From the NCBI GenBank assembly GCA_947379965.1, contig CANCPC010000004.1, positions 1 through 64,000 on the forward strand: a stretch of 64,000 nucleotides of DNA, given 5' to 3'. The notes beneath the pieces were generated by a model. The model ran no database searches. It saw nothing but the letters and a program-made list of their open reading frames with translations, and was not told the origin of the DNA. Shown here one piece after another: positions 1-64,000 of this stretch (position 1 is its first letter; each line of letters starts with the position of its first letter). Origin of the DNA: Flavobacteriaceae bacterium (GTDB lineage: Bacteria > Bacteroidota > Bacteroidia > Flavobacteriales > Flavobacteriaceae). The position numbers and the translations under genes are program-made.

Positions 1-1
1 T

Positions 2-163
2 GGAAATGATGAAAAAGCAAGAATTATTCCACCAATTATTTTCTCATTAGAAGAGGCTTTAGAATACATTCAAAAAGACGAATATGTAGAGGTAACTCCA
101 AAATCTATTCGTTTAAGAAAAATATATTTGACAGAAACTGAAAGAAAAAGATTTAAAATCTAA
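2..163 (+). CDS. typA: GTP-binding protein TypA/BipA, C-terminal end (5' truncated by window)
   Basis: Frame 2 reads GNDEKARIIPPIIFSLEEALEYIQKDEYVEVTPKSIRLRKIYLTETERKRFKI*, the conserved TypA/BipA C-terminus. Confidence 0.85.
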   Translation, partial: GNDEKARIIPPIIFSLEEALEYIQKDEYVEVTPKSIRLRKIYLTETERKRFKI

Positions 164-185
164 TCTCTAATTTCAATACTTAATA

Positions 186-213
186 AACCAGTCGTAATTG
201 ACTGGTTTTTTTA
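186..213 (+). terminator. Intrinsic terminator after typA
   Basis: AACCAGTC-gtaatt-GACTGGTT stem followed by a T-tract. Confidence 0.75.
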
Positions 214-247
214 TTTCCAAACTATTTAAACTTCAAAAGCAAATGCT

Positions 248-255
248 TAAATTTG
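248..255 (+). promoter_or_regulatory. Bacteroidetes -7 element upstream of ffh
   Basis: TAAATTTG matches TAnnTTTG; ATG at 282. Confidence 0.6.
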
Positions 256-281
256 CACATCAATAAAAGAAAAATAGCATT

Positions 282-1631
282 ATGTTCGATAATTTAAGCG
301 ATAAATTAGATAAAGCCTTTCATATTCTAAAAGGTCACGGAAAAATAACTGAAGTAAACGTTGCCGAAACATTAAAGGAAGTACGCCGTGCTTTATTGGA
401 TGCCGATGTAAATTTCAAGATTGCCAAAGATTTTACTACCAAAGTAAAAGAAAAAGCGATTGGTCAAAACGTATTAACCACGCTTCAACCGGGACAATTA
501 TTAGTAAAGTTAGTCAAAGATGAACTTACAGAATTAATGGGTGGCGATGTTGCCGGAATTAATCTTTCTGGAAATCCAACGGTTATCTTAATGTCCGGTT
601 TACAAGGATCAGGAAAAACTACTTTCTCTGGAAAGTTGGCTAATTATCTTCAAACAAAAAAAGGAAAAAAACCACTTTTGGTTGCTTGTGATATTTATCG
701 TCCAGCGGCAATTCAACAATTATATGTTGTTGGAGATTCTATAGCTGTTGAAGTTTATTCGGAACCTGAAAATAAAAATCCTGTAGAAATTGCTCAAAAC
801 GCAATTAAACATGCTAAAGCCAATGGTTTTAATGTGGTAATTGTAGATACAGCAGGTCGTTTGGCCGTTGATGAGGCCATGATGACTGAAATCTCCAATG
901 TTCATAAAGCCATTCAGCCACACGAAACTTTATTCGTTGTGGATGCAATGACGGGTCAAGATGCCGTAAATACAGCAAAAGCATTCAACGATAAATTGAA
1001 TTTTGATGGTGTTATCTTAACCAAATTAGACGGGGATACTCGAGGTGGAGCAGCAATTTCGATTAAAACGGTTGTAAATAAACCAATCAAATTTGTAGGG
1101 ACAGGTGAAAAAATGGACGCAATTGATGTGTTTTATCCTGTTCGTATGGCAGAGCGTATTCTTGGCATGGGTGATGTTGTGTCATTGGTAGAAAGAGCTC
1201 AAGAACAATATGATGAAGAAGAAGCTAGAAAAATTCAGAAAAAAATTGCCAAAAACGAATTCGGTTTTGATGATTTCCTTTCCCAAATTCAGCAAGTGAA
1301 GAAAATGGGTAATATGAAAGATTTGGTTGGAATGATACCTGGAGCTACTAAAGCAATGAAAGATGTAGAAATTGAAGATGATGCCTTTAAACATATTGAA
1401 GCAATTATTTATTCTATGACTCCCAAAGAAAGATCAAAACCGGCCTTAATTGATGTGAAGAGAAAAGCAAGGATTGCAAAAGGTTCTGGGACTAAAATCG
1501 AGCAAGTGAATCAATTGATGAAACAGTTTGATCAAATGAGTAAGATGATGAAAATGATGCAAGGGCCAGGCGGAAAAAATATGATGAAAATGATGGGAAA
1601 TATGAATGGAGGAATGCCAGGAATGAGATAA
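282..1631 (+). CDS. ffh: Signal recognition particle protein Ffh
   Basis: GTPase motif GLQGSGKTTFSGKLA, DTAGRL, TKLDGDTRGGAA; Met-rich C-terminal M domain. Confidence 0.97.
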   Translation: MFDNLSDKLDKAFHILKGHGKITEVNVAETLKEVRRALLDADVNFKIAKDFTTKVKEKAIGQNVLTTLQPGQLLVKLVKDELTELMGGDVAGINLSGNPTVILMSGLQGSGKTTFSGKLANYLQTKKGKKPLLVACDIYRPAAIQQLYVVGDSIAVEVYSEPENKNPVEIAQNAIKHAKANGFNVVIVDTAGRLAVDEAMMTEISNVHKAIQPHETLFVVDAMTGQDAVNTAKAFNDKLNFDGVILTKLDGDTRGGAAISIKTVVNKPIKFVGTGEKMDAIDVFYPVRMAERILGMGDVVSLVERAQEQYDEEEARKIQKKIAKNEFGFDDFLSQIQQVKKMGNMKDLVGMIPGATKAMKDVEIEDDAFKHIEAIIYSMTPKERSKPALIDVKRKARIAKGSGTKIEQVNQLMKQFDQMSKMMKMMQGPGGKNMMKMMGNMNGGMPGMR

Positions 1632-1711
1632 AACCAGATTTCAAATTTTAGAATGCAGATTTCAGAATGAAGGAACAACAAACCTTAAATTATAAACTAT
1701 AAACTCTCCCC

Positions 1712-2593
1712 ATGCAACTACTAGACGGAAAAAAAACATCAGAAGACATTAAAAATGAGATTGCTGCCGAAGTTCAGAAAATGAAAGCTGACGGACAAAA
1801 AGTACCTCATTTAGCCGCGGTTATCGTTGGTTCTAACGGAGCAAGTTTAACTTACGTGGGAAGCAAAGTAAGATCATGCCAGCAAATTGGATTCGATTCT
1901 ACATTGGTTTCACTGCCTGAAGACATTTCAGAAGAGGAATTATTGGCGAAAATTAAGGAGCTAAACGAAGACGATGATTTAGACGGTTATATCGTTCAAT
2001 TGCCTTTGCCAAAACATATCGATGAGCAAAAAATCCTTATGGCTATTGATCCTGACAAAGATGTAGATGGTTTTCATCCTGCAAATTTTGGAAAAATGGC
2101 TTTAGAAATGGAAACATTTTTACCAGCAACTCCTTATGGAATTATGGAATTGCTAGAACGTTACAAAGTAGAAACTGCAGGTAAACATACCGTGGTTATT
2201 GGTCGCAGCCATATAGTGGGTCGCCCAATGAGTATTTTGATGAGTCGTAAAGGTTATCCAGGAGATTCAACAGTAACGCTAACGCACAGCAGAACTAAAA
2301 ATATAGAAGAGTTTACAAAAAATGCCGATATTATCATCACAGCTTTAGGAGTTCCAAATTATCTAAAAGCAGATATGGTAAAAGATGGAGTAGTTGTAAT
2401 TGACGTTGGTATTACCAGAGTTGAAGACGCTTCGCACCCAAAAGGATACGTAATCACAGGTGATGTTGATTTTGATGGCGTTAGCAAAAAATCATCTTTT
2501 ATCACCCCGGTTCCTGGTGGAGTAGGACCTATGACAATTGCCATGTTGTTGAAAAACACACTTTTGGCACGAAAAATTAGAAGTAGAAAATAG
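1712..2593 (+). CDS. folD: Bifunctional methylenetetrahydrofolate dehydrogenase/cyclohydrolase FolD
   Basis: [58 protein letters not shown]. Confidence 0.97.
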
Positions 2594-2608
2594 ATGTTTA
2601 CGAGTACA

Positions 2609-2651
2609 AAAAGCAAAAACCCAAGATTCTCATCTTGGGTTTTTTGCTTTT
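2609..2651 (+). terminator. Intrinsic terminator after folD
   Basis: AAAAAGCAAAAACCCAAGATTCTCATCTTGGGTTTTTTGCTTTT, long near-perfect stem with T-tract. Confidence 0.85.
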
Positions 2652-2742
2652 ACATATTTTTATATTCTAAAATAAAACAATTTGAAAAATCTGTTTTAAT
2701 CTGCGTTTTCGCAAAGCGAATCCGTTTTATCTGTGTCCTAAA

Positions 2743-3555
2743 TTAATAATCTCCTCTTTTCTTAAATCTTGGATCGTCTCTTTTGATGAATTCCGTTCTT
2801 CTTTTTGGAGCTTCTGCTTTCGGCAAACTTGCTTCTTCGGTTTTGCTTGAAGGTTCTATTAATTCGTTGAGTTCCTTGATTTCAAAATCGGTTAAATAGC
2901 GATAACGACCAACCGGAATATCTAATGAAATATTGATAATTCGGATGCGTTTCAAAGCCGTAACTTCATATCCCAAATATTCGCACATTCTACGAATTTG
3001 ACGGTTTAAACCTTGAGTCAGTATGATTTTAAAAGTAGTTGAACTAATTTTTTCTACCACACATTTTCGGGTAACAGTATCCAAAATAGGTACGCCATTT
3101 CCCATTTTTTCGATAAAACGATCGGTAATGAGTTTATTGACAGTTACCGTATATTCTTTTTCGTGATTGTTTCTGGCGCGAAGAATTTTATTGACAATAT
3201 CGCCATCATTGGTCATGAAAATTAATCCTTCACTGGCTTTGTCTAAACGGCCAATTGGGAAAATACGTGTGGGGTAATTGATATAATCTACAATATTAAA
3301 ACGAACATCTAAGTTGGTAGTGCATTCAATGCCAACGGGTTTATTGAAAGCCAAATAAACTGGTTTTTCGTTTTTCTCCCGAATTAATTTACCGTCAATG
3401 CGTACTTCGTCGTAAGGTGAAACTTTGGTGCCTAATTCTGGTACGATTCCATTAATGGTGACGCGACCTTCTTCAATGATTTTATCGGCTTCGCGACGCG
3501 AGCAAAAACCCGTTTCTCCGATGAATTTATTGAGGCGTTTTAGATTTTCTTCCAT
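2743..3555 (-). CDS. rluF: 23S rRNA pseudouridine synthase, RluF-like (S4 domain)
   Basis: LNKFIGETGFCSRREADKIIEEGRVTING S4 domain; FPIGRLDKASEGL catalytic motif; GLNRQIRRMCEYLGY. Confidence 0.88.
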   Translation of the reverse strand: MEENLKRLNKFIGETGFCSRREADKIIEEGRVTINGIVPELGTKVSPYDEVRIDGKLIREKNEKPVYLAFNKPVGIECTTNLDVRFNIVDYINYPTRIFPIGRLDKASEGLIFMTNDGDIVNKILRARNNHEKEYTVTVNKLITDRFIEKMGNGVPILDTVTRKCVVEKISSTTFKIILTQGLNRQIRRMCEYLGYEVTALKRIRIINISLDIPVGRYRYLTDFEIKELNELIEPSSKTEEASLPKAEAPKRRTEFIKRDDPRFKKRGDY

Positions 3556-3559
3556 AATG

Positions 3560-3567
3560 CAAAAGTA
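3560..3567 (-). promoter_or_regulatory. -7 element directly upstream of the RluF-like gene (near-leaderless)
   Basis: Minus strand TACTTTTG (TAnnTTTG) with 4 nt before the ATG. Confidence 0.5.
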
Positions 3568-3663
3568 GTCTTTTTTTAGACTTCTTCCATTTTTAGAAAT
3601 CTTAGATTATTGATTTTTTTATGATTACTAAACTCTTTTTTTTGTTCTAAGAAGTCTAAAGAT

Positions 3664-4521
3664 CTAAAATTCTGCTTTTGTATCAAACAAAAACTCCGAC
3701 ACTTTTTTGTATAATTCATCATCGTGTAAACTATGTCCTAAACCCGATGTTTCAATGAAACTGGCATTTTTCCAAGTGTTGGCTATTTTTTTTCCTTCTT
3801 CAAATAAAACTACCGTGTCATTTATATCATGAACAATTAATCCTTTTATGTCTAATTTTGAAGCAAATAATTTTCCTGAAAACAACTCGATTTCAATTTT
3901 GAAAAGCGTTAAATAATGACTTAATAATGCTTTATAGACTTTGGAATTTAAACTCAATAACGAAATATAATTATGAAGAAGAATTTTGAAATCACTGGGA
4001 GATCCTAAAATAACGATTTTTTCGATGGATGAATTTTGATATTTGTATTGATAATACAAACAGGTTTTTCCGCCCATAGAATGCCCGATAAGATAGTTAG
4101 GTTTGTATTTTTCGACAATAATATCAATGTATTCTGCATATTTTGGAATGCTAAATTCTTTTCCGCTAGATAATCCGTGAGCCGGACCATCAATGGCAAT
4201 TATGGTGCTTCCTGAATCTTTTAAATAGGGGAGCATTTTTTTCCAACGTGAGGAATTGCTTTCCCAACCGTGCACCAATAAAATAATGGTGTCATTTCCT
4301 TTCCAAGTATAGGTTTGGAAAGATTCGTTGTTATGTTGAAAAGTTTCGGTTTCTGCTTTTTGTAGTGTTTTTGGAAGATTGTCTTTCGATAATTTTCCTT
4401 TTCTGGGTTCGCTAAAAAAACCATAAGCAAGTTGCACGGCTTTATTTGGGGATACATAACTAAGAATGTTAATGTATAATCCGACTGATTTGGCAAACAA
4501 AAAGTGAAGCAGTTTTTTCAT
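3664..4521 (-). CDS. Alpha/beta hydrolase
   Basis: VHGWESNSSRW, nucleophile elbow IGHSMGG, GHSLHDD His region. Confidence 0.85.
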   Translation of the reverse strand: MKKLLHFLFAKSVGLYINILSYVSPNKAVQLAYGFFSEPRKGKLSKDNLPKTLQKAETETFQHNNESFQTYTWKGNDTIILLVHGWESNSSRWKKMLPYLKDSGSTIIAIDGPAHGLSSGKEFSIPKYAEYIDIIVEKYKPNYLIGHSMGGKTCLYYQYKYQNSSIEKIVILGSPSDFKILLHNYISLLSLNSKVYKALLSHYLTLFKIEIELFSGKLFASKLDIKGLIVHDINDTVVLFEEGKKIANTWKNASFIETSGLGHSLHDDELYKKVSEFLFDTKAEF

Positions 4522-4524
4522 ATA

Positions 4525-4556
4525 AAAAAAGTCCCGATGTGAATCGGGACTTAGAT
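4525..4556 (-). terminator. Intrinsic terminator after the 4562..5341 gene
   Basis: AAGTCCCGAT-gtga-ATCGGGACTT, T-tract on the minus strand. Confidence 0.8.
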
Positions 4557-4561
4557 AATTT

Positions 4562-5341
4562 TTAGAATTTAGCGAAAAGCTTTTCCATTTTCTCTTTCTC
4601 TTCTTCAGCCAAAACGCTGTCGACTAATATTCTTCCTGAATGCTCATCAGTGATGATTTTCTTTCTTGAAGCAATCTCAACTTGTGTTTGTGGTGGAATG
4701 GTGAAAAACGATCCTGCAGATGCTCCTCTTTCGATAGAAACAACAGCTAATCCGTTACGAACGCTAGATCTAATTCTGTTATAAGCTGCCAATAATCTTT
4801 CTTCGATTAATTTTTGGTACTCTTCTGATTTTTCAGTCAAAAAAGCTTCTTCTTTAGCAGTTTCGGCCATGATGGCGTTCAATTCTGATTTTTTATGTTT
4901 CAAGTGATTAGATTTAGTTTCTAATCTTTCTTTTGATTGTGCGATAACTTCTTTCTTGTGTTCGATAGAAGCTTTCATTTCTTTAATTTGCTTTTCAGCT
5001 AATTGAATTTCCAATTCTTGAAACTCAACTTCTTTAGTCAAAGAGTTAAATTCTCTATTGTTACGAACAGTATCTTGTTGTTTTGTGTATCTTTTTATAG
5101 ATTCTTTGTGCTCATCAATAGCATTTTTCTTAACCTTAATAAGGTCTTCGATGACATCAAGATCATTTTTTAGTTTTTCTGAACGTGTGCTTAATCCTGC
5201 AACTTCATCTTCTAAATCTTCCACTTCAAGAGGAAGTTCCCCTCTTACGTTTCTAATTTCATCAATTCTAGAGTCAATCAATTGTAAATCGTAAATTGCT
5301 CTTAATTTGTCTTCAACACTCAATTCTTTTGTAGTCGCCAT
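4562..5341 (-). CDS. Coiled-coil protein of the zinc-ribbon (DUF164/zf-RING_7) family with degenerate ribbon
   Basis: Long coiled coil then SFFTIPPQTQVEIASRKKIITDEHSGRIL, the family C-terminus without its cysteines. Confidence 0.8.
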   Translation of the reverse strand: MATTKELSVEDKLRAIYDLQLIDSRIDEIRNVRGELPLEVEDLEDEVAGLSTRSEKLKNDLDVIEDLIKVKKNAIDEHKESIKRYTKQQDTVRNNREFNSLTKEVEFQELEIQLAEKQIKEMKASIEHKKEVIAQSKERLETKSNHLKHKKSELNAIMAETAKEEAFLTEKSEEYQKLIEERLLAAYNRIRSSVRNGLAVVSIERGASAGSFFTIPPQTQVEIASRKKIITDEHSGRILVDSVLAEEEKEKMEKLFAKF

Positions 5342-5350
5342 ATTCTATGT

Positions 5351-6445
5351 CTATAAGTACTTAACTGGATTTGTATTTTCTTCCGATAAAACGATTGCAA
5401 AATTAAGGATTTTTTTCCGAAGAAAATCAACAATATAATTTTTTGTATAACGTTCGCTTTCAAAATGTCCAATATCGGCCAAAATTAACTGATTTTCAGC
5501 TTCATAAAATTGGTGATACTTCAAATCGGCTGTCAAAAAAGCGTCTGCTCCAGCCTGAATTGCGTTTTTTATGGCAAAACTTCCAGAACCACCAAGAACA
5601 GCAACCTTTTTTATCGGTTTACCCAAAAAGGCACTGTGCCGAATTCCGTCGCATTTCATTTTATCTTTAACAAAAGTTAGAAACTCTTTTTCCTTCATGG
5701 GAACTTCAAATTCGCCAATCATTCCTAGTCCAATATTCTGATTTTTGTTCTGTAAATCATAAATTTCATAAGCTACTTCTTCATAAACATGATTTTTGAA
5801 AAGCGATTTTAGGATTTTGTTTTCCAAATGTTTTTCGAAAGTAACTTCAATTTTTATTTCGTCGCTTTCTACAAACTCAAAACGCTCGCCAAATTCGGGA
5901 TTACTATGCTCATTCCCCACATATGTACCAATTCCTTTCGAATTGAAACTACAATTTTCATAGTTGCCAATATTTCCTGCGCCAGCATCAAACAAAGAAT
6001 TTCGTAGTTTTTCAGCATTTTCAGGAATCGTATAGGTTACTAGTTTCCGAATGAAATTGGTTTTCGGGATTAGAATCTTGGTTTTGGTTAAATCCAAGGC
6101 ATCGCAGAATATTTTATTCACGCCATCTTGATGATTGTCTAATGCGGTGTGAACGGCATAAAGGGCAATATCATTTTTTATAGCTTTGATAACGGCTCTT
6201 TCCACATAGTTTTTGCCCGTTATTTTCTTTAAACCCGAAAATAATATGGGATGAAAACAAACGATTAAATTACATTTTTTGGCAACAGCCTCGTCAATCA
6301 CACTTTCCAAAGCATCGTGGCAAACCAAAACTCCCATAGCTTCAGCTTCTTGATCGCCAACTAATAAACCTACATTGTCAAAATCTTCGGCATAAGCCAA
6401 TGGCGCCATTTCTTCGAGTACAGAAATTATTTCTTTGATTTTCAT
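5351..6445 (-). CDS. Nif3-like dinuclear metal center protein
   Basis: EEMAPLAYAEDFDNVGLLVGD, CFHPILFSGLKKI, YAVHTALDNHQDGVN, ADIGHFESE. Confidence 0.92.
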   Translation of the reverse strand: MKIKEIISVLEEMAPLAYAEDFDNVGLLVGDQEAEAMGVLVCHDALESVIDEAVAKKCNLIVCFHPILFSGLKKITGKNYVERAVIKAIKNDIALYAVHTALDNHQDGVNKIFCDALDLTKTKILIPKTNFIRKLVTYTIPENAEKLRNSLFDAGAGNIGNYENCSFNSKGIGTYVGNEHSNPEFGERFEFVESDEIKIEVTFEKHLENKILKSLFKNHVYEEVAYEIYDLQNKNQNIGLGMIGEFEVPMKEKEFLTFVKDKMKCDGIRHSAFLGKPIKKVAVLGGSGSFAIKNAIQAGADAFLTADLKYHQFYEAENQLILADIGHFESERYTKNYIVDFLRKKILNFAIVLSEENTNPVKYL

Positions 6446-6556
6446 TGTTTTTAATTTAAGGTTTAATGTTTAAAGTTAAAGATTCAGCAACTTTAAACAT
6501 TAAACAAATGAAGCAAATAATTATAATTCAAAGATAAAATATTATACTTTCGTATT

Positions 6557-7594
6557 ATGAATTTACTGCGAAAAATACTGTTTCCGTTTGCCATTTTATA
6601 TGGTTTCATAACGAGTATTCGAAATTTTCTTTTCGATAAAGGAATTCTAAAATCTTTTTCCTTTGATATTCCTGTTATTGCAGTTGGTAATTTAAGTGTT
6701 GGTGGCACAGGAAAAACCCCTCAAATCGAATATTTAATTCGGTTGCTTTCGCCAAAATATAATGTGGCTACTTTAAGCCGCGGTTACAAAAGAAAATCGG
6801 AAGGTTTTATTCTTGCCGATGCATCTTCGAATGCTGAAATACTAGGTGACGAACCATTTCAATATTACGAAAAATTCAAAAATATTCAGGTTGCAGTTGA
6901 TGCCGATCGAAAAAATGGTATTGAACAATTGCTTTCGCAGGCGAATAAACCTGAAGTTATATTGTTGGACGATGCTTTTCAGCACCGGAAAGTAAAAGCT
7001 GGTTTTTATATCTTGTTGACTTCATACGGCGATTTGTATTCGGATGATTTTATGTTGCCAACAGGGAATTTGAGAGAATGTAGGATCGGAGCTCGAAGAG
7101 CCAATGTAGTAATTGTTACAAAATGTCCTGCGACACTTTCGCTTGACGAACAAAATAAAATTAAAAGATCACTCCTTCGTCGCGATGACAAAGCGGAAAA
7201 CCAGCAATTGTATTTTTCGTTTATCGATTATGATGATGCAATTTATTCCGAAGATGAAACGATTAAAGTGGATGATATCAAGAATCAAGATAAATTACTT
7301 TTGGCTGGAATTGCAAAACCAACACCTTTTTTCGACTATTTAAAAAGTAAAAATGAAGAATGTTTGACCTTTCCAGATCATCATAATTTTACAGAAAAAG
7401 ATATTTTAGACATTAAAAACAACGCTCAAAACAAGATAATAATTACCACCGAAAAAGATTTCGTAAGATTGAAAGGTATTATTCCGAAGGATCAACTTTT
7501 CTATTTGCCTATACGGAGTTCTTTCCTTTCTGTAGGTAAAAAATTTGATGAAACTATCATAAATCATTTGAAATGTCAACTTTTTACAAAGTAA
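6557..7594 (+). CDS. lpxK: Tetraacyldisaccharide 4'-kinase
   Basis: VGNLSVGGTGKTPQIEYLI, LLDDAFQHRKV, LPTGNLRE. Confidence 0.95.
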   Translation: MNLLRKILFPFAILYGFITSIRNFLFDKGILKSFSFDIPVIAVGNLSVGGTGKTPQIEYLIRLLSPKYNVATLSRGYKRKSEGFILADASSNAEILGDEPFQYYEKFKNIQVAVDADRKNGIEQLLSQANKPEVILLDDAFQHRKVKAGFYILLTSYGDLYSDDFMLPTGNLRECRIGARRANVVIVTKCPATLSLDEQNKIKRSLLRRDDKAENQQLYFSFIDYDDAIYSEDETIKVDDIKNQDKLLLAGIAKPTPFFDYLKSKNEECLTFPDHHNFTEKDILDIKNNAQNKIIITTEKDFVRLKGIIPKDQLFYLPIRSSFLSVGKKFDETIINHLKCQLFTK

Positions 7595-7615
7595 ATGTAG
7601 TAAAAAAAATGATTT

Positions 7616-8617
7616 TTAATTATTATTATTTGTCAATACAATCAAATCTATAATTCGGGAAGAATACCCAATTTCATTATCATACCAGCCCACTACTTTA
7701 ACCATTTTATCGATTACAGATGTCAATTGCGCATCAAAAAGGCAGGAGTTTCGGTTCCCAATAATATCAACAGAAACAATAGGATCTTCGGTATAATCTA
7801 AAATTCCTTTTAGATAAGTTTGAGAAGCAGTTTTGAAAGCTGCATTGATTTCTTCGATGGTAACGGCACGTTTTACATTAAACGTAATATCTGTTAATGA
7901 ACCGTCAGGAACGGGAACTCGGATGCCACAACCACCAATTTTACCTTCAAATTCTGGGAATATTTTTGTCAATGCTTTAGCAGCTCCGGTTGTTGTAGGA
8001 ACGATAGATTGACTTGCGCCACGCGCCCTACGCAAATCTTTATGCGGTTGATCGTGAAGACTTTGGTCTGTTGTGTACGAGTGAATTGTGGTGATGTAAG
8101 CTTGCTCAATACCGCAAAGTTCGTTGATGACTTTTATCATCGGAGCGGCATTATTTGTAGTACAACTTGCATTCGAAATAATGGTTTCGGTTCCATCAAG
8201 AATATTTTGGTTGACACCCAGAACAACTGTTTTTATCGAATCGACTTCGGAAGGAGCAGAGAGAATTACTTTTTTGGCTCCAGCCAAAATATGTGCGTTG
8301 ATTTCCTCGTGGGTTTTGTATTTCCCAGTCGATTCTACAACAACATCAATATTAATGGATTTCCAATCTAAGTTTGAAATACTTTTTTCGTGAAAGAACA
8401 AGAAATGTTTGCCGTCAATAGTAATTCCTTTTTTATCGGAGGAAACATCGAAAGGTAAAACCCCGTGAATACTGTCATATTTTACCAAATGCGCCATGGT
8501 TTTTGTTTCAGTAATATCATTTATGGCGACAACTTCAATAGTAGGATGGTTCAAAAGCAAACGAAATAAATTACGTCCAATTCTTCCAAAACCATTTATG
8601 GCAATTCTTGTTTTCAA
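7616..8617 (-). CDS. gap: Glyceraldehyde-3-phosphate dehydrogenase, type I
   Basis: INGFGRIGRNLFR, SNASCTTNNAAP catalytic Cys, WYDNEIGYSSR. Confidence 0.97.
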   Translation of the reverse strand: MKTRIAINGFGRIGRNLFRLLLNHPTIEVVAINDITETKTMAHLVKYDSIHGVLPFDVSSDKKGITIDGKHFLFFHEKSISNLDWKSINIDVVVESTGKYKTHEEINAHILAGAKKVILSAPSEVDSIKTVVLGVNQNILDGTETIISNASCTTNNAAPMIKVINELCGIEQAYITTIHSYTTDQSLHDQPHKDLRRARGASQSIVPTTTGAAKALTKIFPEFEGKIGGCGIRVPVPDGSLTDITFNVKRAVTIEEINAAFKTASQTYLKGILDYTEDPIVSVDIIGNRNSCLFDAQLTSVIDKMVKVVGWYDNEIGYSSRIIDLIVLTNNNN

Positions 8618-8628
8618 TTGTATTTTTT

Positions 8629-8684
8629 ATTCGGTTAATCGTTTATTTATTGAATCACTTAAACCAATAAGCGATTAATCGAAT
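8629..8684. repeat. Imperfect inverted repeat, GGTTAATCG family
   Basis: ATTCGGTTAATCGTTTATT / AATAAGCGATTAATCGAAT between gap and lipA. Confidence 0.75.
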
Positions 8685-8692
8685 AAACTTTT

Positions 8693-9562
8693 TTATAATA
8701 TGTGTTTTTGCGCTTTGTAAGAAGATCGAACTAATGGTCCGCTTTCTACATGACGGAATCCTAAATTAAGTCCAAATTTCTCGTATATAGCAAATTGTTC
8801 GGGAGTTATAAATTCCTTTACAGGCAAATGTTTTTTGCTGGGTTGCAAATATTGACCAATTGTTACAATATCAACTTTGGCATTATGCAAATCTTGCATC
8901 GTTTGAAAAACTTCTTCTTCGGTTTCGCCAAGACCAAGCATAATCCCCGATTTGGTTCGGTTGATTCCTTTGTCTTTCAAATATTTTAGAACTTCCAAAC
9001 TTCGGTCATATTTGGCTTGAATGCGGACTTCACGCGTTAATCGTCGAACAGTTTCTACATTATGCGAAACCACTTCGGGATTGGCTTCTACGATTCGGTC
9101 TATATTTCTTTCGATACCTTGAAAATCAGGAATAAGAGTTTCAAGCGTTGTGTTCGGGTTCATTCTTCGGATGGCTTTTACGGTTTCTATCCAAATAATA
9201 GATCCGCCATCTTTCAAATCATCTCTGTCAACGCTAGTGATTACAGCGTGTTTGATGTTCATTATTTTGATAGAACGCGCTACTTTTTCGGGTTCATCCC
9301 AATCTACAGTTTCGGGTCTTCCAGTTTTCACACCGCAAAATCCACAAGAACGCGTACAGATGTTTCCTAAAATCATAAACGTCGCTGTTCCTTCGCCCCA
9401 GCATTCACCCATGTTCGGGCAACTTCCTGAAGTGCAAATTGTGTTCAGACTGTATTTGTCGACCAAGCCCCGTAATTCGGTATATTTTTGTCCAATTGGG
9501 AGTTTAACTCTCAGCCATTTTGGCTTTCCAACCGGTAAAGTATTCTCTAGAACAGTTTCCAT
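8693..9562 (-). CDS. lipA: Lipoyl synthase
   Basis: [21 protein letters not shown] radical-SAM cluster, [22 protein letters not shown]. Confidence 0.97.
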
Positions 9563-9581
9563 AGATCATTTTTTCAAAGTG

Positions 9582-9589
9582 CAAAGATA
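9582..9589 (-). promoter_or_regulatory. -7 element upstream of lipA
   Basis: Minus strand TATCTTTG. Confidence 0.55.
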
Positions 9590-9702
9590 AGAAAACTTGA
9601 TTTAGGAAATGTCGATTATGAAATGAGAATTTATGGTTAGAATTTAAGATTTTAAAACTATTATTTATAAGAATATTCCAATAAATAATCATGTACTTAT
9701 TC

Positions 9703-9710
9703 TATATTTG
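9703..9710 (+). promoter_or_regulatory. -7 element upstream of M48 protease
   Basis: TATATTTG. Confidence 0.5.
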
Positions 9711-9736
9711 TAACTTATTAATTCTAAAACTAAAAA

Positions 9737-10591
9737 ATGAAATCAAAATCGATAATTTTTGGAACTTTCCTCTCAATATTTATTTTTTCTAACACTCATG
9801 CACAATTTAATTTGGGAGATAAAGCTTTAGGTGCTATTCAAAAAGGAGTTTCAGGATTAACTTTTAGTGATGCTGATGCTGCTGCTTTGTCTAAATCGGC
9901 TGTTGATAAATTGGATGTCGATAGTAAGCCTGCTTCCTCAACAGATTCTTATTCGATACGATTGAATAAAATATTTGGCAAGCACAAAAATGAAAATGGA
10001 TTAGTTTTAAACTATAAAGTGTACTTAACAAAAGATATAAATGCCTTTGCAACTGCAGATGGAAGTGTTCGTGTTTTTTCCGGTTTAATGGATGTGATGG
10101 ATGACAATGAATTACTTGCTGTAATTGGCCATGAAATAGGTCATGTTGCCAATCATGACTCTCGTGATGCTATGAAAGCGGCTTATCGAAAAGAAGCTTT
10201 GATAGATCTTGCTGCTTCACAATCTAGCAAAGTGGCTGCAATAACCGATAGTCAATTGGGTAAATTAGGAAGTGCCATGATTGATAGTAAACATAGTAGA
10301 AAACAAGAATCGGAAGCAGATTCTTATTCATATGATTTTATGAAACGCAATGGATACAATGTCAATGCTGTTGAATCTGCTTTTTCTATTTTGGCAAAAA
10401 TGAGTGCAGGAACAAATGCTTCTTTTCTGGATAGAATGATGAGTTCTCATCCTGATTCACAAGAAAGAGCTGATAATGCTAAGAAAAGAGCTGAGTCAGA
10501 TGGTTTATATAAACCCTATGAAAAACAAATTCCAGAAGTAATTAATGTTAAAAAAGTAGTTACTAAGAAAGTAGTAAAGAAAAAGAAATAG
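9737..10591 (+). CDS. Secreted M48 family metalloprotease
   Basis: Signal peptide; VIGHEIGHVANHDSRD (HExxH), ESEADSYSYDFM. Confidence 0.92.
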   Translation: MKSKSIIFGTFLSIFIFSNTHAQFNLGDKALGAIQKGVSGLTFSDADAAALSKSAVDKLDVDSKPASSTDSYSIRLNKIFGKHKNENGLVLNYKVYLTKDINAFATADGSVRVFSGLMDVMDDNELLAVIGHEIGHVANHDSRDAMKAAYRKEALIDLAASQSSKVAAITDSQLGKLGSAMIDSKHSRKQESEADSYSYDFMKRNGYNVNAVESAFSILAKMSAGTNASFLDRMMSSHPDSQERADNAKKRAESDGLYKPYEKQIPEVINVKKVVTKKVVKKKK

Positions 10592-10647
10592 CTCAATTTT
10601 TTCTTTGAAGAAAGGACAAATTATGATGTTTTTTGTTTGGTCATTCA

Positions 10648-11391
10648 TTACAAATTTAGGTTTAATTGTAAAGCAAAACACGTTTTTTCTTCTTTAGTAA
10701 TACTAAAGATCATTGCATCTGAAGTTAAATTTTCATGAATAATAACTTTGTCTCTCAAAGATAGTTCCTTGAGAAAATTCATTTCAAAGCTTTCTATTTT
10801 TTGTTTTAATATTAGTTTTTCATCAACGAAATCAAGACACCATTCAAGATATTTTACATTATTAACGTGATTGACAATATCTAAATCCGAAAGCGCTACG
10901 CTTTTTTCAAAAACCATTTCGGTGTCATTATTGAGGTTTATTTTAGAAAAATTTTGGTGGGTTGCTTTGTTATCTGGAAATAATTCAAAATGCTCGAAAG
11001 GCAAAGCCAATGCTTCCGGACGTCGGATTTCAGTATTGAAAACAGCCCAAAAAGTTTCACAACCTACTATTTTCTTTCCATTAACATACATTTCCAGTGC
11101 ACGAACGGAACGCGAATTTTCTAATGTGTTAATCCAAGTTTTTACTGTTACTGTATCTTTCCATTTTGGTAATTCGGAAATTTCGACACGCATTCTACTC
11201 AAAACCCAAGCTTGATTGAATTCCTGCATATCCGAAAAACTAATTCCGCCAATTTCGGAATGTGCTGCCGCCGTTAATTGCAGAAAATTACACAAATCGG
11301 TATATTTTAAAAAACCGTTTGGCATGCATTGCGTGAAATTGATTTCCCAATCTTTGCTGAAAACAGAGGTAAAATTTGGTGCTATTGGCAT
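10648..11391 (-). CDS. Acyl-ACP thioesterase family protein
   Basis: Two hot-dog halves; WVLSRMRVEISELPKW, SDLDIVNHVNNVKYLEWCLD. Confidence 0.85.
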   Translation of the reverse strand: MPIAPNFTSVFSKDWEINFTQCMPNGFLKYTDLCNFLQLTAAAHSEIGGISFSDMQEFNQAWVLSRMRVEISELPKWKDTVTVKTWINTLENSRSVRALEMYVNGKKIVGCETFWAVFNTEIRRPEALALPFEHFELFPDNKATHQNFSKINLNNDTEMVFEKSVALSDLDIVNHVNNVKYLEWCLDFVDEKLILKQKIESFEMNFLKELSLRDKVIIHENLTSDAMIFSITKEEKTCFALQLNLNL

Positions 11392-11394
11392 AAA

Positions 11395-11443
11395 ATGAAT
11401 TATGAATTATGAATTATGAATTATGAATTATGAATTATGAATT
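11395..11443. repeat. Heptanucleotide tandem repeat (ATGAATT)x7
   Basis: Seven perfect ATGAATT units read directly; overlaps 3' end of miaA. Confidence 0.97.
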
Positions 11444-12335
11444 TTTCAATTATAAATCGAATGATTTCATTTCGATCGGTCAAATAATCAAACCATTTTG
11501 TGTTTTCATTTCTTTTGAACCAAGTGAGTTGTCTTTTGGCAAATCGTCGGGTGTTTTTCTTGATTTCTTCGATCGAAAATTCTAATGAAATTTCGCCTTC
11601 AAAATAGCTGAATAATTCTCGATAACCAACAGTTTGTAGTGCATTCAAATCTTTATGAGGAAATAAATCTTTGGCTTCTGCCATTAAACCTTCATTGATC
11701 ATGATGTCGACACGTTGGTTTATTCGGTCGTAAATTACGCTTCTTTCGGCTTCTAATCCGATGAGAATAGGAGTGAAGTTTCGTGTGTTTTTCTTTTGAT
11801 TTAGGAATGACGAATACGGTTTTCCACTTCCGATACAAACTTCTAAAGCGCGCATCATTCGTTGTGGATTTTCTTTTGCAACAACGGAGAAATAATCAGG
11901 ATCTCGTTTTTCTAATTCGGTTTGTAAATACGCTAAGCCTAATTTTTCGTAATTTAACGTTACTTCCTCCCGAACGGAAGCATCAATTTCGGGAAATTCA
12001 TCAAAACCTTTCAAAACGGCATCTACATACAAACCTGAACCGCCTACGAGAACAGCATAATCATTTGTTAAGAATAATTCGTATATTTTTATGATGGCTT
12101 CTTTCTCGAAATCACCAACGGTGTAATTCTCGAAAATAGATTTGTTTTGGATAAAATGATGTTGTGCTCCCGCTAATTCTTCGATTGTTGGAACAGCTGT
12201 TCCTATTTGCATTTCTTTGAAAAATTGGCGACTGTCGCAAGATATGATTTCGCAATTGAAATGTTTTGCCAATGTTATACTTAAGGAAGTTTTTCCTATG
12301 GCCGTTGGTCCAACAATTACAATTAAATATTTCAT
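11421..12335 (-). CDS. miaA: tRNA dimethylallyltransferase
   Basis: IVGPTAIGKTSLSI, EIISCDSRQFFKEMQIGTA, QTVGYRELF; start set at MKYLIVIVG. Confidence 0.95.
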   Translation of the reverse strand: MKYLIVIVGPTAIGKTSLSITLAKHFNCEIISCDSRQFFKEMQIGTAVPTIEELAGAQHHFIQNKSIFENYTVGDFEKEAIIKIYELFLTNDYAVLVGGSGLYVDAVLKGFDEFPEIDASVREEVTLNYEKLGLAYLQTELEKRDPDYFSVVAKENPQRMMRALEVCIGSGKPYSSFLNQKKNTRNFTPILIGLEAERSVIYDRINQRVDIMINEGLMAEAKDLFPHKDLNALQTVGYRELFSYFEGEISLEFSIEEIKKNTRRFAKRQLTWFKRNENTKWFDYLTDRNEIIRFIIEKFIIHNS

Positions 12336-12369
12336 AGTATGTCTAAAATCATTATTCTTCAATCGGATA

Positions 12370-13731
12370 TTAAAAATTCACTATTTTTAAATACTTATTT
12401 TTACGAAGATAGGCTTGAATGTTGGTTCTGGTATCTCGGTTGCTTTGCATTGGAATGATAATATTTCTTAAAATTTCTAACTTGTTTATTTGGTAATTTA
12501 GATCATAAAATGCATATCCTTTGTATACTCCATTTTCGATTAATATGGCGCTTCTTTCAGAAATCGTTCTACCCTTGTCTATAATAACCATTGTCTTGTT
12601 GTCGAATAAATTATTGTCTAAAAAAGATTGAACTCGATCATTATATTCTGATGGAGTTATTTTTTCAATACAAGCACCATCGCATTCCTCCTTATTATAT
12701 TGGAGACAATGAGATTTTGTTATAAATAAACCGTTTAGTTTTTGACATAATTTATATTCAGTACTAATCTGAATCAATGCCTCTTTTCCTTCTTGCATTG
12801 AAGTATATGCATAAACTTCTTTTTTTCTACCATCTGCTTTTTGCAATTTTAAATTGATATATCCCCTAGTATCTTTCTCGGCATATATTGCCCATGAAAA
12901 ATTACTTTTTGGAGACATTCTATTGTAAATTGGTCTATTGATTTTTATTTCCTCGGACTCTTTCAATAGAGCAATTAATTCACTTCCTGTTTCTTCGAAA
13001 GTAACAGTAAAAACTTCGTTTTGGATTTTCTTAGCGCTTTTTGTAATTCCTGTAAAATGTTGATTGACTCGTTTTCGGATGTTTTTACTTTTTCCAATAA
13101 AAAGTAAACTTCCGTCTTCTCGATGAATGTAATAAATTCCCGTTTTAGAAGGTAAACTTTCAATAATATCCATCAATTTTGGAGAAATACCTTTTTGAAC
13201 TTCAAACTTGATAAGTTCTTTTACAATTTCTTTATTCAAATCTTTGTTTAATAACAGTTTGAATAATTTTACAGTTGCCAATGCATCTCCACTAGCACGG
13301 TGTCTATCGGCAATTGGAATTCCAAGTGCCCGAACTAATTTCCCTAAGCTGTGTGAAGTTTGTTCGGGTAATAATTTCTTTGATAATTCGACTGTACAAA
13401 GTGTTTTTATATTGAAATTATATCCTAATCGACGAAATTCTGTACGTAAAATTCTGTAATCGAAATCGGCATTATGTGCTACAAGCACACAATCATTGGT
13501 CATTTCTATAATCCGTTTCGCCACTTCAAAAAACTTTGGAGCAGAACGTAACATGGCGTTATTTATACCTGTAAGTTTGACCACAAAGGGCTGAATAGGG
13601 ATTTCAGGATTTACTAAACTTATAAATTGATCCACTATTTCGTGACCGTCAAATTTATAAATAGCAATTTCAGTTATTCCTTCTTCGTTGAATTGTCCTC
13701 CAGTTGTTTCTATGTCTAGTATTGCGTACAA
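12370..13731 (-). CDS. DnaQ-like DEDDh 3'-5' exonuclease fused to a UvrC/Cho-type GIY-YIG domain
   Basis: AILDIETTGG, VAHNADFDYRIL, HRASGDA exonuclease motifs; GIYYIHREDGSLLFIGKSKNIRKRVNQHF GIY-YIG motif. Confidence 0.88.
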   Translation of the reverse strand: MYAILDIETTGGQFNEEGITEIAIYKFDGHEIVDQFISLVNPEIPIQPFVVKLTGINNAMLRSAPKFFEVAKRIIEMTNDCVLVAHNADFDYRILRTEFRRLGYNFNIKTLCTVELSKKLLPEQTSHSLGKLVRALGIPIADRHRASGDALATVKLFKLLLNKDLNKEIVKELIKFEVQKGISPKLMDIIESLPSKTGIYYIHREDGSLLFIGKSKNIRKRVNQHFTGITKSAKKIQNEVFTVTFEETGSELIALLKESEEIKINRPIYNRMSPKSNFSWAIYAEKDTRGYINLKLQKADGRKKEVYAYTSMQEGKEALIQISTEYKLCQKLNGLFITKSHCLQYNKEECDGACIEKITPSEYNDRVQSFLDNNLFDNKTMVIIDKGRTISERSAILIENGVYKGYAFYDLNYQINKLEILRNIIIPMQSNRDTRTNIQAYLRKNKYLKIVNF

Positions 13732-13811
13732 TTTTTGTGTTTAAAGTTTAAGCTTCAAAGTTTCTAAACTTCAAAATCCAATATTCCAAGTTCATTATTC
13801 AAACTTTTATA

Positions 13812-14468
13812 TTATCTTCCTCCAAAGATACTACTTCCTATTCGAATCATCGTACTTCCGCAATCAATTGCGAGTTGATAATCTCCAGACATTCCCATCG
13901 ACAACGTAGAGACGCACTGCGGTTTATCTTTACTACGCAATTTGTCAAAAATCGATTTCAAATGGGTAAATTCTTTCTTTATTTGTTCTTGATTTTCGGT
14001 AAAAGTTGCCATTCCCATTAATCCAACAATCTGAATATTATTCATTTCCTTAAATACAGACGAAGCAATAATCTCGTTCAGTTCTTTTTCGTCCAAACCA
14101 AATTTGGTTTCCTCTTTGGCAATATGTATTTGAAGCAAACAATCGATGGTTCTATTGTTTTTTTTGGCTTGTTTGTTGATTTCTGCCAATAATTTTAAAC
14201 TATCAACACCATGAATTAAGCTGACAAATTCCGCCATGAATTTGACCTTATTAGTCTGTACATGACCAATCATGTGCCATTGAATGTCTTTTGGCATCGC
14301 TTCCCATTTCTCGGCCATTTCTTGAATTTTGTTTTCACCAAAAATGCGTTGACCCGTATCGTAGGCTTCCATCAAATCAGAAATAGGTTTGGTTTTAGAA
14401 ACTGCAACAAGAGTTACGCTTTCGGGTAAACTAGATTTTATTTTGAGGAGGTTTGTAGCTATTGACAT
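13812..14468 (-). CDS. yggS: YggS/PROSC family PLP-binding protein
   Basis: LVAVSKTKP, FGENKIQEM, WHMIGHVQTNKVK, LSMGMSGDYQLAIDCGSTMIRIGSSIFG. Confidence 0.95.
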   Translation of the reverse strand: MSIATNLLKIKSSLPESVTLVAVSKTKPISDLMEAYDTGQRIFGENKIQEMAEKWEAMPKDIQWHMIGHVQTNKVKFMAEFVSLIHGVDSLKLLAEINKQAKKNNRTIDCLLQIHIAKEETKFGLDEKELNEIIASSVFKEMNNIQIVGLMGMATFTENQEQIKKEFTHLKSIFDKLRSKDKPQCVSTLSMGMSGDYQLAIDCGSTMIRIGSSIFGGR

Positions 14469-14469
14469 A

Positions 14470-15357
14470 TTATATAAACTGTTTCGAGATTTTTTCTGCT
14501 TTTTTACTTTCGCTATAATCATAAAATCCTTCTCCAGATTTTATACCTAATTTTCCAGATCGAACCATTTTGACTAATAACGGACAAGGCGCATATTTTA
14601 GATTTTTTAAACCATCACACATGACATTCAAGATTGTCATACATACATCAAGTCCAATTAAATCAGCCAATTGTAAAGGCCCCATTGGGTATTCTATTCC
14701 CAATTTCATCAAAGTGTCAATTTCATAAACACCAATAACTTCATTGTTTAAGATTTCGATGGCTTCGTTTATCATTGGCATCAAAATTCTATTGGCAACA
14801 AAACCAGGATAATCATTAACTTCAACGGGAGATTTACCTAGTTTTTCGGATAAATCCATCATGATTTTCGTCACTTCATCGCTCGTATTGTAACCCCGAA
14901 CGATTTCGACCAATTTCATAATGGGTACAGGATTCATAAAGTGCATTCCAATAACACGCTCTGGATGGGCCACAACAGCACCGATTTGTTTAATAGAAAT
15001 AGAAGAAGTATTGGTTGCTAAAATGGTGTTATGCGAACAAGCTTCGTTCAATTGCTTGAAAATAGTAAGTTTTAATTCTACGTTTTCGCTGGCAGCTTCT
15101 ACAACCAAATCAACGCCTACAACACCATCTTTGATATCAGTATACGTGATGATATTATTTATGGTTTTGAATTTGTCTTCCTCGGTAATGGTTCCTTTGG
15201 CAACCATTCGATCTAAATTTGCAAAAATAGTTTCCATTCCTTTATCCAAAGATTTTTCGGAAACATCGATTAGTTTTACGGTGAAGCCACTTTGTGCAAA
15301 AGTATGCGCAATCCCGTTGCCAATTGTTCCTGCTCCGATAACGGCAATTATTTTCAT
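14470..15357 (-). CDS. hbd: 3-hydroxybutyryl-CoA dehydrogenase
   Basis: VIGAGTIGNGIAHTFAQSG, MHFMNPVPIMKLVEIVRG, GFVANRILMPMINEA. Confidence 0.93.
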   Translation of the reverse strand: MKIIAVIGAGTIGNGIAHTFAQSGFTVKLIDVSEKSLDKGMETIFANLDRMVAKGTITEEDKFKTINNIITYTDIKDGVVGVDLVVEAASENVELKLTIFKQLNEACSHNTILATNTSSISIKQIGAVVAHPERVIGMHFMNPVPIMKLVEIVRGYNTSDEVTKIMMDLSEKLGKSPVEVNDYPGFVANRILMPMINEAIEILNNEVIGVYEIDTLMKLGIEYPMGPLQLADLIGLDVCMTILNVMCDGLKNLKYAPCPLLVKMVRSGKLGIKSGEGFYDYSESKKAEKISKQFI

Positions 15358-15413
15358 AATTTTTTATTAAAAAATTAAAAAATTTAATGATTTAAGATTG
15401 TCTTTATTTGAAT

Positions 15414-16379
15414 TTACTTCTTAAAACAATCAATAATTTGGTAGGCCACACGCAATGCTTCTGTAGCTTGTTCCAATGTCACGACAGGAGTCGTGTCATT
15501 ATTGATAGCATCCGCAAAGGATTCCAACTCGTCAAGAATTGCGTTGTTTTGCTCTACATCAGGATTCGAAAAGTAGATTTGTTTTTTTACTCCTTCAGCA
15601 TTTTGAAGAATAATATCAAAATCTCCAGGAATTTCTGGAGCTTCTTTCATTTTTACAACCTCACATTTTTTCTCCAAAAAGTCTACTGAAATGTAGGCGT
15701 CTTTTTGGAAAAAACGAGATTTACGCATGTTTTTAAGTGAAATTCGGCTGGCGGTTAAATTGGCAACGCATCCGTTTTCGAATTCAATTCGAGCATTTGC
15801 AATATCTGGAGTTTCACTAATTACAGAAACTCCACTGGCATTAATCGATTTTACTTTCGAATTAACGACACTCAAAATAGCATCGATATCATGAATCATT
15901 AAATCCAAAACAACGGGAACATCGGTACCGCGAGGATTGAATTCCGCCAAGCGATGGGTTTCAATAAACATCGGATTTTCAATCATATCCTTAGTCGCTT
16001 TGAACGCAGGATTAAACCTTTCGACATGGCCCACTTGACCTTTTACGTTAAATTCTTTGGCTAAAGCAATGATTTCTTCGGCTTCTGCAACCGTATTTGA
16101 AATAGGTTTTTCTATAAAAACATGTTTACCAGATTTAACAGAAACCTTGGCACATTTATAATGCGAAAGTGTTGGTGTTACAATATCAATAACATCGACG
16201 GCATGAATTAAAGTGGCGATTGTCGAGAATTGTTTATAGCCAAATTCTTTGGCGACTTTCTCTCCATTTTCTTGGTTTTCATCATAAAAACCAACCAATT
16301 CGTATTTTTCGGATTGTTGTAATAATCTTAAATGTATTTTTCCAAGATGACCTGCACCTAAAACGCCTACTTTCAACAT
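15414..16379 (-). CDS. Gfo/Idh/MocA family oxidoreductase
   Basis: VGVLGAGHLGKIHLR, KHVFIEKPIS, GHVERFNPA; start set at MLKVGVLGAG. Confidence 0.92.
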   Translation of the reverse strand: MLKVGVLGAGHLGKIHLRLLQQSEKYELVGFYDENQENGEKVAKEFGYKQFSTIATLIHAVDVIDIVTPTLSHYKCAKVSVKSGKHVFIEKPISNTVAEAEEIIALAKEFNVKGQVGHVERFNPAFKATKDMIENPMFIETHRLAEFNPRGTDVPVVLDLMIHDIDAILSVVNSKVKSINASGVSVISETPDIANARIEFENGCVANLTASRISLKNMRKSRFFQKDAYISVDFLEKKCEVVKMKEAPEIPGDFDIILQNAEGVKKQIYFSNPDVEQNNAILDELESFADAINNDTTPVVTLEQATEALRVAYQIIDCFKK

Positions 16380-16522
16380 AAATATGATTTTTAACAAAAA
16401 TAGCAATTAAATAACAATTGATAATTCATATTTGATAATTTTTTAAGGACTTAAAATTTCAAATTCTACATTTTAATTAGCAATTACTTTCTTATTTTTA
16501 CCAAAATAAAAAATATTAAATT

Positions 16523-17164
16523 TTGAAAGACACTGCCAAGCATCAGGGACTTCGTAATCAATTAGTAGCGCTTTTACAAGAAAAGGGAATTGTTGATAAG
16601 AAAGTTTTGGAGGCAATAAAAATAATTCCGAGACACCTTTTTTTAAATTCTAGCTTTGAAGATTATGCTTATCAAGATAAGGCTTTTCCTATAGGTGCTG
16701 GACAAACTATCTCACAACCTTATACGGTTGCTTTTCAAAGTCAATTATTAGAAGTAAAAAAAGATCATAAAATACTTGAAATAGGTACTGGTTCAGGCTA
16801 TCAAACCGCAGTTTTGTATTTGATGGGAGCCAAAGTGTATAGTATAGAAAGACAAAAAGAATTATTTAAACAAACATCAGATTTATTGCCAAAATTAGGT
16901 GTTAGACCTAAACATCTTTCTTTTGGTGACGGTTACAAGGGTTTGCCAAATCATGCTCCTTTTGATGCTATAATTGTAACTGCTGGTGCGCCAATAATTC
17001 CACAAGCCTTGATGGCTCAGCTAAAAATAGGAGGAAGGATTGTTATTCCGCTTGGCGAGGAAAAACAAATCATGACTTTGTTAATAAGGAAGAATGAAAC
17101 CCAATTCGAAAAACATGAGTTTGGTGATTTTAAATTTGTGCCTTTATTAGAAAATAAGAATTAA
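16523..17164 (+). CDS. pcm: Protein-L-isoaspartate O-methyltransferase (TTG start)
   Basis: IPRHLFL, DKAFPIGAGQTISQPYTVA, LEIGTGSGYQTAVL; TTG codon at 16523, in-frame TAA at 16517. Confidence 0.95.
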   Translation: MKDTAKHQGLRNQLVALLQEKGIVDKKVLEAIKIIPRHLFLNSSFEDYAYQDKAFPIGAGQTISQPYTVAFQSQLLEVKKDHKILEIGTGSGYQTAVLYLMGAKVYSIERQKELFKQTSDLLPKLGVRPKHLSFGDGYKGLPNHAPFDAIIVTAGAPIIPQALMAQLKIGGRIVIPLGEEKQIMTLLIRKNETQFEKHEFGDFKFVPLLENKN

Positions 17165-17169
17165 ATCAA

Positions 17170-17190
17170 TATCCCGCAGTGCGGGATTTT
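17170..17190 (+). terminator. Intrinsic terminator after pcm
   Basis: ATCCCGC-AGT-GCGGGATTTTTT. Confidence 0.8.
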
Positions 17191-18252
17191 TTATTGACCA
17201 ATGACAGCAAGATAACGTTCTAAACTTTCTCTCTCAATTTGAGCTATATAAAGTAAAAATTCCTCTTTATTGTTTTTTGTTTGTGCTGTTTCAAGCGAAT
17301 TGTAATACTTCATTCTATTTTCATAATCTCCTTTTATATTAGCAATTACATAGCCATTTTGCAAAAGGATTAGATTCATAATCAATCGAGAAGTTCTTCC
17401 GTTTCCATCAATAAATGGATGAATAGTAACAATTCGCTCGTGTATTTCTGCTGCCAAAACTATAGGATGCAAGTTGTTTTTATTGGTCTCATACCAAATA
17501 AAAAAATCTTCCATTTCTTTTGAAACCAAAAAAGGTTGCGGAGGCATATGTGTACTACCTTTAATCATTACTTGCACCCGACGGTATCTACCAGCATCCT
17601 CGGGGTTGATACCCCGAAGAATCAAGTTATGAATGGATAAAACTTCTCGCTCATTTAAGACTACTTTTTTCTCCATCAAATGTTTGATATAGGTAATGGC
17701 TTCCTGATGATTAATTGCCTCAAGATGTTCACGCATACTTTTTCCAGAAATAGTTAAGCCCTCATTAATTACCAAATCAGTTTCACGAAGTGTAAGAGTA
17801 TTACCCTCGATGCGGTTACTTTCAAAAGTATATTCCAGTTCTAATGCTTGTGTGATTCTGTAGCTATCAAATTGTCGAAATTTATCGAGTTTAGATTTTA
17901 ATATATCTATTTCATCGAGAATCAATAATAGGTTTTTAGAAATTGTTTTTTTTGTAATAACATAATTATTTTGAATTTCTTCACGAACCATGTTCATAGC
18001 TTTTAGGGCAAATTCGTCATGACCTATTTCATATAGAATTTTTTCTTTGAGCCAAGCAACCATAAGTGTTTCAAAGTCTATTTCAAGTAAAGAAGCTAAC
18101 CTAATAATTTGGTCTTTTGTTGGTTTTCTGGATCCATTTTCGAATTTACTTATCAAAGCTTGATCGATTCCTAATAATTGAGCCACTTCTCTAGTTTTTA
18201 GTCCTTTTTGATCTCTTGCATTTTTGAGTAGTGTTTTCATTTCATATGTCAT
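17191..18252 (-). CDS. Fic family protein with N-terminal Xre-type HTH
   Basis: HTH KTREVAQLLGIDQALISKFENGSRKP; Fic motif HPFIDGNGRTSR; inhibitory-type motif SNRIEGN. Confidence 0.93.
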   Translation of the reverse strand: MTYEMKTLLKNARDQKGLKTREVAQLLGIDQALISKFENGSRKPTKDQIIRLASLLEIDFETLMVAWLKEKILYEIGHDEFALKAMNMVREEIQNNYVITKKTISKNLLLILDEIDILKSKLDKFRQFDSYRITQALELEYTFESNRIEGNTLTLRETDLVINEGLTISGKSMREHLEAINHQEAITYIKHLMEKKVVLNEREVLSIHNLILRGINPEDAGRYRRVQVMIKGSTHMPPQPFLVSKEMEDFFIWYETNKNNLHPIVLAAEIHERIVTIHPFIDGNGRTSRLIMNLILLQNGYVIANIKGDYENRMKYYNSLETAQTKNNKEEFLLYIAQIERESLERYLAVIGQ

Positions 18253-18308
18253 ATTGTCTTGACAAATTTAGTCATAAATTATTGAATAAAAAAATATCAA
18301 CTGTTTTT

Positions 18309-18761
18309 TTAAAATGCTTTTTTTATTCGATCTAGATCTCGTTTGGTATCTTGTTCTTTCAAAGATTCGCGTTTATCGTATGTTTTTTTTCCTTTACAAA
18401 GTCCAATTTCGAGTTTTGCTAAACCTTTTTCATTAGTAAATAATTTTAGAGGAACAATGGTAAGACCTTTAGCTTGAACACTTCTAGATAGGCCTTTAAG
18501 TTCGCGTTTGTTCAGCAGAAGTTTTCTCTCGCTTCTGGATTTATGATTAAATTGATTACCAAAAGAATATTCTTCAATATAAGTATTGATAGCAAAGAGT
18601 TCGGTACCACTAAATTCGCAAAAGCTTTCGGTAATATTTGCTTTACCTAAACGGATTGATTTAATTTCGGTTCCAGCTAAGACAATGCCTGCAGTGAATT
18701 TTTCGATTATTTCATAATCGAAACGAGCCCTTTTGTTAAGTATGTTTATTGTTTTTAGCAT
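18309..18761 (-). CDS. smpB: SsrA-binding protein
   Basis: FDYEIIEKFTAGIVLAGTEIKSIR, GKKTYDKRESLKEQDTKRDLDR. Confidence 0.96.
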   Translation of the reverse strand: MLKTINILNKRARFDYEIIEKFTAGIVLAGTEIKSIRLGKANITESFCEFSGTELFAINTYIEEYSFGNQFNHKSRSERKLLLNKRELKGLSRSVQAKGLTIVPLKLFTNEKGLAKLEIGLCKGKKTYDKRESLKEQDTKRDLDRIKKAF

Positions 18762-18768
18762 AGGATTG

Positions 18769-18776
18769 CAAATGTA
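18769..18776 (-). promoter_or_regulatory. -7 element upstream of smpB
   Basis: Minus strand TACATTTG, 7 nt before ATG. Confidence 0.5.
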
Positions 18777-18818
18777 GCAACAAAACGATGAAATGGCAAT
18801 AGTTATTTAAAATTGGTT

Positions 18819-18826
18819 TAAATTTG
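18819..18826 (+). promoter_or_regulatory. -7 element of 18831 gene (near-leaderless)
   Basis: TAAATTTG with 4 nt before the ATG. Confidence 0.55.
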
Positions 18827-18830
18827 CACA

Positions 18831-19055
18831 ATGGAAAACTCATTATCAAAGGACCCTCTTCACGGAATTACACTTCAAAACATAGTCGAAAAACTTGTCG
18901 ATCATTATGGTTTTTATACTCTTGGTGAATTAATAAAAATTAAATGTTTTACGGACAAACCCAGTATTAAATCGAGTTTGACTTTTTTAAGAAAAACAGA
19001 TTGGGCAAGAAAAAAAGTGGAAGACTTATATATAAATACTTTAAAAAGGGTATAA
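18831..19055 (+). CDS. VF530/DUF2132 family small DNA-binding protein
   Basis: DPLHGITLQNIVEKLVDHYGFYTLGELI...FLRKTDWARKKVEDLYI. Confidence 0.85.
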   Translation: MENSLSKDPLHGITLQNIVEKLVDHYGFYTLGELIKIKCFTDKPSIKSSLTFLRKTDWARKKVEDLYINTLKRV

Positions 19056-19064
19056 CGTAATGCT

Positions 19065-19622
19065 TTAATTTAAGCGATACGAAATCATAACACCACCTCT
19101 ATATGGAATCCATTCGCCACTTTTATTTTGTTTGATAGCTTTATCGAATTCAAATCGTTTATTACTACCTAAATAATAACTATGATAGAAGCCTTGATGA
19201 TTTCCTCCGCCAATAAAAAAATCTAATAAAAATTTGTTATTTAGTTTTTTTTGATAACCAACCGTTGCACCTACTGTAACTCCTACACCTATTTGATAAA
19301 CCCCCATTTTGATATAGTTCCATTTTTGAATTTTAAATGCATCAAAACCAGCATTTGCTCCAACATAGAAACCATTGTATTTATCCTGAAAATGATATCG
19401 ATATTCATTCGTAAATGAGTAAAATTCATTGGGAGCACCATTGATGTTTTTCCAAAAAGAATCTATTACATCAAATTGATAAGTAGATTTTTTACCAATG
19501 CTTGTTTCAATTCCAACATTTGGAACTAAGATTAAAGCTGTCGCTGCATTGAATTTAACAAAAGTTTGGCTTTGTGAATGCATAGAAAAAAATAGAGTTA
19601 TAATGATTAGAATTTTTTTCAT
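19065..19622 (-). CDS. Hypothetical secreted/outer-membrane protein
   Basis: N-terminal signal peptide; alternating beta-strand-like sequence. Confidence 0.6.
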   Translation of the reverse strand: MKKILIIITLFFSMHSQSQTFVKFNAATALILVPNVGIETSIGKKSTYQFDVIDSFWKNINGAPNEFYSFTNEYRYHFQDKYNGFYVGANAGFDAFKIQKWNYIKMGVYQIGVGVTVGATVGYQKKLNNKFLLDFFIGGGNHQGFYHSYYLGSNKRFEFDKAIKQNKSGEWIPYRGGVMISYRLN

Positions 19623-19736
19623 ATATTTTTTTAATTTTTTAATTTGAAACAGATCTCTTTTTTCGTCAGCAAATATAGAATATTGATTTAAGTTTTTTTG
19701 TTTAATAGTTAATTGCGAATCAAAAAAGAATCTTAA

Positions 19737-20288
19737 TTAACTTTTATTTAAAATTGAGTAAACTACTGTATCTAAAAATTCGCCTTTATAATATTCGTTT
19801 TCAATAAAATGAGCCTCTTTGACGAAACCATTTTTTTGTAGCACTTTTTCGGATGCAATATTTCTTGGATCTATGAGAGCTTCAATAGAATGAAGTTTCA
19901 TTACCTCGAAACCATAATTCACAACTTCTTTTATTGCTTCGGTCATAATTCCTTTTCCATGATATTCAGGAAATAACATATAACCAATTTCTGCTCGATA
20001 ATGTTCCGGTTTTAATCTGTAATGACCAATAATTCCGATTAGTTTTGAATCTTTCTTTAAGGTAATTGCCCAATTTATACCTTCATTACTTTCGATTCTA
20101 GAGTTAATGAGAGCAATATGTTCAAGGGCATCTTCCTTGTTTTTGGCCAATGGTCTTGGAATGTATTGCATTGTTTCTTTGTCAGATCTAAGTGCTAAAA
20201 TTTCATTAAAATCGTTATTTGCAAGGCGTCTTAATTGTAAGCGTTTTGTTTCTAGAATAGGAAATGGAGTAAAATTGATGTTTAGCAT
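19737..20288 (-). CDS. GNAT acetyltransferase (RimJ/RimL type)
   Basis: ETKRLQLRRL, AEIGYMLFPEYHGKGIMTEAIKEVVNYGF, NIASEKVLQKNGF. Confidence 0.9.
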   Translation of the reverse strand: MLNINFTPFPILETKRLQLRRLANNDFNEILALRSDKETMQYIPRPLAKNKEDALEHIALINSRIESNEGINWAITLKKDSKLIGIIGHYRLKPEHYRAEIGYMLFPEYHGKGIMTEAIKEVVNYGFEVMKLHSIEALIDPRNIASEKVLQKNGFVKEAHFIENEYYKGEFLDTVVYSILNKS

Positions 20289-20297
20289 ACATGTGAT

Positions 20298-21152
20298 TTA
20301 TAGAATTTCTACACTAAATTTTGATTTAAAGACTTCATTTTCAATTAAAACTTGAATCCCTTCTTTTTCGAATAAATCACCAAAATTATCTTCCGTAACC
20401 GAATAACCATACCAAGGTTCTATACATATAAAAGGAGCATTGTTTTTTGTCCAAATTCCTAAATTCGGAAAACGGTTGAAAGTTATCCTTACTATAGGTT
20501 TAGAGTAATTTAAAATTGTCAAAGAATTAGATTGTAAGGATTTAAAAATTAAAGCGTCATTTTCGAAAAGTGCATAATCCAAATCTAAAGTTTTGTCATC
20601 AAGGACTAGTTTCCTAGTGGTATTTGAGACTAAATCATTCTTCAAAAGATAATATTCTAAAGGATCTTCCTGATCGAATTCAAGGGAATAATCTTCAAAA
20701 TTCCCCGGCAAAGCAAAGGCAGGATGTGCTCCAATCGAAAAAGGCATCTTTGATTTACTAGTATTAATAACTTTATATTCAATATTTAAACTGTTGTTAA
20801 ATAAAGTATAAGTGACTTGTAGTTCGAAATCGAATGGATAAACTTTTCGCGTTTTTTCAGATGAGACTAAAGAAAACGTAGCGGAATTATTAGATTTTTC
20901 AATAATTTCAAATTCCATATCTCTTGCAAAACCATGTCTTGATAAATGATATTCGATTCCTTTATATTGATAAGAATTATTTTTTAAGGTACCCACAATT
21001 GGAAACAAAATAGGAGAATGTTTGCCCCAATAAATTGGATTTCCTTCCCAAATATAATCTGAATTTTGTTTGTCTTTTAATGAAAATAATTCGGCACCCA
21101 AAGGATTTATTTGTGCAGTTAAATTAGAGTTTAATAGAGTTATTGATTTCAA
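20298..21152 (-). CDS. Aldose 1-epimerase family protein
   Basis: GAELFSLKD, WGKHSPILFPIVG, HGFARDMEF, GAHPAFALP, CIEPWYG. Confidence 0.88.
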   Translation of the reverse strand: MKSITLLNSNLTAQINPLGAELFSLKDKQNSDYIWEGNPIYWGKHSPILFPIVGTLKNNSYQYKGIEYHLSRHGFARDMEFEIIEKSNNSATFSLVSSEKTRKVYPFDFELQVTYTLFNNSLNIEYKVINTSKSKMPFSIGAHPAFALPGNFEDYSLEFDQEDPLEYYLLKNDLVSNTTRKLVLDDKTLDLDYALFENDALIFKSLQSNSLTILNYSKPIVRITFNRFPNLGIWTKNNAPFICIEPWYGYSVTEDNFGDLFEKEGIQVLIENEVFKSKFSVEIL

Positions 21153-21316
21153 TATTAGAGTCGATTATATTATAATGATTTTTAGAGTGTAAATATATTT
21201 CATTTTGAATTTAAAATGAAGTTTAATGAACAACTGGTAAACTTTTGTCAAATATTTGATTTTTTTTGGCGTCTTTGCTTTATTTTTCATTAATTTGTTA
21301 AACAAAATTATATAAA

Positions 21317-23581
21317 ATGAAAAATATTTGTTTCAGTACATTACTTCAACTAACATTATTATTTGGGTTTTCGAATTCATGGTCACAACAAGTTATGGAT
21401 TCTAAAGCTAATCATCTAATTTCAAAATATGATTACTTTGATGCTTTTGCACCATTTTTCTATTCAAAAAACGGTACCAATACACGATCAGCAAGCGGCC
21501 AACCTGGTCCTGAATATTGGCAAAATAAAGTAGATTATCAATTATCGGCAAAATTAAACGCTGAAAGTAATGAAATCACAGGAACTGATATTCTAACCTA
21601 TACTAACAATAGTCCAGATAAAATGTCTTTTGTTTGGATGTTATTAGACCAAAATTTGTTTAGAACAGATTCAAGAGGTACAGCTGTTATTCCTATAACT
21701 GGAAGTAGAAATGGAGCCCAAGGACAAGTCTTTGATGGGGGTAATAAAATAAAATCAGTAAAAATAATTTCGACTTTAAAGGGAAAATCAACAGAAATTG
21801 TAGCTAAATATTTAATTACAGATACCAGAATGCAAGTATTTCTTCCTCAAGAATTAAAATCAAAAGGTGGTGTAGTAAAAATCAAAATTGAATATTCTTT
21901 TGTTTCTCCTAATGAAGGATCAGATAGAATGGGAGTTTTAGAAACAAAAAACGGAAAAATTTTTACAATTGCTCAGTGGTATCCTAGAATGTGTGTTTAT
22001 GATGATATTAGAGGTTGGAATACTAACCCGTATTTAGGAGCGTCAGAATTTTATCTTGAATATGGTGATTTCGATGTAAATATTACAGTTCCTTCTAATC
22101 AGATTGTGGTTTGTTCTGGCGAATTGGTAAACTCAGCTAATGTGCTTTCCATTGAACAGCAAAAACGGTATATAAGAGCATCTCAAAGTGATAAAACTGT
22201 TATTATTCGTTCTGGAGAAGAAGTTGCAGCTACAGCTAGCTTAAATGCAAATTCTAATAAAACATGGCATTATAAAGTTAAGAATGCGCGCGATGTTTCC
22301 TGGGCTTCTTCTTCTGCATTTATTGTTGACGCAGCTAGAATTAATTTGCCTAGTGGAAAAAAATCAATGGCAATTTCTGCTTATCCAATCGAAAGTGAGG
22401 GCATTGATGCTTGGAGTCGTTCTACTGAATATACAAAAACTTCTATTGAAAACTATTCGAAAAGATGGTTTGAATATTCTTATCCAGCAGCGACTAATGT
22501 AGCTGGAAATGAAGGTGGGATGGAATATCCAGGAATTGTATTTTGTGGTTGGAAATCAAAAGGAGAGAGCTTATGGGGAGTGACAGACCATGAATTTGGT
22601 CACAATTGGTTTCCCATGATAGTGGGATCTAACGAGCGTTTGTATGGATGGATGGATGAAGGTTTCAATACTTTTATTAATACGGTAAGTTCTTTTGATT
22701 TTAATAATGGAGAATACAAAGACAAGCCAGTTGATTTGCATAAAGATGCTTTGAAATACACAAATACCAAATTAGAATCAATAATAAGTTCTCCGGATAA
22801 TATGAAAGAGATAAATATTGGTACTTTATGCTATTCTAAACCAAGCGCGGGCTTAGTAATGTTGCGTGAACAAATTTTAGGGCCCGAGCGTTTTGATTTA
22901 GCATTTCGTACTTATGTAGAGCGTTGGGCATTCAAACACCCTACTCCAGATGATTTCTTTAGAACTATAGAAAATGTTGCAGGCGAAGATTTGTCTTGGT
23001 TTTGGAGAGGTTGGTTTATCAATAATTGGAAGTTAGATCAAGGAGTGAATTCTATAAAATATGTAGAAAACGATCCTAAGCTATGAGTGTACATAACCAT
23101 TGGTAACTACGAAAAAATGGCGATGCCGGTAATTTTAGACATAAAAACAAAATCGGGCAAGGTGAGTCGAGTTAAATTACCTGTTGAAATATGGCAAAAA
23201 AATAAGGAATGGTCATTCAAACAAAATACAAACGAAGAAATTGAAAGTATTACGTTAGATCCGGATCATGTTTTTCCAGATTCTAATGAAGCTAATAATA
23301 GCTGGATATCTGCTACAGGAATTATAGAAAAAGACGTCAACTTAGATGTTTATTTAGGTACTTATTCAAATAAAGTTTCTCCTATAAAAATTATTTTTGC
23401 AAAAAGGAGAGGTGTTATCAATGTTGAAATAACAGGTTATCCTAAATTTAATGTAGAGATTATTGCAAAAGACACATTTGAATCTAAAGAAGCGGGACTT
23501 AAATTTGAATTTGATGAAAGTAAGAAAGGGTTTAATATGCTATTGCCAGAAGGAGAAAAAATACCGTTTACAAGACTATAA
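21317..23581 (+). pseudogene. M1 family metallopeptidase interrupted by in-frame TGA at 23084-23086
   Basis: ORFs 21317..23086 and 23087..23581 are contiguous in the same frame; HEFGHNWFP active site in first part, C-terminal domain in second part. Confidence 0.8.
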
Positions 23582-23604
23582 ATTCTATTCAAAATACATT
23601 CAAC

Positions 23605-23645
23605 ACAAAAAAAAGTCTCGATTTAATAAATCGAGACTTTTTTAT
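23605..23645. terminator. Bidirectional terminator between convergent genes
   Basis: AAAAAAAAGTCTCGATTTAATAAATCGAGACTTTTTTT. Confidence 0.85.
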
Positions 23646-23660
23646 TTCAAATTGTTTTTT

Positions 23661-24548
23661 TTAATCAAATAAATCCGAAGACAAATAGCGATCACCTCGG
23701 TCGCAAATAATGGCGACAATTACTCCAGATTCTATTTGTTCGGCTAGTTTAAGGGCCACAGCAACTGATCCGCCACTACTCATTCCTGCAAAAACGCCTT
23801 CTTCTTTAGCTAGTCGTTTTGTCATTTCACGAGCTTCTTCTTCACTAACTTCAATAATTTTATCTACCCTTTTGGCATCAAAAATTTTAGGTAGATATTC
23901 CTGTGGCCATTTTCTAATTCCTGGAATTTGAGAACCATCACTTGGCTGAGCGCCAATAATTTGTATCTCTGAATTTTTTTCTTTCAAATAAGTCGAGGTT
24001 CCTATAATGGTTCCTGTTGTTCCCATCGCGGAAACAAAATGGGTTACGGTTCCTTCTGTATCTTTCCATATTTCAGGCCCCGTGGTTTTGTAATGGGCTT
24101 TCCAGTTATCGTCATTGGAAAACTGATTTAGCATAATATATCCTCCTTCAGATACTTTTTTATCGGCATAATTTCTTGAACCAATAATGCCTTCTTTAGC
24201 GGGAGTCAAAATTACAGTAGCCCCATAAGCACGCATCGTTTGGGTGCGTTCTATTGTAGAATCTTCAGGTAGGATAAGTTCTATTTCTATATTGAATAAT
24301 TGGGCAATCATCGCTAACGCAATTCCAGTGTTACCGCTTGTAGCTTCGATAAGTTTGTCCCCTTTTTTAATTTCACCTCGTTCTACTGCAGATGCAATCA
24401 TATTGAATGCTGCACGATCTTTTACACTACCTCCGGGATTATTTCCTTCGAGTTTTAATAAAAGTTTTATGTTTTTGTTTTTGACCAAATTTATGCTTTC
24501 CATTAAGGGTGTATTTCCAATAAGGTCAACTAATTTTTGAGGCTTCAT
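23661..24548 (-). CDS. cysM: Cysteine synthase B
   Basis: IGNTPLME, LEGNNPGGSVKDRAAFNM, EATSGNTGIALAM, GTTGTIIGTSTYLKE, ICDRGDRYLSSDLFD. Confidence 0.94.
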   Translation of the reverse strand: MKPQKLVDLIGNTPLMESINLVKNKNIKLLLKLEGNNPGGSVKDRAAFNMIASAVERGEIKKGDKLIEATSGNTGIALAMIAQLFNIEIELILPEDSTIERTQTMRAYGATVILTPAKEGIIGSRNYADKKVSEGGYIMLNQFSNDDNWKAHYKTTGPEIWKDTEGTVTHFVSAMGTTGTIIGTSTYLKEKNSEIQIIGAQPSDGSQIPGIRKWPQEYLPKIFDAKRVDKIIEVSEEEAREMTKRLAKEEGVFAGMSSGGSVAVALKLAEQIESGVIVAIICDRGDRYLSSDLFD

Positions 24549-24550
24549 AT

Positions 24551-25357
24551 TTATTTTAACTCTTTTATTTTTACTTCTGTAGTAGTAGTGTTAGTTACGA
24601 TTGATCTTTGAGGAATTGATTTTGTTACCCATGTGTTTCCTCCAATAACACTGTTTTTTCCAATAATAGTTTCTCCACCAAGAATAGTAGCATTGGCATA
24701 AATGCAAACGTTTTTTTGAACCGTAGGATGTCTTTTTGCGTTTTTCATTTCCTTGCTTACGCTCAATGCGCCTAAAGTTACTCCTTGATATAATTTTACA
24801 TATTTTTCGATAACTGTTGTTTCTCCTATTACAATTCCGGTGGCGTGATCTATAAAAAATGGCGATGCTATTGTTGCTCCAGCATGAATATCGGTTCCTG
24901 TGATTTGATGGGCATATTCACTCATTAATCGTGAAAAAAGCAACATATCTAATAAGTATAATTCGTGGCTCAATCTGTAAATGGCTATGGCATAAAAACC
25001 AGGATAAGCCAAATATACTTCTTCTATACTGTTTGATGCAGGATCGTTTTCTAAAATATAATCCGCATCTTGATTCAAGTTTTTTAGAACCATAGGTAGC
25101 TTTTCTAAATATTGATTCCAAATACTATCACATAATTCTTCAGGTTTTTTACATGCAATTTTAGAAATCTCCTTAAAAAGTTTTTCAAGATCATCAATGC
25201 TTTCGTTCAACTCCGCATTGGTATCAAATAGCATATAAAACAGTTTCTCTGTAAAAGCTACCACTTTAGTTTTGATTCCATAATTGATTATAGAATGGCT
25301 TTTTAAAGCTGCGATATTTTGAATAATTATTTCTTTGGACACGTTTGTAGAATTCAA
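24551..25357 (-). CDS. cysE: Serine O-acetyltransferase
   Basis: DIHAGATIASPFFIDHATGIVIGETTVIEKYVKLYQGVTLGAL, KRHPTVQKNVCIYANATILGG. Confidence 0.93.
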   Translation of the reverse strand: MNSTNVSKEIIIQNIAALKSHSIINYGIKTKVVAFTEKLFYMLFDTNAELNESIDDLEKLFKEISKIACKKPEELCDSIWNQYLEKLPMVLKNLNQDADYILENDPASNSIEEVYLAYPGFYAIAIYRLSHELYLLDMLLFSRLMSEYAHQITGTDIHAGATIASPFFIDHATGIVIGETTVIEKYVKLYQGVTLGALSVSKEMKNAKRHPTVQKNVCIYANATILGGETIIGKNSVIGGNTWVTKSIPQRSIVTNTTTTEVKIKELK

Positions 25358-25575
25358 TTATTGTTAGAAAGTTGTAAAAGTAAGGTGTTTTTCGAAATTG
25401 CCGTAACAATTTTGCAATTAAATTCGTCTTTTATATGGATTTGAAAGTCATAATAAATACAGTTTTATAAGCATTTATGGTGTTGTAATTTTTAAAATTC
25501 GTAAATTAGCATTAATAATTTATTAGAAGATAATGCTCTTTTTTTAGATATATTCTATATAATGATTCTATTTAA

Positions 25576-26844
25576 ATGAATTATAAATCAAAAATTTCTA
25601 TCCAATTTTCTCAATTTTGGAAACTTATAGGGCCAGGATTAGTAACTGGAGCAAGTGATGATGATCCGTCAGGAATTGCTACTTACTCGCAGGCTGGAGC
25701 TGCCTATGGGCTTTCTACATTATGGACTTCTTTAGTCGCTTTTCCGCTAATGGCAGCTATTCAGCAAATGTGCGCTAGAATAGGATTGGTTACTTCTCAA
25801 GGATTAACTGGCGCTCTAAAAAAGAACTATCCAAGACCTGTTTTGTATGTAATGTTGCTTTTTAGTTTTCCGGCAATTATCATGAATATTGGTGCTGATA
25901 TTGCAGGCATGGGGGCAGTAGGTAATTTGTTATTTCCTTCTATTGAAGCCACTTATTTTAGTGTTTTATTTACTATTATTCTCTTGGGATTAATAATTTA
26001 TTTGCCGTATCAAAAAATTGCTTCTACACTAAAATACCTTTGTATTGTTATGCTGGTTTATTTTATTGTACCTTTTTTATACCAACAAGATTTTCAGCAC
26101 ATTCTCAAAGCAACGTTTATTCCAACTATTAAATTTGATAAAGATTTCATGGGAATTATTGTGGGTATTTTGGGAACTACTATTTCGCCGTATCTCTTTT
26201 TTTGGCAAGCCTCTGTAGAAGTTGAAGAAATGAATACTAATAAACATCACTTGATGGTTAATAAAAATATTATTCATGAAATAAATGAAGATGTTGATTT
26301 TGGTATGTCATTTTCAGGTTTAGTTATGTATTTTATAATTCTTACAACCGGAACTGTTTTATATAATGGGGGCATTCATCAAATTGATACAGTTGAACAA
26401 GCAGCTATGGCATTGAAACCATTAGCTGGTAATTTAGCATATCTTCTTTTTGCAATTGGCATTATTGGAACAGGTTTAATTGCTATTCCAGTTTTGAGTG
26501 GTTCGCTTTCTTATATTGTAACCGAAACTTTTGGTTGGGAGCAAGGTCTAAATAAAAAATTCCATGAAGCAAAAGCTTTTTATACTATTATTGGAATTTC
26601 ATTGCTTCTAGGTTTATCGCTTAATTATATAGGTGTTTCCCCTATAAAAGCCTTACTATATACTGCAATTCTTTACGGACTTACTGCTCCGGTTTTAATT
26701 GGCATAATTCTTCATATTTCAAATAATAAAAAAATAATGGGAGAATTTACAAATAGCAGGACATCTAATGTTTTTGGATTTGCTGCATTAATTATTATGT
26801 CAGTAGCGGCAATTGCATTAATTTATTTGCAGTTTTTCGGATAA
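25576..26844 (+). CDS. NRAMP-related divalent metal transporter with DPSG motif
   Basis: GPGLVTGASDDDPSGIATYSQAGAAYG in TM1; TISPYLFFWQASVEVEE in the TM6 region. Confidence 0.88.
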   Translation: MNYKSKISIQFSQFWKLIGPGLVTGASDDDPSGIATYSQAGAAYGLSTLWTSLVAFPLMAAIQQMCARIGLVTSQGLTGALKKNYPRPVLYVMLLFSFPAIIMNIGADIAGMGAVGNLLFPSIEATYFSVLFTIILLGLIIYLPYQKIASTLKYLCIVMLVYFIVPFLYQQDFQHILKATFIPTIKFDKDFMGIIVGILGTTISPYLFFWQASVEVEEMNTNKHHLMVNKNIIHEINEDVDFGMSFSGLVMYFIILTTGTVLYNGGIHQIDTVEQAAMALKPLAGNLAYLLFAIGIIGTGLIAIPVLSGSLSYIVTETFGWEQGLNKKFHEAKAFYTIIGISLLLGLSLNYIGVSPIKALLYTAILYGLTAPVLIGIILHISNNKKIMGEFTNSRTSNVFGFAALIIMSVAAIALIYLQFFG

Positions 26845-26853
26845 TTATAAGGA

Positions 26854-27132
26854 TTAAAAGTGTTTGTAAATATATCCCATAATCATAAATATCCCGGTAA
26901 TAATTCCTGTTTTAATAAGTAGTTTTTTGTAATTATTGCGTTTGTCTATATAGTGTAAAATACCAATTCCTAAAAATAGAACCAGGGCGTAGATAGCAGG
27001 ATACATTTTGAATGCAGCAGCAAATTCACCATTTAGTATTAGGAGTAAGGAGCGCTGAAATCCGCATCCTAAACAATCTAAACCAAAGAGTGTTTTGCTT
27101 AAACAAGGAATCATGTATTTCTCTAAATCCAA
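26854..27132 (-). CDS. DUF2752 family membrane protein
   Basis: CLGCGFQRSLLLILNGEFAAAFKMYPA motif. Confidence 0.85.
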   Translation of the reverse strand: MDLEKYMIPCLSKTLFGLDCLGCGFQRSLLLILNGEFAAAFKMYPAIYALVLFLGIGILHYIDKRNNYKKLLIKTGIITGIFMIMGYIYKHF

Positions 27133-27410
27133 TGGTTTTATTTTTATAATTAATGTTAAATTTTTTATTTAAATTTTATTACTAATATTTTAATAGTATA
27201 ATATTTCTTCCTGTTTCCTTTCTTTTGAAGAGGATTAAGGAGAGTTATTTTTTTCGAATAATAAATTGATGCTATTTTAAAGTTCATTACTTTTGAAAAT
27301 CAATATTTAAAGATAAGAAAAAATTTGTTATTTCAATTATGATTGTTGTTCCTGTTGTCTTTTACGAGCAGAAAAAACGTCTATATTTCGTAGGTCGCAA
27401 TTGGATTATT

Positions 27411-27418
27411 TATCTTTG
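27411..27418 (+). promoter_or_regulatory. -7 element upstream of Smr-domain gene
   Basis: TATCTTTG. Confidence 0.45.
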
Positions 27419-27475
27419 GAATGATGAATTTGAGTCCCAAAACATCGAGTAAAAACCACTATAAAGAAGAAGAAA

Positions 27476-28027
27476 ATGTTTAGTAAAGGAGATCGTGTTT
27501 CGGTTTTAGATGAAGCAATAAATGGTGTTGTTGTTTCTGTCAAAGACGATGAAGTTACTCTAGAATCCGAGGATGGATTTATGATGACATTTTTTGTCAA
27601 AGAATTGATTAAAGTAAACAATTCCAGTGATTTAATGGATTCTATTTCTAGAATAAATATAAGTGTCGTTTCTAAGGAAAAAGAAATTCCAAAAGCAAGG
27701 AGTTTCGTCAAAGAGCGCAAAGATAAACATGAAGTTTCGGCACCAGAGTTCGATTTGCACATCGAAAAATTAGTACCAAATAAACGCGGAATGTCAAATT
27801 ATGATATTCTAACTTTACAATCAGAAACAGCCAAACGACACTTGGAATTTGCCATTCGAAATCGCATTCCCAAAATTGTTTTTATTCACGGAGTTGGAGA
27901 AGGAATTCTAAAATCAGAGCTCGATTTTTTATTGGGACGATACGATAATGTAGTATTTCAAGATGCTAATTATCAAAAATATGGTCTTGGTGCAACCGAA
28001 GTTTTTATCAAGCAAAGCAATAAATAA
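27476..28027 (+). CDS. Smr domain protein
   Basis: FDLHIEKLVP, HLEFAIRNRIPKIVFIHGVGEGILKSEL, YGLGATEVFI. Confidence 0.87.
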   Translation: MFSKGDRVSVLDEAINGVVVSVKDDEVTLESEDGFMMTFFVKELIKVNNSSDLMDSISRINISVVSKEKEIPKARSFVKERKDKHEVSAPEFDLHIEKLVPNKRGMSNYDILTLQSETAKRHLEFAIRNRIPKIVFIHGVGEGILKSELDFLLGRYDNVVFQDANYQKYGLGATEVFIKQSNK

Positions 28028-28098
28028 ATTGTAAATACCTATTATTTTTTATATAGATTTCGCTAGTATAAGTTCAATTCTCTTGTTTCAAATACAGC

Positions 28099-29058
28099 TT
28101 AGTTTGTCAATAAATTACCGAACGTGTAACTATCTCCGAGATTGAAACTAGTACTACCATTTGATAAGGACGCATTTTTTAGTACAATAGTATGTATATA
28201 AGCTGTTCCAGTCTTTATTGTAGTAACTTCTATTGCACCGCTAATACCTGTAACGCCATTAACACCAATCCATTCTTCGTTTATGGTTGGTAAAAGAGGA
28301 ATAGTATTGTTGCAAAAATAACCTTGCGATAACAAACCATTAAAAACTCGATAAGTAAGTTTGTTGGTTGTTGCACTAAGAATTCCTTTTCTCGGAAGAT
28401 TAAGAGGTGTTTCAATGCTCTTGATTAAAGCTGGATCTATATCTAATGTCAAAGCTTCACCACTTGTGGTATAATTATAAATTTGACCAGTGTTGCTACA
28501 TTGATTTAGTGTTTTGTTAAAAGCAAAAGGATGTGAAGTTACGGGAGTCACATAGTTTCCAAAGGCAAAAGTTTCATAAACTTGATTTCCTGAAGCTCTT
28601 GAAAAAGTAATGTTTTTAAAAGTAATAATATGATTGTATCCGGAAATTACTGTACTTCCTGTATTAGTTCCTGCAACAACTATTGGTGTAGTAATAATTT
28701 CTATCGTTCCTGCTGTAGCTGTCCATTGATCGTTTACAGATGGTGTTGACGGAGGAATGACATCACATATATTATTTGTTGATATTGTTCCGTTATAGGA
28801 GCGATATATTACTCGGTAAGTAACATTATCAATATTTTTAGTCGTTGGTGATCCTACTGGGGTGGGTGTATTTTCGAAATCGGTAATTGGCATTTGAAGA
28901 ATTAAAGCTTCCTGTGCATTTAGCTTGTAAATGATATTTGTGGTGCTACAGCTTTTTGTTGCTGCATTACTAAAATCAATGGTGCCAACGGTTAAATTAC
29001 CATCGTTACAACCGTTTAATAACAACACAAAAACAATTAGGCTTATTACTCTTTTCAT
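28099..29058 (-). CDS. Hypothetical lipoprotein with two tandem homologous domains
   Basis: Lipobox VLLLNGC; two copies of the pattern C..T..IY....EAL.L.....TYRV...C...IP..P..N..W....G.IE. Confidence 0.75.
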   Translation of the reverse strand: MKRVISLIVFVLLLNGCNDGNLTVGTIDFSNAATKSCSTTNIIYKLNAQEALILQMPITDFENTPTPVGSPTTKNIDNVTYRVIYRSYNGTISTNNICDVIPPSTPSVNDQWTATAGTIEIITTPIVVAGTNTGSTVISGYNHIITFKNITFSRASGNQVYETFAFGNYVTPVTSHPFAFNKTLNQCSNTGQIYNYTTSGEALTLDIDPALIKSIETPLNLPRKGILSATTNKLTYRVFNGLLSQGYFCNNTIPLLPTINEEWIGVNGVTGISGAIEVTTIKTGTAYIHTIVLKNASLSNGSTSFNLGDSYTFGNLLTN

Positions 29059-29130
29059 CTTAAATTTTATTTGAAGCAAAAATAGTGAAAAATTGACAAT
29101 TCGTAATAGGGAAATCACAATTGATATTTT

Positions 29131-29138
29131 GTAACTTT
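29131..29138 (+). promoter_or_regulatory. -7 element just upstream of cysteine desulfurase ATG
   Basis: TAACTTTG, ATG 29145. Confidence 0.5.
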
Positions 29139-29144
29139 GTTCCA

Positions 29145-30269
29145 ATGAAAAAAGTATATTTAGATAACGCCTCCACCACAAAACTCCGTACAGAAGTAGT
29201 TCAGGAAATTACAAAAATTTTGACTGATGATTTCGGTAATCCTTCGTCTACTCATAGCTTTGGTCGAAATGCAAAAAGTATTTTAGAGCTTTCTAGAAAA
29301 TCTATTGCAAAGCAGTTTAATGTTGCTGCACAAGAAATTATTTTTACTTCTTGTGGTACCGAAGCTAATAATTGGATTCTACGCTCAGCGATTAAAGATT
29401 TAGAAGTAAAACGTATTATCACAAGCAAAATAGAGCATCATGCTGTTTTATACACTGTTCAAGCCTTGCAAAAGGAGTATAATATACAGGTAGATTATGT
29501 TGAAGTCAAGCCCAATGGTGCTATTGATCTTACTCATTTAGTTGATCTCCTTTCGCAGGAAACGAAGACTTTGGTAAGCTTAATGCACGTAAATAATGAA
29601 ACAGGAACTATTCTAGATGTAGAAAAGGTAGGGCGTATTTGTCAGCAACATAATGTGCTTTTTCATTCGGATATGGTCCAATCTATTGGGAAAATCGAAA
29701 TAGATTTGCAAACAATTCCAGTTGATTTTATTGTAGCTAGTGCTCATAAATTTCATGGCCCAAAAGGTATTGGATTCGCTTTCGTTCGAAAAAACTCGGG
29801 ATTACAACCACTATTTTATGGTGGCGAACAAGAAAAAGGTTTGCGTGCCGGAACTGAAGGTGTGCATCAAATTGCAGGAATGGCAAAGGCTTTAGAACTG
29901 TCTTATAGCAATTTGAATACGGAAAGAACTGTTATTTCTAACCTAAAAAACTACTTGATTCATCAACTCAAAGTTGAAATTCCTGAATTTGAAATTAATG
30001 GAAATCTAGAGGGTATTTATACGATATTGAATGTGTTATTACCTTTTTCAGAAGATAAAACTGCAATGATTTTATTTCATTTAGAGATGAAAGGAATAGC
30101 TGTTTCTCGTGGAAGTGCTTGTCAGAGTGGGAGTATAAAACCATCACATGTATTAATAGAAATGCTTTCGAAAGAAGATTTGAATAAACCAAGTTTACGA
30201 ATTTCGTTTAGCCATTATAATACTAAAGAAGATGTCGATTTACTGATCGAAGCTTTAAAAAGTATCTAA
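29145..30269 (+). CDS. Cysteine desulfurase (NifS/IscS family)
   Basis: VYLDNASTTKLR, ASAHKFHGPKGIGFAFVRK, GGEQEKGLRAGTEGV, SRGSACQSGS active Cys. Confidence 0.94.
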   Translation: MKKVYLDNASTTKLRTEVVQEITKILTDDFGNPSSTHSFGRNAKSILELSRKSIAKQFNVAAQEIIFTSCGTEANNWILRSAIKDLEVKRIITSKIEHHAVLYTVQALQKEYNIQVDYVEVKPNGAIDLTHLVDLLSQETKTLVSLMHVNNETGTILDVEKVGRICQQHNVLFHSDMVQSIGKIEIDLQTIPVDFIVASAHKFHGPKGIGFAFVRKNSGLQPLFYGGEQEKGLRAGTEGVHQIAGMAKALELSYSNLNTERTVISNLKNYLIHQLKVEIPEFEINGNLEGIYTILNVLLPFSEDKTAMILFHLEMKGIAVSRGSACQSGSIKPSHVLIEMLSKEDLNKPSLRISFSHYNTKEDVDLLIEALKSI

Positions 30270-30295
30270 ATCTATATTGAGTACAATTTGTTAAA

Positions 30296-31276
30296 TTATT
30301 TGTTTTTTTGTTCTTTAACTTTCTCTTTTTCAAGTTTTCTAAAATAACCTCTAAATAAGAAATTGTGCTTTATAGCTTCAAGATTTTCATTCAAACGGAA
30401 ACTAGCTTGATTAATATTTGTCATTGTCGAATCAATTTTCCCAACTAGTTTTGAGTCATTCGATAGATAGTTTATGGCTCCTTTTCCGTCTTTTGCATTA
30501 CCGATTGTTGCATTCAGATTGGAAACTACCTTATTTATTTCTTTAGTGGATAGGTCTAAATTATTGACTACATTTTTTATTTTGTTGGCAACCGCTGTAT
30601 CTTTTACAACCCCTATAACATTATCTTTTTTATCTAATGACTGAATTATTTTTTTTAATTCGGTTATAGATTCCGATGTTCCTTTTCCTGTTGTTTTTAA
30701 GTATTTTATGGTTTCTTTGAGATCTTTTGCCATCAAGGTATCATTTAATAACGTTCCAATTGTACCTTTTCCTTCATTGATTTGTTTGGTTATTTTCAAT
30801 AAATCAAAACTAAGTTTAGAAGCATTTACATTGGTCACATTAAGAGTATTCAAAATGTCTTCAGTACGAACTTTATTCTGAGAACGAATTTTATCTCCAG
30901 GTTCTACAGAAGGAAACAATCCTTTACCGGGAATAATATTTACAATCATATTTCCCACCAATCCATCCGAGCTAATAGTGGCTACTGCGTCTTTTTTTAT
31001 AAATGGGAAAATGGTCTTATCAATGATCATATCTACCTTGATTATGGTGTCATTATTCATTTCGATTCCTAAAACAGTACCTACGTTTATTCCAGAATAC
31101 CTGACGTTGTTACCTAATTGTAGGCCATTCACATTATTAAATACAGCTTCTAAATGGTAAGTTTTGCCAAACATTTTTTGTTTACTACCAACGAAATAAA
31201 TAGCTAAAATAAACAGCAATAATCCGATGATTACAAATAATCCTAAACGTATTTTTTGTGAAGTTGTTTTTTCCAT
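30296..31276 (-). CDS. mlaD: MlaD/MCE family lipid-transport protein
   Basis: N-terminal TM, then YHLEAVFNNVNGLQLGNNVRYSGINVGTVLGIEM (MCE domain). Confidence 0.9.
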   Translation of the reverse strand: MEKTTSQKIRLGLFVIIGLLLFILAIYFVGSKQKMFGKTYHLEAVFNNVNGLQLGNNVRYSGINVGTVLGIEMNNDTIIKVDMIIDKTIFPFIKKDAVATISSDGLVGNMIVNIIPGKGLFPSVEPGDKIRSQNKVRTEDILNTLNVTNVNASKLSFDLLKITKQINEGKGTIGTLLNDTLMAKDLKETIKYLKTTGKGTSESITELKKIIQSLDKKDNVIGVVKDTAVANKIKNVVNNLDLSTKEINKVVSNLNATIGNAKDGKGAINYLSNDSKLVGKIDSTMTNINQASFRLNENLEAIKHNFLFRGYFRKLEKEKVKEQKNK

Positions 31277-31284
31277 TTTTTTTA

Positions 31285-32037
31285 TTATTTAAAGAATGCT
31301 TGAACTTGAGGGTCTTCTGAGGTAGATAATTCTTCAAAAGAACCCTCGATATAATTTTTTCCATCAATTAGTAAAATCATTCGGTTTGAAATTGCTCGCG
31401 CACAATCTACATCATGCGTTATTATTATTGATGAAGTGTCATATTTTTTTTGAATAGAAGTCATTAATAGCAAAATTTCTTTTGCCGTAATAGGGTCTAA
31501 TCCAGTAGTGGGCTCATCGTATAGAATTATACTTGGTTGTAAGATTAGTGTTCTTGCAAGAGCAATTCTGCGTTTCATTCCTCCAGAAAGTTCATCAGGC
31601 ATTAAATCCATTGTTTTAACTAATCCTACGTTCTCTAGAGCTTCTTTAACCATCGGAGTTGTATTTTTTATACTACCAAACTTTTTGGTATGACGTCGCA
31701 ATGGGAATTCAAGATTTTCTCGAACCGTCATCGAATCATAAAGAGCGCTTCCTTGAAAAAGGAATCCTACTTCAGTTCTTAATTCATCTAATTCATCGTG
31801 ATCAAGATTTTTAATGTCCTTCCCCATAACCATTATTGAGCCGCTATCGGGTTCCTCAAGTCCTATTAAACATTTAATCATCACTGATTTTCCAGAACCT
31901 GATTTTCCCATAATTACTAAATTATCACCTTCTTTCAGTTTCATATTAAAACCATTTAGAACATGATTGTCGCCATAGGTTTTACTCAAGTTCTTTATTT
32001 CTATTATTGTATTTATGCTCTTTTGTTTAGTTTCCAT
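31285..32037 (-). CDS. mlaF: ABC transporter ATP-binding protein, MlaF type
   Basis: GKSGSGKSVMIKCLIGL Walker A, LSGGMKRRIALARTL signature, LYDEPTTGLDP Walker B. Confidence 0.93.
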   Translation of the reverse strand: METKQKSINTIIEIKNLSKTYGDNHVLNGFNMKLKEGDNLVIMGKSGSGKSVMIKCLIGLEEPDSGSIMVMGKDIKNLDHDELDELRTEVGFLFQGSALYDSMTVRENLEFPLRRHTKKFGSIKNTTPMVKEALENVGLVKTMDLMPDELSGGMKRRIALARTLILQPSIILYDEPTTGLDPITAKEILLLMTSIQKKYDTSSIIITHDVDCARAISNRMILLIDGKNYIEGSFEELSTSEDPQVQAFFK

Positions 32038-32041
32038 AAAA

Positions 32042-32824
32042 TTATATTTTATAAAAAATATTAGTTACAAACACAGCTAAAAAATCAATGATAAATAATA
32101 ACATTGAGGTGTATACTACTGCAGAATTTGCTGCTAGCCCAACACCTGCAGTTCCTTTACTACAATTATATCCTTTATAACAACCTACTAGTCCTATGGC
32201 AAAGCCAAAAAAGAATGTTTTTATTGTTGCAGGTATTAAATCACCAAATTCTAAGGCATTAAAAACCTGATTGAAATACAATAAAAATGACACACTTCCT
32301 TTTACATTTTCTACCATAGCAGATCCAATAATTGCAATAGTATCTCCAAATATCACTAAAATTGGAATCATTAATGTTGTTGCTAAAATTCGTGTTACAA
32401 CTAAATATTTTAATGGGTTTGTTCCCGAAACTTCCATTGCGTCAATCTGTTCAGTTACGCGCATAGAACCTAATTCGGCTCCAATTCCTGAGCCAATCCG
32501 ACCTGCACAAATTAATGCCGTAATTATAGGGCCAATTTCTCTAATTATCGATATGCTTACCATTCTTGGCATCCAAGAAACAGCGCCAAAATCTAATAAT
32601 GTGGGACGCGATTGTAGAGTAAAAACTAATCCTATTATGAATCCTGTTACAGAAACTAATAAAAAGGAACGGTTACCCACAAAATAACATTGCCGTAAGA
32701 ACTCCCTGAATTCGAAAGGACGTTTAAAAGTTTCTTTGAAAAACCGACCTGCAAAAAAGGATAGCTCCCCAATTTCTGCCAAGAAGGATCTGAATATTTC
32801 TATTATTTTATAAATAGTATTCAT
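32042..32824 (-). CDS. mlaE: ABC transporter permease, MlaE type
   Basis: REIGPIITALICAGRIGSGIGAELGSMRVTEQIDAMEVSGTNPLKYLVVTR. Confidence 0.95.
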   Translation of the reverse strand: MNTIYKIIEIFRSFLAEIGELSFFAGRFFKETFKRPFEFREFLRQCYFVGNRSFLLVSVTGFIIGLVFTLQSRPTLLDFGAVSWMPRMVSISIIREIGPIITALICAGRIGSGIGAELGSMRVTEQIDAMEVSGTNPLKYLVVTRILATTLMIPILVIFGDTIAIIGSAMVENVKGSVSFLLYFNQVFNALEFGDLIPATIKTFFFGFAIGLVGCYKGYNCSKGTAGVGLAANSAVVYTSMLLFIIDFLAVFVTNIFYKI

Positions 32825-32882
32825 TTTGGTTTGAAGATAAAATGGTAAGATCTGTTTGACAATAATTAATTTTCATTAAAAA

Positions 32883-33776
32883 TCACTTCTTTTTCATCTT
32901 TTCAAGCTCTACAAATAATTCTTTTTCTTTTTCGCTGATATTTATAGGAATCATTACTTGATAGGTTATGTATAAATCACCAAAAAAACCCTCCTTTTTG
33001 TAGATAGGAAATCCTTTTCCTTTGAGTTTTACTTTAGTGCCGTTTTGTGTTCCGGGAATTATTTTTAGTTTTGCTTTTCCGTCAAAAGTATCCACCGTAA
33101 TTTCTCCACCCAAAATAGCACTGTATAAATCAATATCGACTGTTGAATAAAGATTATTTTTCTCTAATTTGAATTTAGTAGTGTTTTTAATCGTGAAAGT
33201 GATGTATAAATCTCCTTTTGGACCACCATTAATAGATTCACCACCAAGACCGTTAATTTTTATTTGCTGACCATTTTCGACACCTGCTGGAATTGTGAGA
33301 CGAATGTTTTTGCCCTTAATTGTTAATTCGCGTTTGTTGGTAGTGTAAACCTCCATTAAATCAAGATGTAATTCGGCATGAAAATCTTCCCCTTTTAAAT
33401 GTTTATTGCTTGTTCTTCCCCGGTCCGAACGACCGCCAAACATAGTCTCAAAAAAATCTGAATAATCACCACCAGAAAAACCTCCAAAACCTCCTTGATA
33501 ATCGCCTCCATTAGATTGTCTTTGTTGTTTTGATTTTTCAAATCCCTCGGAATGTTTCCAATTTTCACCATATTGATCGTATTTTTTACGATTTTCAGCA
33601 TGACTCAGAACTTCATTAGCTTCATTCATTTCTTTGAATTTTATTTCCGATTCTTTATCATCTGGGTTGAGGTCAGGATGATGCGTTCTGGCAAGTTTTC
33701 GGTACGCTTTTTTTATCTCCGCCTCCGTCGCGCTTTTCTCAATTCCTAATACTTTGTAATAGTCTATAAAAGCCAT
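32883..33776 (-). CDS. J-domain co-chaperone, CbpA-like
   Basis: YYKVLGIEKSATEAEIKKAYRKLARTHHPDLNPDD with HPD; DnaJ C-terminal domain. Confidence 0.92.
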   Translation of the reverse strand: MAFIDYYKVLGIEKSATEAEIKKAYRKLARTHHPDLNPDDKESEIKFKEMNEANEVLSHAENRKKYDQYGENWKHSEGFEKSKQQRQSNGGDYQGGFGGFSGGDYSDFFETMFGGRSDRGRTSNKHLKGEDFHAELHLDLMEVYTTNKRELTIKGKNIRLTIPAGVENGQQIKINGLGGESINGGPKGDLYITFTIKNTTKFKLEKNNLYSTVDIDLYSAILGGEITVDTFDGKAKLKIIPGTQNGTKVKLKGKGFPIYKKEGFFGDLYITYQVMIPINISEKEKELFVELEKMKKK

Positions 33777-33966
33777 TTTCGGGTTGTTTTGTTAAAATCT
33801 GTTAACGGAATTCATGTTTTTTACTTATAATTGTTGTGCAGTTTAGTAACTATTTTCTCTATCAAATTTAATCATTTTTCTCTTTAAAATAAAGAGAATA
33901 AAGTAAATAGTTACGAGTGTTTATGACTTTTTTAATTACAATCAATTGCCTTAATAATTGAGTTTT

Positions 33967-35127
33967 TCAATACAACTTTATGAATCGTTTATGAGGCAAA
34001 TAGGTTATAATTATTTCGATTGTTCGGGTTAACCAATACGAAATCCAGTTCATAAATTGCGTGAATATCCCATTTGCTATTTTTAGTGATTCCGGTGTTA
34101 TTCTTTTGGATTGTGCCATTATTTCATCAAGATGCAAAAGAAATTCTTTAGAAAATTCTTCTGAATTGATTCCAACATTCATCTCGATACTTGCAAATGA
34201 ACTTAAATTATTCAAGTTGAAAGAACCAATTGTAGTCCACTTTCTGTCTACTACAGCCGTTTTACCATGCAAAATAGATTTGTCCCATTCGTATATTTCA
34301 ATAGAAAGTCTCAAAAGTTTTGCATACAAATAACAACTAGCTCGCCTTGCCATAGGGACATCTGAAACCCCAGAAAGAATTAATTTTATTTTTACTTTGT
34401 TTTTAGAGCTCTTTTTTAATGCATTTATCAATCTTCGGCCTGGAAGAAAATAACTTCCAACAATGATTATTTCTTCTTTTGCATTTCGGATTGATTTGAT
34501 ATAAGCAGTACTAATTTCGGATTTTCTTTTTAGCCAATCATTTTGAAGAATTTTTACAGTAGTTTCATCGAATTGATTATAAATAGAAGCTATTTTTTGT
34601 TGGTCGACACGTTTTTTTCGATAGTAAATAGCCATGCAAAGCTTGCGAACTGATTGTGCTATTTTTGAATCTATTATTTCTATTGCATAATCTAGCCAAG
34701 CTAATTTTGTTGGTGTTCCAAGGTATTTCTCAGCAATGTTAATACCACCAATTAATACAATTTCCGAATCGATAACAATTATTTTATGATGCAATCTTCG
34801 TCCAAGGTATATCGTATTTGCCGAAAAAAAAGGAGAGAAAAAACGAATGTTGATTCCGTTTTTCTTTAATTCGTTGATTGTTTTTTCAGGAAACGAAAAC
34901 GACCCAAAGCCATCAAGGAGAATGTAAACTTTTACATTTCTTGAAGCAGCCTCTTTTAATTTTTTAATTATTTTTTTTCCTATACTATCATTTTCGAAAA
35001 TATAAGTTTGTATATGAATTTCAGTTTTTGCATTTGAAATGAATCTTTCCAACCGATAAAAAAAATCCTCACCACTATGAACAAGTGTTAAATGATTTAT
35101 CTTGGAAATATTTTTAGTAGTGTTCAA
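33967..35127 (-). CDS. Phospholipase D-like / cardiolipin synthase family protein
   Basis: Two HKD motifs: LHHKIIVIDSEIVLIGGIN and LHGKTAVVDRKWTTIGSFN. Confidence 0.9.
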   Translation of the reverse strand: MNTTKNISKINHLTLVHSGEDFFYRLERFISNAKTEIHIQTYIFENDSIGKKIIKKLKEAASRNVKVYILLDGFGSFSFPEKTINELKKNGINIRFFSPFFSANTIYLGRRLHHKIIVIDSEIVLIGGINIAEKYLGTPTKLAWLDYAIEIIDSKIAQSVRKLCMAIYYRKKRVDQQKIASIYNQFDETTVKILQNDWLKRKSEISTAYIKSIRNAKEEIIIVGSYFLPGRRLINALKKSSKNKVKIKLILSGVSDVPMARRASCYLYAKLLRLSIEIYEWDKSILHGKTAVVDRKWTTIGSFNLNNLSSFASIEMNVGINSEEFSKEFLLHLDEIMAQSKRITPESLKIANGIFTQFMNWISYWLTRTIEIIITYLPHKRFIKLY

Positions 35128-35273
35128 TAGTTTCGTTTTTTATCTTTTTGAATCAAAATAAACACAATCTTATATTCGGCATCAATAGTTTAGACTCTAG
35201 TAAAGTTAACGAATAAATACTGTATTAATTTCTAACAGATACTATAAATTTAATTAAACAATTTAATAGGTAT

Positions 35274-35310
35274 AAAAAAACCCATTTAAAGTATAATGGG
35301 TTTTTTTAAA
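35274..35310 (-). terminator. Intrinsic terminator after tpiA
   Basis: AAAAAAACCCATTTAAAGTATAATGGGTTTTTTT. Confidence 0.75.
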
Positions 35311-35368
35311 GTCTATTTTTGCAATTGAGTACGCAAATTGAAATAGTTTATAGAGAACTTAAATGGAA

Positions 35369-36121
35369 TTAAATAGCAGTAACAATTGCTACGAAATCTG
35401 CTGCATTAAGCGCTGCACCACCAATTAATCCACCGTCAACATCTGGTTTAGAGAATATCTCTTTTGCATTATCTGGTTTTACACTTCCACCGTAAAGGAT
35501 AGAAACGTCTTCGGCGATATCGCTTCCAAAAGCTTTACGAACTGTTTCTCTGATGAATTCGTGCATGTCTTGAGCTTGTTCTGGACTAGCAGTTTCACCT
35601 GTTCCAATTGCCCAAACTGGCTCATAAGCCAAAACAATTTTCTCCCAATTTTTTGCTTCAATATGAAATAATCCATCTCTTAATTGGTTTTCAACAATAT
35701 TGAAATGATTTTTAGATTGACGATCTTTCAATTCTTCTCCAAAACAAAAGATAACTGTCATGTCATGTTTCAAAGCAGTATCTACTTTGTTTGCAATCAA
35801 AGCATCACTTTCGTGAAAAATAGCTCTGCGTTCAGAATGACCAAGAATCACTGTGTTTATTTCAATTCCTTTCAACATATCAGCTGAAATTTCACCTGTG
35901 TAAGCGCCACTTTCTGCTTGGTGCATATTTTGTGCAGCAACTTGTATTTTTGTATTTTTTAATTGGTCTACTGCCGAAACTAGGTTTACAAATGTAGGCG
36001 CAACGATAACTTGCGTATCACTTCCAGCTGGAATTTGAGCAATCAATTCGTTTAACAATACTTTAGTTTGCTCTGCATTCTTGTTCATTTTCCAGTTTCC
36101 TGCTACAATTTTTTTTCTCAT
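35369..36121 (-). CDS. tpiA: Triose-phosphate isomerase
   Basis: VAGNWKMNK, GHSERR, VLAYEPVWAIGTG, LYGGSVKPDN. Confidence 0.97.
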   Translation of the reverse strand: MRKKIVAGNWKMNKNAEQTKVLLNELIAQIPAGSDTQVIVAPTFVNLVSAVDQLKNTKIQVAAQNMHQAESGAYTGEISADMLKGIEINTVILGHSERRAIFHESDALIANKVDTALKHDMTVIFCFGEELKDRQSKNHFNIVENQLRDGLFHIEAKNWEKIVLAYEPVWAIGTGETASPEQAQDMHEFIRETVRKAFGSDIAEDVSILYGGSVKPDNAKEIFSKPDVDGGLIGGAALNAADFVAIVTAI

Positions 36122-36162
36122 TTTGGTTGTGTTTGTAATTTGATAATTCTATTTCTAATTTT

Positions 36163-36660
36163 CTATTTGTTCAATTCTTTTAATGTGCTGTTAATCTTTT
36201 CAAAGTCGGTTTCAATGGCTCTATAAAGCATAATTTTACCCGTTTTGTCCATAATAATATAACGTGGAATCCAGTCTAAATCAATCGCTTTTCCAAAAAC
36301 ACCTTTCATTTGGTCATTCGCCATAAAATGATCGCCTTTAAGTTCGTGTTTTGCGATTCCAATTTTCCAATTTTCAGGAGTTTTATCCATCGAAAGGAAT
36401 AAATAAGCAACATCAGGATTATTGGCTTGTAATTCTTTTATTTTTGGCATTGCTTTTACACAATCGCCACACCACGAAGCCCAAACTTCGATAACGAGCG
36501 TTTTTCCTTTGTATTTTTTCAGAATATCTTGAAAAGCAACTTGGTTTCCATCGGTTGACAATAAAGTCTGAGATAAAGCTTCTTCAGAAAAGCTTGTTTT
36601 TTGCGCATGTGAACAAGAAAAACTTACGAAAGCAATCAGTAAAACAAGTATGTTTTTCAT
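36163..36660 (-). CDS. TlpA-like thioredoxin-fold lipoprotein
   Basis: Signal/lipobox FVSFSC; VEVWASWCGDCVKAMP. Confidence 0.88.
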   Translation of the reverse strand: MKNILVLLIAFVSFSCSHAQKTSFSEEALSQTLLSTDGNQVAFQDILKKYKGKTLVIEVWASWCGDCVKAMPKIKELQANNPDVAYLFLSMDKTPENWKIGIAKHELKGDHFMANDQMKGVFGKAIDLDWIPRYIIMDKTGKIMLYRAIETDFEKINSTLKELNK

Positions 36661-36675
36661 TTTTTAATTTTTTTG

Positions 36676-36683
36676 CAAAGTTA
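36676..36683 (-). promoter_or_regulatory. -7 element upstream of TlpA-like gene
   Basis: Minus strand TAACTTTG. Confidence 0.5.
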
Positions 36684-36686
36684 CAT

Positions 36687-37799
36687 TTAATAAGTAGGAT
36701 TCAGATTTATTTTGTCAACATCATTATAATGTACTTTCTGAATTACAGTTCCATAATGCAAAATTACAAAACTAGGATTGGCTCTTTCTATTGTTTTTAG
36801 TGGCGTAGCATCGCAAAATAGGAAATCAAATGTAAAACCATATTTCTTTTTCACACCTTCAATAATTTCTTTTGAAGAACCTGTTAGAACCGCAACATAA
36901 TAACCATTCGCCAAAGCTTGTTTGTATAATTTGTTGATTTTTTGCAATCCTGCAGGATTTGCTTTTTCCAAATCGTAAGCTACTATCAGCAATGATTTTT
37001 CTTTTGAAAAAATTTGTTGGGTGTTGTCGTTTCCATCTAATTCAAGTTTGAAATCGTGAATAGGAGGAAGGTAACCTTGAACAAGAACCTTGTCTTTTCG
37101 GTCAACAAATTTGGCTCCAGCCGGAAGCGCGCCTAAATCTTTTTCTTTAAATTCTTTATCTACGCCGTTTACATTATAAATAAATACCATTTCGACAACG
37201 CTTTTTGGCGCATTATCCGGAATTTCCATGGCAGTTTTGATATTGGTACCTACTTTATAAGGTCTAAAATCGACTATTGGCAAATGATTTAAAACCCAAT
37301 ATCCCATGAAAGAACACAGAACAACGCTTAGAATAGCCAACGCATTTTGAATAGAATTCGGAAATAAAGGTTGTATCAGTTTTTTGTTGAAAAACAAAAT
37401 AAGGATAAAAAACAGTAAGATAATATCTTTCGAAAAGGATTGCCAAGGCGTTAAATGCAATGCGTCACCAAAACAACCGCAATCTTTCACCACATCAAAA
37501 TAAGCGGAATAAAAGGTTAAGAAAGTAAACATTACAATCAAAAGTAACAAGCTCCAAATCGTTAATTTTGATCGGTAACCAATGAGTAACATGACACCCA
37601 AAACCACTTCGAGAATAACCAAAAACAAAGCAATTGCTAGTGAAAACGGCACGAAAAAGGGCATGTTGAAAACCGGTGTACTAAAATATTCTTCTAGTTT
37701 ATAAGAGAAACCCAGCGGATCATTTAGTTTTATTAAACCCGAAATGATGAATAAAATCCCGACGAATAAACGGGAGAATTGTGTGATGAAGTTTTTCAT
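36687..37799 (-). CDS. BT_3928-like (DoxX/MauE-type) membrane protein
   Basis: RLFVGILFIISGLIKLNDPLGFSYKLEEYF, DCGCFGDALHLTPW. Confidence 0.85.
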   Translation of the reverse strand: MKNFITQFSRLFVGILFIISGLIKLNDPLGFSYKLEEYFSTPVFNMPFFVPFSLAIALFLVILEVVLGVMLLIGYRSKLTIWSLLLLIVMFTFLTFYSAYFDVVKDCGCFGDALHLTPWQSFSKDIILLFFILILFFNKKLIQPLFPNSIQNALAILSVVLCSFMGYWVLNHLPIVDFRPYKVGTNIKTAMEIPDNAPKSVVEMVFIYNVNGVDKEFKEKDLGALPAGAKFVDRKDKVLVQGYLPPIHDFKLELDGNDNTQQIFSKEKSLLIVAYDLEKANPAGLQKINKLYKQALANGYYVAVLTGSSKEIIEGVKKKYGFTFDFLFCDATPLKTIERANPSFVILHYGTVIQKVHYNDVDKINLNPTY

Positions 37800-37846
37800 T
37801 TTTTTTCGATTTTCGAATTTATTTGAATTTTGTTTTTTGCTATTTG

Positions 37847-38389
37847 TTATTTTACATTCTTCATTAATATTAATGCAAAAACGGCATAATTAATCATATC
37901 CTGATAATTAGCGTCTATGCCTTCTGAGACCAATGTTTTTCCTTTATTATCTTCAATTTGTTTCACGCGAAGTAGTTTTTGAAGAATCAAATCTGTCAAC
38001 GAACTTACACGCATTTCGCGCCAAGCCTCGCCATAATCATGGTTTTTATCTTCCATTAATTCTTTAGTCAACTTGATTTTAGCATCATATAATTCGGTTG
38101 CTTGATCTACATTTAAATCCGGTTGATCGACAACACCAAGTTCTAATTGGATCAAAGCCATAATCGAATAATTGATGATTCCGATGAATTCGCCAGTTTC
38201 ATCTTCGTCTATTTTTCGAACCTCATTTTCTTGTAAACTTCGTATTCTTTGGGCTTTAATAAAGATTTGATCCGTCAAAGAGGGTAATCTTAAAATGCGC
38301 CAAGCGCTGCCGTAATCTTTCATTTTATTGACGAAAAGCGTGCGACAAATCGCAATCACCTTATCATATTCCTGTGAAGTAATGTTCAT
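37847..38389 (-). CDS. DUF1599 protein with two tandem domain copies
   Basis: KDYGSAWRILRLPSLTDQI...INYSIMALI and HDYGEAWREMRVSSLTDLI...INYAVFALI. Confidence 0.87.
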   Translation of the reverse strand: MNITSQEYDKVIAICRTLFVNKMKDYGSAWRILRLPSLTDQIFIKAQRIRSLQENEVRKIDEDETGEFIGIINYSIMALIQLELGVVDQPDLNVDQATELYDAKIKLTKELMEDKNHDYGEAWREMRVSSLTDLILQKLLRVKQIEDNKGKTLVSEGIDANYQDMINYAVFALILMKNVK

Positions 38390-38470
38390 TTATTGATGTA
38401 TATTTGTCACAAAAATAAGGATAATTTTTTTGATTGAAGAATGATGATTAACGATTTTTGATTTTTGAAA

Positions 38471-39298
38471 ATGACAATAAACTGCAAAGGACAACTTATC
38501 GATTTATCTATTCCTAAAGTTATGGGGATTTTGAATGTGACGCCCAACTCTTTTTTTGACGGTGGAAAGTATAAAAACGAAAGTGAAATACTATCTCAGG
38601 TTCAGAAAATGCTGAACGATGGCGCGACTTTCATCGATATTGGTGCGTATTCAAGTAAACCCAATGCCGAATTTGTTTCGGAAGAAGAAGAATTGCTACG
38701 GATTGTTCCGATTGTGAATCTTATTCTAGAAAATTTCCCTGAAACTTTGATTTCGATTGATACTTTTAGAAGTGAAATTGCCAAAGCTTGTATCGAAAAC
38801 GGCGCTGCGATGATCAATGATATTTCGGCAGGAAATCTTGATGATAAAATGCCGGAAACCATTGCCAAATATAATGTTCCTTATATTATGATGCACATGC
38901 GAGGAACACCGAAAACCATGCAAACGATGACGAATTATGAAAATATCGTGAAGGAAATGCTGTTTTATTTCTCGGAAAAAGTGGCGCTAGCAAGAAGTCT
39001 TGGTATCAATGATTTGATTCTTGATCCTGGTTTTGGCTTTGCCAAAACGGTAGAACAAAATTATGAAGTTTTACAAAAAATGGAATTATTTAATGTTCTA
39101 GAATTGCCCATTCTTGCTGGTTTTTCAAGAAAATCAATGATTTACAAAACCTTGAATTCAAGTGCCGAAGAAGCGCTAAACGGAACCACAGTTTTGAATA
39201 CTTTAGCCTTATCAAAAGGCGCTAAAATCCTTCGCGTTCATGATGTTAAGGAGGCGATGGAATGTGTTATTTTATATACAAAAACAAATCAAAAATAA
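38471..39298 (+). CDS. folP: Dihydropteroate synthase
   Basis: VMGILNVTPNSFFDGG, MINDISAGN, LDPGFGFAKT, GFSRKSMI. Confidence 0.96.
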   Translation: MTINCKGQLIDLSIPKVMGILNVTPNSFFDGGKYKNESEILSQVQKMLNDGATFIDIGAYSSKPNAEFVSEEEELLRIVPIVNLILENFPETLISIDTFRSEIAKACIENGAAMINDISAGNLDDKMPETIAKYNVPYIMMHMRGTPKTMQTMTNYENIVKEMLFYFSEKVALARSLGINDLILDPGFGFAKTVEQNYEVLQKMELFNVLELPILAGFSRKSMIYKTLNSSAEEALNGTTVLNTLALSKGAKILRVHDVKEAMECVILYTKTNQK

Positions 39299-39918
39299 TG
39301 AAATATTGTAGTTTAATTGTATTGTTTATTTTAATTTCTTGCGGAAACAAGGAAGACATTTTATTGCCAAAATCGAATGTGACTGCCGTTTCAGAAATTG
39401 TGGATCATTCGCCTATTTATATCTTTTTTAGAACTAAAGAGAAAGATACTTTAATCGAAGTCAACAAGAAAAACGAGATTATTACAACCAATTGGATTTT
39501 TAATATCGACAAGCGTTTGCCTTTGCGATTGGTGATTCCTGAAGTGATGAAATTGCAAGATAAAAAGCGAAAAGAAGTCGCTCACAAAAACGAAGCTGCC
39601 AAAAATTATTATTCGTATGCGGATTGCATTCACAAGAACTTAGCGTTTCTACCTTTCACGGAAGTGATTTATAAAATGGAAAAACCAAAATCAGGATTGG
39701 TAATCTTTTTTGATAAACACAACGAAATAAAAGTAAATGATGTGCCCGTAAAACGTGCCGATTTGCAGAAATATATAAGTTCAATTTCGAACGAGAATTC
39801 AAACGTATTACAGTTTTGTTTTGCAAAGAATATGACTTATGGAAGTTACCTTCAGAACGAAATTTTCATCCAAAGTTCGATAATGAATAAAGATAAAAAA
39901 GACGAATTCGTTTATTGA
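39298..39918 (+). CDS. Hypothetical lipoprotein overlapping folP by 1 nt (TAATG)
   Basis: MKYCSLIVLFILISCGNKED lipobox; start overlaps folP stop. Confidence 0.65.
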   Translation: MKYCSLIVLFILISCGNKEDILLPKSNVTAVSEIVDHSPIYIFFRTKEKDTLIEVNKKNEIITTNWIFNIDKRLPLRLVIPEVMKLQDKKRKEVAHKNEAAKNYYSYADCIHKNLAFLPFTEVIYKMEKPKSGLVIFFDKHNEIKVNDVPVKRADLQKYISSISNENSNVLQFCFAKNMTYGSYLQNEIFIQSSIMNKDKKDEFVY

Positions 39919-39969
39919 ATTTTTTAGTTCAGTTTTATACGGATGTCAATAAACATCCTTTTTTTGAAC

Positions 39970-40025
39970 CATTAAGAAATTAAGAAAATTAAGTTTTACC
40001 TTTAATGAAACTTAATTTCTTAATG
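39970..40025. repeat. Perfect 15-bp inverted repeat between convergent genes
   Basis: CATTAAGAAATTAAG (39970-39984) / CTTAATTTCTTAATG (40011-40025). Confidence 0.85.
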
Positions 40026-40111
40026 TTTTAAGAGAAAAAATATTTATGTCTGATATTGCTTCGTACCTAGCGGCGCCTCTCGCAATTAAACGAATAACCG
40101 ATTAAACTTTT

Positions 40112-40585
40112 CTACTGATGATGATACGGTTCATTTTTCAAAATCGTGAATCCGCGGTACAATTGTTCGATAAAAAATAAGCGAACCATTTGGTGCGAAA
40201 AGGTCATTAACGAAAGTGATATTTTTCCTTGTGCTTTGGCATAAACAGCCTCCGAAAACCCGTAAGGTCCGCCAATAACGAAAACCAAAGTTTTTACGCC
40301 CGAATTCATTTTCTTCTGCAATTCCTCTGAAAATGCTACACTCGAAAAGGTTTTTCCGTTTTCGTCCAATAAAATAAGTTGGTCGGTTGGCATTATTTTT
40401 GCCAAAATCAATTCGCCTTCTTTCTCCTTTTGCTGACTTTCCGATAAGTTTTTTACGTTCTTAATGTCTGGAATAATCTCTAAATCGAACTTGATATAGA
40501 AAGACAAACGTTTTTGAAATTCATCAATTAAGGATTGAAGATTTTTATTATCGGTTTTGCCAATGGCAATCAGTTTAATGTTCAT
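40112..40585 (-). CDS. rlmH: 23S rRNA (pseudouridine1915-N3)-methyltransferase
   Basis: LDENGKTFSS, FVIGGPYGFSEAVYAKA, SLMTFSHQMVRLFFIEQLYRGFTILKNEPYHH. Confidence 0.97.
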   Translation of the reverse strand: MNIKLIAIGKTDNKNLQSLIDEFQKRLSFYIKFDLEIIPDIKNVKNLSESQQKEKEGELILAKIMPTDQLILLDENGKTFSSVAFSEELQKKMNSGVKTLVFVIGGPYGFSEAVYAKAQGKISLSLMTFSHQMVRLFFIEQLYRGFTILKNEPYHHQ

Positions 40586-40610
40586 TGATTAATAATAATA
40601 ATTTGGTAGG

Positions 40611-40618
40611 CAAAGGTA
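40611..40618 (-). promoter_or_regulatory. -7 element upstream of rlmH
   Basis: Minus strand TACCTTTG. Confidence 0.45.
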
Positions 40619-40749
40619 AGAAAGTTTGAAACTTTAAATGAAATCAATTTTAATTCCGTTTTTTTAATACAACACATTTTGCCTCTTTAAATTGGTTAAA
40701 CATCTTGCTTTTTTTATGATTTGCTTTCAATTGTATTAACTTCATTAAC

Positions 40750-42750
40750 CTAATAACAAATGCTTAGATACTGAAAAGACTTGTAATTAGCATCCAAAAA
40801 AGGTATAATGCTTGTGTCTATCCAATTGAATTCATCATTTTTCTTTTTGTTTTTAATGCGTCCTTTCCTTATATTCCATATATCTTTAAAAAAGGCATCA
40901 GGATAGAAATTCGAATAAATACTTTTATGAGTATTTCCTATTAGTTCTTTTCTGATATATTCAGATTTTTCACATTAGATATCTTTAACATTATTTATAA
41001 TTCCTTTTTCATTTGTGACAGCAATATTGACACTTTGATCCAGTGCAAGTTTATAATCTTCTAGCTCTTTCATGTTTTTATGAAGGGCAATTTGCGTTTC
41101 TTTTCGATCATTAATATCTTGAAAACTTCCATTTATTCGGGTTGGATTCCCGTTTATAAATTCGGTTTCACCTATGATTTTTACCCATAAATCATTCCCT
41201 TTAGCTGTTCTGATTTTTAATTCTAATTCCCATTTTTGTTCCGTCTGAATTCCTTTTTTAATAATATCTAAAATTTCGTTTCGTCTTTCTTCAAGATTAA
41301 AAAAGGAGATGGCATTATCAAGATCTATTTCAAAATCATCCGCTACTTCTAGAATTTCCTTTGTTATTTTAGATAAATTTAAGGTGTAATTTTTTAAATT
41401 TAATTCCAATGCACCTAAACGAGCTATGGAATTGACTTTTGACAATAAATCTTCTAATTCCTTTTTATGAGAAATATCGCGAATAGAATATTGAACCGCA
41501 GGTTCTCCATCATAATTAATTACTAGGGCTTGGCTTTCTACATAAACGATAGTTCGATCATGGGCAATTAATTTTAATTCAATACTAGGCATAAATTCCC
41601 CAATTTTCACTAGTGTTTTTATTCTCTCTAACGTTGTAAAATAACTATCCGGATGAACCCAATCATAAATGGGTTTTCCTAATAAATCTTCAATTGTGTC
41701 CACTTTTAAAGTTTTTACCCCCGATGGATTTACATAGATTATTTTTCCATCTCTTTGTACAACAATCGTTTCTGGCGACCATTCTACAAGAGATCGATAA
41801 CGATCTTCACTTTCTCGAAGTTTTATCTCGGCTAGTTTTCTTTCGGTTATATCCTCGTGAATACCTGACATCATTAGCATGTTTCCGTCATCATCCCATT
41901 CATTGACTTTCCCTCTGTCGAGTACCCAAACCCAATGACCGTTTTTGTGTTTCATACGCGACTCGCATTCATAATAATCTACTTCACCATTGAAATACTT
42001 TTGAAGTAATAAGTCTGATTTTTTTTTATCCTCAGGATGAGTGAACTTTTTAGCAGTAACCATATTTATTGGCGAAATTTCATCTAGTGTATATCCAATT
42101 ATATTTGCCCATCGCTCATTATAAATGGTTTTTCCGGTTTGTATGTTATGTCCCCAAATACCGGAATTGCTAACTTCTAATAGTATATCGAGTCTTTGTT
42201 GTTTTTTGATTAATGCATTATAAACAGATGCTAATTCCTCCGTTTTTCTTGCTTTTTCTTCATTTTCATAAGCAAGTATAAAGTTAGCATTAGCTAATTC
42301 TTCTGCTCTTTTTCTTTTTTCTTTATTTTGAAAAGAAAGTTGCGAATTGGCAATTGCTAATTTCTTTGAGGTTTTTTCTTTCTCCTCATTTTGAAAAGAA
42401 AGTAGTGCATTAGTGGCAATTAATTCCTTTGCTTTTTTTTCTTTTTCTTTATTTTGAAAAGAAAGTTGTCGGTTGGCAAGAATTAATTCAGTTGCTATTT
42501 TTTCTTTCTCTTCATTTTGAAAAGCAAGTTCTTGAATCATTAATTCTAATTCAATCAAAATTACTTGATGTTCACTTATAAGTCTTTGTATTTCTGATTC
42601 TTGAGAATCATAATTGGAGTTTATATTGGCTTTCTCATTTTTGTAATTTTGAAGATCTTTTTTATATAAGTCTACAACAATATGCTGTTTTTTATGCAAA
42701 TTATTAAGCTCTTTTATAAGCTCTTCTTTGCTTTTGTCAAGTTTTTTCAT
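40750..42750 (-). pseudogene. Multi-PAS sensor protein, broken by TAA at 40975-40977 and lacking a kinase domain
   Basis: Coiled coil plus PAS/PAC domains; readthrough of the stop gives 74 further codons of PAS sequence ending at TAG 40750. Confidence 0.8.
42214..42528 (-). repeat. About five tandem 63-bp (21-aa) coiled-coil repeats inside the sensor gene
   Basis: LAFQNEEKEKIATELILANRQ / LSFQNKEKEKKAKELIATNAL / LSFQNEEKEKTSKKLAIANSQ / LSFQNKEKRKRAEELANANFI / LAYENEEKARKTEELASVYNA. Confidence 0.9.
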
Positions 42751-43032
42751 CCATTAGTAGTATAAAAGTAGGTTATTGATAAGGGGGCTTAATATCCTTC
42801 TAAAGATACGTAAAACCCTCAATTACAATTGCTTTTTCTTTCTTTTTAACAAAAAAATGAATTTTGTTTAGGTTCTGCTTTTGTTCATTTATACAGAAAT
42901 AGTTATAAAGTGACTATCAATTTCTGATTAAAATTTTAATTAGAATCAGAAATTTTTGAAGTAGATAATTAATTTGTGAATTTGTGATTAACTTTTAGGG
43001 TGGTCTAAAAGAGTTCTCAAAAATAAAGGAAG

Positions 43033-44073
43033 TTATTCTGGAATTTGCTGGCTTAAACAATGTAAGGTGCCAAAGCCCCAAATAATATCTATGGCGCTAA
43101 TACCAATAATTTCTCTGTCAGGAAAACAATCGGAAATTATGTTCAACGCCTTTCTGTCATTGGCGTCGTTGAAAGTAGGTACCAATACACAACGATTCAA
43201 AATCAAGAAATTAGCATAACTTGCCGGCAGTCGCAATCCATCAAAATCGATGCGTTTTGGCATTGGCAAAGTCACTATTTTTGGCGATTTCCCGTTTTCT
43301 AATTGGGCATTTTGCAAGCGTTTTAAGTTGTCTTGTAAAGGCTTATAATTGTTGTCTTTAGGATCTGTTTCTACTATGGTAATAATGGTATCTTCATTTA
43401 CAAATCGACATAAATCATCAATATGTCCGTGTGTATCGTCTCCTTCAATTCCGTCGCCAAGCCAAATCACGTTAGTAATTCCTAGATATTCTTTAAAAAC
43501 AGCTTCGTAATCGGCTTTGGTAAAATTCGGATTTCGAACCTGAATATCCGGATGCATTAAGCATTCTTCCGAAGTTAGTAAAGTTCCTTTTCCGTTCGAA
43601 TCGATGGCGCCACCTTCAACAATTACGGGTTTTCCATTGTGTAAAACTTGGGTTAAAGGAATATTTAGAAATTCGCCCACTTTAGATGGAACTAATTTAT
43701 CGAGTTGGATGTTTTTATATTTTGCCCAGCCGTTAAAATTAAAATTTAAGGCTTCACGTTTGGCACCGTTTTTAACAATAATCGGCCCCGAATCGCGCAT
43801 CCAACTTCGGTTGGTTTTATAAATTAAAAATGAAACATGGTTCATTTCAACCGTAGCTGTTTCGAGCATTTCGGTCACTTTTGCTTTTAGATTTTCATCG
43901 GCAACTACTAAAAAAACGGGCTCAAAAGTGGCTACTTTTTTTATAAATTCGACAAAAGCCCATTGAATCGCTTCGTATTTTCCTGGCCAATCTTTACCAT
44001 TATGCGGAAAACAAAGCAAAATCCCTTGTTGTTTTTCCCATTCGGCGGGGAATCGTCTTGTGTTTGCACTCAT
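43033..44073 (-). CDS. aguA: Agmatine deiminase
   Basis: RFPAEWEKQQGILLCFPH, RSWMRDSGPI, GDDTHGHIDDLCRF, FGTLHCLSQQIPE. Confidence 0.93.
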   Translation of the reverse strand: MSANTRRFPAEWEKQQGILLCFPHNGKDWPGKYEAIQWAFVEFIKKVATFEPVFLVVADENLKAKVTEMLETATVEMNHVSFLIYKTNRSWMRDSGPIIVKNGAKREALNFNFNGWAKYKNIQLDKLVPSKVGEFLNIPLTQVLHNGKPVIVEGGAIDSNGKGTLLTSEECLMHPDIQVRNPNFTKADYEAVFKEYLGITNVIWLGDGIEGDDTHGHIDDLCRFVNEDTIITIVETDPKDNNYKPLQDNLKRLQNAQLENGKSPKIVTLPMPKRIDFDGLRLPASYANFLILNRCVLVPTFNDANDRKALNIISDCFPDREIIGISAIDIIWGFGTLHCLSQQIPE

Positions 44074-44075
44074 AA

Positions 44076-44963
44076 TTAGTCGATGGCTCTTTTTGTAATA
44101 TCACCAAAAGCATCGATGCGTCGGTCTCTAAAAAACGGCCAATTCTGACGTACATTTTCTTGAAGATCTAAGTCGACTTCGGCAATTAGGATTTCCTCTT
44201 TGTCATGTGAGGCTTGCGCCAAAATTTCGCCTTGTGGTCCAGCAATAAACGAAGAACCCCAAAACTGAATTCCTTCAGTATTGGGTAAATATTTTTCTAA
44301 ACCAATGCGATTTGCAGCTGCAACATAAACGCCATTGGCAACAGCGTGACCTTTCATCACGTTCATCCAAGCGCCGTGTTGGTTTACGCCATATTCGTCT
44401 TTTTCTAATGGATGCCAACCAATTGCTGTTGGGTAAAACAGCACTTCGGCACCTTGCAAAGCGGTCAAGCGAGCTGCTTCTGGGTACCATTGATCCCAAC
44501 AAATTAACGTTCCTATTTTTCCTTTATTCGTAGGAAAAGCTTTGAAACCCAAATCGCCAGGTGTGAAATAGAATTTTTCGTAAAAATGAGGATCGTCCGG
44601 AATGTGCATTTTGCGGTATAATCCTGCTTCAGTCCCATCCGTATCAATGATATAAGCGCTATTGTGATAAATTCCCGCCATTCTTCTTTCGAAGAAAGGA
44701 ACAATAATTACTACGCCTAATTCTTTTGCCAAATTGCTAAATGCTACAAAAGAGGTACTATATAAAGGTTCAGCCAAAGCAAAATTGTCAACATCTTCAC
44801 TTTGACAAAAATAGTGGCTGCTGTACAATTCCGGTAACGAAATTACTTCGGCACCTTGAGTGGCAGCTTCACGAACCCAACTCAAACATTTCTTTAAGTT
44901 GTTTTCGGCAACGTCATTAAGATTCAATTGTATAACCGCAATTTTGTATTTATTCTTTGGCAT
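44076..44963 (-). CDS. aguB: N-carbamoylputrescine amidase
   Basis: Nitrilase fold: ISLPELYSSHYFCQ, GTLICWDQWYPEAARLTALQGAEVLFYPTAIGW; adjacent to aguA. Confidence 0.93.
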   Translation of the reverse strand: MPKNKYKIAVIQLNLNDVAENNLKKCLSWVREAATQGAEVISLPELYSSHYFCQSEDVDNFALAEPLYSTSFVAFSNLAKELGVVIIVPFFERRMAGIYHNSAYIIDTDGTEAGLYRKMHIPDDPHFYEKFYFTPGDLGFKAFPTNKGKIGTLICWDQWYPEAARLTALQGAEVLFYPTAIGWHPLEKDEYGVNQHGAWMNVMKGHAVANGVYVAAANRIGLEKYLPNTEGIQFWGSSFIAGPQGEILAQASHDKEEILIAEVDLDLQENVRQNWPFFRDRRIDAFGDITKRAID

Positions 44964-45058
44964 AAGGCAAAATTTAGATTGCAAAAATAGGAATTTTTAT
45001 AAAGAGTTGAAGAATGTGAATTGGAAAAGTTTGAACTTAAAAAATATTGTTTTGGAAT

Positions 45059-45084
45059 AAAAAAGCACCAATCTTTCGACTAGT
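45059..45084. repeat. 26-bp direct repeat, copy 1 (truncated copy of clpB terminator)
   Basis: AAAAAAGCACCAATCTTTCGACTAGT, identical to 46057-46082. Confidence 0.93.
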
Positions 45085-45194
45085 AATTTCTGTCACCTTT
45101 TATAAAGTTAAAACATGTGAAAAGGTCATTTAATTTATAGCTATTTTTTTTCTTGAGTTTACTAGTGTGATGTTCATTTGAGTATTTAATTTGT

Positions 45195-45875
45195 TTACTC
45201 AATATTGTTTGTTATATAACCATTTTCAAGGTCTACCAAGTTAAGTTTAATAAAATCTTGAAGGTGTTTTGAGTTTAAATGGTCACAGAAGGACTGTTCG
45301 TCTTTAAAACATTCCCAAACAATTATTTTTGTCAGGTCATCTCTTACTTGTTTAATGTCAAACGAAATAGTTCCACTTTCTAGAAGGGTTTGACTTCTTA
45401 GTTTTTTAAGTTCAGAAATTACTAAATCAGTTTTTGTAGTGTCTTTAATTTTAAAAATCCCTGTTGAATAAAAATATTCTACTGTTTTTATGGACTCAAT
45501 TAAGTCCCAAAGGTTACCATATAAATCTTCAAAAACGGCCACAGTTCCATAGTCTTCAATACTTGGTTCTCTAATTATTTTTATATTATTGTCAAGCAAG
45601 TTTTGATAGTCTCTTTTAAAATTGTCAGTATTTAAAAAAAGGAAAACTCTTCCGCCTGTTTGGTTCCCAATTCGGCTTTTTTGCTCTGCATTTGAGGCTT
45701 TGGCTAATAATAATGAACACTCATTGGCGCCTTTTGGTCTAACTAAAACCCAACGTTTTGTGTCTGAAAGTTCTGTATCTTCAATTAAAGTGAAATGTAG
45801 TTTCTGGGTATAAAATTCGATTGCTTTGTCGTAATCATCAATAACAATTGCAATATGTGTCAAATTCTGTTTCAT
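45195..45875 (-). CDS. VOC family protein fused to an antibiotic-biosynthesis-monooxygenase-like (ABM) domain
   Basis: THIAIVIDDYDKAIEFYTQKLHFTLIEDTEL VOC domain; C-terminal FKDEQSFCDHLNSKHLQDFIKL ABM-like. Confidence 0.8.
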   Translation of the reverse strand: MKQNLTHIAIVIDDYDKAIEFYTQKLHFTLIEDTELSDTKRWVLVRPKGANECSLLLAKASNAEQKSRIGNQTGGRVFLFLNTDNFKRDYQNLLDNNIKIIREPSIEDYGTVAVFEDLYGNLWDLIESIKTVEYFYSTGIFKIKDTTKTDLVISELKKLRSQTLLESGTISFDIKQVRDDLTKIIVWECFKDEQSFCDHLNSKHLQDFIKLNLVDLENGYITNNIE

Positions 45876-46055
45876 TTTTAATAAGCCGTTTTTGTAATGA
45901 TTGTCAAATATCTATATTATAATCATACAAATTTAGGAAAATCGAGAGGATTGGGTTGGTGCTAGTGAGTTTTAATTTTCATAGGAGCTCAGTGAACTTT
46001 GTTTCTGCTTACAGCGGGAGGGAAGTGGATAGAAAACCAATCATTCTGCTGCTAT

Positions 46056-46086
46056 AAAAAAAGCACCAATCTTTCGACTAGTGCTT
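46056..46086 (-). terminator. clpB-side terminator with GAAA loop; contains direct-repeat copy 2
   Basis: Minus strand AAGCACTAGTC-GAAA-GATTGGTGCTTTTTTT. Confidence 0.8.
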
Positions 46087-46094
46087 GTTTTTAG

Positions 46095-46182
46095 GTCATT
46101 GTGAGCGATAGCGCGGCAATTGCATTAAGTTGCTCAACTTGTTTGCTCTTGTTAGTGTGATTGCTTCGTTCCTTGCAATGAC
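46095..46182. repeat. Dispersed-type palindromic repeat (GTCATTG...CAATGAC)
   Basis: GTCATTGTGAGCGATAGCGCGGCAAT ... ATTGCTTCGTTCCTTGCAATGAC, ends 2 bp from the clpB stop. Confidence 0.7.
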
Positions 46183-46184
46183 AA

Positions 46185-48791
46185 TTAATGAACCAATTCA
46201 CTTTGATTTCTGAATACCAATTTCCCGTCGAAGGCGTCAATCAAAACGATGCTATCGGTGGTGATGGTTCCTGCCAAAATCTCTTTTGAGAGTTGGTTCA
46301 AAACGTCTCTTTGTATCACTCGTTTTACGGGTCTGGCGCCAAATTGCGGATCGTAACCTTTCTCGGTTAAATAGGCAATGGCTTCCGGAGTGGCGTCCAT
46401 GGTGATACCTTGTTGCGCGAGCATTTTGGTCACGGATTTCAGTTGTAAGCCTACAATTTGCGCAATATTTGCGTTGGTAAGCGGCGTAAACATTACAATT
46501 TCATCAATACGATTGATAAATTCTGGACGAACGGTTTGTTTCAATAATCCCAAAACTTCCACTTTTGCGGCTTCGGTTGTGGCCTCGATACTGCCTTTGA
46601 GATTGTCGAATTTCTCCTGAATAATCTGGCTTCCCATATTCGAAGTCATGATGATAATTGTATTTTTAAAATCGGCTAATCGTCCTTTATTGTCCGTCAA
46701 TCTTCCTTCGTCTAAAACTTGCAACAGGATATTAAAAGTGTCGGGATGCGCTTTTTCGATCTCGTCCAACAATATCACGGAATAGGGTTTTCTACGCACG
46801 GCTTCGGTCAATTGTCCGCCTTCGTCATAGCCTACATATCCTGGAGGCGCACCTACGAGGCGGCTCACGCTATGGCGTTCTTGGTATTCGCTCATGTCGA
46901 TTCGGGTCATGGCGTTTTCATCATCGAATAAATATTCGGCTAAGGCTTTGGCTAATTCGGTTTTTCCCACACCGGTTGTTCCAAGAAAAAGGAAGGTTCC
47001 CACAGGTTTTTTCATGTCCTGTAATCCGGCGCGGCTTCTACGAACGGCGTCGCTCACGGCTTCAATGGCTTCTTCCTGACCTACAACTCTACGGTGCAAT
47101 TCGTCTTCGAGTTTCAAAAGTTTTTCTCTTTCGCCCTGCAGCATTTTTGTCACGGGAATTCCAGTCCATTTGGCGACTACTTCGGCAATATCTTCGCGGG
47201 TGACTTCTTCTTTTATCAAAGATTTTCCATCTGTTTGATCTTCTACCAATTGTTTTTGTAAAGTATCCAATCGCTCTTGGGCTTCTTTAATTTTTCCGTA
47301 ACGAATTTCGGCTACTTTTCCGTAATCGCCATCGCGTTCGGCACGTTCGGCTTCGTATTTGAAATCCTCGATTTCAGTTTTTACGTTTTGAATGGTATCG
47401 ACAACGTCTTTCTCTGATTTCCATTTGGAATATATTTTGTTACGATCGTCTTTTAGGTTGGCCAAATCCATGCCTAAAATTTTAAGTTTGCTTTCGTCTT
47501 TTTCGCGTTTAATGGCAGCAATTTCGATTTCCAGTTGCATGACTTTTCGATCTAAAACGTCCAATTCTTCGGGTTTCGAATTAATTTCCATTCGGATTTT
47601 CGAAGCCGCTTCGTCCATTAAATCAATGGCTTTATCCGGCAAGAAACGATTGGTGATATACCGTTGTGACAATTCGACAGCCGCAATAATAGCGTCGTCT
47701 TTTATCTGAACTTTATGATGGGTTTCATATTTTTCCTTGATTCCACGAAGAATCGAAATCGCACTTTCGGTATCGGGTTCTTCGATAATTATTTTTTGAA
47801 AACGACGTTCGAGAGCTTTGTCTTTCTCGAAATATTTTTGATATTCGTCCAAAGTGGTTGCACCGATGGCTCGCAATTCGCCACGAGCCAAAGCTGGTTT
47901 CAGGATATTTGCCGCATCCATCGCACCTTCGCCACCACCAGCGCCTACGAGCGTGTGAATTTCGTCTATGAAAAGCACAATATCACCTTCGGCAGCAGTG
48001 ACTTCTTTCACGACCGATTTTAGACGTTCTTCGAATTCGCCTTTGTATTTTGCTCCGGCAATCAAAGCGCCCATATCCAATGAAAAGACGATTTTGTCTT
48101 TCAGATTATCCGGTACATCGCCATCCACGATTCGGTGTGCTAAACCTTCGGCAATGGCCGTTTTACCCACTCCGGGTTCTCCCACAAGCATCGGATTGTT
48201 TTTGGTTCTACGCGTCAAAATTTGTAAAACCCGACGAATTTCTTCGTCACGCCCAATAACGGGATCTAGTTTTCCTGCTCGTGCTAATTCGTTCAGGTTT
48301 TTGGCATATTTATTCAAGGAATTATAGGTTTCCTCCGCTGATGCCGAAGTTACTCTTTCGCCTTTTCGAAGTTCATCAATGGCGGCTTTCAATCCTTTTT
48401 CGGTAACGCCTTGGTCTTTTAAAATTTGCGCCACTTTACTTTTCGACGCAAATATGGCCAAGATTAAATGCTCAATCGAAACGAATTCGTCGTTCATTTT
48501 CTTAGCGATAATTTCCGATTCGTTAAGGGTTGTGTTTGCTGATCTGGAAAGCATAATTTCGCCGCCGCTCACTTTCGGGAAGCTTTGAATAGTGCTGTCT
48601 AAAATTTGTTGAAACAACGGAACATTTACATTTAGTTTTTTCAGAATAAAAGGAGCTACATTTTCATCGACTTCAAAAATTGCCTTAAAAATGTGTTCGT
48701 TTTCTATTTGTTGTTGTCCAAAACTCTGCGCCAATTGCTGCGATAGCTGAATGGCTTCTTGCGATTTGATAGTAAATTTATTGATGTTCAT
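46185..48791 (-). CDS. clpB: ATP-dependent chaperone ClpB
   Basis: Two AAA modules ([34 protein letters not shown]), middle coiled coil. Confidence 0.98.
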
Positions 48792-49008
48792 TTTACTTAT
48801 AGTTTAAAGTTGAATGTAAGTTTCTAAGTTTTTGTAATAATATAACAAATGGCATTCCACAGTTAAAGTTACGACAAAATGACTGATTATATAGGAATTT
48901 TTCGATTAATAATTTAAGGTATTTTACTTGTAAATAACTAGTTATTAGATATATTTTTAAAGAGTATAACCTTTGTAAATGTTTTAAATTTTGATAAAGG
49001 TTATAGAA

Positions 49009-49057
49009 AAAAAGAGCCACGAATTCTCGAATTATTTAAAATTCGAGAATTCGTGGC
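49009..49057 (-). terminator. Perfect 17-bp inverted repeat with T-tract after argH (GCCACGAATT-type element)
   Basis: GCCACGAATTCTCGAAT-tatttaaa-ATTCGAGAATTCGTGGC; minus strand followed by TCTTTTTTTCT. Confidence 0.85.
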
Positions 49058-49087
49058 GATAAGATAGAGTCAAAAATGAATTTTCTT

Positions 49088-50368
49088 TTAGAAAGAATCT
49101 CTCATCTTCCTCTTTATTTCTTCCAAACACAAATTATTAATACTTCCTTCGTGGGTATGTTTGGTCTCTTTTGGCGATTGGAAAGTACCGTTTTCCAATT
49201 GTTCGGCAACAGCTTTGTAGGCGTCTCTAAAAGGAATTCCCGCAACTACCATTTCGTTTAAAGTATCAACTGTAAAGAGGTAATTGTATTTCGGATCGTC
49301 CAGAATATAGTCTTTTACTTTGATGTCTTTTATAGAGAAAATAGCAATATCCAAACAGGCTTTTAGGTTTTGAATCGCAGGAAATAAACCTTCTTTCAAC
49401 AATTGTAAATCCCTGTGATAACCGCTTGGTAAGTTGTTCGTAATTAGTGTAATTTCATAAGGCAACGCTTGAATCTTGTTGCATTTTCCACGAATTAATT
49501 CAAAAACATCAGGGTTTTTCTTGTGGGGCATAATGCTAGATCCTGTTGTAAGATGCGCTGGCAAACTGATAAAATCAAAATTCTGACTCATATACAAACA
49601 CACATCCATAGAAAATTTAGCCAAAGTTGCAGCAACGCTACTCATTGCAAAAGCCACTGTTTTTTCTGATTTTCCACGGCTCATTTGCGCCGCAACCGAA
49701 TTGTATTTTAAGGTTTCAAAGCCTAATTCTTTGGTTGTAAAAGTTCTATTGATAGGAAATGAACTTCCGTAACCCGCAGCGGAACCTAATGGATTTTGAT
49801 CCACAATTTTCAAAGCGGCATTCAGCATGGTAATATCGTCAATCAGGGTTTCAGCATAAGCAGAAAACCACATTCCGAAAGAAGACGGCATCGCAATTTG
49901 CAAATGCGTATAACCTGGTAACAACACATTTTGGTGTTCTTCGGCAGATTCCATTAGCAAGTCAAAAAGAGTTTGAACTTGCACTTTAAATTCTTTTACA
50001 ACGTCTTTTAAATATAAATTAACGTCGACTAAAACTTGGTCGTTACGAGAACGAGCGGTGTGGATTTTCTTTCCGGCATCGCCTAGTTTTATAGTCAATA
50101 AATATTCTATTTTAGAATGAACATCTTCAAAACTATCTTCGATTTCGAAATCGCCTTTTTCAGCATCAATAATGATATCTTCTAAAGCGAGAACCAAAGA
50201 ATCAGTTTCTTCGTCTGTTAAAAGTCCTATTTGTCCCAACATTTTAGCATGTGCGATAGAACCCAAAGCATCGTATTTGGCTAGGACCAAGTCGAGTTCG
50301 CGGTCGTTTCCAACGGTGAAATGTTCGATTTGTTTATCTGTTGGTATTCCTTTTTCCCAAAGTTTCAT
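49088..50368 (-). CDS. argH: Argininosuccinate lyase
   Basis: ARSRNDQVLVDVNLYLKD, GYTHLQIAMPSS, LTTGSSIMPHKKNPD. Confidence 0.96.
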   Translation of the reverse strand: MKLWEKGIPTDKQIEHFTVGNDRELDLVLAKYDALGSIAHAKMLGQIGLLTDEETDSLVLALEDIIIDAEKGDFEIEDSFEDVHSKIEYLLTIKLGDAGKKIHTARSRNDQVLVDVNLYLKDVVKEFKVQVQTLFDLLMESAEEHQNVLLPGYTHLQIAMPSSFGMWFSAYAETLIDDITMLNAALKIVDQNPLGSAAGYGSSFPINRTFTTKELGFETLKYNSVAAQMSRGKSEKTVAFAMSSVAATLAKFSMDVCLYMSQNFDFISLPAHLTTGSSIMPHKKNPDVFELIRGKCNKIQALPYEITLITNNLPSGYHRDLQLLKEGLFPAIQNLKACLDIAIFSIKDIKVKDYILDDPKYNYLFTVDTLNEMVVAGIPFRDAYKAVAEQLENGTFQSPKETKHTHEGSINNLCLEEIKRKMRDSF

Positions 50369-50414
50369 AATTAGATTTTTTAGATTATTGGACTACATAG
50401 AATATTAGATTTTT

Positions 50415-50472
50415 AGACTTTCTAAGAAGTCTAAAAAAGTCTAAAATCTAAGAAGTCTTAAAAAAGAAGTCT
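50415..50472. repeat. AAGAAGTCT word cluster at the argE/argH junction
   Basis: AAGAAGTCT at 50424, 50450 and 50464 plus inverted TTAGACTT; overlaps 3' end of argE. Confidence 0.8.
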
Positions 50473-51524
50473 GTTAATATTTTAATATATAAATCGACTC
50501 CTTCTTCTATTTCGTTGATGAATATAAATTCGTTTGCCGAGTGCGAACGCAAGCTTTCTCCAGGTCCTAGCTTCAAAGATTGGCAACTGATTACCGATTG
50601 ATCCGAAAGGGTAGGGGATCCGTAAGTGGTTCTTCCTAAAGCGATTCCGGCTTGAACTAATCCGTGCGCAACAGGAATAGAAGACGCATTTAAGTGCATC
50701 GATCTTGGCGTAACTTCGGCAGCTACATTTGCTTTTACCGTGTCTAAAATTTCCTGATTGTTATAGCGATCATTCACCCGAATATCGATAACCAAATGGC
50801 ATTCGGCAGGAACAACATTGTGTTGTTTTCCGGCAGAAATTTGAGTTACGGTCATTTTTACAGGACCTAAAACATCGGATATTTTTGCGAATTCGAAGGT
50901 TTTAAACCATTCAATTACGGGCATTGCATTGTATATTGGATTGTCTGGATTGTTGTGTGCGGCGTGACTGGCAGTGCCTTTTACAACTACATCAAGCACT
51001 AATAATCCTTTTTCGGCTACGGCTAATTGCATTAATGTTGGTTCGCCAATGATGGCACAATCCAATTCAGGTAAATGTTTCAAAACGCTGTTTAAACCAT
51101 TTTTTCCGCTGCTTTCTTCTTCTGCCGAAGCTACCATTACCATATTATAAGGTAAGTTTTCTGCGGCATAAAAATGAGTAAAAGTAGCTATAAGTGAAAC
51201 TAAACAACCGCCGGCATCATTGCTTCCGAGACCAAATAATTTGCCATCTTCTACAATCGCTTCAAACGGATCTTTTGTATAACCTTGATTTGGTTTTACG
51301 GTATCGTGGTGCGAGTTAAGTAAAAGTGTTGGTTTGGCTTTGTCGAAATTCTTGTTGAAAGCCCAAATATTGTTGTTTTCTCTCTCGAAAGGAATTTTAT
51401 TTTGGTTGAACCAATTTTCGATTAAAAGTGCAGTTTTATCTTCTTCGCTCGAAAACGAAGGAGTTTCAATCAGTGCTTTTAACAGGGCAATGGATTCTTG
51501 AGTAAGGGTTGCTATGTTTTTCAT
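50448..51524 (-). CDS. argE: M20 deacetylase, ArgE-like (N-acetylornithine/N-acetylcitrulline deacetylase)
   Basis: NSHHDTVKPNQGY, GSNDAGGCLVSLIAT, ASAEEESSGKNG; cluster context; start at MKNIATLTQ preferred over GTG. Confidence 0.9.
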   Translation of the reverse strand: MKNIATLTQESIALLKALIETPSFSSEEDKTALLIENWFNQNKIPFERENNNIWAFNKNFDKAKPTLLLNSHHDTVKPNQGYTKDPFEAIVEDGKLFGLGSNDAGGCLVSLIATFTHFYAAENLPYNMVMVASAEEESSGKNGLNSVLKHLPELDCAIIGEPTLMQLAVAEKGLLVLDVVVKGTASHAAHNNPDNPIYNAMPVIEWFKTFEFAKISDVLGPVKMTVTQISAGKQHNVVPAECHLVIDIRVNDRYNNQEILDTVKANVAAEVTPRSMHLNASSIPVAHGLVQAGIALGRTTYGSPTLSDQSVISCQSLKLGPGESLRSHSANEFIFINEIEEGVDLYIKILTDFFFKTS

Positions 51525-51602
51525 ATTTATTTTAGCCACGAATTTATTAATTGAATTGAAATATAAAATTTGTGTAAATCTGTTAAATCTGTGTTTAAGT
51601 TT

Positions 51603-52412
51603 TTATAATTCTATACTGGTGCAAATTGCCTTTTTATCTTTCAACATTCTATGGTGACCAATTCGTATTTTTTGAACTCCTTTTGACAAACTATTGAAAC
51701 AGTTGTCCAATTTAGGAATCATTCCAGAATGAATCGCTTTTTCGGCTTTTAATTTGGAATATAATTCTTGGTTTATGTTTTCTATTACTGACGAATCATC
51801 TTCGGCATCGTATAAAACACCTGGTTTTTCGAAGCAATAGTTTAAGGTAACTTCAAATACTTCCGAAGCTGCAATGGCTAATTCGCTGGCAATTGTATCG
51901 GCATTGGTATTCAATAATTGTCCTTTTTTATCGTGCGTTATGGCACAAAAAACAGGAACAATACCGTTCAAAATTAAAGTTTCTAATAAAGGGGTATTCA
52001 CTTTTTGCACATCGCCCACAAAGCCATAATCAATCGTTGGATGATTTCTTTTTGTCGACTGAATCAAATTCCCATCGGCTCCAGAAAACCCCATTGCATT
52101 CGTGTTAATGGCTTGTAATTGAGCCACGATATTTTTGTTGATTTCACCTGCATAAATCATCACAACAACATCAAGCATGGGTTGGTCTGTAATTCGTCTA
52201 CCATCAATCATTTGAGGAGTTAAACCAATACTTTGCGCCATTTTTGTAGCCGATTTTCCGCCACCGTGAACAAGGATTTTGTACCCTTCAATGTTTGAAA
52301 AATCAGAAAGAAACTGCGCTAATTCCGTTGGATTATCGATGATGTTTCCACCAATTTTTATGATGGAAATGCTTTTGGCTTTTGGCTTTTGGCTTTTGGC
52401 TTCTGGAATCAT
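51603..52412 (-). CDS. argB: Acetylglutamate kinase with repeat-encoded N-terminus
   Basis: IIKIGGNIID, HGGGKSATKMAQSIGL, GFSGADGNLI. Confidence 0.94.
   Translation of the reverse strand: MIPEAKSQKPKAKSISIIKIGGNIIDNPTELAQFLSDFSNIEGYKILVHGGGKSATKMAQSIGLTPQMIDGRRITDQPMLDVVVMIYAGEINKNIVAQLQAINTNAMGFSGADGNLIQSTKRNHPTIDYGFVGDVQKVNTPLLETLILNGIVPVFCAITHDKKGQLLNTNADTIASELAIAASEVFEVTLNYCFEKPGVLYDAEDDSSVIENINQELYSKLKAEKAIHSGMIPKLDNCFNSLSKGVQKIRIGHHRMLKDKKAICTSIEL
52371..52400. repeat. Heptanucleotide tandem repeat (GCTTTTG)x4+2 in the 5' coding end of argB
   Basis: Minus strand GCCAAAA x4 encodes AKSQKPKAKS directly after the start. Confidence 0.95.
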
Positions 52413-52417
52413 TTTTA

Positions 52418-53377
52418 CTATTTTAAAGTCTTTTCTCTATTTTCTAAAATCTTCTTCAAAACTAATTGAGCCGAATACGTTCTATTATTCGCTTGTTCGA
52501 TGACAATTGAATTCTCACTGTCAATCACTTCGTCTGTAACAATCATATTTCTACGAACGGGTAAGCAGTGCATGAATTTGGCATTATTCGTCAATTTCAT
52601 CTTATCGGCAGAAACGGTCCAATTAGGATCCGAATTGGTGATTTGTCCGTATTCTTTATAATTACTCCAGTTTTTAGCATAGATAAAATCGGCATTTTCA
52701 AAAGCCTTATTTTGGTCGTATTCAATTTTGGAATCTTTCGTAAACTCAGGATTTAGCTCGTAGCCTTCAGGATGCGTAATCACAAAATCCATATCTTGCT
52801 TTTGCATCATTTCCACAAACGAATTCGGTACCGCTTGTGGCAACGCTCTTGGATGTGGCGCCCAAGTCAAAACTACTTTCGGTCTGTGTTTGGTTTTGTG
52901 TTCTTCCATCGTAATGGCGTCAGCAAGGGATTGCAAAGGGTGACCGGTACAACCTTCCATATTCACAATCGGAACGCTAGCATATTTCATAAAACCAGCC
53001 AAAACAGTTTCGGCATTGTCTTTTTCTTTGTCTTTTAATCCCGCGAAAGCTCTGATAGCAATAATATCGCAATATTGCGAAATAACTGCTGCTGCTTCTT
53101 TAATATGTTCCGAAGCTCCAGAATTCATAATGGCACCGTCTTCGAATTCGAGTGTCCAACCTTCGTTGGTAAAATTCATGACCATCACGTTCATACCCAA
53201 ATTCAAGGCCGCTTTTTGCGTACTCAAACGGGTTCTCAAACTCGGATTAAAAAACAACATTCCTAATGTCTTGTTCTTTCCTAATTTTTTATGTTTAAGC
53301 GGATTTTTTTTAATTTTCAACGCTTCTTTCACCCATTCTTCGAGTGAATCTATATTTTGTACGGAGGTAAAGTTCAT
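52418..53377 (-). CDS. argF': N-acyl-ornithine carbamoyltransferase (ArgF' type)
   Basis: LGMLFFNPSLRTRLSTQKAALNLGMNV; no canonical STRTR; cluster context. Confidence 0.9.
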   Translation of the reverse strand: MNFTSVQNIDSLEEWVKEALKIKKNPLKHKKLGKNKTLGMLFFNPSLRTRLSTQKAALNLGMNVMVMNFTNEGWTLEFEDGAIMNSGASEHIKEAAAVISQYCDIIAIRAFAGLKDKEKDNAETVLAGFMKYASVPIVNMEGCTGHPLQSLADAITMEEHKTKHRPKVVLTWAPHPRALPQAVPNSFVEMMQKQDMDFVITHPEGYELNPEFTKDSKIEYDQNKAFENADFIYAKNWSNYKEYGQITNSDPNWTVSADKMKLTNNAKFMHCLPVRRNMIVTDEVIDSENSIVIEQANNRTYSAQLVLKKILENREKTLK

Positions 53378-53447
53378 TGTAATTCTTGTTTAATCGGTTA
53401 TTTGTTGAATCGATTAACCGAATTACCGATTAACCGAATTAACATTT

Positions 53448-54209
53448 TTATATAATCTTCGTAAAAGCAATTTCGCCTTTCAACGCTTTTAAAATAAAAT
53501 TATCTTCCAAGCCGTTGATGATCCAAGTTTCGATGTTGGCTGCTTTGGCAATAGCCGCAGAATCGATTTTGGATTGCATGCCGCCCGTTCCGTGAGAAGA
53601 TTTCGAATCGCCAATTTCCTTTTGCAAAAGCTGTAAATCCGTTACTAATTCAATAGTTTCAGGAAATTCGTCGTCGAAAGTTGCTTTGGTGTAAATTCCG
53701 TTCGTATTTGTTGCAATTATCAGAATGTCAACGTTTAATAAAACCGCCGTTAAAGCCGCTAATTTATCGTTATCGCCAAACTGAATTTCATCCGTGGCAA
53801 CGGTGTCATTTTCATTAATAATTGGTATGTAATTATTTTTAACCAATACATTAATTGTATTGACGATATTGTCTTTGGTTTGTTTTTTTTCGAAATCGGA
53901 ATAGGAAAGCAAACATTGAGATGTATATAGCCCTAAATCACCAAAATTTTCATTGTAAATCCGCATTAAATGAGGTTGACCAATAGATGCTAAAGCTTGT
54001 TTTATAAAAACATCTTTGTCGTGATTGTCTAGTTTTACAAACTGTTTTGCTGCTGCAATGGCACCAGAACTCACGATTATAAATTCATATTCGTCTTGTA
54101 AAGCGGCAATTTGCATACCAATATCCTCAATCTTTCCTCTCGAAATATGATTGGTTTCCTTGGTGAGCGTGTTGCTGCCTAACTTTAATAAGATTCTTTT
54201 TTTTGCCAT
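53448..54209 (-). CDS. proB: Glutamate 5-kinase without C-terminal PUA domain
   Basis: LLKLGSNTLTKE, VSSGAIAAA, IPIINENDTVATDEIQFGDNDKLAALTA, GTGGMQSKIDSAAIA; 253 aa. Confidence 0.95.
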   Translation of the reverse strand: MAKKRILLKLGSNTLTKETNHISRGKIEDIGMQIAALQDEYEFIIVSSGAIAAAKQFVKLDNHDKDVFIKQALASIGQPHLMRIYNENFGDLGLYTSQCLLSYSDFEKKQTKDNIVNTINVLVKNNYIPIINENDTVATDEIQFGDNDKLAALTAVLLNVDILIIATNTNGIYTKATFDDEFPETIELVTDLQLLQKEIGDSKSSHGTGGMQSKIDSAAIAKAANIETWIINGLEDNFILKALKGEIAFTKII

Positions 54210-54299
54210 ATTATTTAATTTAAAAATTGAAGGATTTAAAAATTTAAAAATTTATTTATCCTCATTTTTTAATACTTCAATCTTTTAATCTTTCAATTT

Positions 54300-55496
54300 T
54301 TATCTAACCTGTCCTTCTCCGTAAATATACCATTTATTAGTAACCAAATGCTGCAAACCTATTGGGCCGCGTTGGTGCAATTTGTCCGTACTTATCGCCA
54401 ATTCTCCGCCCAATCCAAATTGTCCCCCATCGGTAAATCGAGTAGAAGCATTTTGATACACTGCCGCGCAATCTACTTGCTCCATAAATTGTTGGGCAAT
54501 TGCGTTGTTTTTGGTAATAATCGAAGCCGAATGTCCGCCACTGTACTTGTTGATTTTTGCAATCGCTTCTTCGTCCGAATTTACGATTCCAATAACAATT
54601 TTATAATTTAAAAACTCTTCATACCAAATCAAATCGGATTCGATTGGAGGAACATTTGTTGCTTTTGAAATGCTTTCGTCACCCAAAACTTCAACATTAT
54701 ATTTATGTAATTCAGTAACCAAATTAGTTGCGAAATCCTGCCAATTCTCTAAATTTGAATCAATTAATACTTTATCCAATGCATTACAAACACCTATATT
54801 TGTTGTTTTTCCATTGATAATAATGTCTAGTGCTTTTTGCAAATCAGCTTCTTTGTTTATATAAACGAAATTATTTCCACGACCGCTGATAATCACTGGG
54901 CAAGTTGCGTGTTTCTTGGTAAAAGCAATTAATTGTTCGCCACCACGAGGAACGATTAAATCGACTTTTTGTGTTGGTTTCTCTAAAAATGCCTGAGTTT
55001 CGTCTCGATTATAATTCAAATATTCGACCCAATCCGTTGAAATGTTATTTGCTGATAAAGCTTGATGCCACAATTCTACAATTTTCAAATTCGACAATAA
55101 AGATTCTTTTCCGCCTTTCAACAAAATCTTATTTCCCGATTTAAAAGCGATTCCACCAGCTTCAACTGTTACGTCAGGTCTGGATTCGTAAATAATCATT
55201 ATTGTTCCAAAAGCGGCTGTTTTGTTGATGATTTTCAGACCGTTTTCGTGGCCGAAATTGAATCGTTCCACTCCAACAGGATCTTCTTGGCTTGCCAATT
55301 GTTGCATGGATAAAATCATTCCGTCAATTTTGGAATCATCAACGAGCAAACGCTTTTCCATAGCCAAATCTTCCCCAGAATAATTGCTCAAATCCTGTTG
55401 ATTCACCGTTTTAATGTTGGCTCTTTCTTGTTCAAGAAGTACTGCCATACGATTTAAAACAGCATTTCTTTTTTCTATTGATAATAATGTGTTCAT
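54300..55496 (-). CDS. proA: Gamma-glutamyl phosphate reductase
   Basis: IIYESRPDVTVEAGGIAFKSGNKILLKGGKE, NASTRFTDGGQFGLGGELAIST. Confidence 0.96.
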   Translation of the reverse strand: MNTLLSIEKRNAVLNRMAVLLEQERANIKTVNQQDLSNYSGEDLAMEKRLLVDDSKIDGMILSMQQLASQEDPVGVERFNFGHENGLKIINKTAAFGTIMIIYESRPDVTVEAGGIAFKSGNKILLKGGKESLLSNLKIVELWHQALSANNISTDWVEYLNYNRDETQAFLEKPTQKVDLIVPRGGEQLIAFTKKHATCPVIISGRGNNFVYINKEADLQKALDIIINGKTTNIGVCNALDKVLIDSNLENWQDFATNLVTELHKYNVEVLGDESISKATNVPPIESDLIWYEEFLNYKIVIGIVNSDEEAIAKINKYSGGHSASIITKNNAIAQQFMEQVDCAAVYQNASTRFTDGGQFGLGGELAISTDKLHQRGPIGLQHLVTNKWYIYGEGQVR

Positions 55497-55498
55497 TT

Positions 55499-56638
55499 TT
55501 ATGATTTTAATTCTGCCAAAGCTTCTTTTAAGGCGATAATAAATTGATCTATTGCTTCTTTTTTGATTGTCAATGGCGGAAGGATTCTCAATAAATTTTT
55601 ATTGTTAGCGTTTCCGGTAAAAATATGCTTGTCGATAATCAGTTTTTTTCGTAATTCAGAAACATCAAAAGCAAATTCAGCACCCAGCATTAATCCTTTT
55701 CCTTTTACTTTAATCACTTCTGGAACTGCTTTGATGGCTTCCAAGAAATAGGCATAAACATCATTCACGTTATCCATTAAATTCTCTTTTTCCATTACTT
55801 CAAGAACAGCAATTCCTGCGGCACAAGCAAGATGGCTTCCGCCAAATGTTGTCCCCAATAATCCGTAACTTGATGTGAATTTGGGTGAAATCATGATTCC
55901 ACCAATCGGGAAACCGTTCCCCATTCCTTTGGCAAGACAAATAATATCCGCTTTAATTCCGTGATGTTGATGCGCGAAAAACTTTCCGCTTCTTCCATAA
56001 CCCGATTGTACTTCGTCCAAAATAAGAACGACATCATAGGCTTCACAAACTTTTTCCAAAGCTTGAAAAAACTCCGTTGTTCCTTCGTCTAAACCACCAA
56101 CACCTTGGATTCCCTCGATAATGACGCAAGTAACATCGCCTTTTTTCAATTCGGCTTCCACCAAATCAATATTATTCAAAGGCAAGAAAGTAACCACTTG
56201 TTGTGCATTAATTGGCGCAACAATTTTTTTGTTATCGGTAACAGCAACTGCCGCCGAAGTTCTTCCGTGAAAAGCATTATCAAAAGAAATTACACGTGAT
56301 CTTCCGTTGTGAAAAGAGGCTAATTTTAGCGCATTTTCATTAGCTTCGGCACCAGAACTACACAAGAATAAAGTGTAATCTTCGTGACCTGAAAGTTTGC
56401 CTAATCTCTCTGCAAGTTCCACTTGTAAAGGATTTTGGATTGCATTGGAATAAAACCCAATATTATCCAACTGATTCTTTAATTTGGCAACATAATCCGG
56501 ATGTGTATGACCAATAGAAATCACACCGTGACCGCCATATAAATCAAGATATTCCACTCCGTTTTGGTCTGTAATTGTGTAATCAAGCGCTTTTACAGGC
56601 GTGATAGGGTATAATGGGTAAACGTTGAATAAGTTCAT
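55499..56638 (-). CDS. argD: Class III aminotransferase, acetylornithine aminotransferase-like
   Basis: LYGGHGVISIGHTHP, FDNAFHGRTSAAVAVTD, LILDEVQSGYGRSGKFFAHQ, LAKGMGNGFPIGG. Confidence 0.93.
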   Translation of the reverse strand: MNLFNVYPLYPITPVKALDYTITDQNGVEYLDLYGGHGVISIGHTHPDYVAKLKNQLDNIGFYSNAIQNPLQVELAERLGKLSGHEDYTLFLCSSGAEANENALKLASFHNGRSRVISFDNAFHGRTSAAVAVTDNKKIVAPINAQQVVTFLPLNNIDLVEAELKKGDVTCVIIEGIQGVGGLDEGTTEFFQALEKVCEAYDVVLILDEVQSGYGRSGKFFAHQHHGIKADIICLAKGMGNGFPIGGIMISPKFTSSYGLLGTTFGGSHLACAAGIAVLEVMEKENLMDNVNDVYAYFLEAIKAVPEVIKVKGKGLMLGAEFAFDVSELRKKLIIDKHIFTGNANNKNLLRILPPLTIKKEAIDQFIIALKEALAELKS

Positions 56639-56647
56639 TTTTTTTAT

Positions 56648-56708
56648 GTTTAATTGGTTAATCGTTAATTGGGTTAATCGATTAAACACTTAACCGATTA
56701 ACCAAATC
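56648..56708. repeat. GGTTAATCG-family inverted repeat at the argD/argC junction
   Basis: GGTTAATCG at 56656 and 56672, CGATTAACC at 56695. Confidence 0.8.
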
Positions 56709-56715
56709 AACTTTT

Positions 56716-57693
56716 TTAAAACCCGCTTGGTTTCAAATGTAATCCTGTGCTTTCGTCTAATCCAAACATTAAATTCATGTTCTGTATGGCTTGTCCCGAA
56801 GCACCTTTTGTTAAATTATCAATAACAGAAGTGATTAAAAGCCGGTTTCCTTTTTTCATTAAACTGATAATACATTTGTTCGTTTGCACCACTTGTTTCA
56901 TATTTATGGCAGTCGTGGTAACGGTTACAAAGGGTTGGTCTTTGTAAAAAGCTTGGTATTTTGCTAAAATATCTTCTAGACTTTCTTCGATAGTTGTATA
57001 CAAAGTGGCGAAAATTCCTCTGGCAAAATCGCCTCTATTCGGTACAAATATCAATTCGTTTTGATATGCTGCTTGCAACTGATTCACACTTTGGTTTATT
57101 TCACCCAAATGTTGATGGTCGAAAGCTTTATAATGCGACATATTATTGGATCTCCAACTGAAATGCGTCGTTTCCGAAGGGGTAACTCCAGCGCCGGTAC
57201 TTCCTGTTGTAGCGTTGATATGCACGTCGGTTGTTAATAAATTATGCTTCGCCAAAGGTAATAAGGCGAGTTGAATTGCAGTTGCAAAACAACCGGGATT
57301 GGCGATAAATTGTGCATTTTTAATTTCCGATTTATTCAATTCTGGTAAACCATAAACGAATGATTTTCCATCAAAATTATGGTCTTTTGTCAAACGGAAA
57401 TCATTTCCTAAATCGATGATTTTGGTATGACTTGCAAATTGATTCTGTTCTAAAAAAGCTTTCGATTTTCCGTGACCTAAACATAAGAAAACAACATTCA
57501 CATTGGGATTCACGGTGTCAGTAAAATTCATTTCGATATCGCCAAGCAAATCATAATGTGCTATCGAAAGTGGTTTTCCAGCATTTGTGGTGCTGTAAAC
57601 AAAATCCAATTTTGCATTGGGGTGAAACATCAATATTCTGATGAGTTCGCCCGCCGTGTAACCTGAACCGCCAATTATTCCAATATTAATCAT
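56716..57693 (-). CDS. argC: N-acetyl-gamma-glutamyl-phosphate reductase
   Basis: IGIIGGSGYTAGELIRIL, ANPGCFATAIQLAL, TGSTGAGVTPSETTHFSWR. Confidence 0.96.
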   Translation of the reverse strand: MINIGIIGGSGYTAGELIRILMFHPNAKLDFVYSTTNAGKPLSIAHYDLLGDIEMNFTDTVNPNVNVVFLCLGHGKSKAFLEQNQFASHTKIIDLGNDFRLTKDHNFDGKSFVYGLPELNKSEIKNAQFIANPGCFATAIQLALLPLAKHNLLTTDVHINATTGSTGAGVTPSETTHFSWRSNNMSHYKAFDHQHLGEINQSVNQLQAAYQNELIFVPNRGDFARGIFATLYTTIEESLEDILAKYQAFYKDQPFVTVTTTAINMKQVVQTNKCIISLMKKGNRLLITSVIDNLTKGASGQAIQNMNLMFGLDESTGLHLKPSGF

Positions 57694-57701
57694 AATTATT
57701 T

Positions 57702-57786
57702 AGATTTTAGATTTTAGATTTTAGATTTTTGATTTTAGAAGTAAGGTATTTCAACCCAATCTGAAATCAAAAATCTGAAATCAAAA
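57702..57786. repeat. Heptamer (AGATTTT)x4 plus 17-bp inverted repeat at the argG/argC junction
   Basis: AGATTTT units; AGATTTTTGATTTTAGA (57723-57739) / TCTGAAATCAAAAATCT (57760-57776). Confidence 0.85.
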
Positions 57787-57800
57787 ATCATCAATTTATT

Positions 57801-58994
57801 TTATTCGTGAGTCAATTTATTTACTGATGAAAATATATTTTGTGCATTCCCTAAAATCTTGATAAATCCTTTGGCATCGTCCGATGTCCAAGCGTTGTTC
57901 ATTTCGCCATATTGTCCAAAACCAGTATTCATCAAATCATTTGCAGATTCGATTCCGTCCAATGAAAAGTGATACGGTTTCAAAGAAACGGTTACTGTTC
58001 CGTTTACCGTTTCTTGAGTTGATTCTAAGAAAGTTTCGATGTTTCTCATAACAGGATCAAGAAATTGACCTTCGTGAAATAACATTCCGTACCAGTTTCC
58101 TAGTTGTTCTTTCCAATATTGTTGCCATTTTCCAAGCGTATGTTTCTCTAATAAATGGTGCGCTTTGATGATGATAATTGGAGCAGCGGCTTCAAAACCA
58201 ACTCTTCCTTTAATTCCTATTATGGTATCGCCAACGTGAATATCTCTACCAATTGCGAAAGCATTTGCTAGTTTTTCAACAGCGACAATATTGTTAGATG
58301 GTTTGTCTTTTTTGCCATTTACTGCAACTAATTGCCCTTTTTCGAATTCTAAAGTTACTTTTTCTTCGCCTTCTTTTGTCAATTGAGAAGGATACGCTTC
58401 GCTAGGCAACGGAAGATTTGAAGAAAGTGTTTCTTTTCCACCAACGCTTGTTCCCCACAATCCTTTGTTGATTGAATATTGTGCTTTTTCCCAAGAATAA
58501 TGCACACCATTTTTAGCTAAATAATCCACTTCTTCTTGACGCGATAATTTCAAGTCACGAATAGGAGTGATGATTTCAATTTCTGGAGCGATGGTTTGGA
58601 AAATTAAATCAAAACGAATTTGGTCATTTCCTGCACCTGTACTTCCGTGAGCAATGGCGGTTGCACCCACTTTTTTGGCATATTTTATAGCTTCAATAGC
58701 TTGAAAAACACGTTCAGCACTTACGGATAATGGATAGGTGTTGTTTTTTAATACATTTCCATAAATTAAATACTTGATGGCTTTGTCATAATATTTGTCT
58801 ACAATAGTTAGGTTCGCGTGTTGTGCGCTTCCTAATTCGTAGGCTCTTTCTTCGATTACATTTAACTCGGCTTCATCAAATCCACCAGTATTGATCAATA
58901 CAGTATGAACTTCGTATCCTTTTTCGTTTTTCAAATATTTTAGACAGTAAGAAGTGTCTAATCCTCCGCTATAGGCTAATACTACTTTTTTCAT
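57801..58994 (-). CDS. argG: Argininosuccinate synthase
   Basis: VVLAYSGGLDTSYCLKYL, IAHGSTGAGNDQIRFD, NKGLWGTSVGGKET. Confidence 0.96.
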   Translation of the reverse strand: MKKVVLAYSGGLDTSYCLKYLKNEKGYEVHTVLINTGGFDEAELNVIEERAYELGSAQHANLTIVDKYYDKAIKYLIYGNVLKNNTYPLSVSAERVFQAIEAIKYAKKVGATAIAHGSTGAGNDQIRFDLIFQTIAPEIEIITPIRDLKLSRQEEVDYLAKNGVHYSWEKAQYSINKGLWGTSVGGKETLSSNLPLPSEAYPSQLTKEGEEKVTLEFEKGQLVAVNGKKDKPSNNIVAVEKLANAFAIGRDIHVGDTIIGIKGRVGFEAAAPIIIIKAHHLLEKHTLGKWQQYWKEQLGNWYGMLFHEGQFLDPVMRNIETFLESTQETVNGTVTVSLKPYHFSLDGIESANDLMNTGFGQYGEMNNAWTSDDAKGFIKILGNAQNIFSSVNKLTHE

Positions 58995-59123
58995 AATTAA
59001 TTTTTTTTCCTCCCCCCGACCCCTCCGAAGGAGGGGGAGCCGTTACCGGTAAAGGGGAATTTTATTTGTTTATACTTATTATTTTCTTTATTCCCTCCCC
59101 TTCGGGGCGGGTTGGGGCGGGGA
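58995..59123. repeat. C/G-rich intergenic repeat block with hairpins and a G-quadruplex motif
   Basis: CCTCCCCCCGACCCCTCCGAAGGAGGGGGAG...CCCTCCCCTTCGGGGCGGGTTGGGGCGGGG in an AT-rich genome. Confidence 0.85.
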
Positions 59124-59741
59124 TTATTTTTTCAAAAATAATGCTTGTTTTATTTCTTTTAATCTATTCCAAATCCGGACGTTGAACGGATGTTTTGGTG
59201 GGTTTTTTGGCTTTTCTTTTGGGTCATAAAGCATCCCTGTACACAGACACATTTTATTCTCTTTGCTTTTTAAGATTTCATAATTAGTACATGTTTGGCA
59301 TCCTTTCCAAAAACTAGGGTCTGTTGTCAATTCCGAAAAAGGAACTGGTTTGTAACCCAAATCCGAATTTATTTTCATTACTGCCAATCCAGTTGTGATT
59401 CCAAAAACTTTAGCATCTGGATATTTTTTCAACGAGTAATCAAAAACGAATGATTTAATTTTTTTTGCTAATCCCAAATTTCTATAATCAGGATGAACTA
59501 TTAATCCAGAATGAGCTACAAATTTGCCATGTTGCCAACTTTCGATGTAACAAAACCCTGCAAATTTACCATCGATTAAAGCAATAACCGCATCGCTATT
59601 TTCCATCTTTTTTTGAATATATTCAGGTGTTCTTTTTGCAATACCAGTTCCTCTCAATCGTGCAGAGGATTCTATGGTTTCGCATATTTCTTGCGAAAAT
59701 TTATAATGTTCTTCCTGAGTAACAACGATAACTATCTTCAT
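59124..59741 (-). CDS. GNAT acetyltransferase heading the arg cluster, Cys-rich C-terminal region
   Basis: HSGLIVHPDYRNLGLAKKIKSFVFDYSLKKYPDAKVFGIT; CQTCTNYEILKSKENKMCLCTG. Confidence 0.85.
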   Translation of the reverse strand: MKIVIVVTQEEHYKFSQEICETIESSARLRGTGIAKRTPEYIQKKMENSDAVIALIDGKFAGFCYIESWQHGKFVAHSGLIVHPDYRNLGLAKKIKSFVFDYSLKKYPDAKVFGITTGLAVMKINSDLGYKPVPFSELTTDPSFWKGCQTCTNYEILKSKENKMCLCTGMLYDPKEKPKNPPKHPFNVRIWNRLKEIKQALFLKK

Positions 59742-59930
59742 TTCAAGAGTTGAATTTTTGGTTTAAAAATGATGCGTTAATTAATCTTGAAAAAGTTTTG
59801 CAATTATTTGAGAAAATGCAAATTGAACGATACCCTGATAAATTGAAAATAATGCTATTTTCAGGATATAAAAATCCAAATAATAATTGTAATGATTTCA
59901 AAATGATAAAAATGAAATATGAATAATAAA

Positions 59931-60036
59931 TAAACACTGTGCTGGAGACTATAGTTTTAGCATCCGTACTTCGGGAGAAGTCGTTGGTTTTTTTATCCGT
60001 GAGAAAGAAGTAATATGTACACTTTTTATATTCATT
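59931..60036 (-). promoter_or_regulatory. Candidate structured leader region of the arg cluster
   Basis: Block between predicted promoter (60041-60048) and the 59741 start codon; hairpins ACTTC-tccc-GAAGT and TGCT...AGCA. Confidence 0.35.
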
Positions 60037-60040
60037 GGTG

Positions 60041-60048
60041 CAAATTTA
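60041..60048 (-). promoter_or_regulatory. -7 element upstream of arg cluster
   Basis: Minus strand TAAATTTG with TTG 17 nt upstream (60066-60068). Confidence 0.5.
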
Positions 60049-60165
60049 CGATTAATTTATTAAATCAATAGATTTTTTTTCTAACAAAAGTAAAAGTTAT
60101 TGTTAATTTTTCTAGAATACTACGCTTTAAAACTTAGCTTTTTGTGACTAATAGTTTATCTATAA

Positions 60166-61347
60166 TTAATTTCTAAATGCATTTCTAAGGAATAGATTTT
60201 TGAGTTTGTCTTTGAAAATTTCACCAGTATTAAAAATCATATCTTCATTGGTTGGAAACAAAAGTGCTCTTTTATCAAAATTATAATAATAATTATCGTC
60301 AGACGCTCTACGGTCGCCTTTGAAAGTAGAGAAAACATTTTCAAAAACATATTCACTACTTAATGGAAAAGATTGTATTAACAGATTTTTTCTATAATCG
60401 ACATAATCCACTTTTGCAATTATTTGGCTCGTTTTGAGTTGTCTCGTTTCGTAAATTCGAACGTTTATCGTTCTTATGTTATCCACTAGAACAGGCTTTC
60501 CCGATCTATCTAAAACTTCTTTTCCATTAGCATCTAAGAGTCTCTTTTGACCGTCCTTTATTTGACGTTCCTTAATGAATTCTCTCTCGTTCATTTGCTC
60601 TGGCGAAATATATATTTCTCTAAAATAAACTACCATTCCGTAATCATAATCGATGCCTTTATGTTTGTCACCGTGGTAAATGGTCCATTTGTCATTCAAA
60701 CCATAGGTGTTAAAATCCAATAATTCATTGAGTAAACGACCTGGAATAATCATGTTTGTTTCGTTTCTCATCGTAACGCTCACATAATCGGTTCCTTTAA
60801 AATGAGCTTCGTCCAAGAGGTCTAAAATGTTCTTATAATTGGGATTTATCTGGTTTAAATAAGTCAAATCATCGAAAGCTTTACGATAATTCATTTTATC
60901 GGAAGTCGCCATCAATAATTTTGAATTGTTATAAAGATAATTTGATAAATTATTTTTGGTTGTAATGATTTGGTCATTATAATTATCGAAAGGGAAAATA
61001 GCATTTCTACCTTCTTTCAATACCTTTAAAGGCAGTAAAGGTTTTATTTTTTCCTGACGGTCATTTAGCAATAAATAGGTATTGAATATTTTCTCAAAGT
61101 TGGCTGGATTTCGCTCTTTTTCCCATAAGCTAAGGGAATTCAAATCACGTTCTTTGGCTTTGGCGAAAGCCTCTTCAAGTAAATAAACATAATCTTGGTT
61201 TCCTTTTTTGTCTTTATTTGAACGTAAACTCGCAACCGAATTGGCGATTGCCTCATCGTAATTTCCAGCACTTAATAAAAATTGAGTTTGTTTAACTCCA
61301 CAAGAAATCAGTATTAAAAAAGCTATAATAAAAAAGAGTTTTTTCAT
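60166..61347 (-). CDS. Hypothetical lipoprotein
   Basis: Lipobox FLILISCGVK; 393 aa; no family recognised. Confidence 0.7.
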   Translation of the reverse strand: MKKLFFIIAFLILISCGVKQTQFLLSAGNYDEAIANSVASLRSNKDKKGNQDYVYLLEEAFAKAKERDLNSLSLWEKERNPANFEKIFNTYLLLNDRQEKIKPLLPLKVLKEGRNAIFPFDNYNDQIITTKNNLSNYLYNNSKLLMATSDKMNYRKAFDDLTYLNQINPNYKNILDLLDEAHFKGTDYVSVTMRNETNMIIPGRLLNELLDFNTYGLNDKWTIYHGDKHKGIDYDYGMVVYFREIYISPEQMNEREFIKERQIKDGQKRLLDANGKEVLDRSGKPVLVDNIRTINVRIYETRQLKTSQIIAKVDYVDYRKNLLIQSFPLSSEYVFENVFSTFKGDRRASDDNYYYNFDKRALLFPTNEDMIFNTGEIFKDKLKNLFLRNAFRN

Positions 61348-61412
61348 CTAAAAATTTATTACAAATTTATCATATAATTTGGCTATGGTCTAAAAAATGT
61401 TTTTGTTTTTTA

Positions 61413-61447
61413 GCCACAGATTTAAAAAATTACCACAGATTTTTTAT
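61413..61447. repeat. GCCACAGATTT-type intergenic word repeat
   Basis: GCCACAGATTTaaaaaattACCACAGATTT. Confidence 0.6.
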
Positions 61448-61583
61448 TATTGGAAAGAAATAATCGTTTTGATCTTTTAAATCTATGGCAATAGAAATTT
61501 AAGTCAATTAGGTTTTTTTTATAACTTTTATATACAAATTTCAGAAAAAATTCCTAGAACTATTTCAATCCTTAATATTTGGA

Positions 61584-61617
61584 CAAAAAAATCCGACAAT
61601 TAAAAATGTCGGATTAT
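61584..61617 (-). terminator. Intrinsic terminator after fahA
   Basis: ATCCGACA ... TGTCGGAT with T-tract on the minus strand. Confidence 0.8.
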
Positions 61618-61636
61618 ATAGAAATAAATTAAATTT

Positions 61637-62920
61637 TTATTTTCTCACAAATGGAGGAAGTAACTTGCAAGAAACTTCTCCAAAACCAATTTGTAAACCG
61701 TTATTTTTACAAAAACCTTTAAAAATAACAGTGTCACCATCATTTATGAATTTACGTTCGGTTCCATCATTTAGTTTTATAGGATTTTTTCCTCCCCAGC
61801 TCAATTCGAACATCGAACCATAGCTTTCGGGTGTTGGCCCAGAAATAGTTCCAGAACCCATCATATCACCCGAATTTACTCGACATCCATTGGAAGTGTG
61901 ATGTGCTAATTGCTGGCTCATAGACCAATACATATACTTAAAATTAGATTTTGAAACTATTGTTTCTACTCCGTTTTCGGGTTGAATGGTAATTTCTAAA
62001 TTAATATCGAAGGTATTCTTGCCTTTTAATTGTAAATAAGGAAATGGTGCTGGATCTTGTTTTGGACCTTTAGTTCTGAAGGGTTCTAAAGCATCCATCG
62101 TAATAATCCAAGGTGAAATAGAAGTTGCAAAATTCTTCGATAAGAAAGGACCTAGAGGTACCGATTCCCATTTTTGAAGATCACGCGCCGTCCAATCATT
62201 CATTAATACCATTCCAAAAATATAATCTTCGACTTCGCTAATAGGAATATTTTCTCCCATAATATTAGCGTCGGTGGTAATAAAGGCAGTTTCTAATTCG
62301 AAATCTACGCATCTAGAAGGGCCAAAAACAGGGGTTTCTTCTCCATATGGCAGTGTTTGTCCTAAAGGCCTGTGTACCGGAATCCCTGACGGTATTATAG
62401 AAGAACTTCTGCCATGATAAGCAACTGGTAAATGATGCCAATTAGAAAATAAAGCATTTTCAGTTACCCCAAGAATTTTACCAATATTGGTTGCATGTTC
62501 TTTATTAGAATAAAAATCAGTGTAATCGCCTATAAGAACCGGTAATTGCATTTCTACATCTATGATATTAAAGATGATGATATCTTTATCTTTTTCGTTA
62601 TCCCGTAATTTAGGATTTTTTTCATCAAAAATATCAGCAATACGATTGCGAACTAATCGCCACGTTTTTTTACCATCAGAAATGAAGTCATTTAAGGTGT
62701 CTTGCATGAACATATCGTCAGTTAATTCGATTCCTTCAAAGTAATTTAATTGTTGTAAAGCTCCCAAATCTATGGCGTAATCGCCAATTCGAGTTCCTAC
62801 AGTCACCACATTTTCTTTGGTAAGGAAAACGCCAAAAGGAATATTCTGAATAGGAAAGTCACTAGTAGCGGGTACTTCTAGCCAAGACTTTCTAATGATA
62901 TTATTAGCTGTTATCGGCAT
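61637..62920 (-). CDS. fahA: Fumarylacetoacetase
   Basis: LPVAYHGRSSSIIPSG, DFELETAFI, MNDWTARDLQKWE, GSGTISGPTPESYGSMFELSW. Confidence 0.96.
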   Translation of the reverse strand: MPITANNIIRKSWLEVPATSDFPIQNIPFGVFLTKENVVTVGTRIGDYAIDLGALQQLNYFEGIELTDDMFMQDTLNDFISDGKKTWRLVRNRIADIFDEKNPKLRDNEKDKDIIIFNIIDVEMQLPVLIGDYTDFYSNKEHATNIGKILGVTENALFSNWHHLPVAYHGRSSSIIPSGIPVHRPLGQTLPYGEETPVFGPSRCVDFELETAFITTDANIMGENIPISEVEDYIFGMVLMNDWTARDLQKWESVPLGPFLSKNFATSISPWIITMDALEPFRTKGPKQDPAPFPYLQLKGKNTFDINLEITIQPENGVETIVSKSNFKYMYWSMSQQLAHHTSNGCRVNSGDMMGSGTISGPTPESYGSMFELSWGGKNPIKLNDGTERKFINDGDTVIFKGFCKNNGLQIGFGEVSCKLLPPFVRK

Positions 62921-62995
62921 ACAATTGTTGATTATTTTGTTAAGAATTACTCAACAAATATATTATAATGGGACAGTTTACCAAACGTTTTTTTG

Positions 62996-63003
62996 TATTT
63001 TTG
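62996..63003 (+). promoter_or_regulatory. -7 element upstream of glyA
   Basis: TATTTTTG, ATG 63029. Confidence 0.5.
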
Positions 63004-63028
63004 CTTCAAATTAACTAAAATCAAAGAA

Positions 63029-64000
63029 ATGCAACGCGACGAACAAATTTTTGACCTTATTTTAGAGGAACAAGACAGACAAATTCACGGACTAGAATTA
63101 ATAGCTTCGGAGAACTTTGTAAGTGATGAAGTAATGGAAGCAGCTGGTTCTGTTTTGACTAATAAATATGCCGAAGGTTATCCTGGAAAAAGATACTACG
63201 GTGGTTGTGAAGTAGTAGATGTTATAGAACAAATTGCTATTGATCGTGCCAAAGAATTATTTGGCGCAGAATATGCAAACGTACAACCACACTCTGGTTC
63301 TCAGGCAAATACGGCTGTTTACCACGCTTGTATTAAACCGGGCGACAAAATTTTAGGTTTTGATTTGTCTCACGGTGGACACTTAACTCATGGTTCGCCA
63401 GTCAATTTTTCAGGTCGTTTATATACTCCTTCATTTTATGGTGTAGATAAAGAAACGGGGAGATTAGATTATGATAAAATTCAAGAAATTGCTACTAAAG
63501 AGCAACCAAAATTAATCATTGCAGGAGCTTCAGCTTATTCTCGTGATATGGATTTTGAGCGATTTAGAGTAATTGCAGATAGTGTTGGCGCTATTTTATT
63601 AGCTGATATTTCTCATCCTGCTGGGCTTATCGCCAAAGGTTTGCTGAATGATCCATTGCCACATTGTCATATTGTTACCACAACTACACACAAAACATTA
63701 CGTGGTCCTCGTGGTGGTTTGATCTTGATGGGTAAAGATTTTCCAAATCCATTTGGTTTAACCACTCCAAAAGGAGAAGTTAGAATGATGTCTTCATTAT
63801 TAGACCTTGCTGTTTTTCCTGGAAATCAAGGTGGTCCGTTGATGCATATTATTGCGGCAAAAGCTGTAGCTTTTGGCGAAGCTTTAAAAGATGAGTTCTT
63901 TACGTATGCGATGCAATTACAAAAAAATGCAAATGCTATGGCGGATGCTTTTGTAAAAAGAGGATACGAAATAATTTCTGGAGGTACGGATAATCACATG
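63029..64000 (+). CDS. glyA: Serine hydroxymethyltransferase (3' truncated by window)
   Basis: [75 protein letters not shown]. Confidence 0.97.

Follow-up and report, generated by a model that had tools for sequence, protein, structure and literature searches.

What kind of element separates the promoter from the first gene of the arginine operon in the window, by which we mean the whole 64,000-nucleotide stretch of Flavobacteriaceae DNA analysed here? The initial annotation had described a leader of ~295 nt with a block of higher GC than its surroundings, and had proposed an arginine- or ornithine-responsive cis-regulatory RNA. The difference in composition is confirmed, with 36-39% GC in the block versus 17-27% in most flanking windows. 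An alignment of 16 relatives places this GC-richer block inside a reading frame, and the block upstream of the arg operon is mainly coding, not riboswitch-like RNA. We consider it quite probable, from comparative sequence evidence, that the leader acts as a ribosome-read, arginyl-tRNA-sensing leader-peptide attenuator that controls the arg operon. The features of the locus, in the direction of transcription, are as follows.

60082..60105, minus strand: inverted repeat TAACAA-N12-TTGTTA upstream of the promoter, a candidate operator or activator site (perfect match in the window)
60041..60068, minus strand: promoter of the Bacteroidota type, TTG-N17-TAAATTTG, predicted from sequence
60035-59949, minus strand: uORF1, a predicted leaderless leader peptide ORF of 28 codons, MNIKSVHITSFSRIKKPTTSPEVRMLKL and stop (alignment of relatives, open frame)
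59997..59999, minus strand: putative control codon Arg13 (CGG), CGG in 73 of 74 relatives and AGG in one
59968..59981, minus strand: hairpin P1, ACUUC-UCCC-GAAGU, directly 5' of the Arg24 codon (paired cells, compensatory changes)
59964..59966, minus strand: putative control codon Arg24 (CGG), CGG in 75 of 75 relatives
59944..59965, minus strand: hairpin P2, GGAUGCUA...UAGUCUCC, spanning Arg24 and the uORF1 stop codon (paired cells, compensatory changes)
59919..59926, minus strand: UUAUUCAU, complementary to the uORF1 start AUGAAUAA, a possible long-range helix P3 (pairing)
59743..59901, minus strand: ORF2, a UUG-started relay ORF of 52 codons that ends 1 nt before the GNAT ATG (open frame in relatives)
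59862..59879, minus strand: hairpin P4 inside ORF2, UUGGAU...AUCCUG (paired cells, two-sided changes)
59124..59741, minus strand: GNAT-family N-acyltransferase, first structural gene of the operon (Pfam PF00583, E 5.6e-07)
49088..58994, minus strand: the rest of the operon, namely argG, argC, argD, proA, proB, N-acetylornithine carbamoyltransferase, argB, an argE-type deacylase and argH (NCBIfam and Pfam)

The position of the promoter bears directly on where translation could begin. Inspection of the sequence finds TAAATTTG at 60041-60048 on the minus strand and a TTG 17 nt upstream of it, both as the initial annotation had placed them; the promoter consensus of F. johnsoniae is TTTG/TANNTTTG (PMC6847099). 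At 75 dissimilar loci from relatives, a TAnnTTTR box precedes the uORF1 ATG by 4-6 nt in 73 and by exactly 5 nt in 65, and the TTG-N16..18 part of the promoter is seen in 36. Given the exact 5-nt spacing at these 65 loci, the transcript probably starts at or beside the uORF1 AUG, and the same spacing supports the start near 60036 that had been predicted earlier. Farther upstream, TAACAA-N12-TTGTTA is found in 68 of 75 relatives when up to 2 mismatches in 12 positions and spacers of 10-15 nt are permitted, mostly 70-76 nt before the uORF1 ATG (~75 nt in the window). This repeat resembles the operator or activator site of a regulator and is a candidate for one. As a marker of a wider regulon it was rejected, with exact matches in five genomes no commoner than those of a reversed control pattern. 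Upstream of the leader, 60166-61347 encodes a 393-aa protein with a lipoprotein-like signal start (MKKLFFIIAFLILISCG) and no Pfam match.

uORF1 opens with an ATG at 60035, 5 nt past the TAnnTTTG box, and closes with a TAG that ends at 59949. Its frame lacks stops in all 74 testable relatives, and the other two frames are stopped in 74 and 59 of them. At 0.92, its dN/dS is similar to that of the other frames and the residues are not under clear purifying selection, so the case for coding is built on open frames, codons and homology. At one locus (L049), TCGAGG stands in place of TCACGG and keeps Ser-Arg through altered codons, and another (L101) carries a 3-nt deletion. Neither uORF1 nor ORF2 has a Pfam match and the leader has no Rfam match; such elements are therefore easily missed. 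Sequence searches with uORF1 beyond the genus returned chance hits only (for example, at locus L082), and where they failed, synteny with the GNAT-argG pair was used to find leaders. Of the ~295-nt leader described at the outset, the conserved region and the predicted start stand; its untranslated character does not, since two ORFs cover most of it.

The distribution of uORF1 follows that of a single operon. Its relatives place the window in the genus Flavobacterium. The region was common to 16 of the first relatives searched and then to 108 of 250 Flavobacterium genomes, and uORF1 occurs in 108 of the 108 genomes in that set that encode a GNAT ortholog at least 84% identical. One further genome with uORF1 (G204) has a GNAT gene interrupted by a stop; otherwise, uORF1 is not found where the GNAT is missing. 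The GNAT lies 170-244 nt downstream of uORF1 in all 106 distinct loci examined, and in a second collection uORF1 is present in 80 of 80 genome records, nearly all labelled Flavobacterium and including F. johnsoniae CI04. The initial annotation had named two outcomes that would speak against it, namely a lack of conservation upstream of orthologous clusters and a transcript start near 59741; the present evidence points to neither. The GNAT protein (59124-59741) has no NCBIfam match. Given the place of its gene at the head of the arg operon, it is a candidate for the N-acylglutamate synthase missing in these bacteria. Its C-terminal part contains cysteine. In the gap between argG and the GNAT gene (58995-59123), several G+C-rich inverted repeats (CTCCCCCCGACCCCTCCGAAGGAGGGGGAG and similar) stand out against the AT-rich genome and may be REP-like or mobile. 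A contig labelled as a Klebsiella pneumoniae MAG (L192) carries a GNAT 92% identical to that of the window together with a Flavobacterium-type uORF1; evidently, the label is wrong or the bin contaminated.

Arginine codons link the leader peptide to the product of this operon. Arg13 and Arg24 are invariant in the window clade and encoded by CGG in 148 of 149 cases, whereas CGG makes up 4.6% of arginine codons in twelve window genes and 7.0% in GNAT orthologs, with AGA dominant. The CGG of Arg24 is partly tied to hairpin P2, and that of Arg13 lies outside the hairpins. According to attenuation theory, the choice among synonymous control codons affects sensitivity (PMC1183508), and this may apply to CGG in uORF1. 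The clade keeps only two arginine codons in uORF1, which is few for a classical attenuator. In other genera, where the sequence 5' of the same GNAT-argG pair was inspected directly, leader ORFs end in runs of arginine before the stop codon (MHTSNKTNQISLRRRRPMRRR, MKGQRHISNTLSNLAPVRPFSRRRRP and MKTIKSKIRTFFPAMRFRMRRR, with endings such as RRRRPMRRR and SRRRRP). Arginine in the sampled ORFs of these genera is mostly CGC, CGT or CGA and rarely AGA, and the loci often carry a second leader ORF, such as one ending in ...SVRRFFPRP. Diverged Flavobacterium have a homologous ORF, mostly with three arginine codons, 23 of 28 being CGG (MKKTTLHSNLSTRKTLTLTSRSERSTF, MNTKKLHTTSTLRTIATVSSRSVRSLSL, each followed by a stop). 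Arginine enrichment over the last ten codons reaches z 14.7 in 20 loci from other genera or families and z 6.9 in 11 diverged Flavobacterium, with 0 of 200 shuffles in either case. Arginine is by far the most enriched of the 20 amino acids at leader-ORF ends, and the sole strongly enriched residue in the 20 other-genus or other-family loci. Shuffles of the maximum arginine count locus by locus are mostly not significant; the pooled last-ten-codon test is. The invariant codons and the arginine runs of relatives thus strongly support the arginine-responsive cis-regulatory leader first proposed. They do so in a different form from a structured, ligand-binding RNA sensor, against which stand the translated-looking ORF and the lack of an Rfam match, and the likely sensor is a ribosome reading the arginine codons.

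Two conserved hairpins lie where such a ribosome would pass. The sequence elements listed in the initial annotation (ACTTC-TCCC-GAAGT, two copies of ACGGAT, and TGCT...AGCA around ACTATAGT) are all present, and the first of them forms P1. The suggested TGCT...AGCA pairing is replaced by a conserved second hairpin, GGATGCTA...TAGTnnCC. P1 is paired in 99.2% of cells and shows 5 two-sided changes, from U-A to C-G; P2 is paired in 89%, with 5 two-sided changes as well as one-sided changes from G-C to G-U. Both exceed shuffled controls in two-sided changes and covariation score and slid versions in pairing, with relatedness only partly corrected. One-sided hairpin changes give G-U pairs on the minus strand alone, which points to it as the RNA strand; a plus-strand RNA (ACUUC-GGGA-GAAGU, with a GNRA-like loop) was rejected for this reason and because the ORF is encoded by the minus strand. 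The P3 site UUAUUCAU, upstream of ORF2, is paired in 93.4% of cells versus 38-64% when slid, with no covariation excess, and a long-range helix between it and the uORF1 start is possible. P4 has weaker support than P1 and P2, with 79.7% of cells paired and 6 two-sided changes, just modestly above slid controls. Single-sequence folding of the leader is no better than that of shuffles (z -0.3 to -0.8); the case for the leader is made by conservation and would not have been made by structure alone.

Different hairpins are present in other Flavobacteriaceae. At loci L161, L163-L168, L170, L185 and L187, a second arginine ORF 5' of the GNAT closes with a hairpin, CGCCC-GUAA-GGG, whose tetraloop contains the stop codon; another hairpin, GGAAC...GUUCC with the loop UGAGU, follows. 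These tandem hairpins are conserved, with apparent compensatory changes and no U run, and are lost in the window clade.

Constraint on the peptide itself might suggest an arrest peptide, in which the nascent ...TSPEVR(M/I/T)L would stall the ribosome on free arginine or ornithine, as SpeFL or TnaC do, and not on uncharged tRNA. SPEVR is indeed very conserved in the window clade, and the peptides of relatives are also basic near the C-terminus. The conserved stretch coincides, however, with P1 and P2, which can account for its conservation, and beyond the clade different residues are seen (SRSER, SRMVR, LRVVR, RRRRP) while the arginine codons persist. The uORF1 dN/dS is near 1, and runs of arginine codons are the hallmark of tRNA sensing. 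We regard arrest on a free ligand as unlikely; the simplest account is that arginyl-tRNA is sensed through the progress of the ribosome across the CGG codons.

Between uORF1 and the GNAT lies the second reading frame, ORF2, whose most constant property appears to be that it can be read. It is fully open in 66 of 68 relatives, compared with 0 and 1 for the other frames, and over the 68 loci it contains 2 in-frame stops versus 255 and 329. At 34 loci its stop precedes the GNAT ATG by 1 nt and at 19 overlaps it (-4), together 53 of 68. A conserved UUG-AAA lies 45-57 nt past the uORF1 stop, and the frame is open from there to the GNAT start. The distance between uORF1 and ORF2 varies through all three phases, which suggests that ORF2 starts at this UUG, itself an unusual start, and is not a continuation of uORF1. 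With a dN/dS of 0.73, no different from other frames, the protein sequence drifts while the frame stays open; the conserved property therefore appears to be translatability. In diverged Flavobacterium, at few loci, the corresponding UUG-AAA ORF ends in ...RRRFRP before its stop, and for this reason ORF2 seems to be derived from a second arginine leader ORF. At one locus (L096), ORF2 runs into the GNAT in frame without a stop, a natural fusion of relay ORF and enzyme. In constrained folding, a ribosome at codon 13 or 24 leaves the accessibility of the ORF2 start unchanged, and only a ribosome on the 5' AUG raises it (51 of 67 loci). The idea that a ribosome stalled at Arg13 or Arg24 directly unmasks the ORF2 start was thus rejected as unsupported.

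A frame without stops in 66 of 68 genomes, ending at the GNAT start, would also be expected if uORF1 and ORF2 encoded small functional proteins, or only boosted reinitiation at the GNAT, with no sensing of arginine. We judge this very unlikely, given the weakly conserved residues and the lack of Pfam matches, and such a role leaves unexplained the enrichment of arginine codons, the invariant CGG and the exclusive link to the arg operon.

How would a ribosome on uORF1 affect the operon? A search for ArgR (PF01316), positive in the controls E. coli, B. subtilis and Bacteroides, found it above the cut-off in 0 of 31 genomes, comprising that of the window, an incomplete assembly in which absences carry little weight, and 30 related ones. 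All 20 relatives searched have Rho, and the window's own copy is cut by the contig end. No intrinsic terminator was found on the minus strand of the leader, and terminator-like sites occur in the leaders of just 2 of 75 relatives; the G+C-rich hairpin with a U run, alternating with an antiterminator, that defines trp/his-type attenuators is likewise absent from the leader. The lack of a conserved intrinsic terminator and the presence of Rho in all relatives tested favour an output through Rho, through ORF2-GNAT coupling, or through both. The initial annotation had recognised no named riboswitch consensus, and the Rfam scan agrees, giving no family at the gathering threshold and so no assignment to T-boxes or known riboswitches. 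A metabolite-binding riboswitch or T-box, for which one could cite the long conserved leader and its conserved covarying hairpins, is exceedingly unlikely, as Rfam hits at lower thresholds (mir-59, snoR128, CRISPR-DR55) are due to chance, each of P1-P3 is located in a conserved ORF or pairs with it, a conserved unpaired binding core is not seen, and the leaders of relatives carry arginine codons.

The comparisons support two ORFs, their arginine codons, P1 and P2, a link to the arg operon, no conserved intrinsic terminator and an undetected ArgR; from these we infer stalling, the direction of the response, and Rho and coupling as the output of the attenuator. Transcription would start at or beside the uORF1 AUG, and uORF1 would be translated leaderless. 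When charged arginyl-tRNA is scarce, the ribosome would slow at CGG codons 13 and 24, and its position would set the formation of P1 and P2, the translation of ORF2 and continued transcription. ORF2, with its stop at or overlapping the GNAT AUG, would then relay translation to the GNAT start codon. When arginine is plentiful, the ribosome would complete uORF1 and depart, and P1 and P2 would fold; the poorly translated RNA would then undergo termination, probably Rho-dependent, or the following start would not be reached. A more specific version of the attenuator is possible and is put forward tentatively. In this two-stage device without an intrinsic terminator, a leaderless uORF that reads CGG, and so senses one isoacceptor and not that of the common AGA, would gate the UUG-started relay ORF, whose translation would shield the RNA from Rho and hand ribosomes to the GNAT. 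The arrangement would have replaced an ancestral pair of leader ORFs with arginine runs, and would be the main arginine control in lineages that lack ArgR.

Leader-peptide attenuation is a known mechanism. Like the trp, his, leu, thr and ilv attenuators, this locus has a short ORF, of predicted translation, right after the promoter and before the first structural gene, codons for the end product of the operon, hairpins (P1 and P2) that overlap the control codons, and a matching arg operon downstream. Unlike them, it concerns arginine, appears leaderless, has no intrinsic terminator that could be found and few control codons in the window clade, and includes a second, long relay ORF. An upstream ORF also makes an arginine-pathway gene responsive to arginine in the fungal arginine attenuator peptide, a eukaryotic system that differs in arresting on free arginine through its peptide sequence and has no homology to uORF1. 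The closest described use of arginine codons with Rho is the orf34-speF leader of Salmonella, in which a short upstream ORF contains arginine codons and the progress of the ribosome governs both termination by Rho and translation of the following gene (PMC6386406). That leader differs in controlling ornithine decarboxylase, in having two consecutive arginine codons and in its unrelated sequence, and the abstract describes no such tandem relay ORF (PMC6386406). For amino-acid operons of F. psychrophilum, leader-peptide attenuation has been proposed in general terms from transcript maps; that study shares the genus and the general mechanism, and its main text names pheA and hisG, not the arg operon, among conserved 5' elements (PMC9723704). 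Searches of an open-access library brought up no published arginine leader peptide for Bacteroidota, nor any arginine attenuator there that combines tandem ORFs with the lack of an intrinsic terminator.

The locus also speaks to how leader peptides evolve: runs of arginine can be reduced to two rare codons, with the leader peptide still recognisable, though by synteny alone. In the relay ORF, nature offers a clear example of a frame kept open while its protein drifts, and with it the notion that translation shields RNA can be tested directly in F. johnsoniae. In well-studied bacteria, arginine synthesis is mainly under the ArgR repressor. An attenuator conserved across Flavobacteriaceae would explain how arginine is sensed in these organisms, with ArgR not found above the cut-off in the 31 genomes searched.
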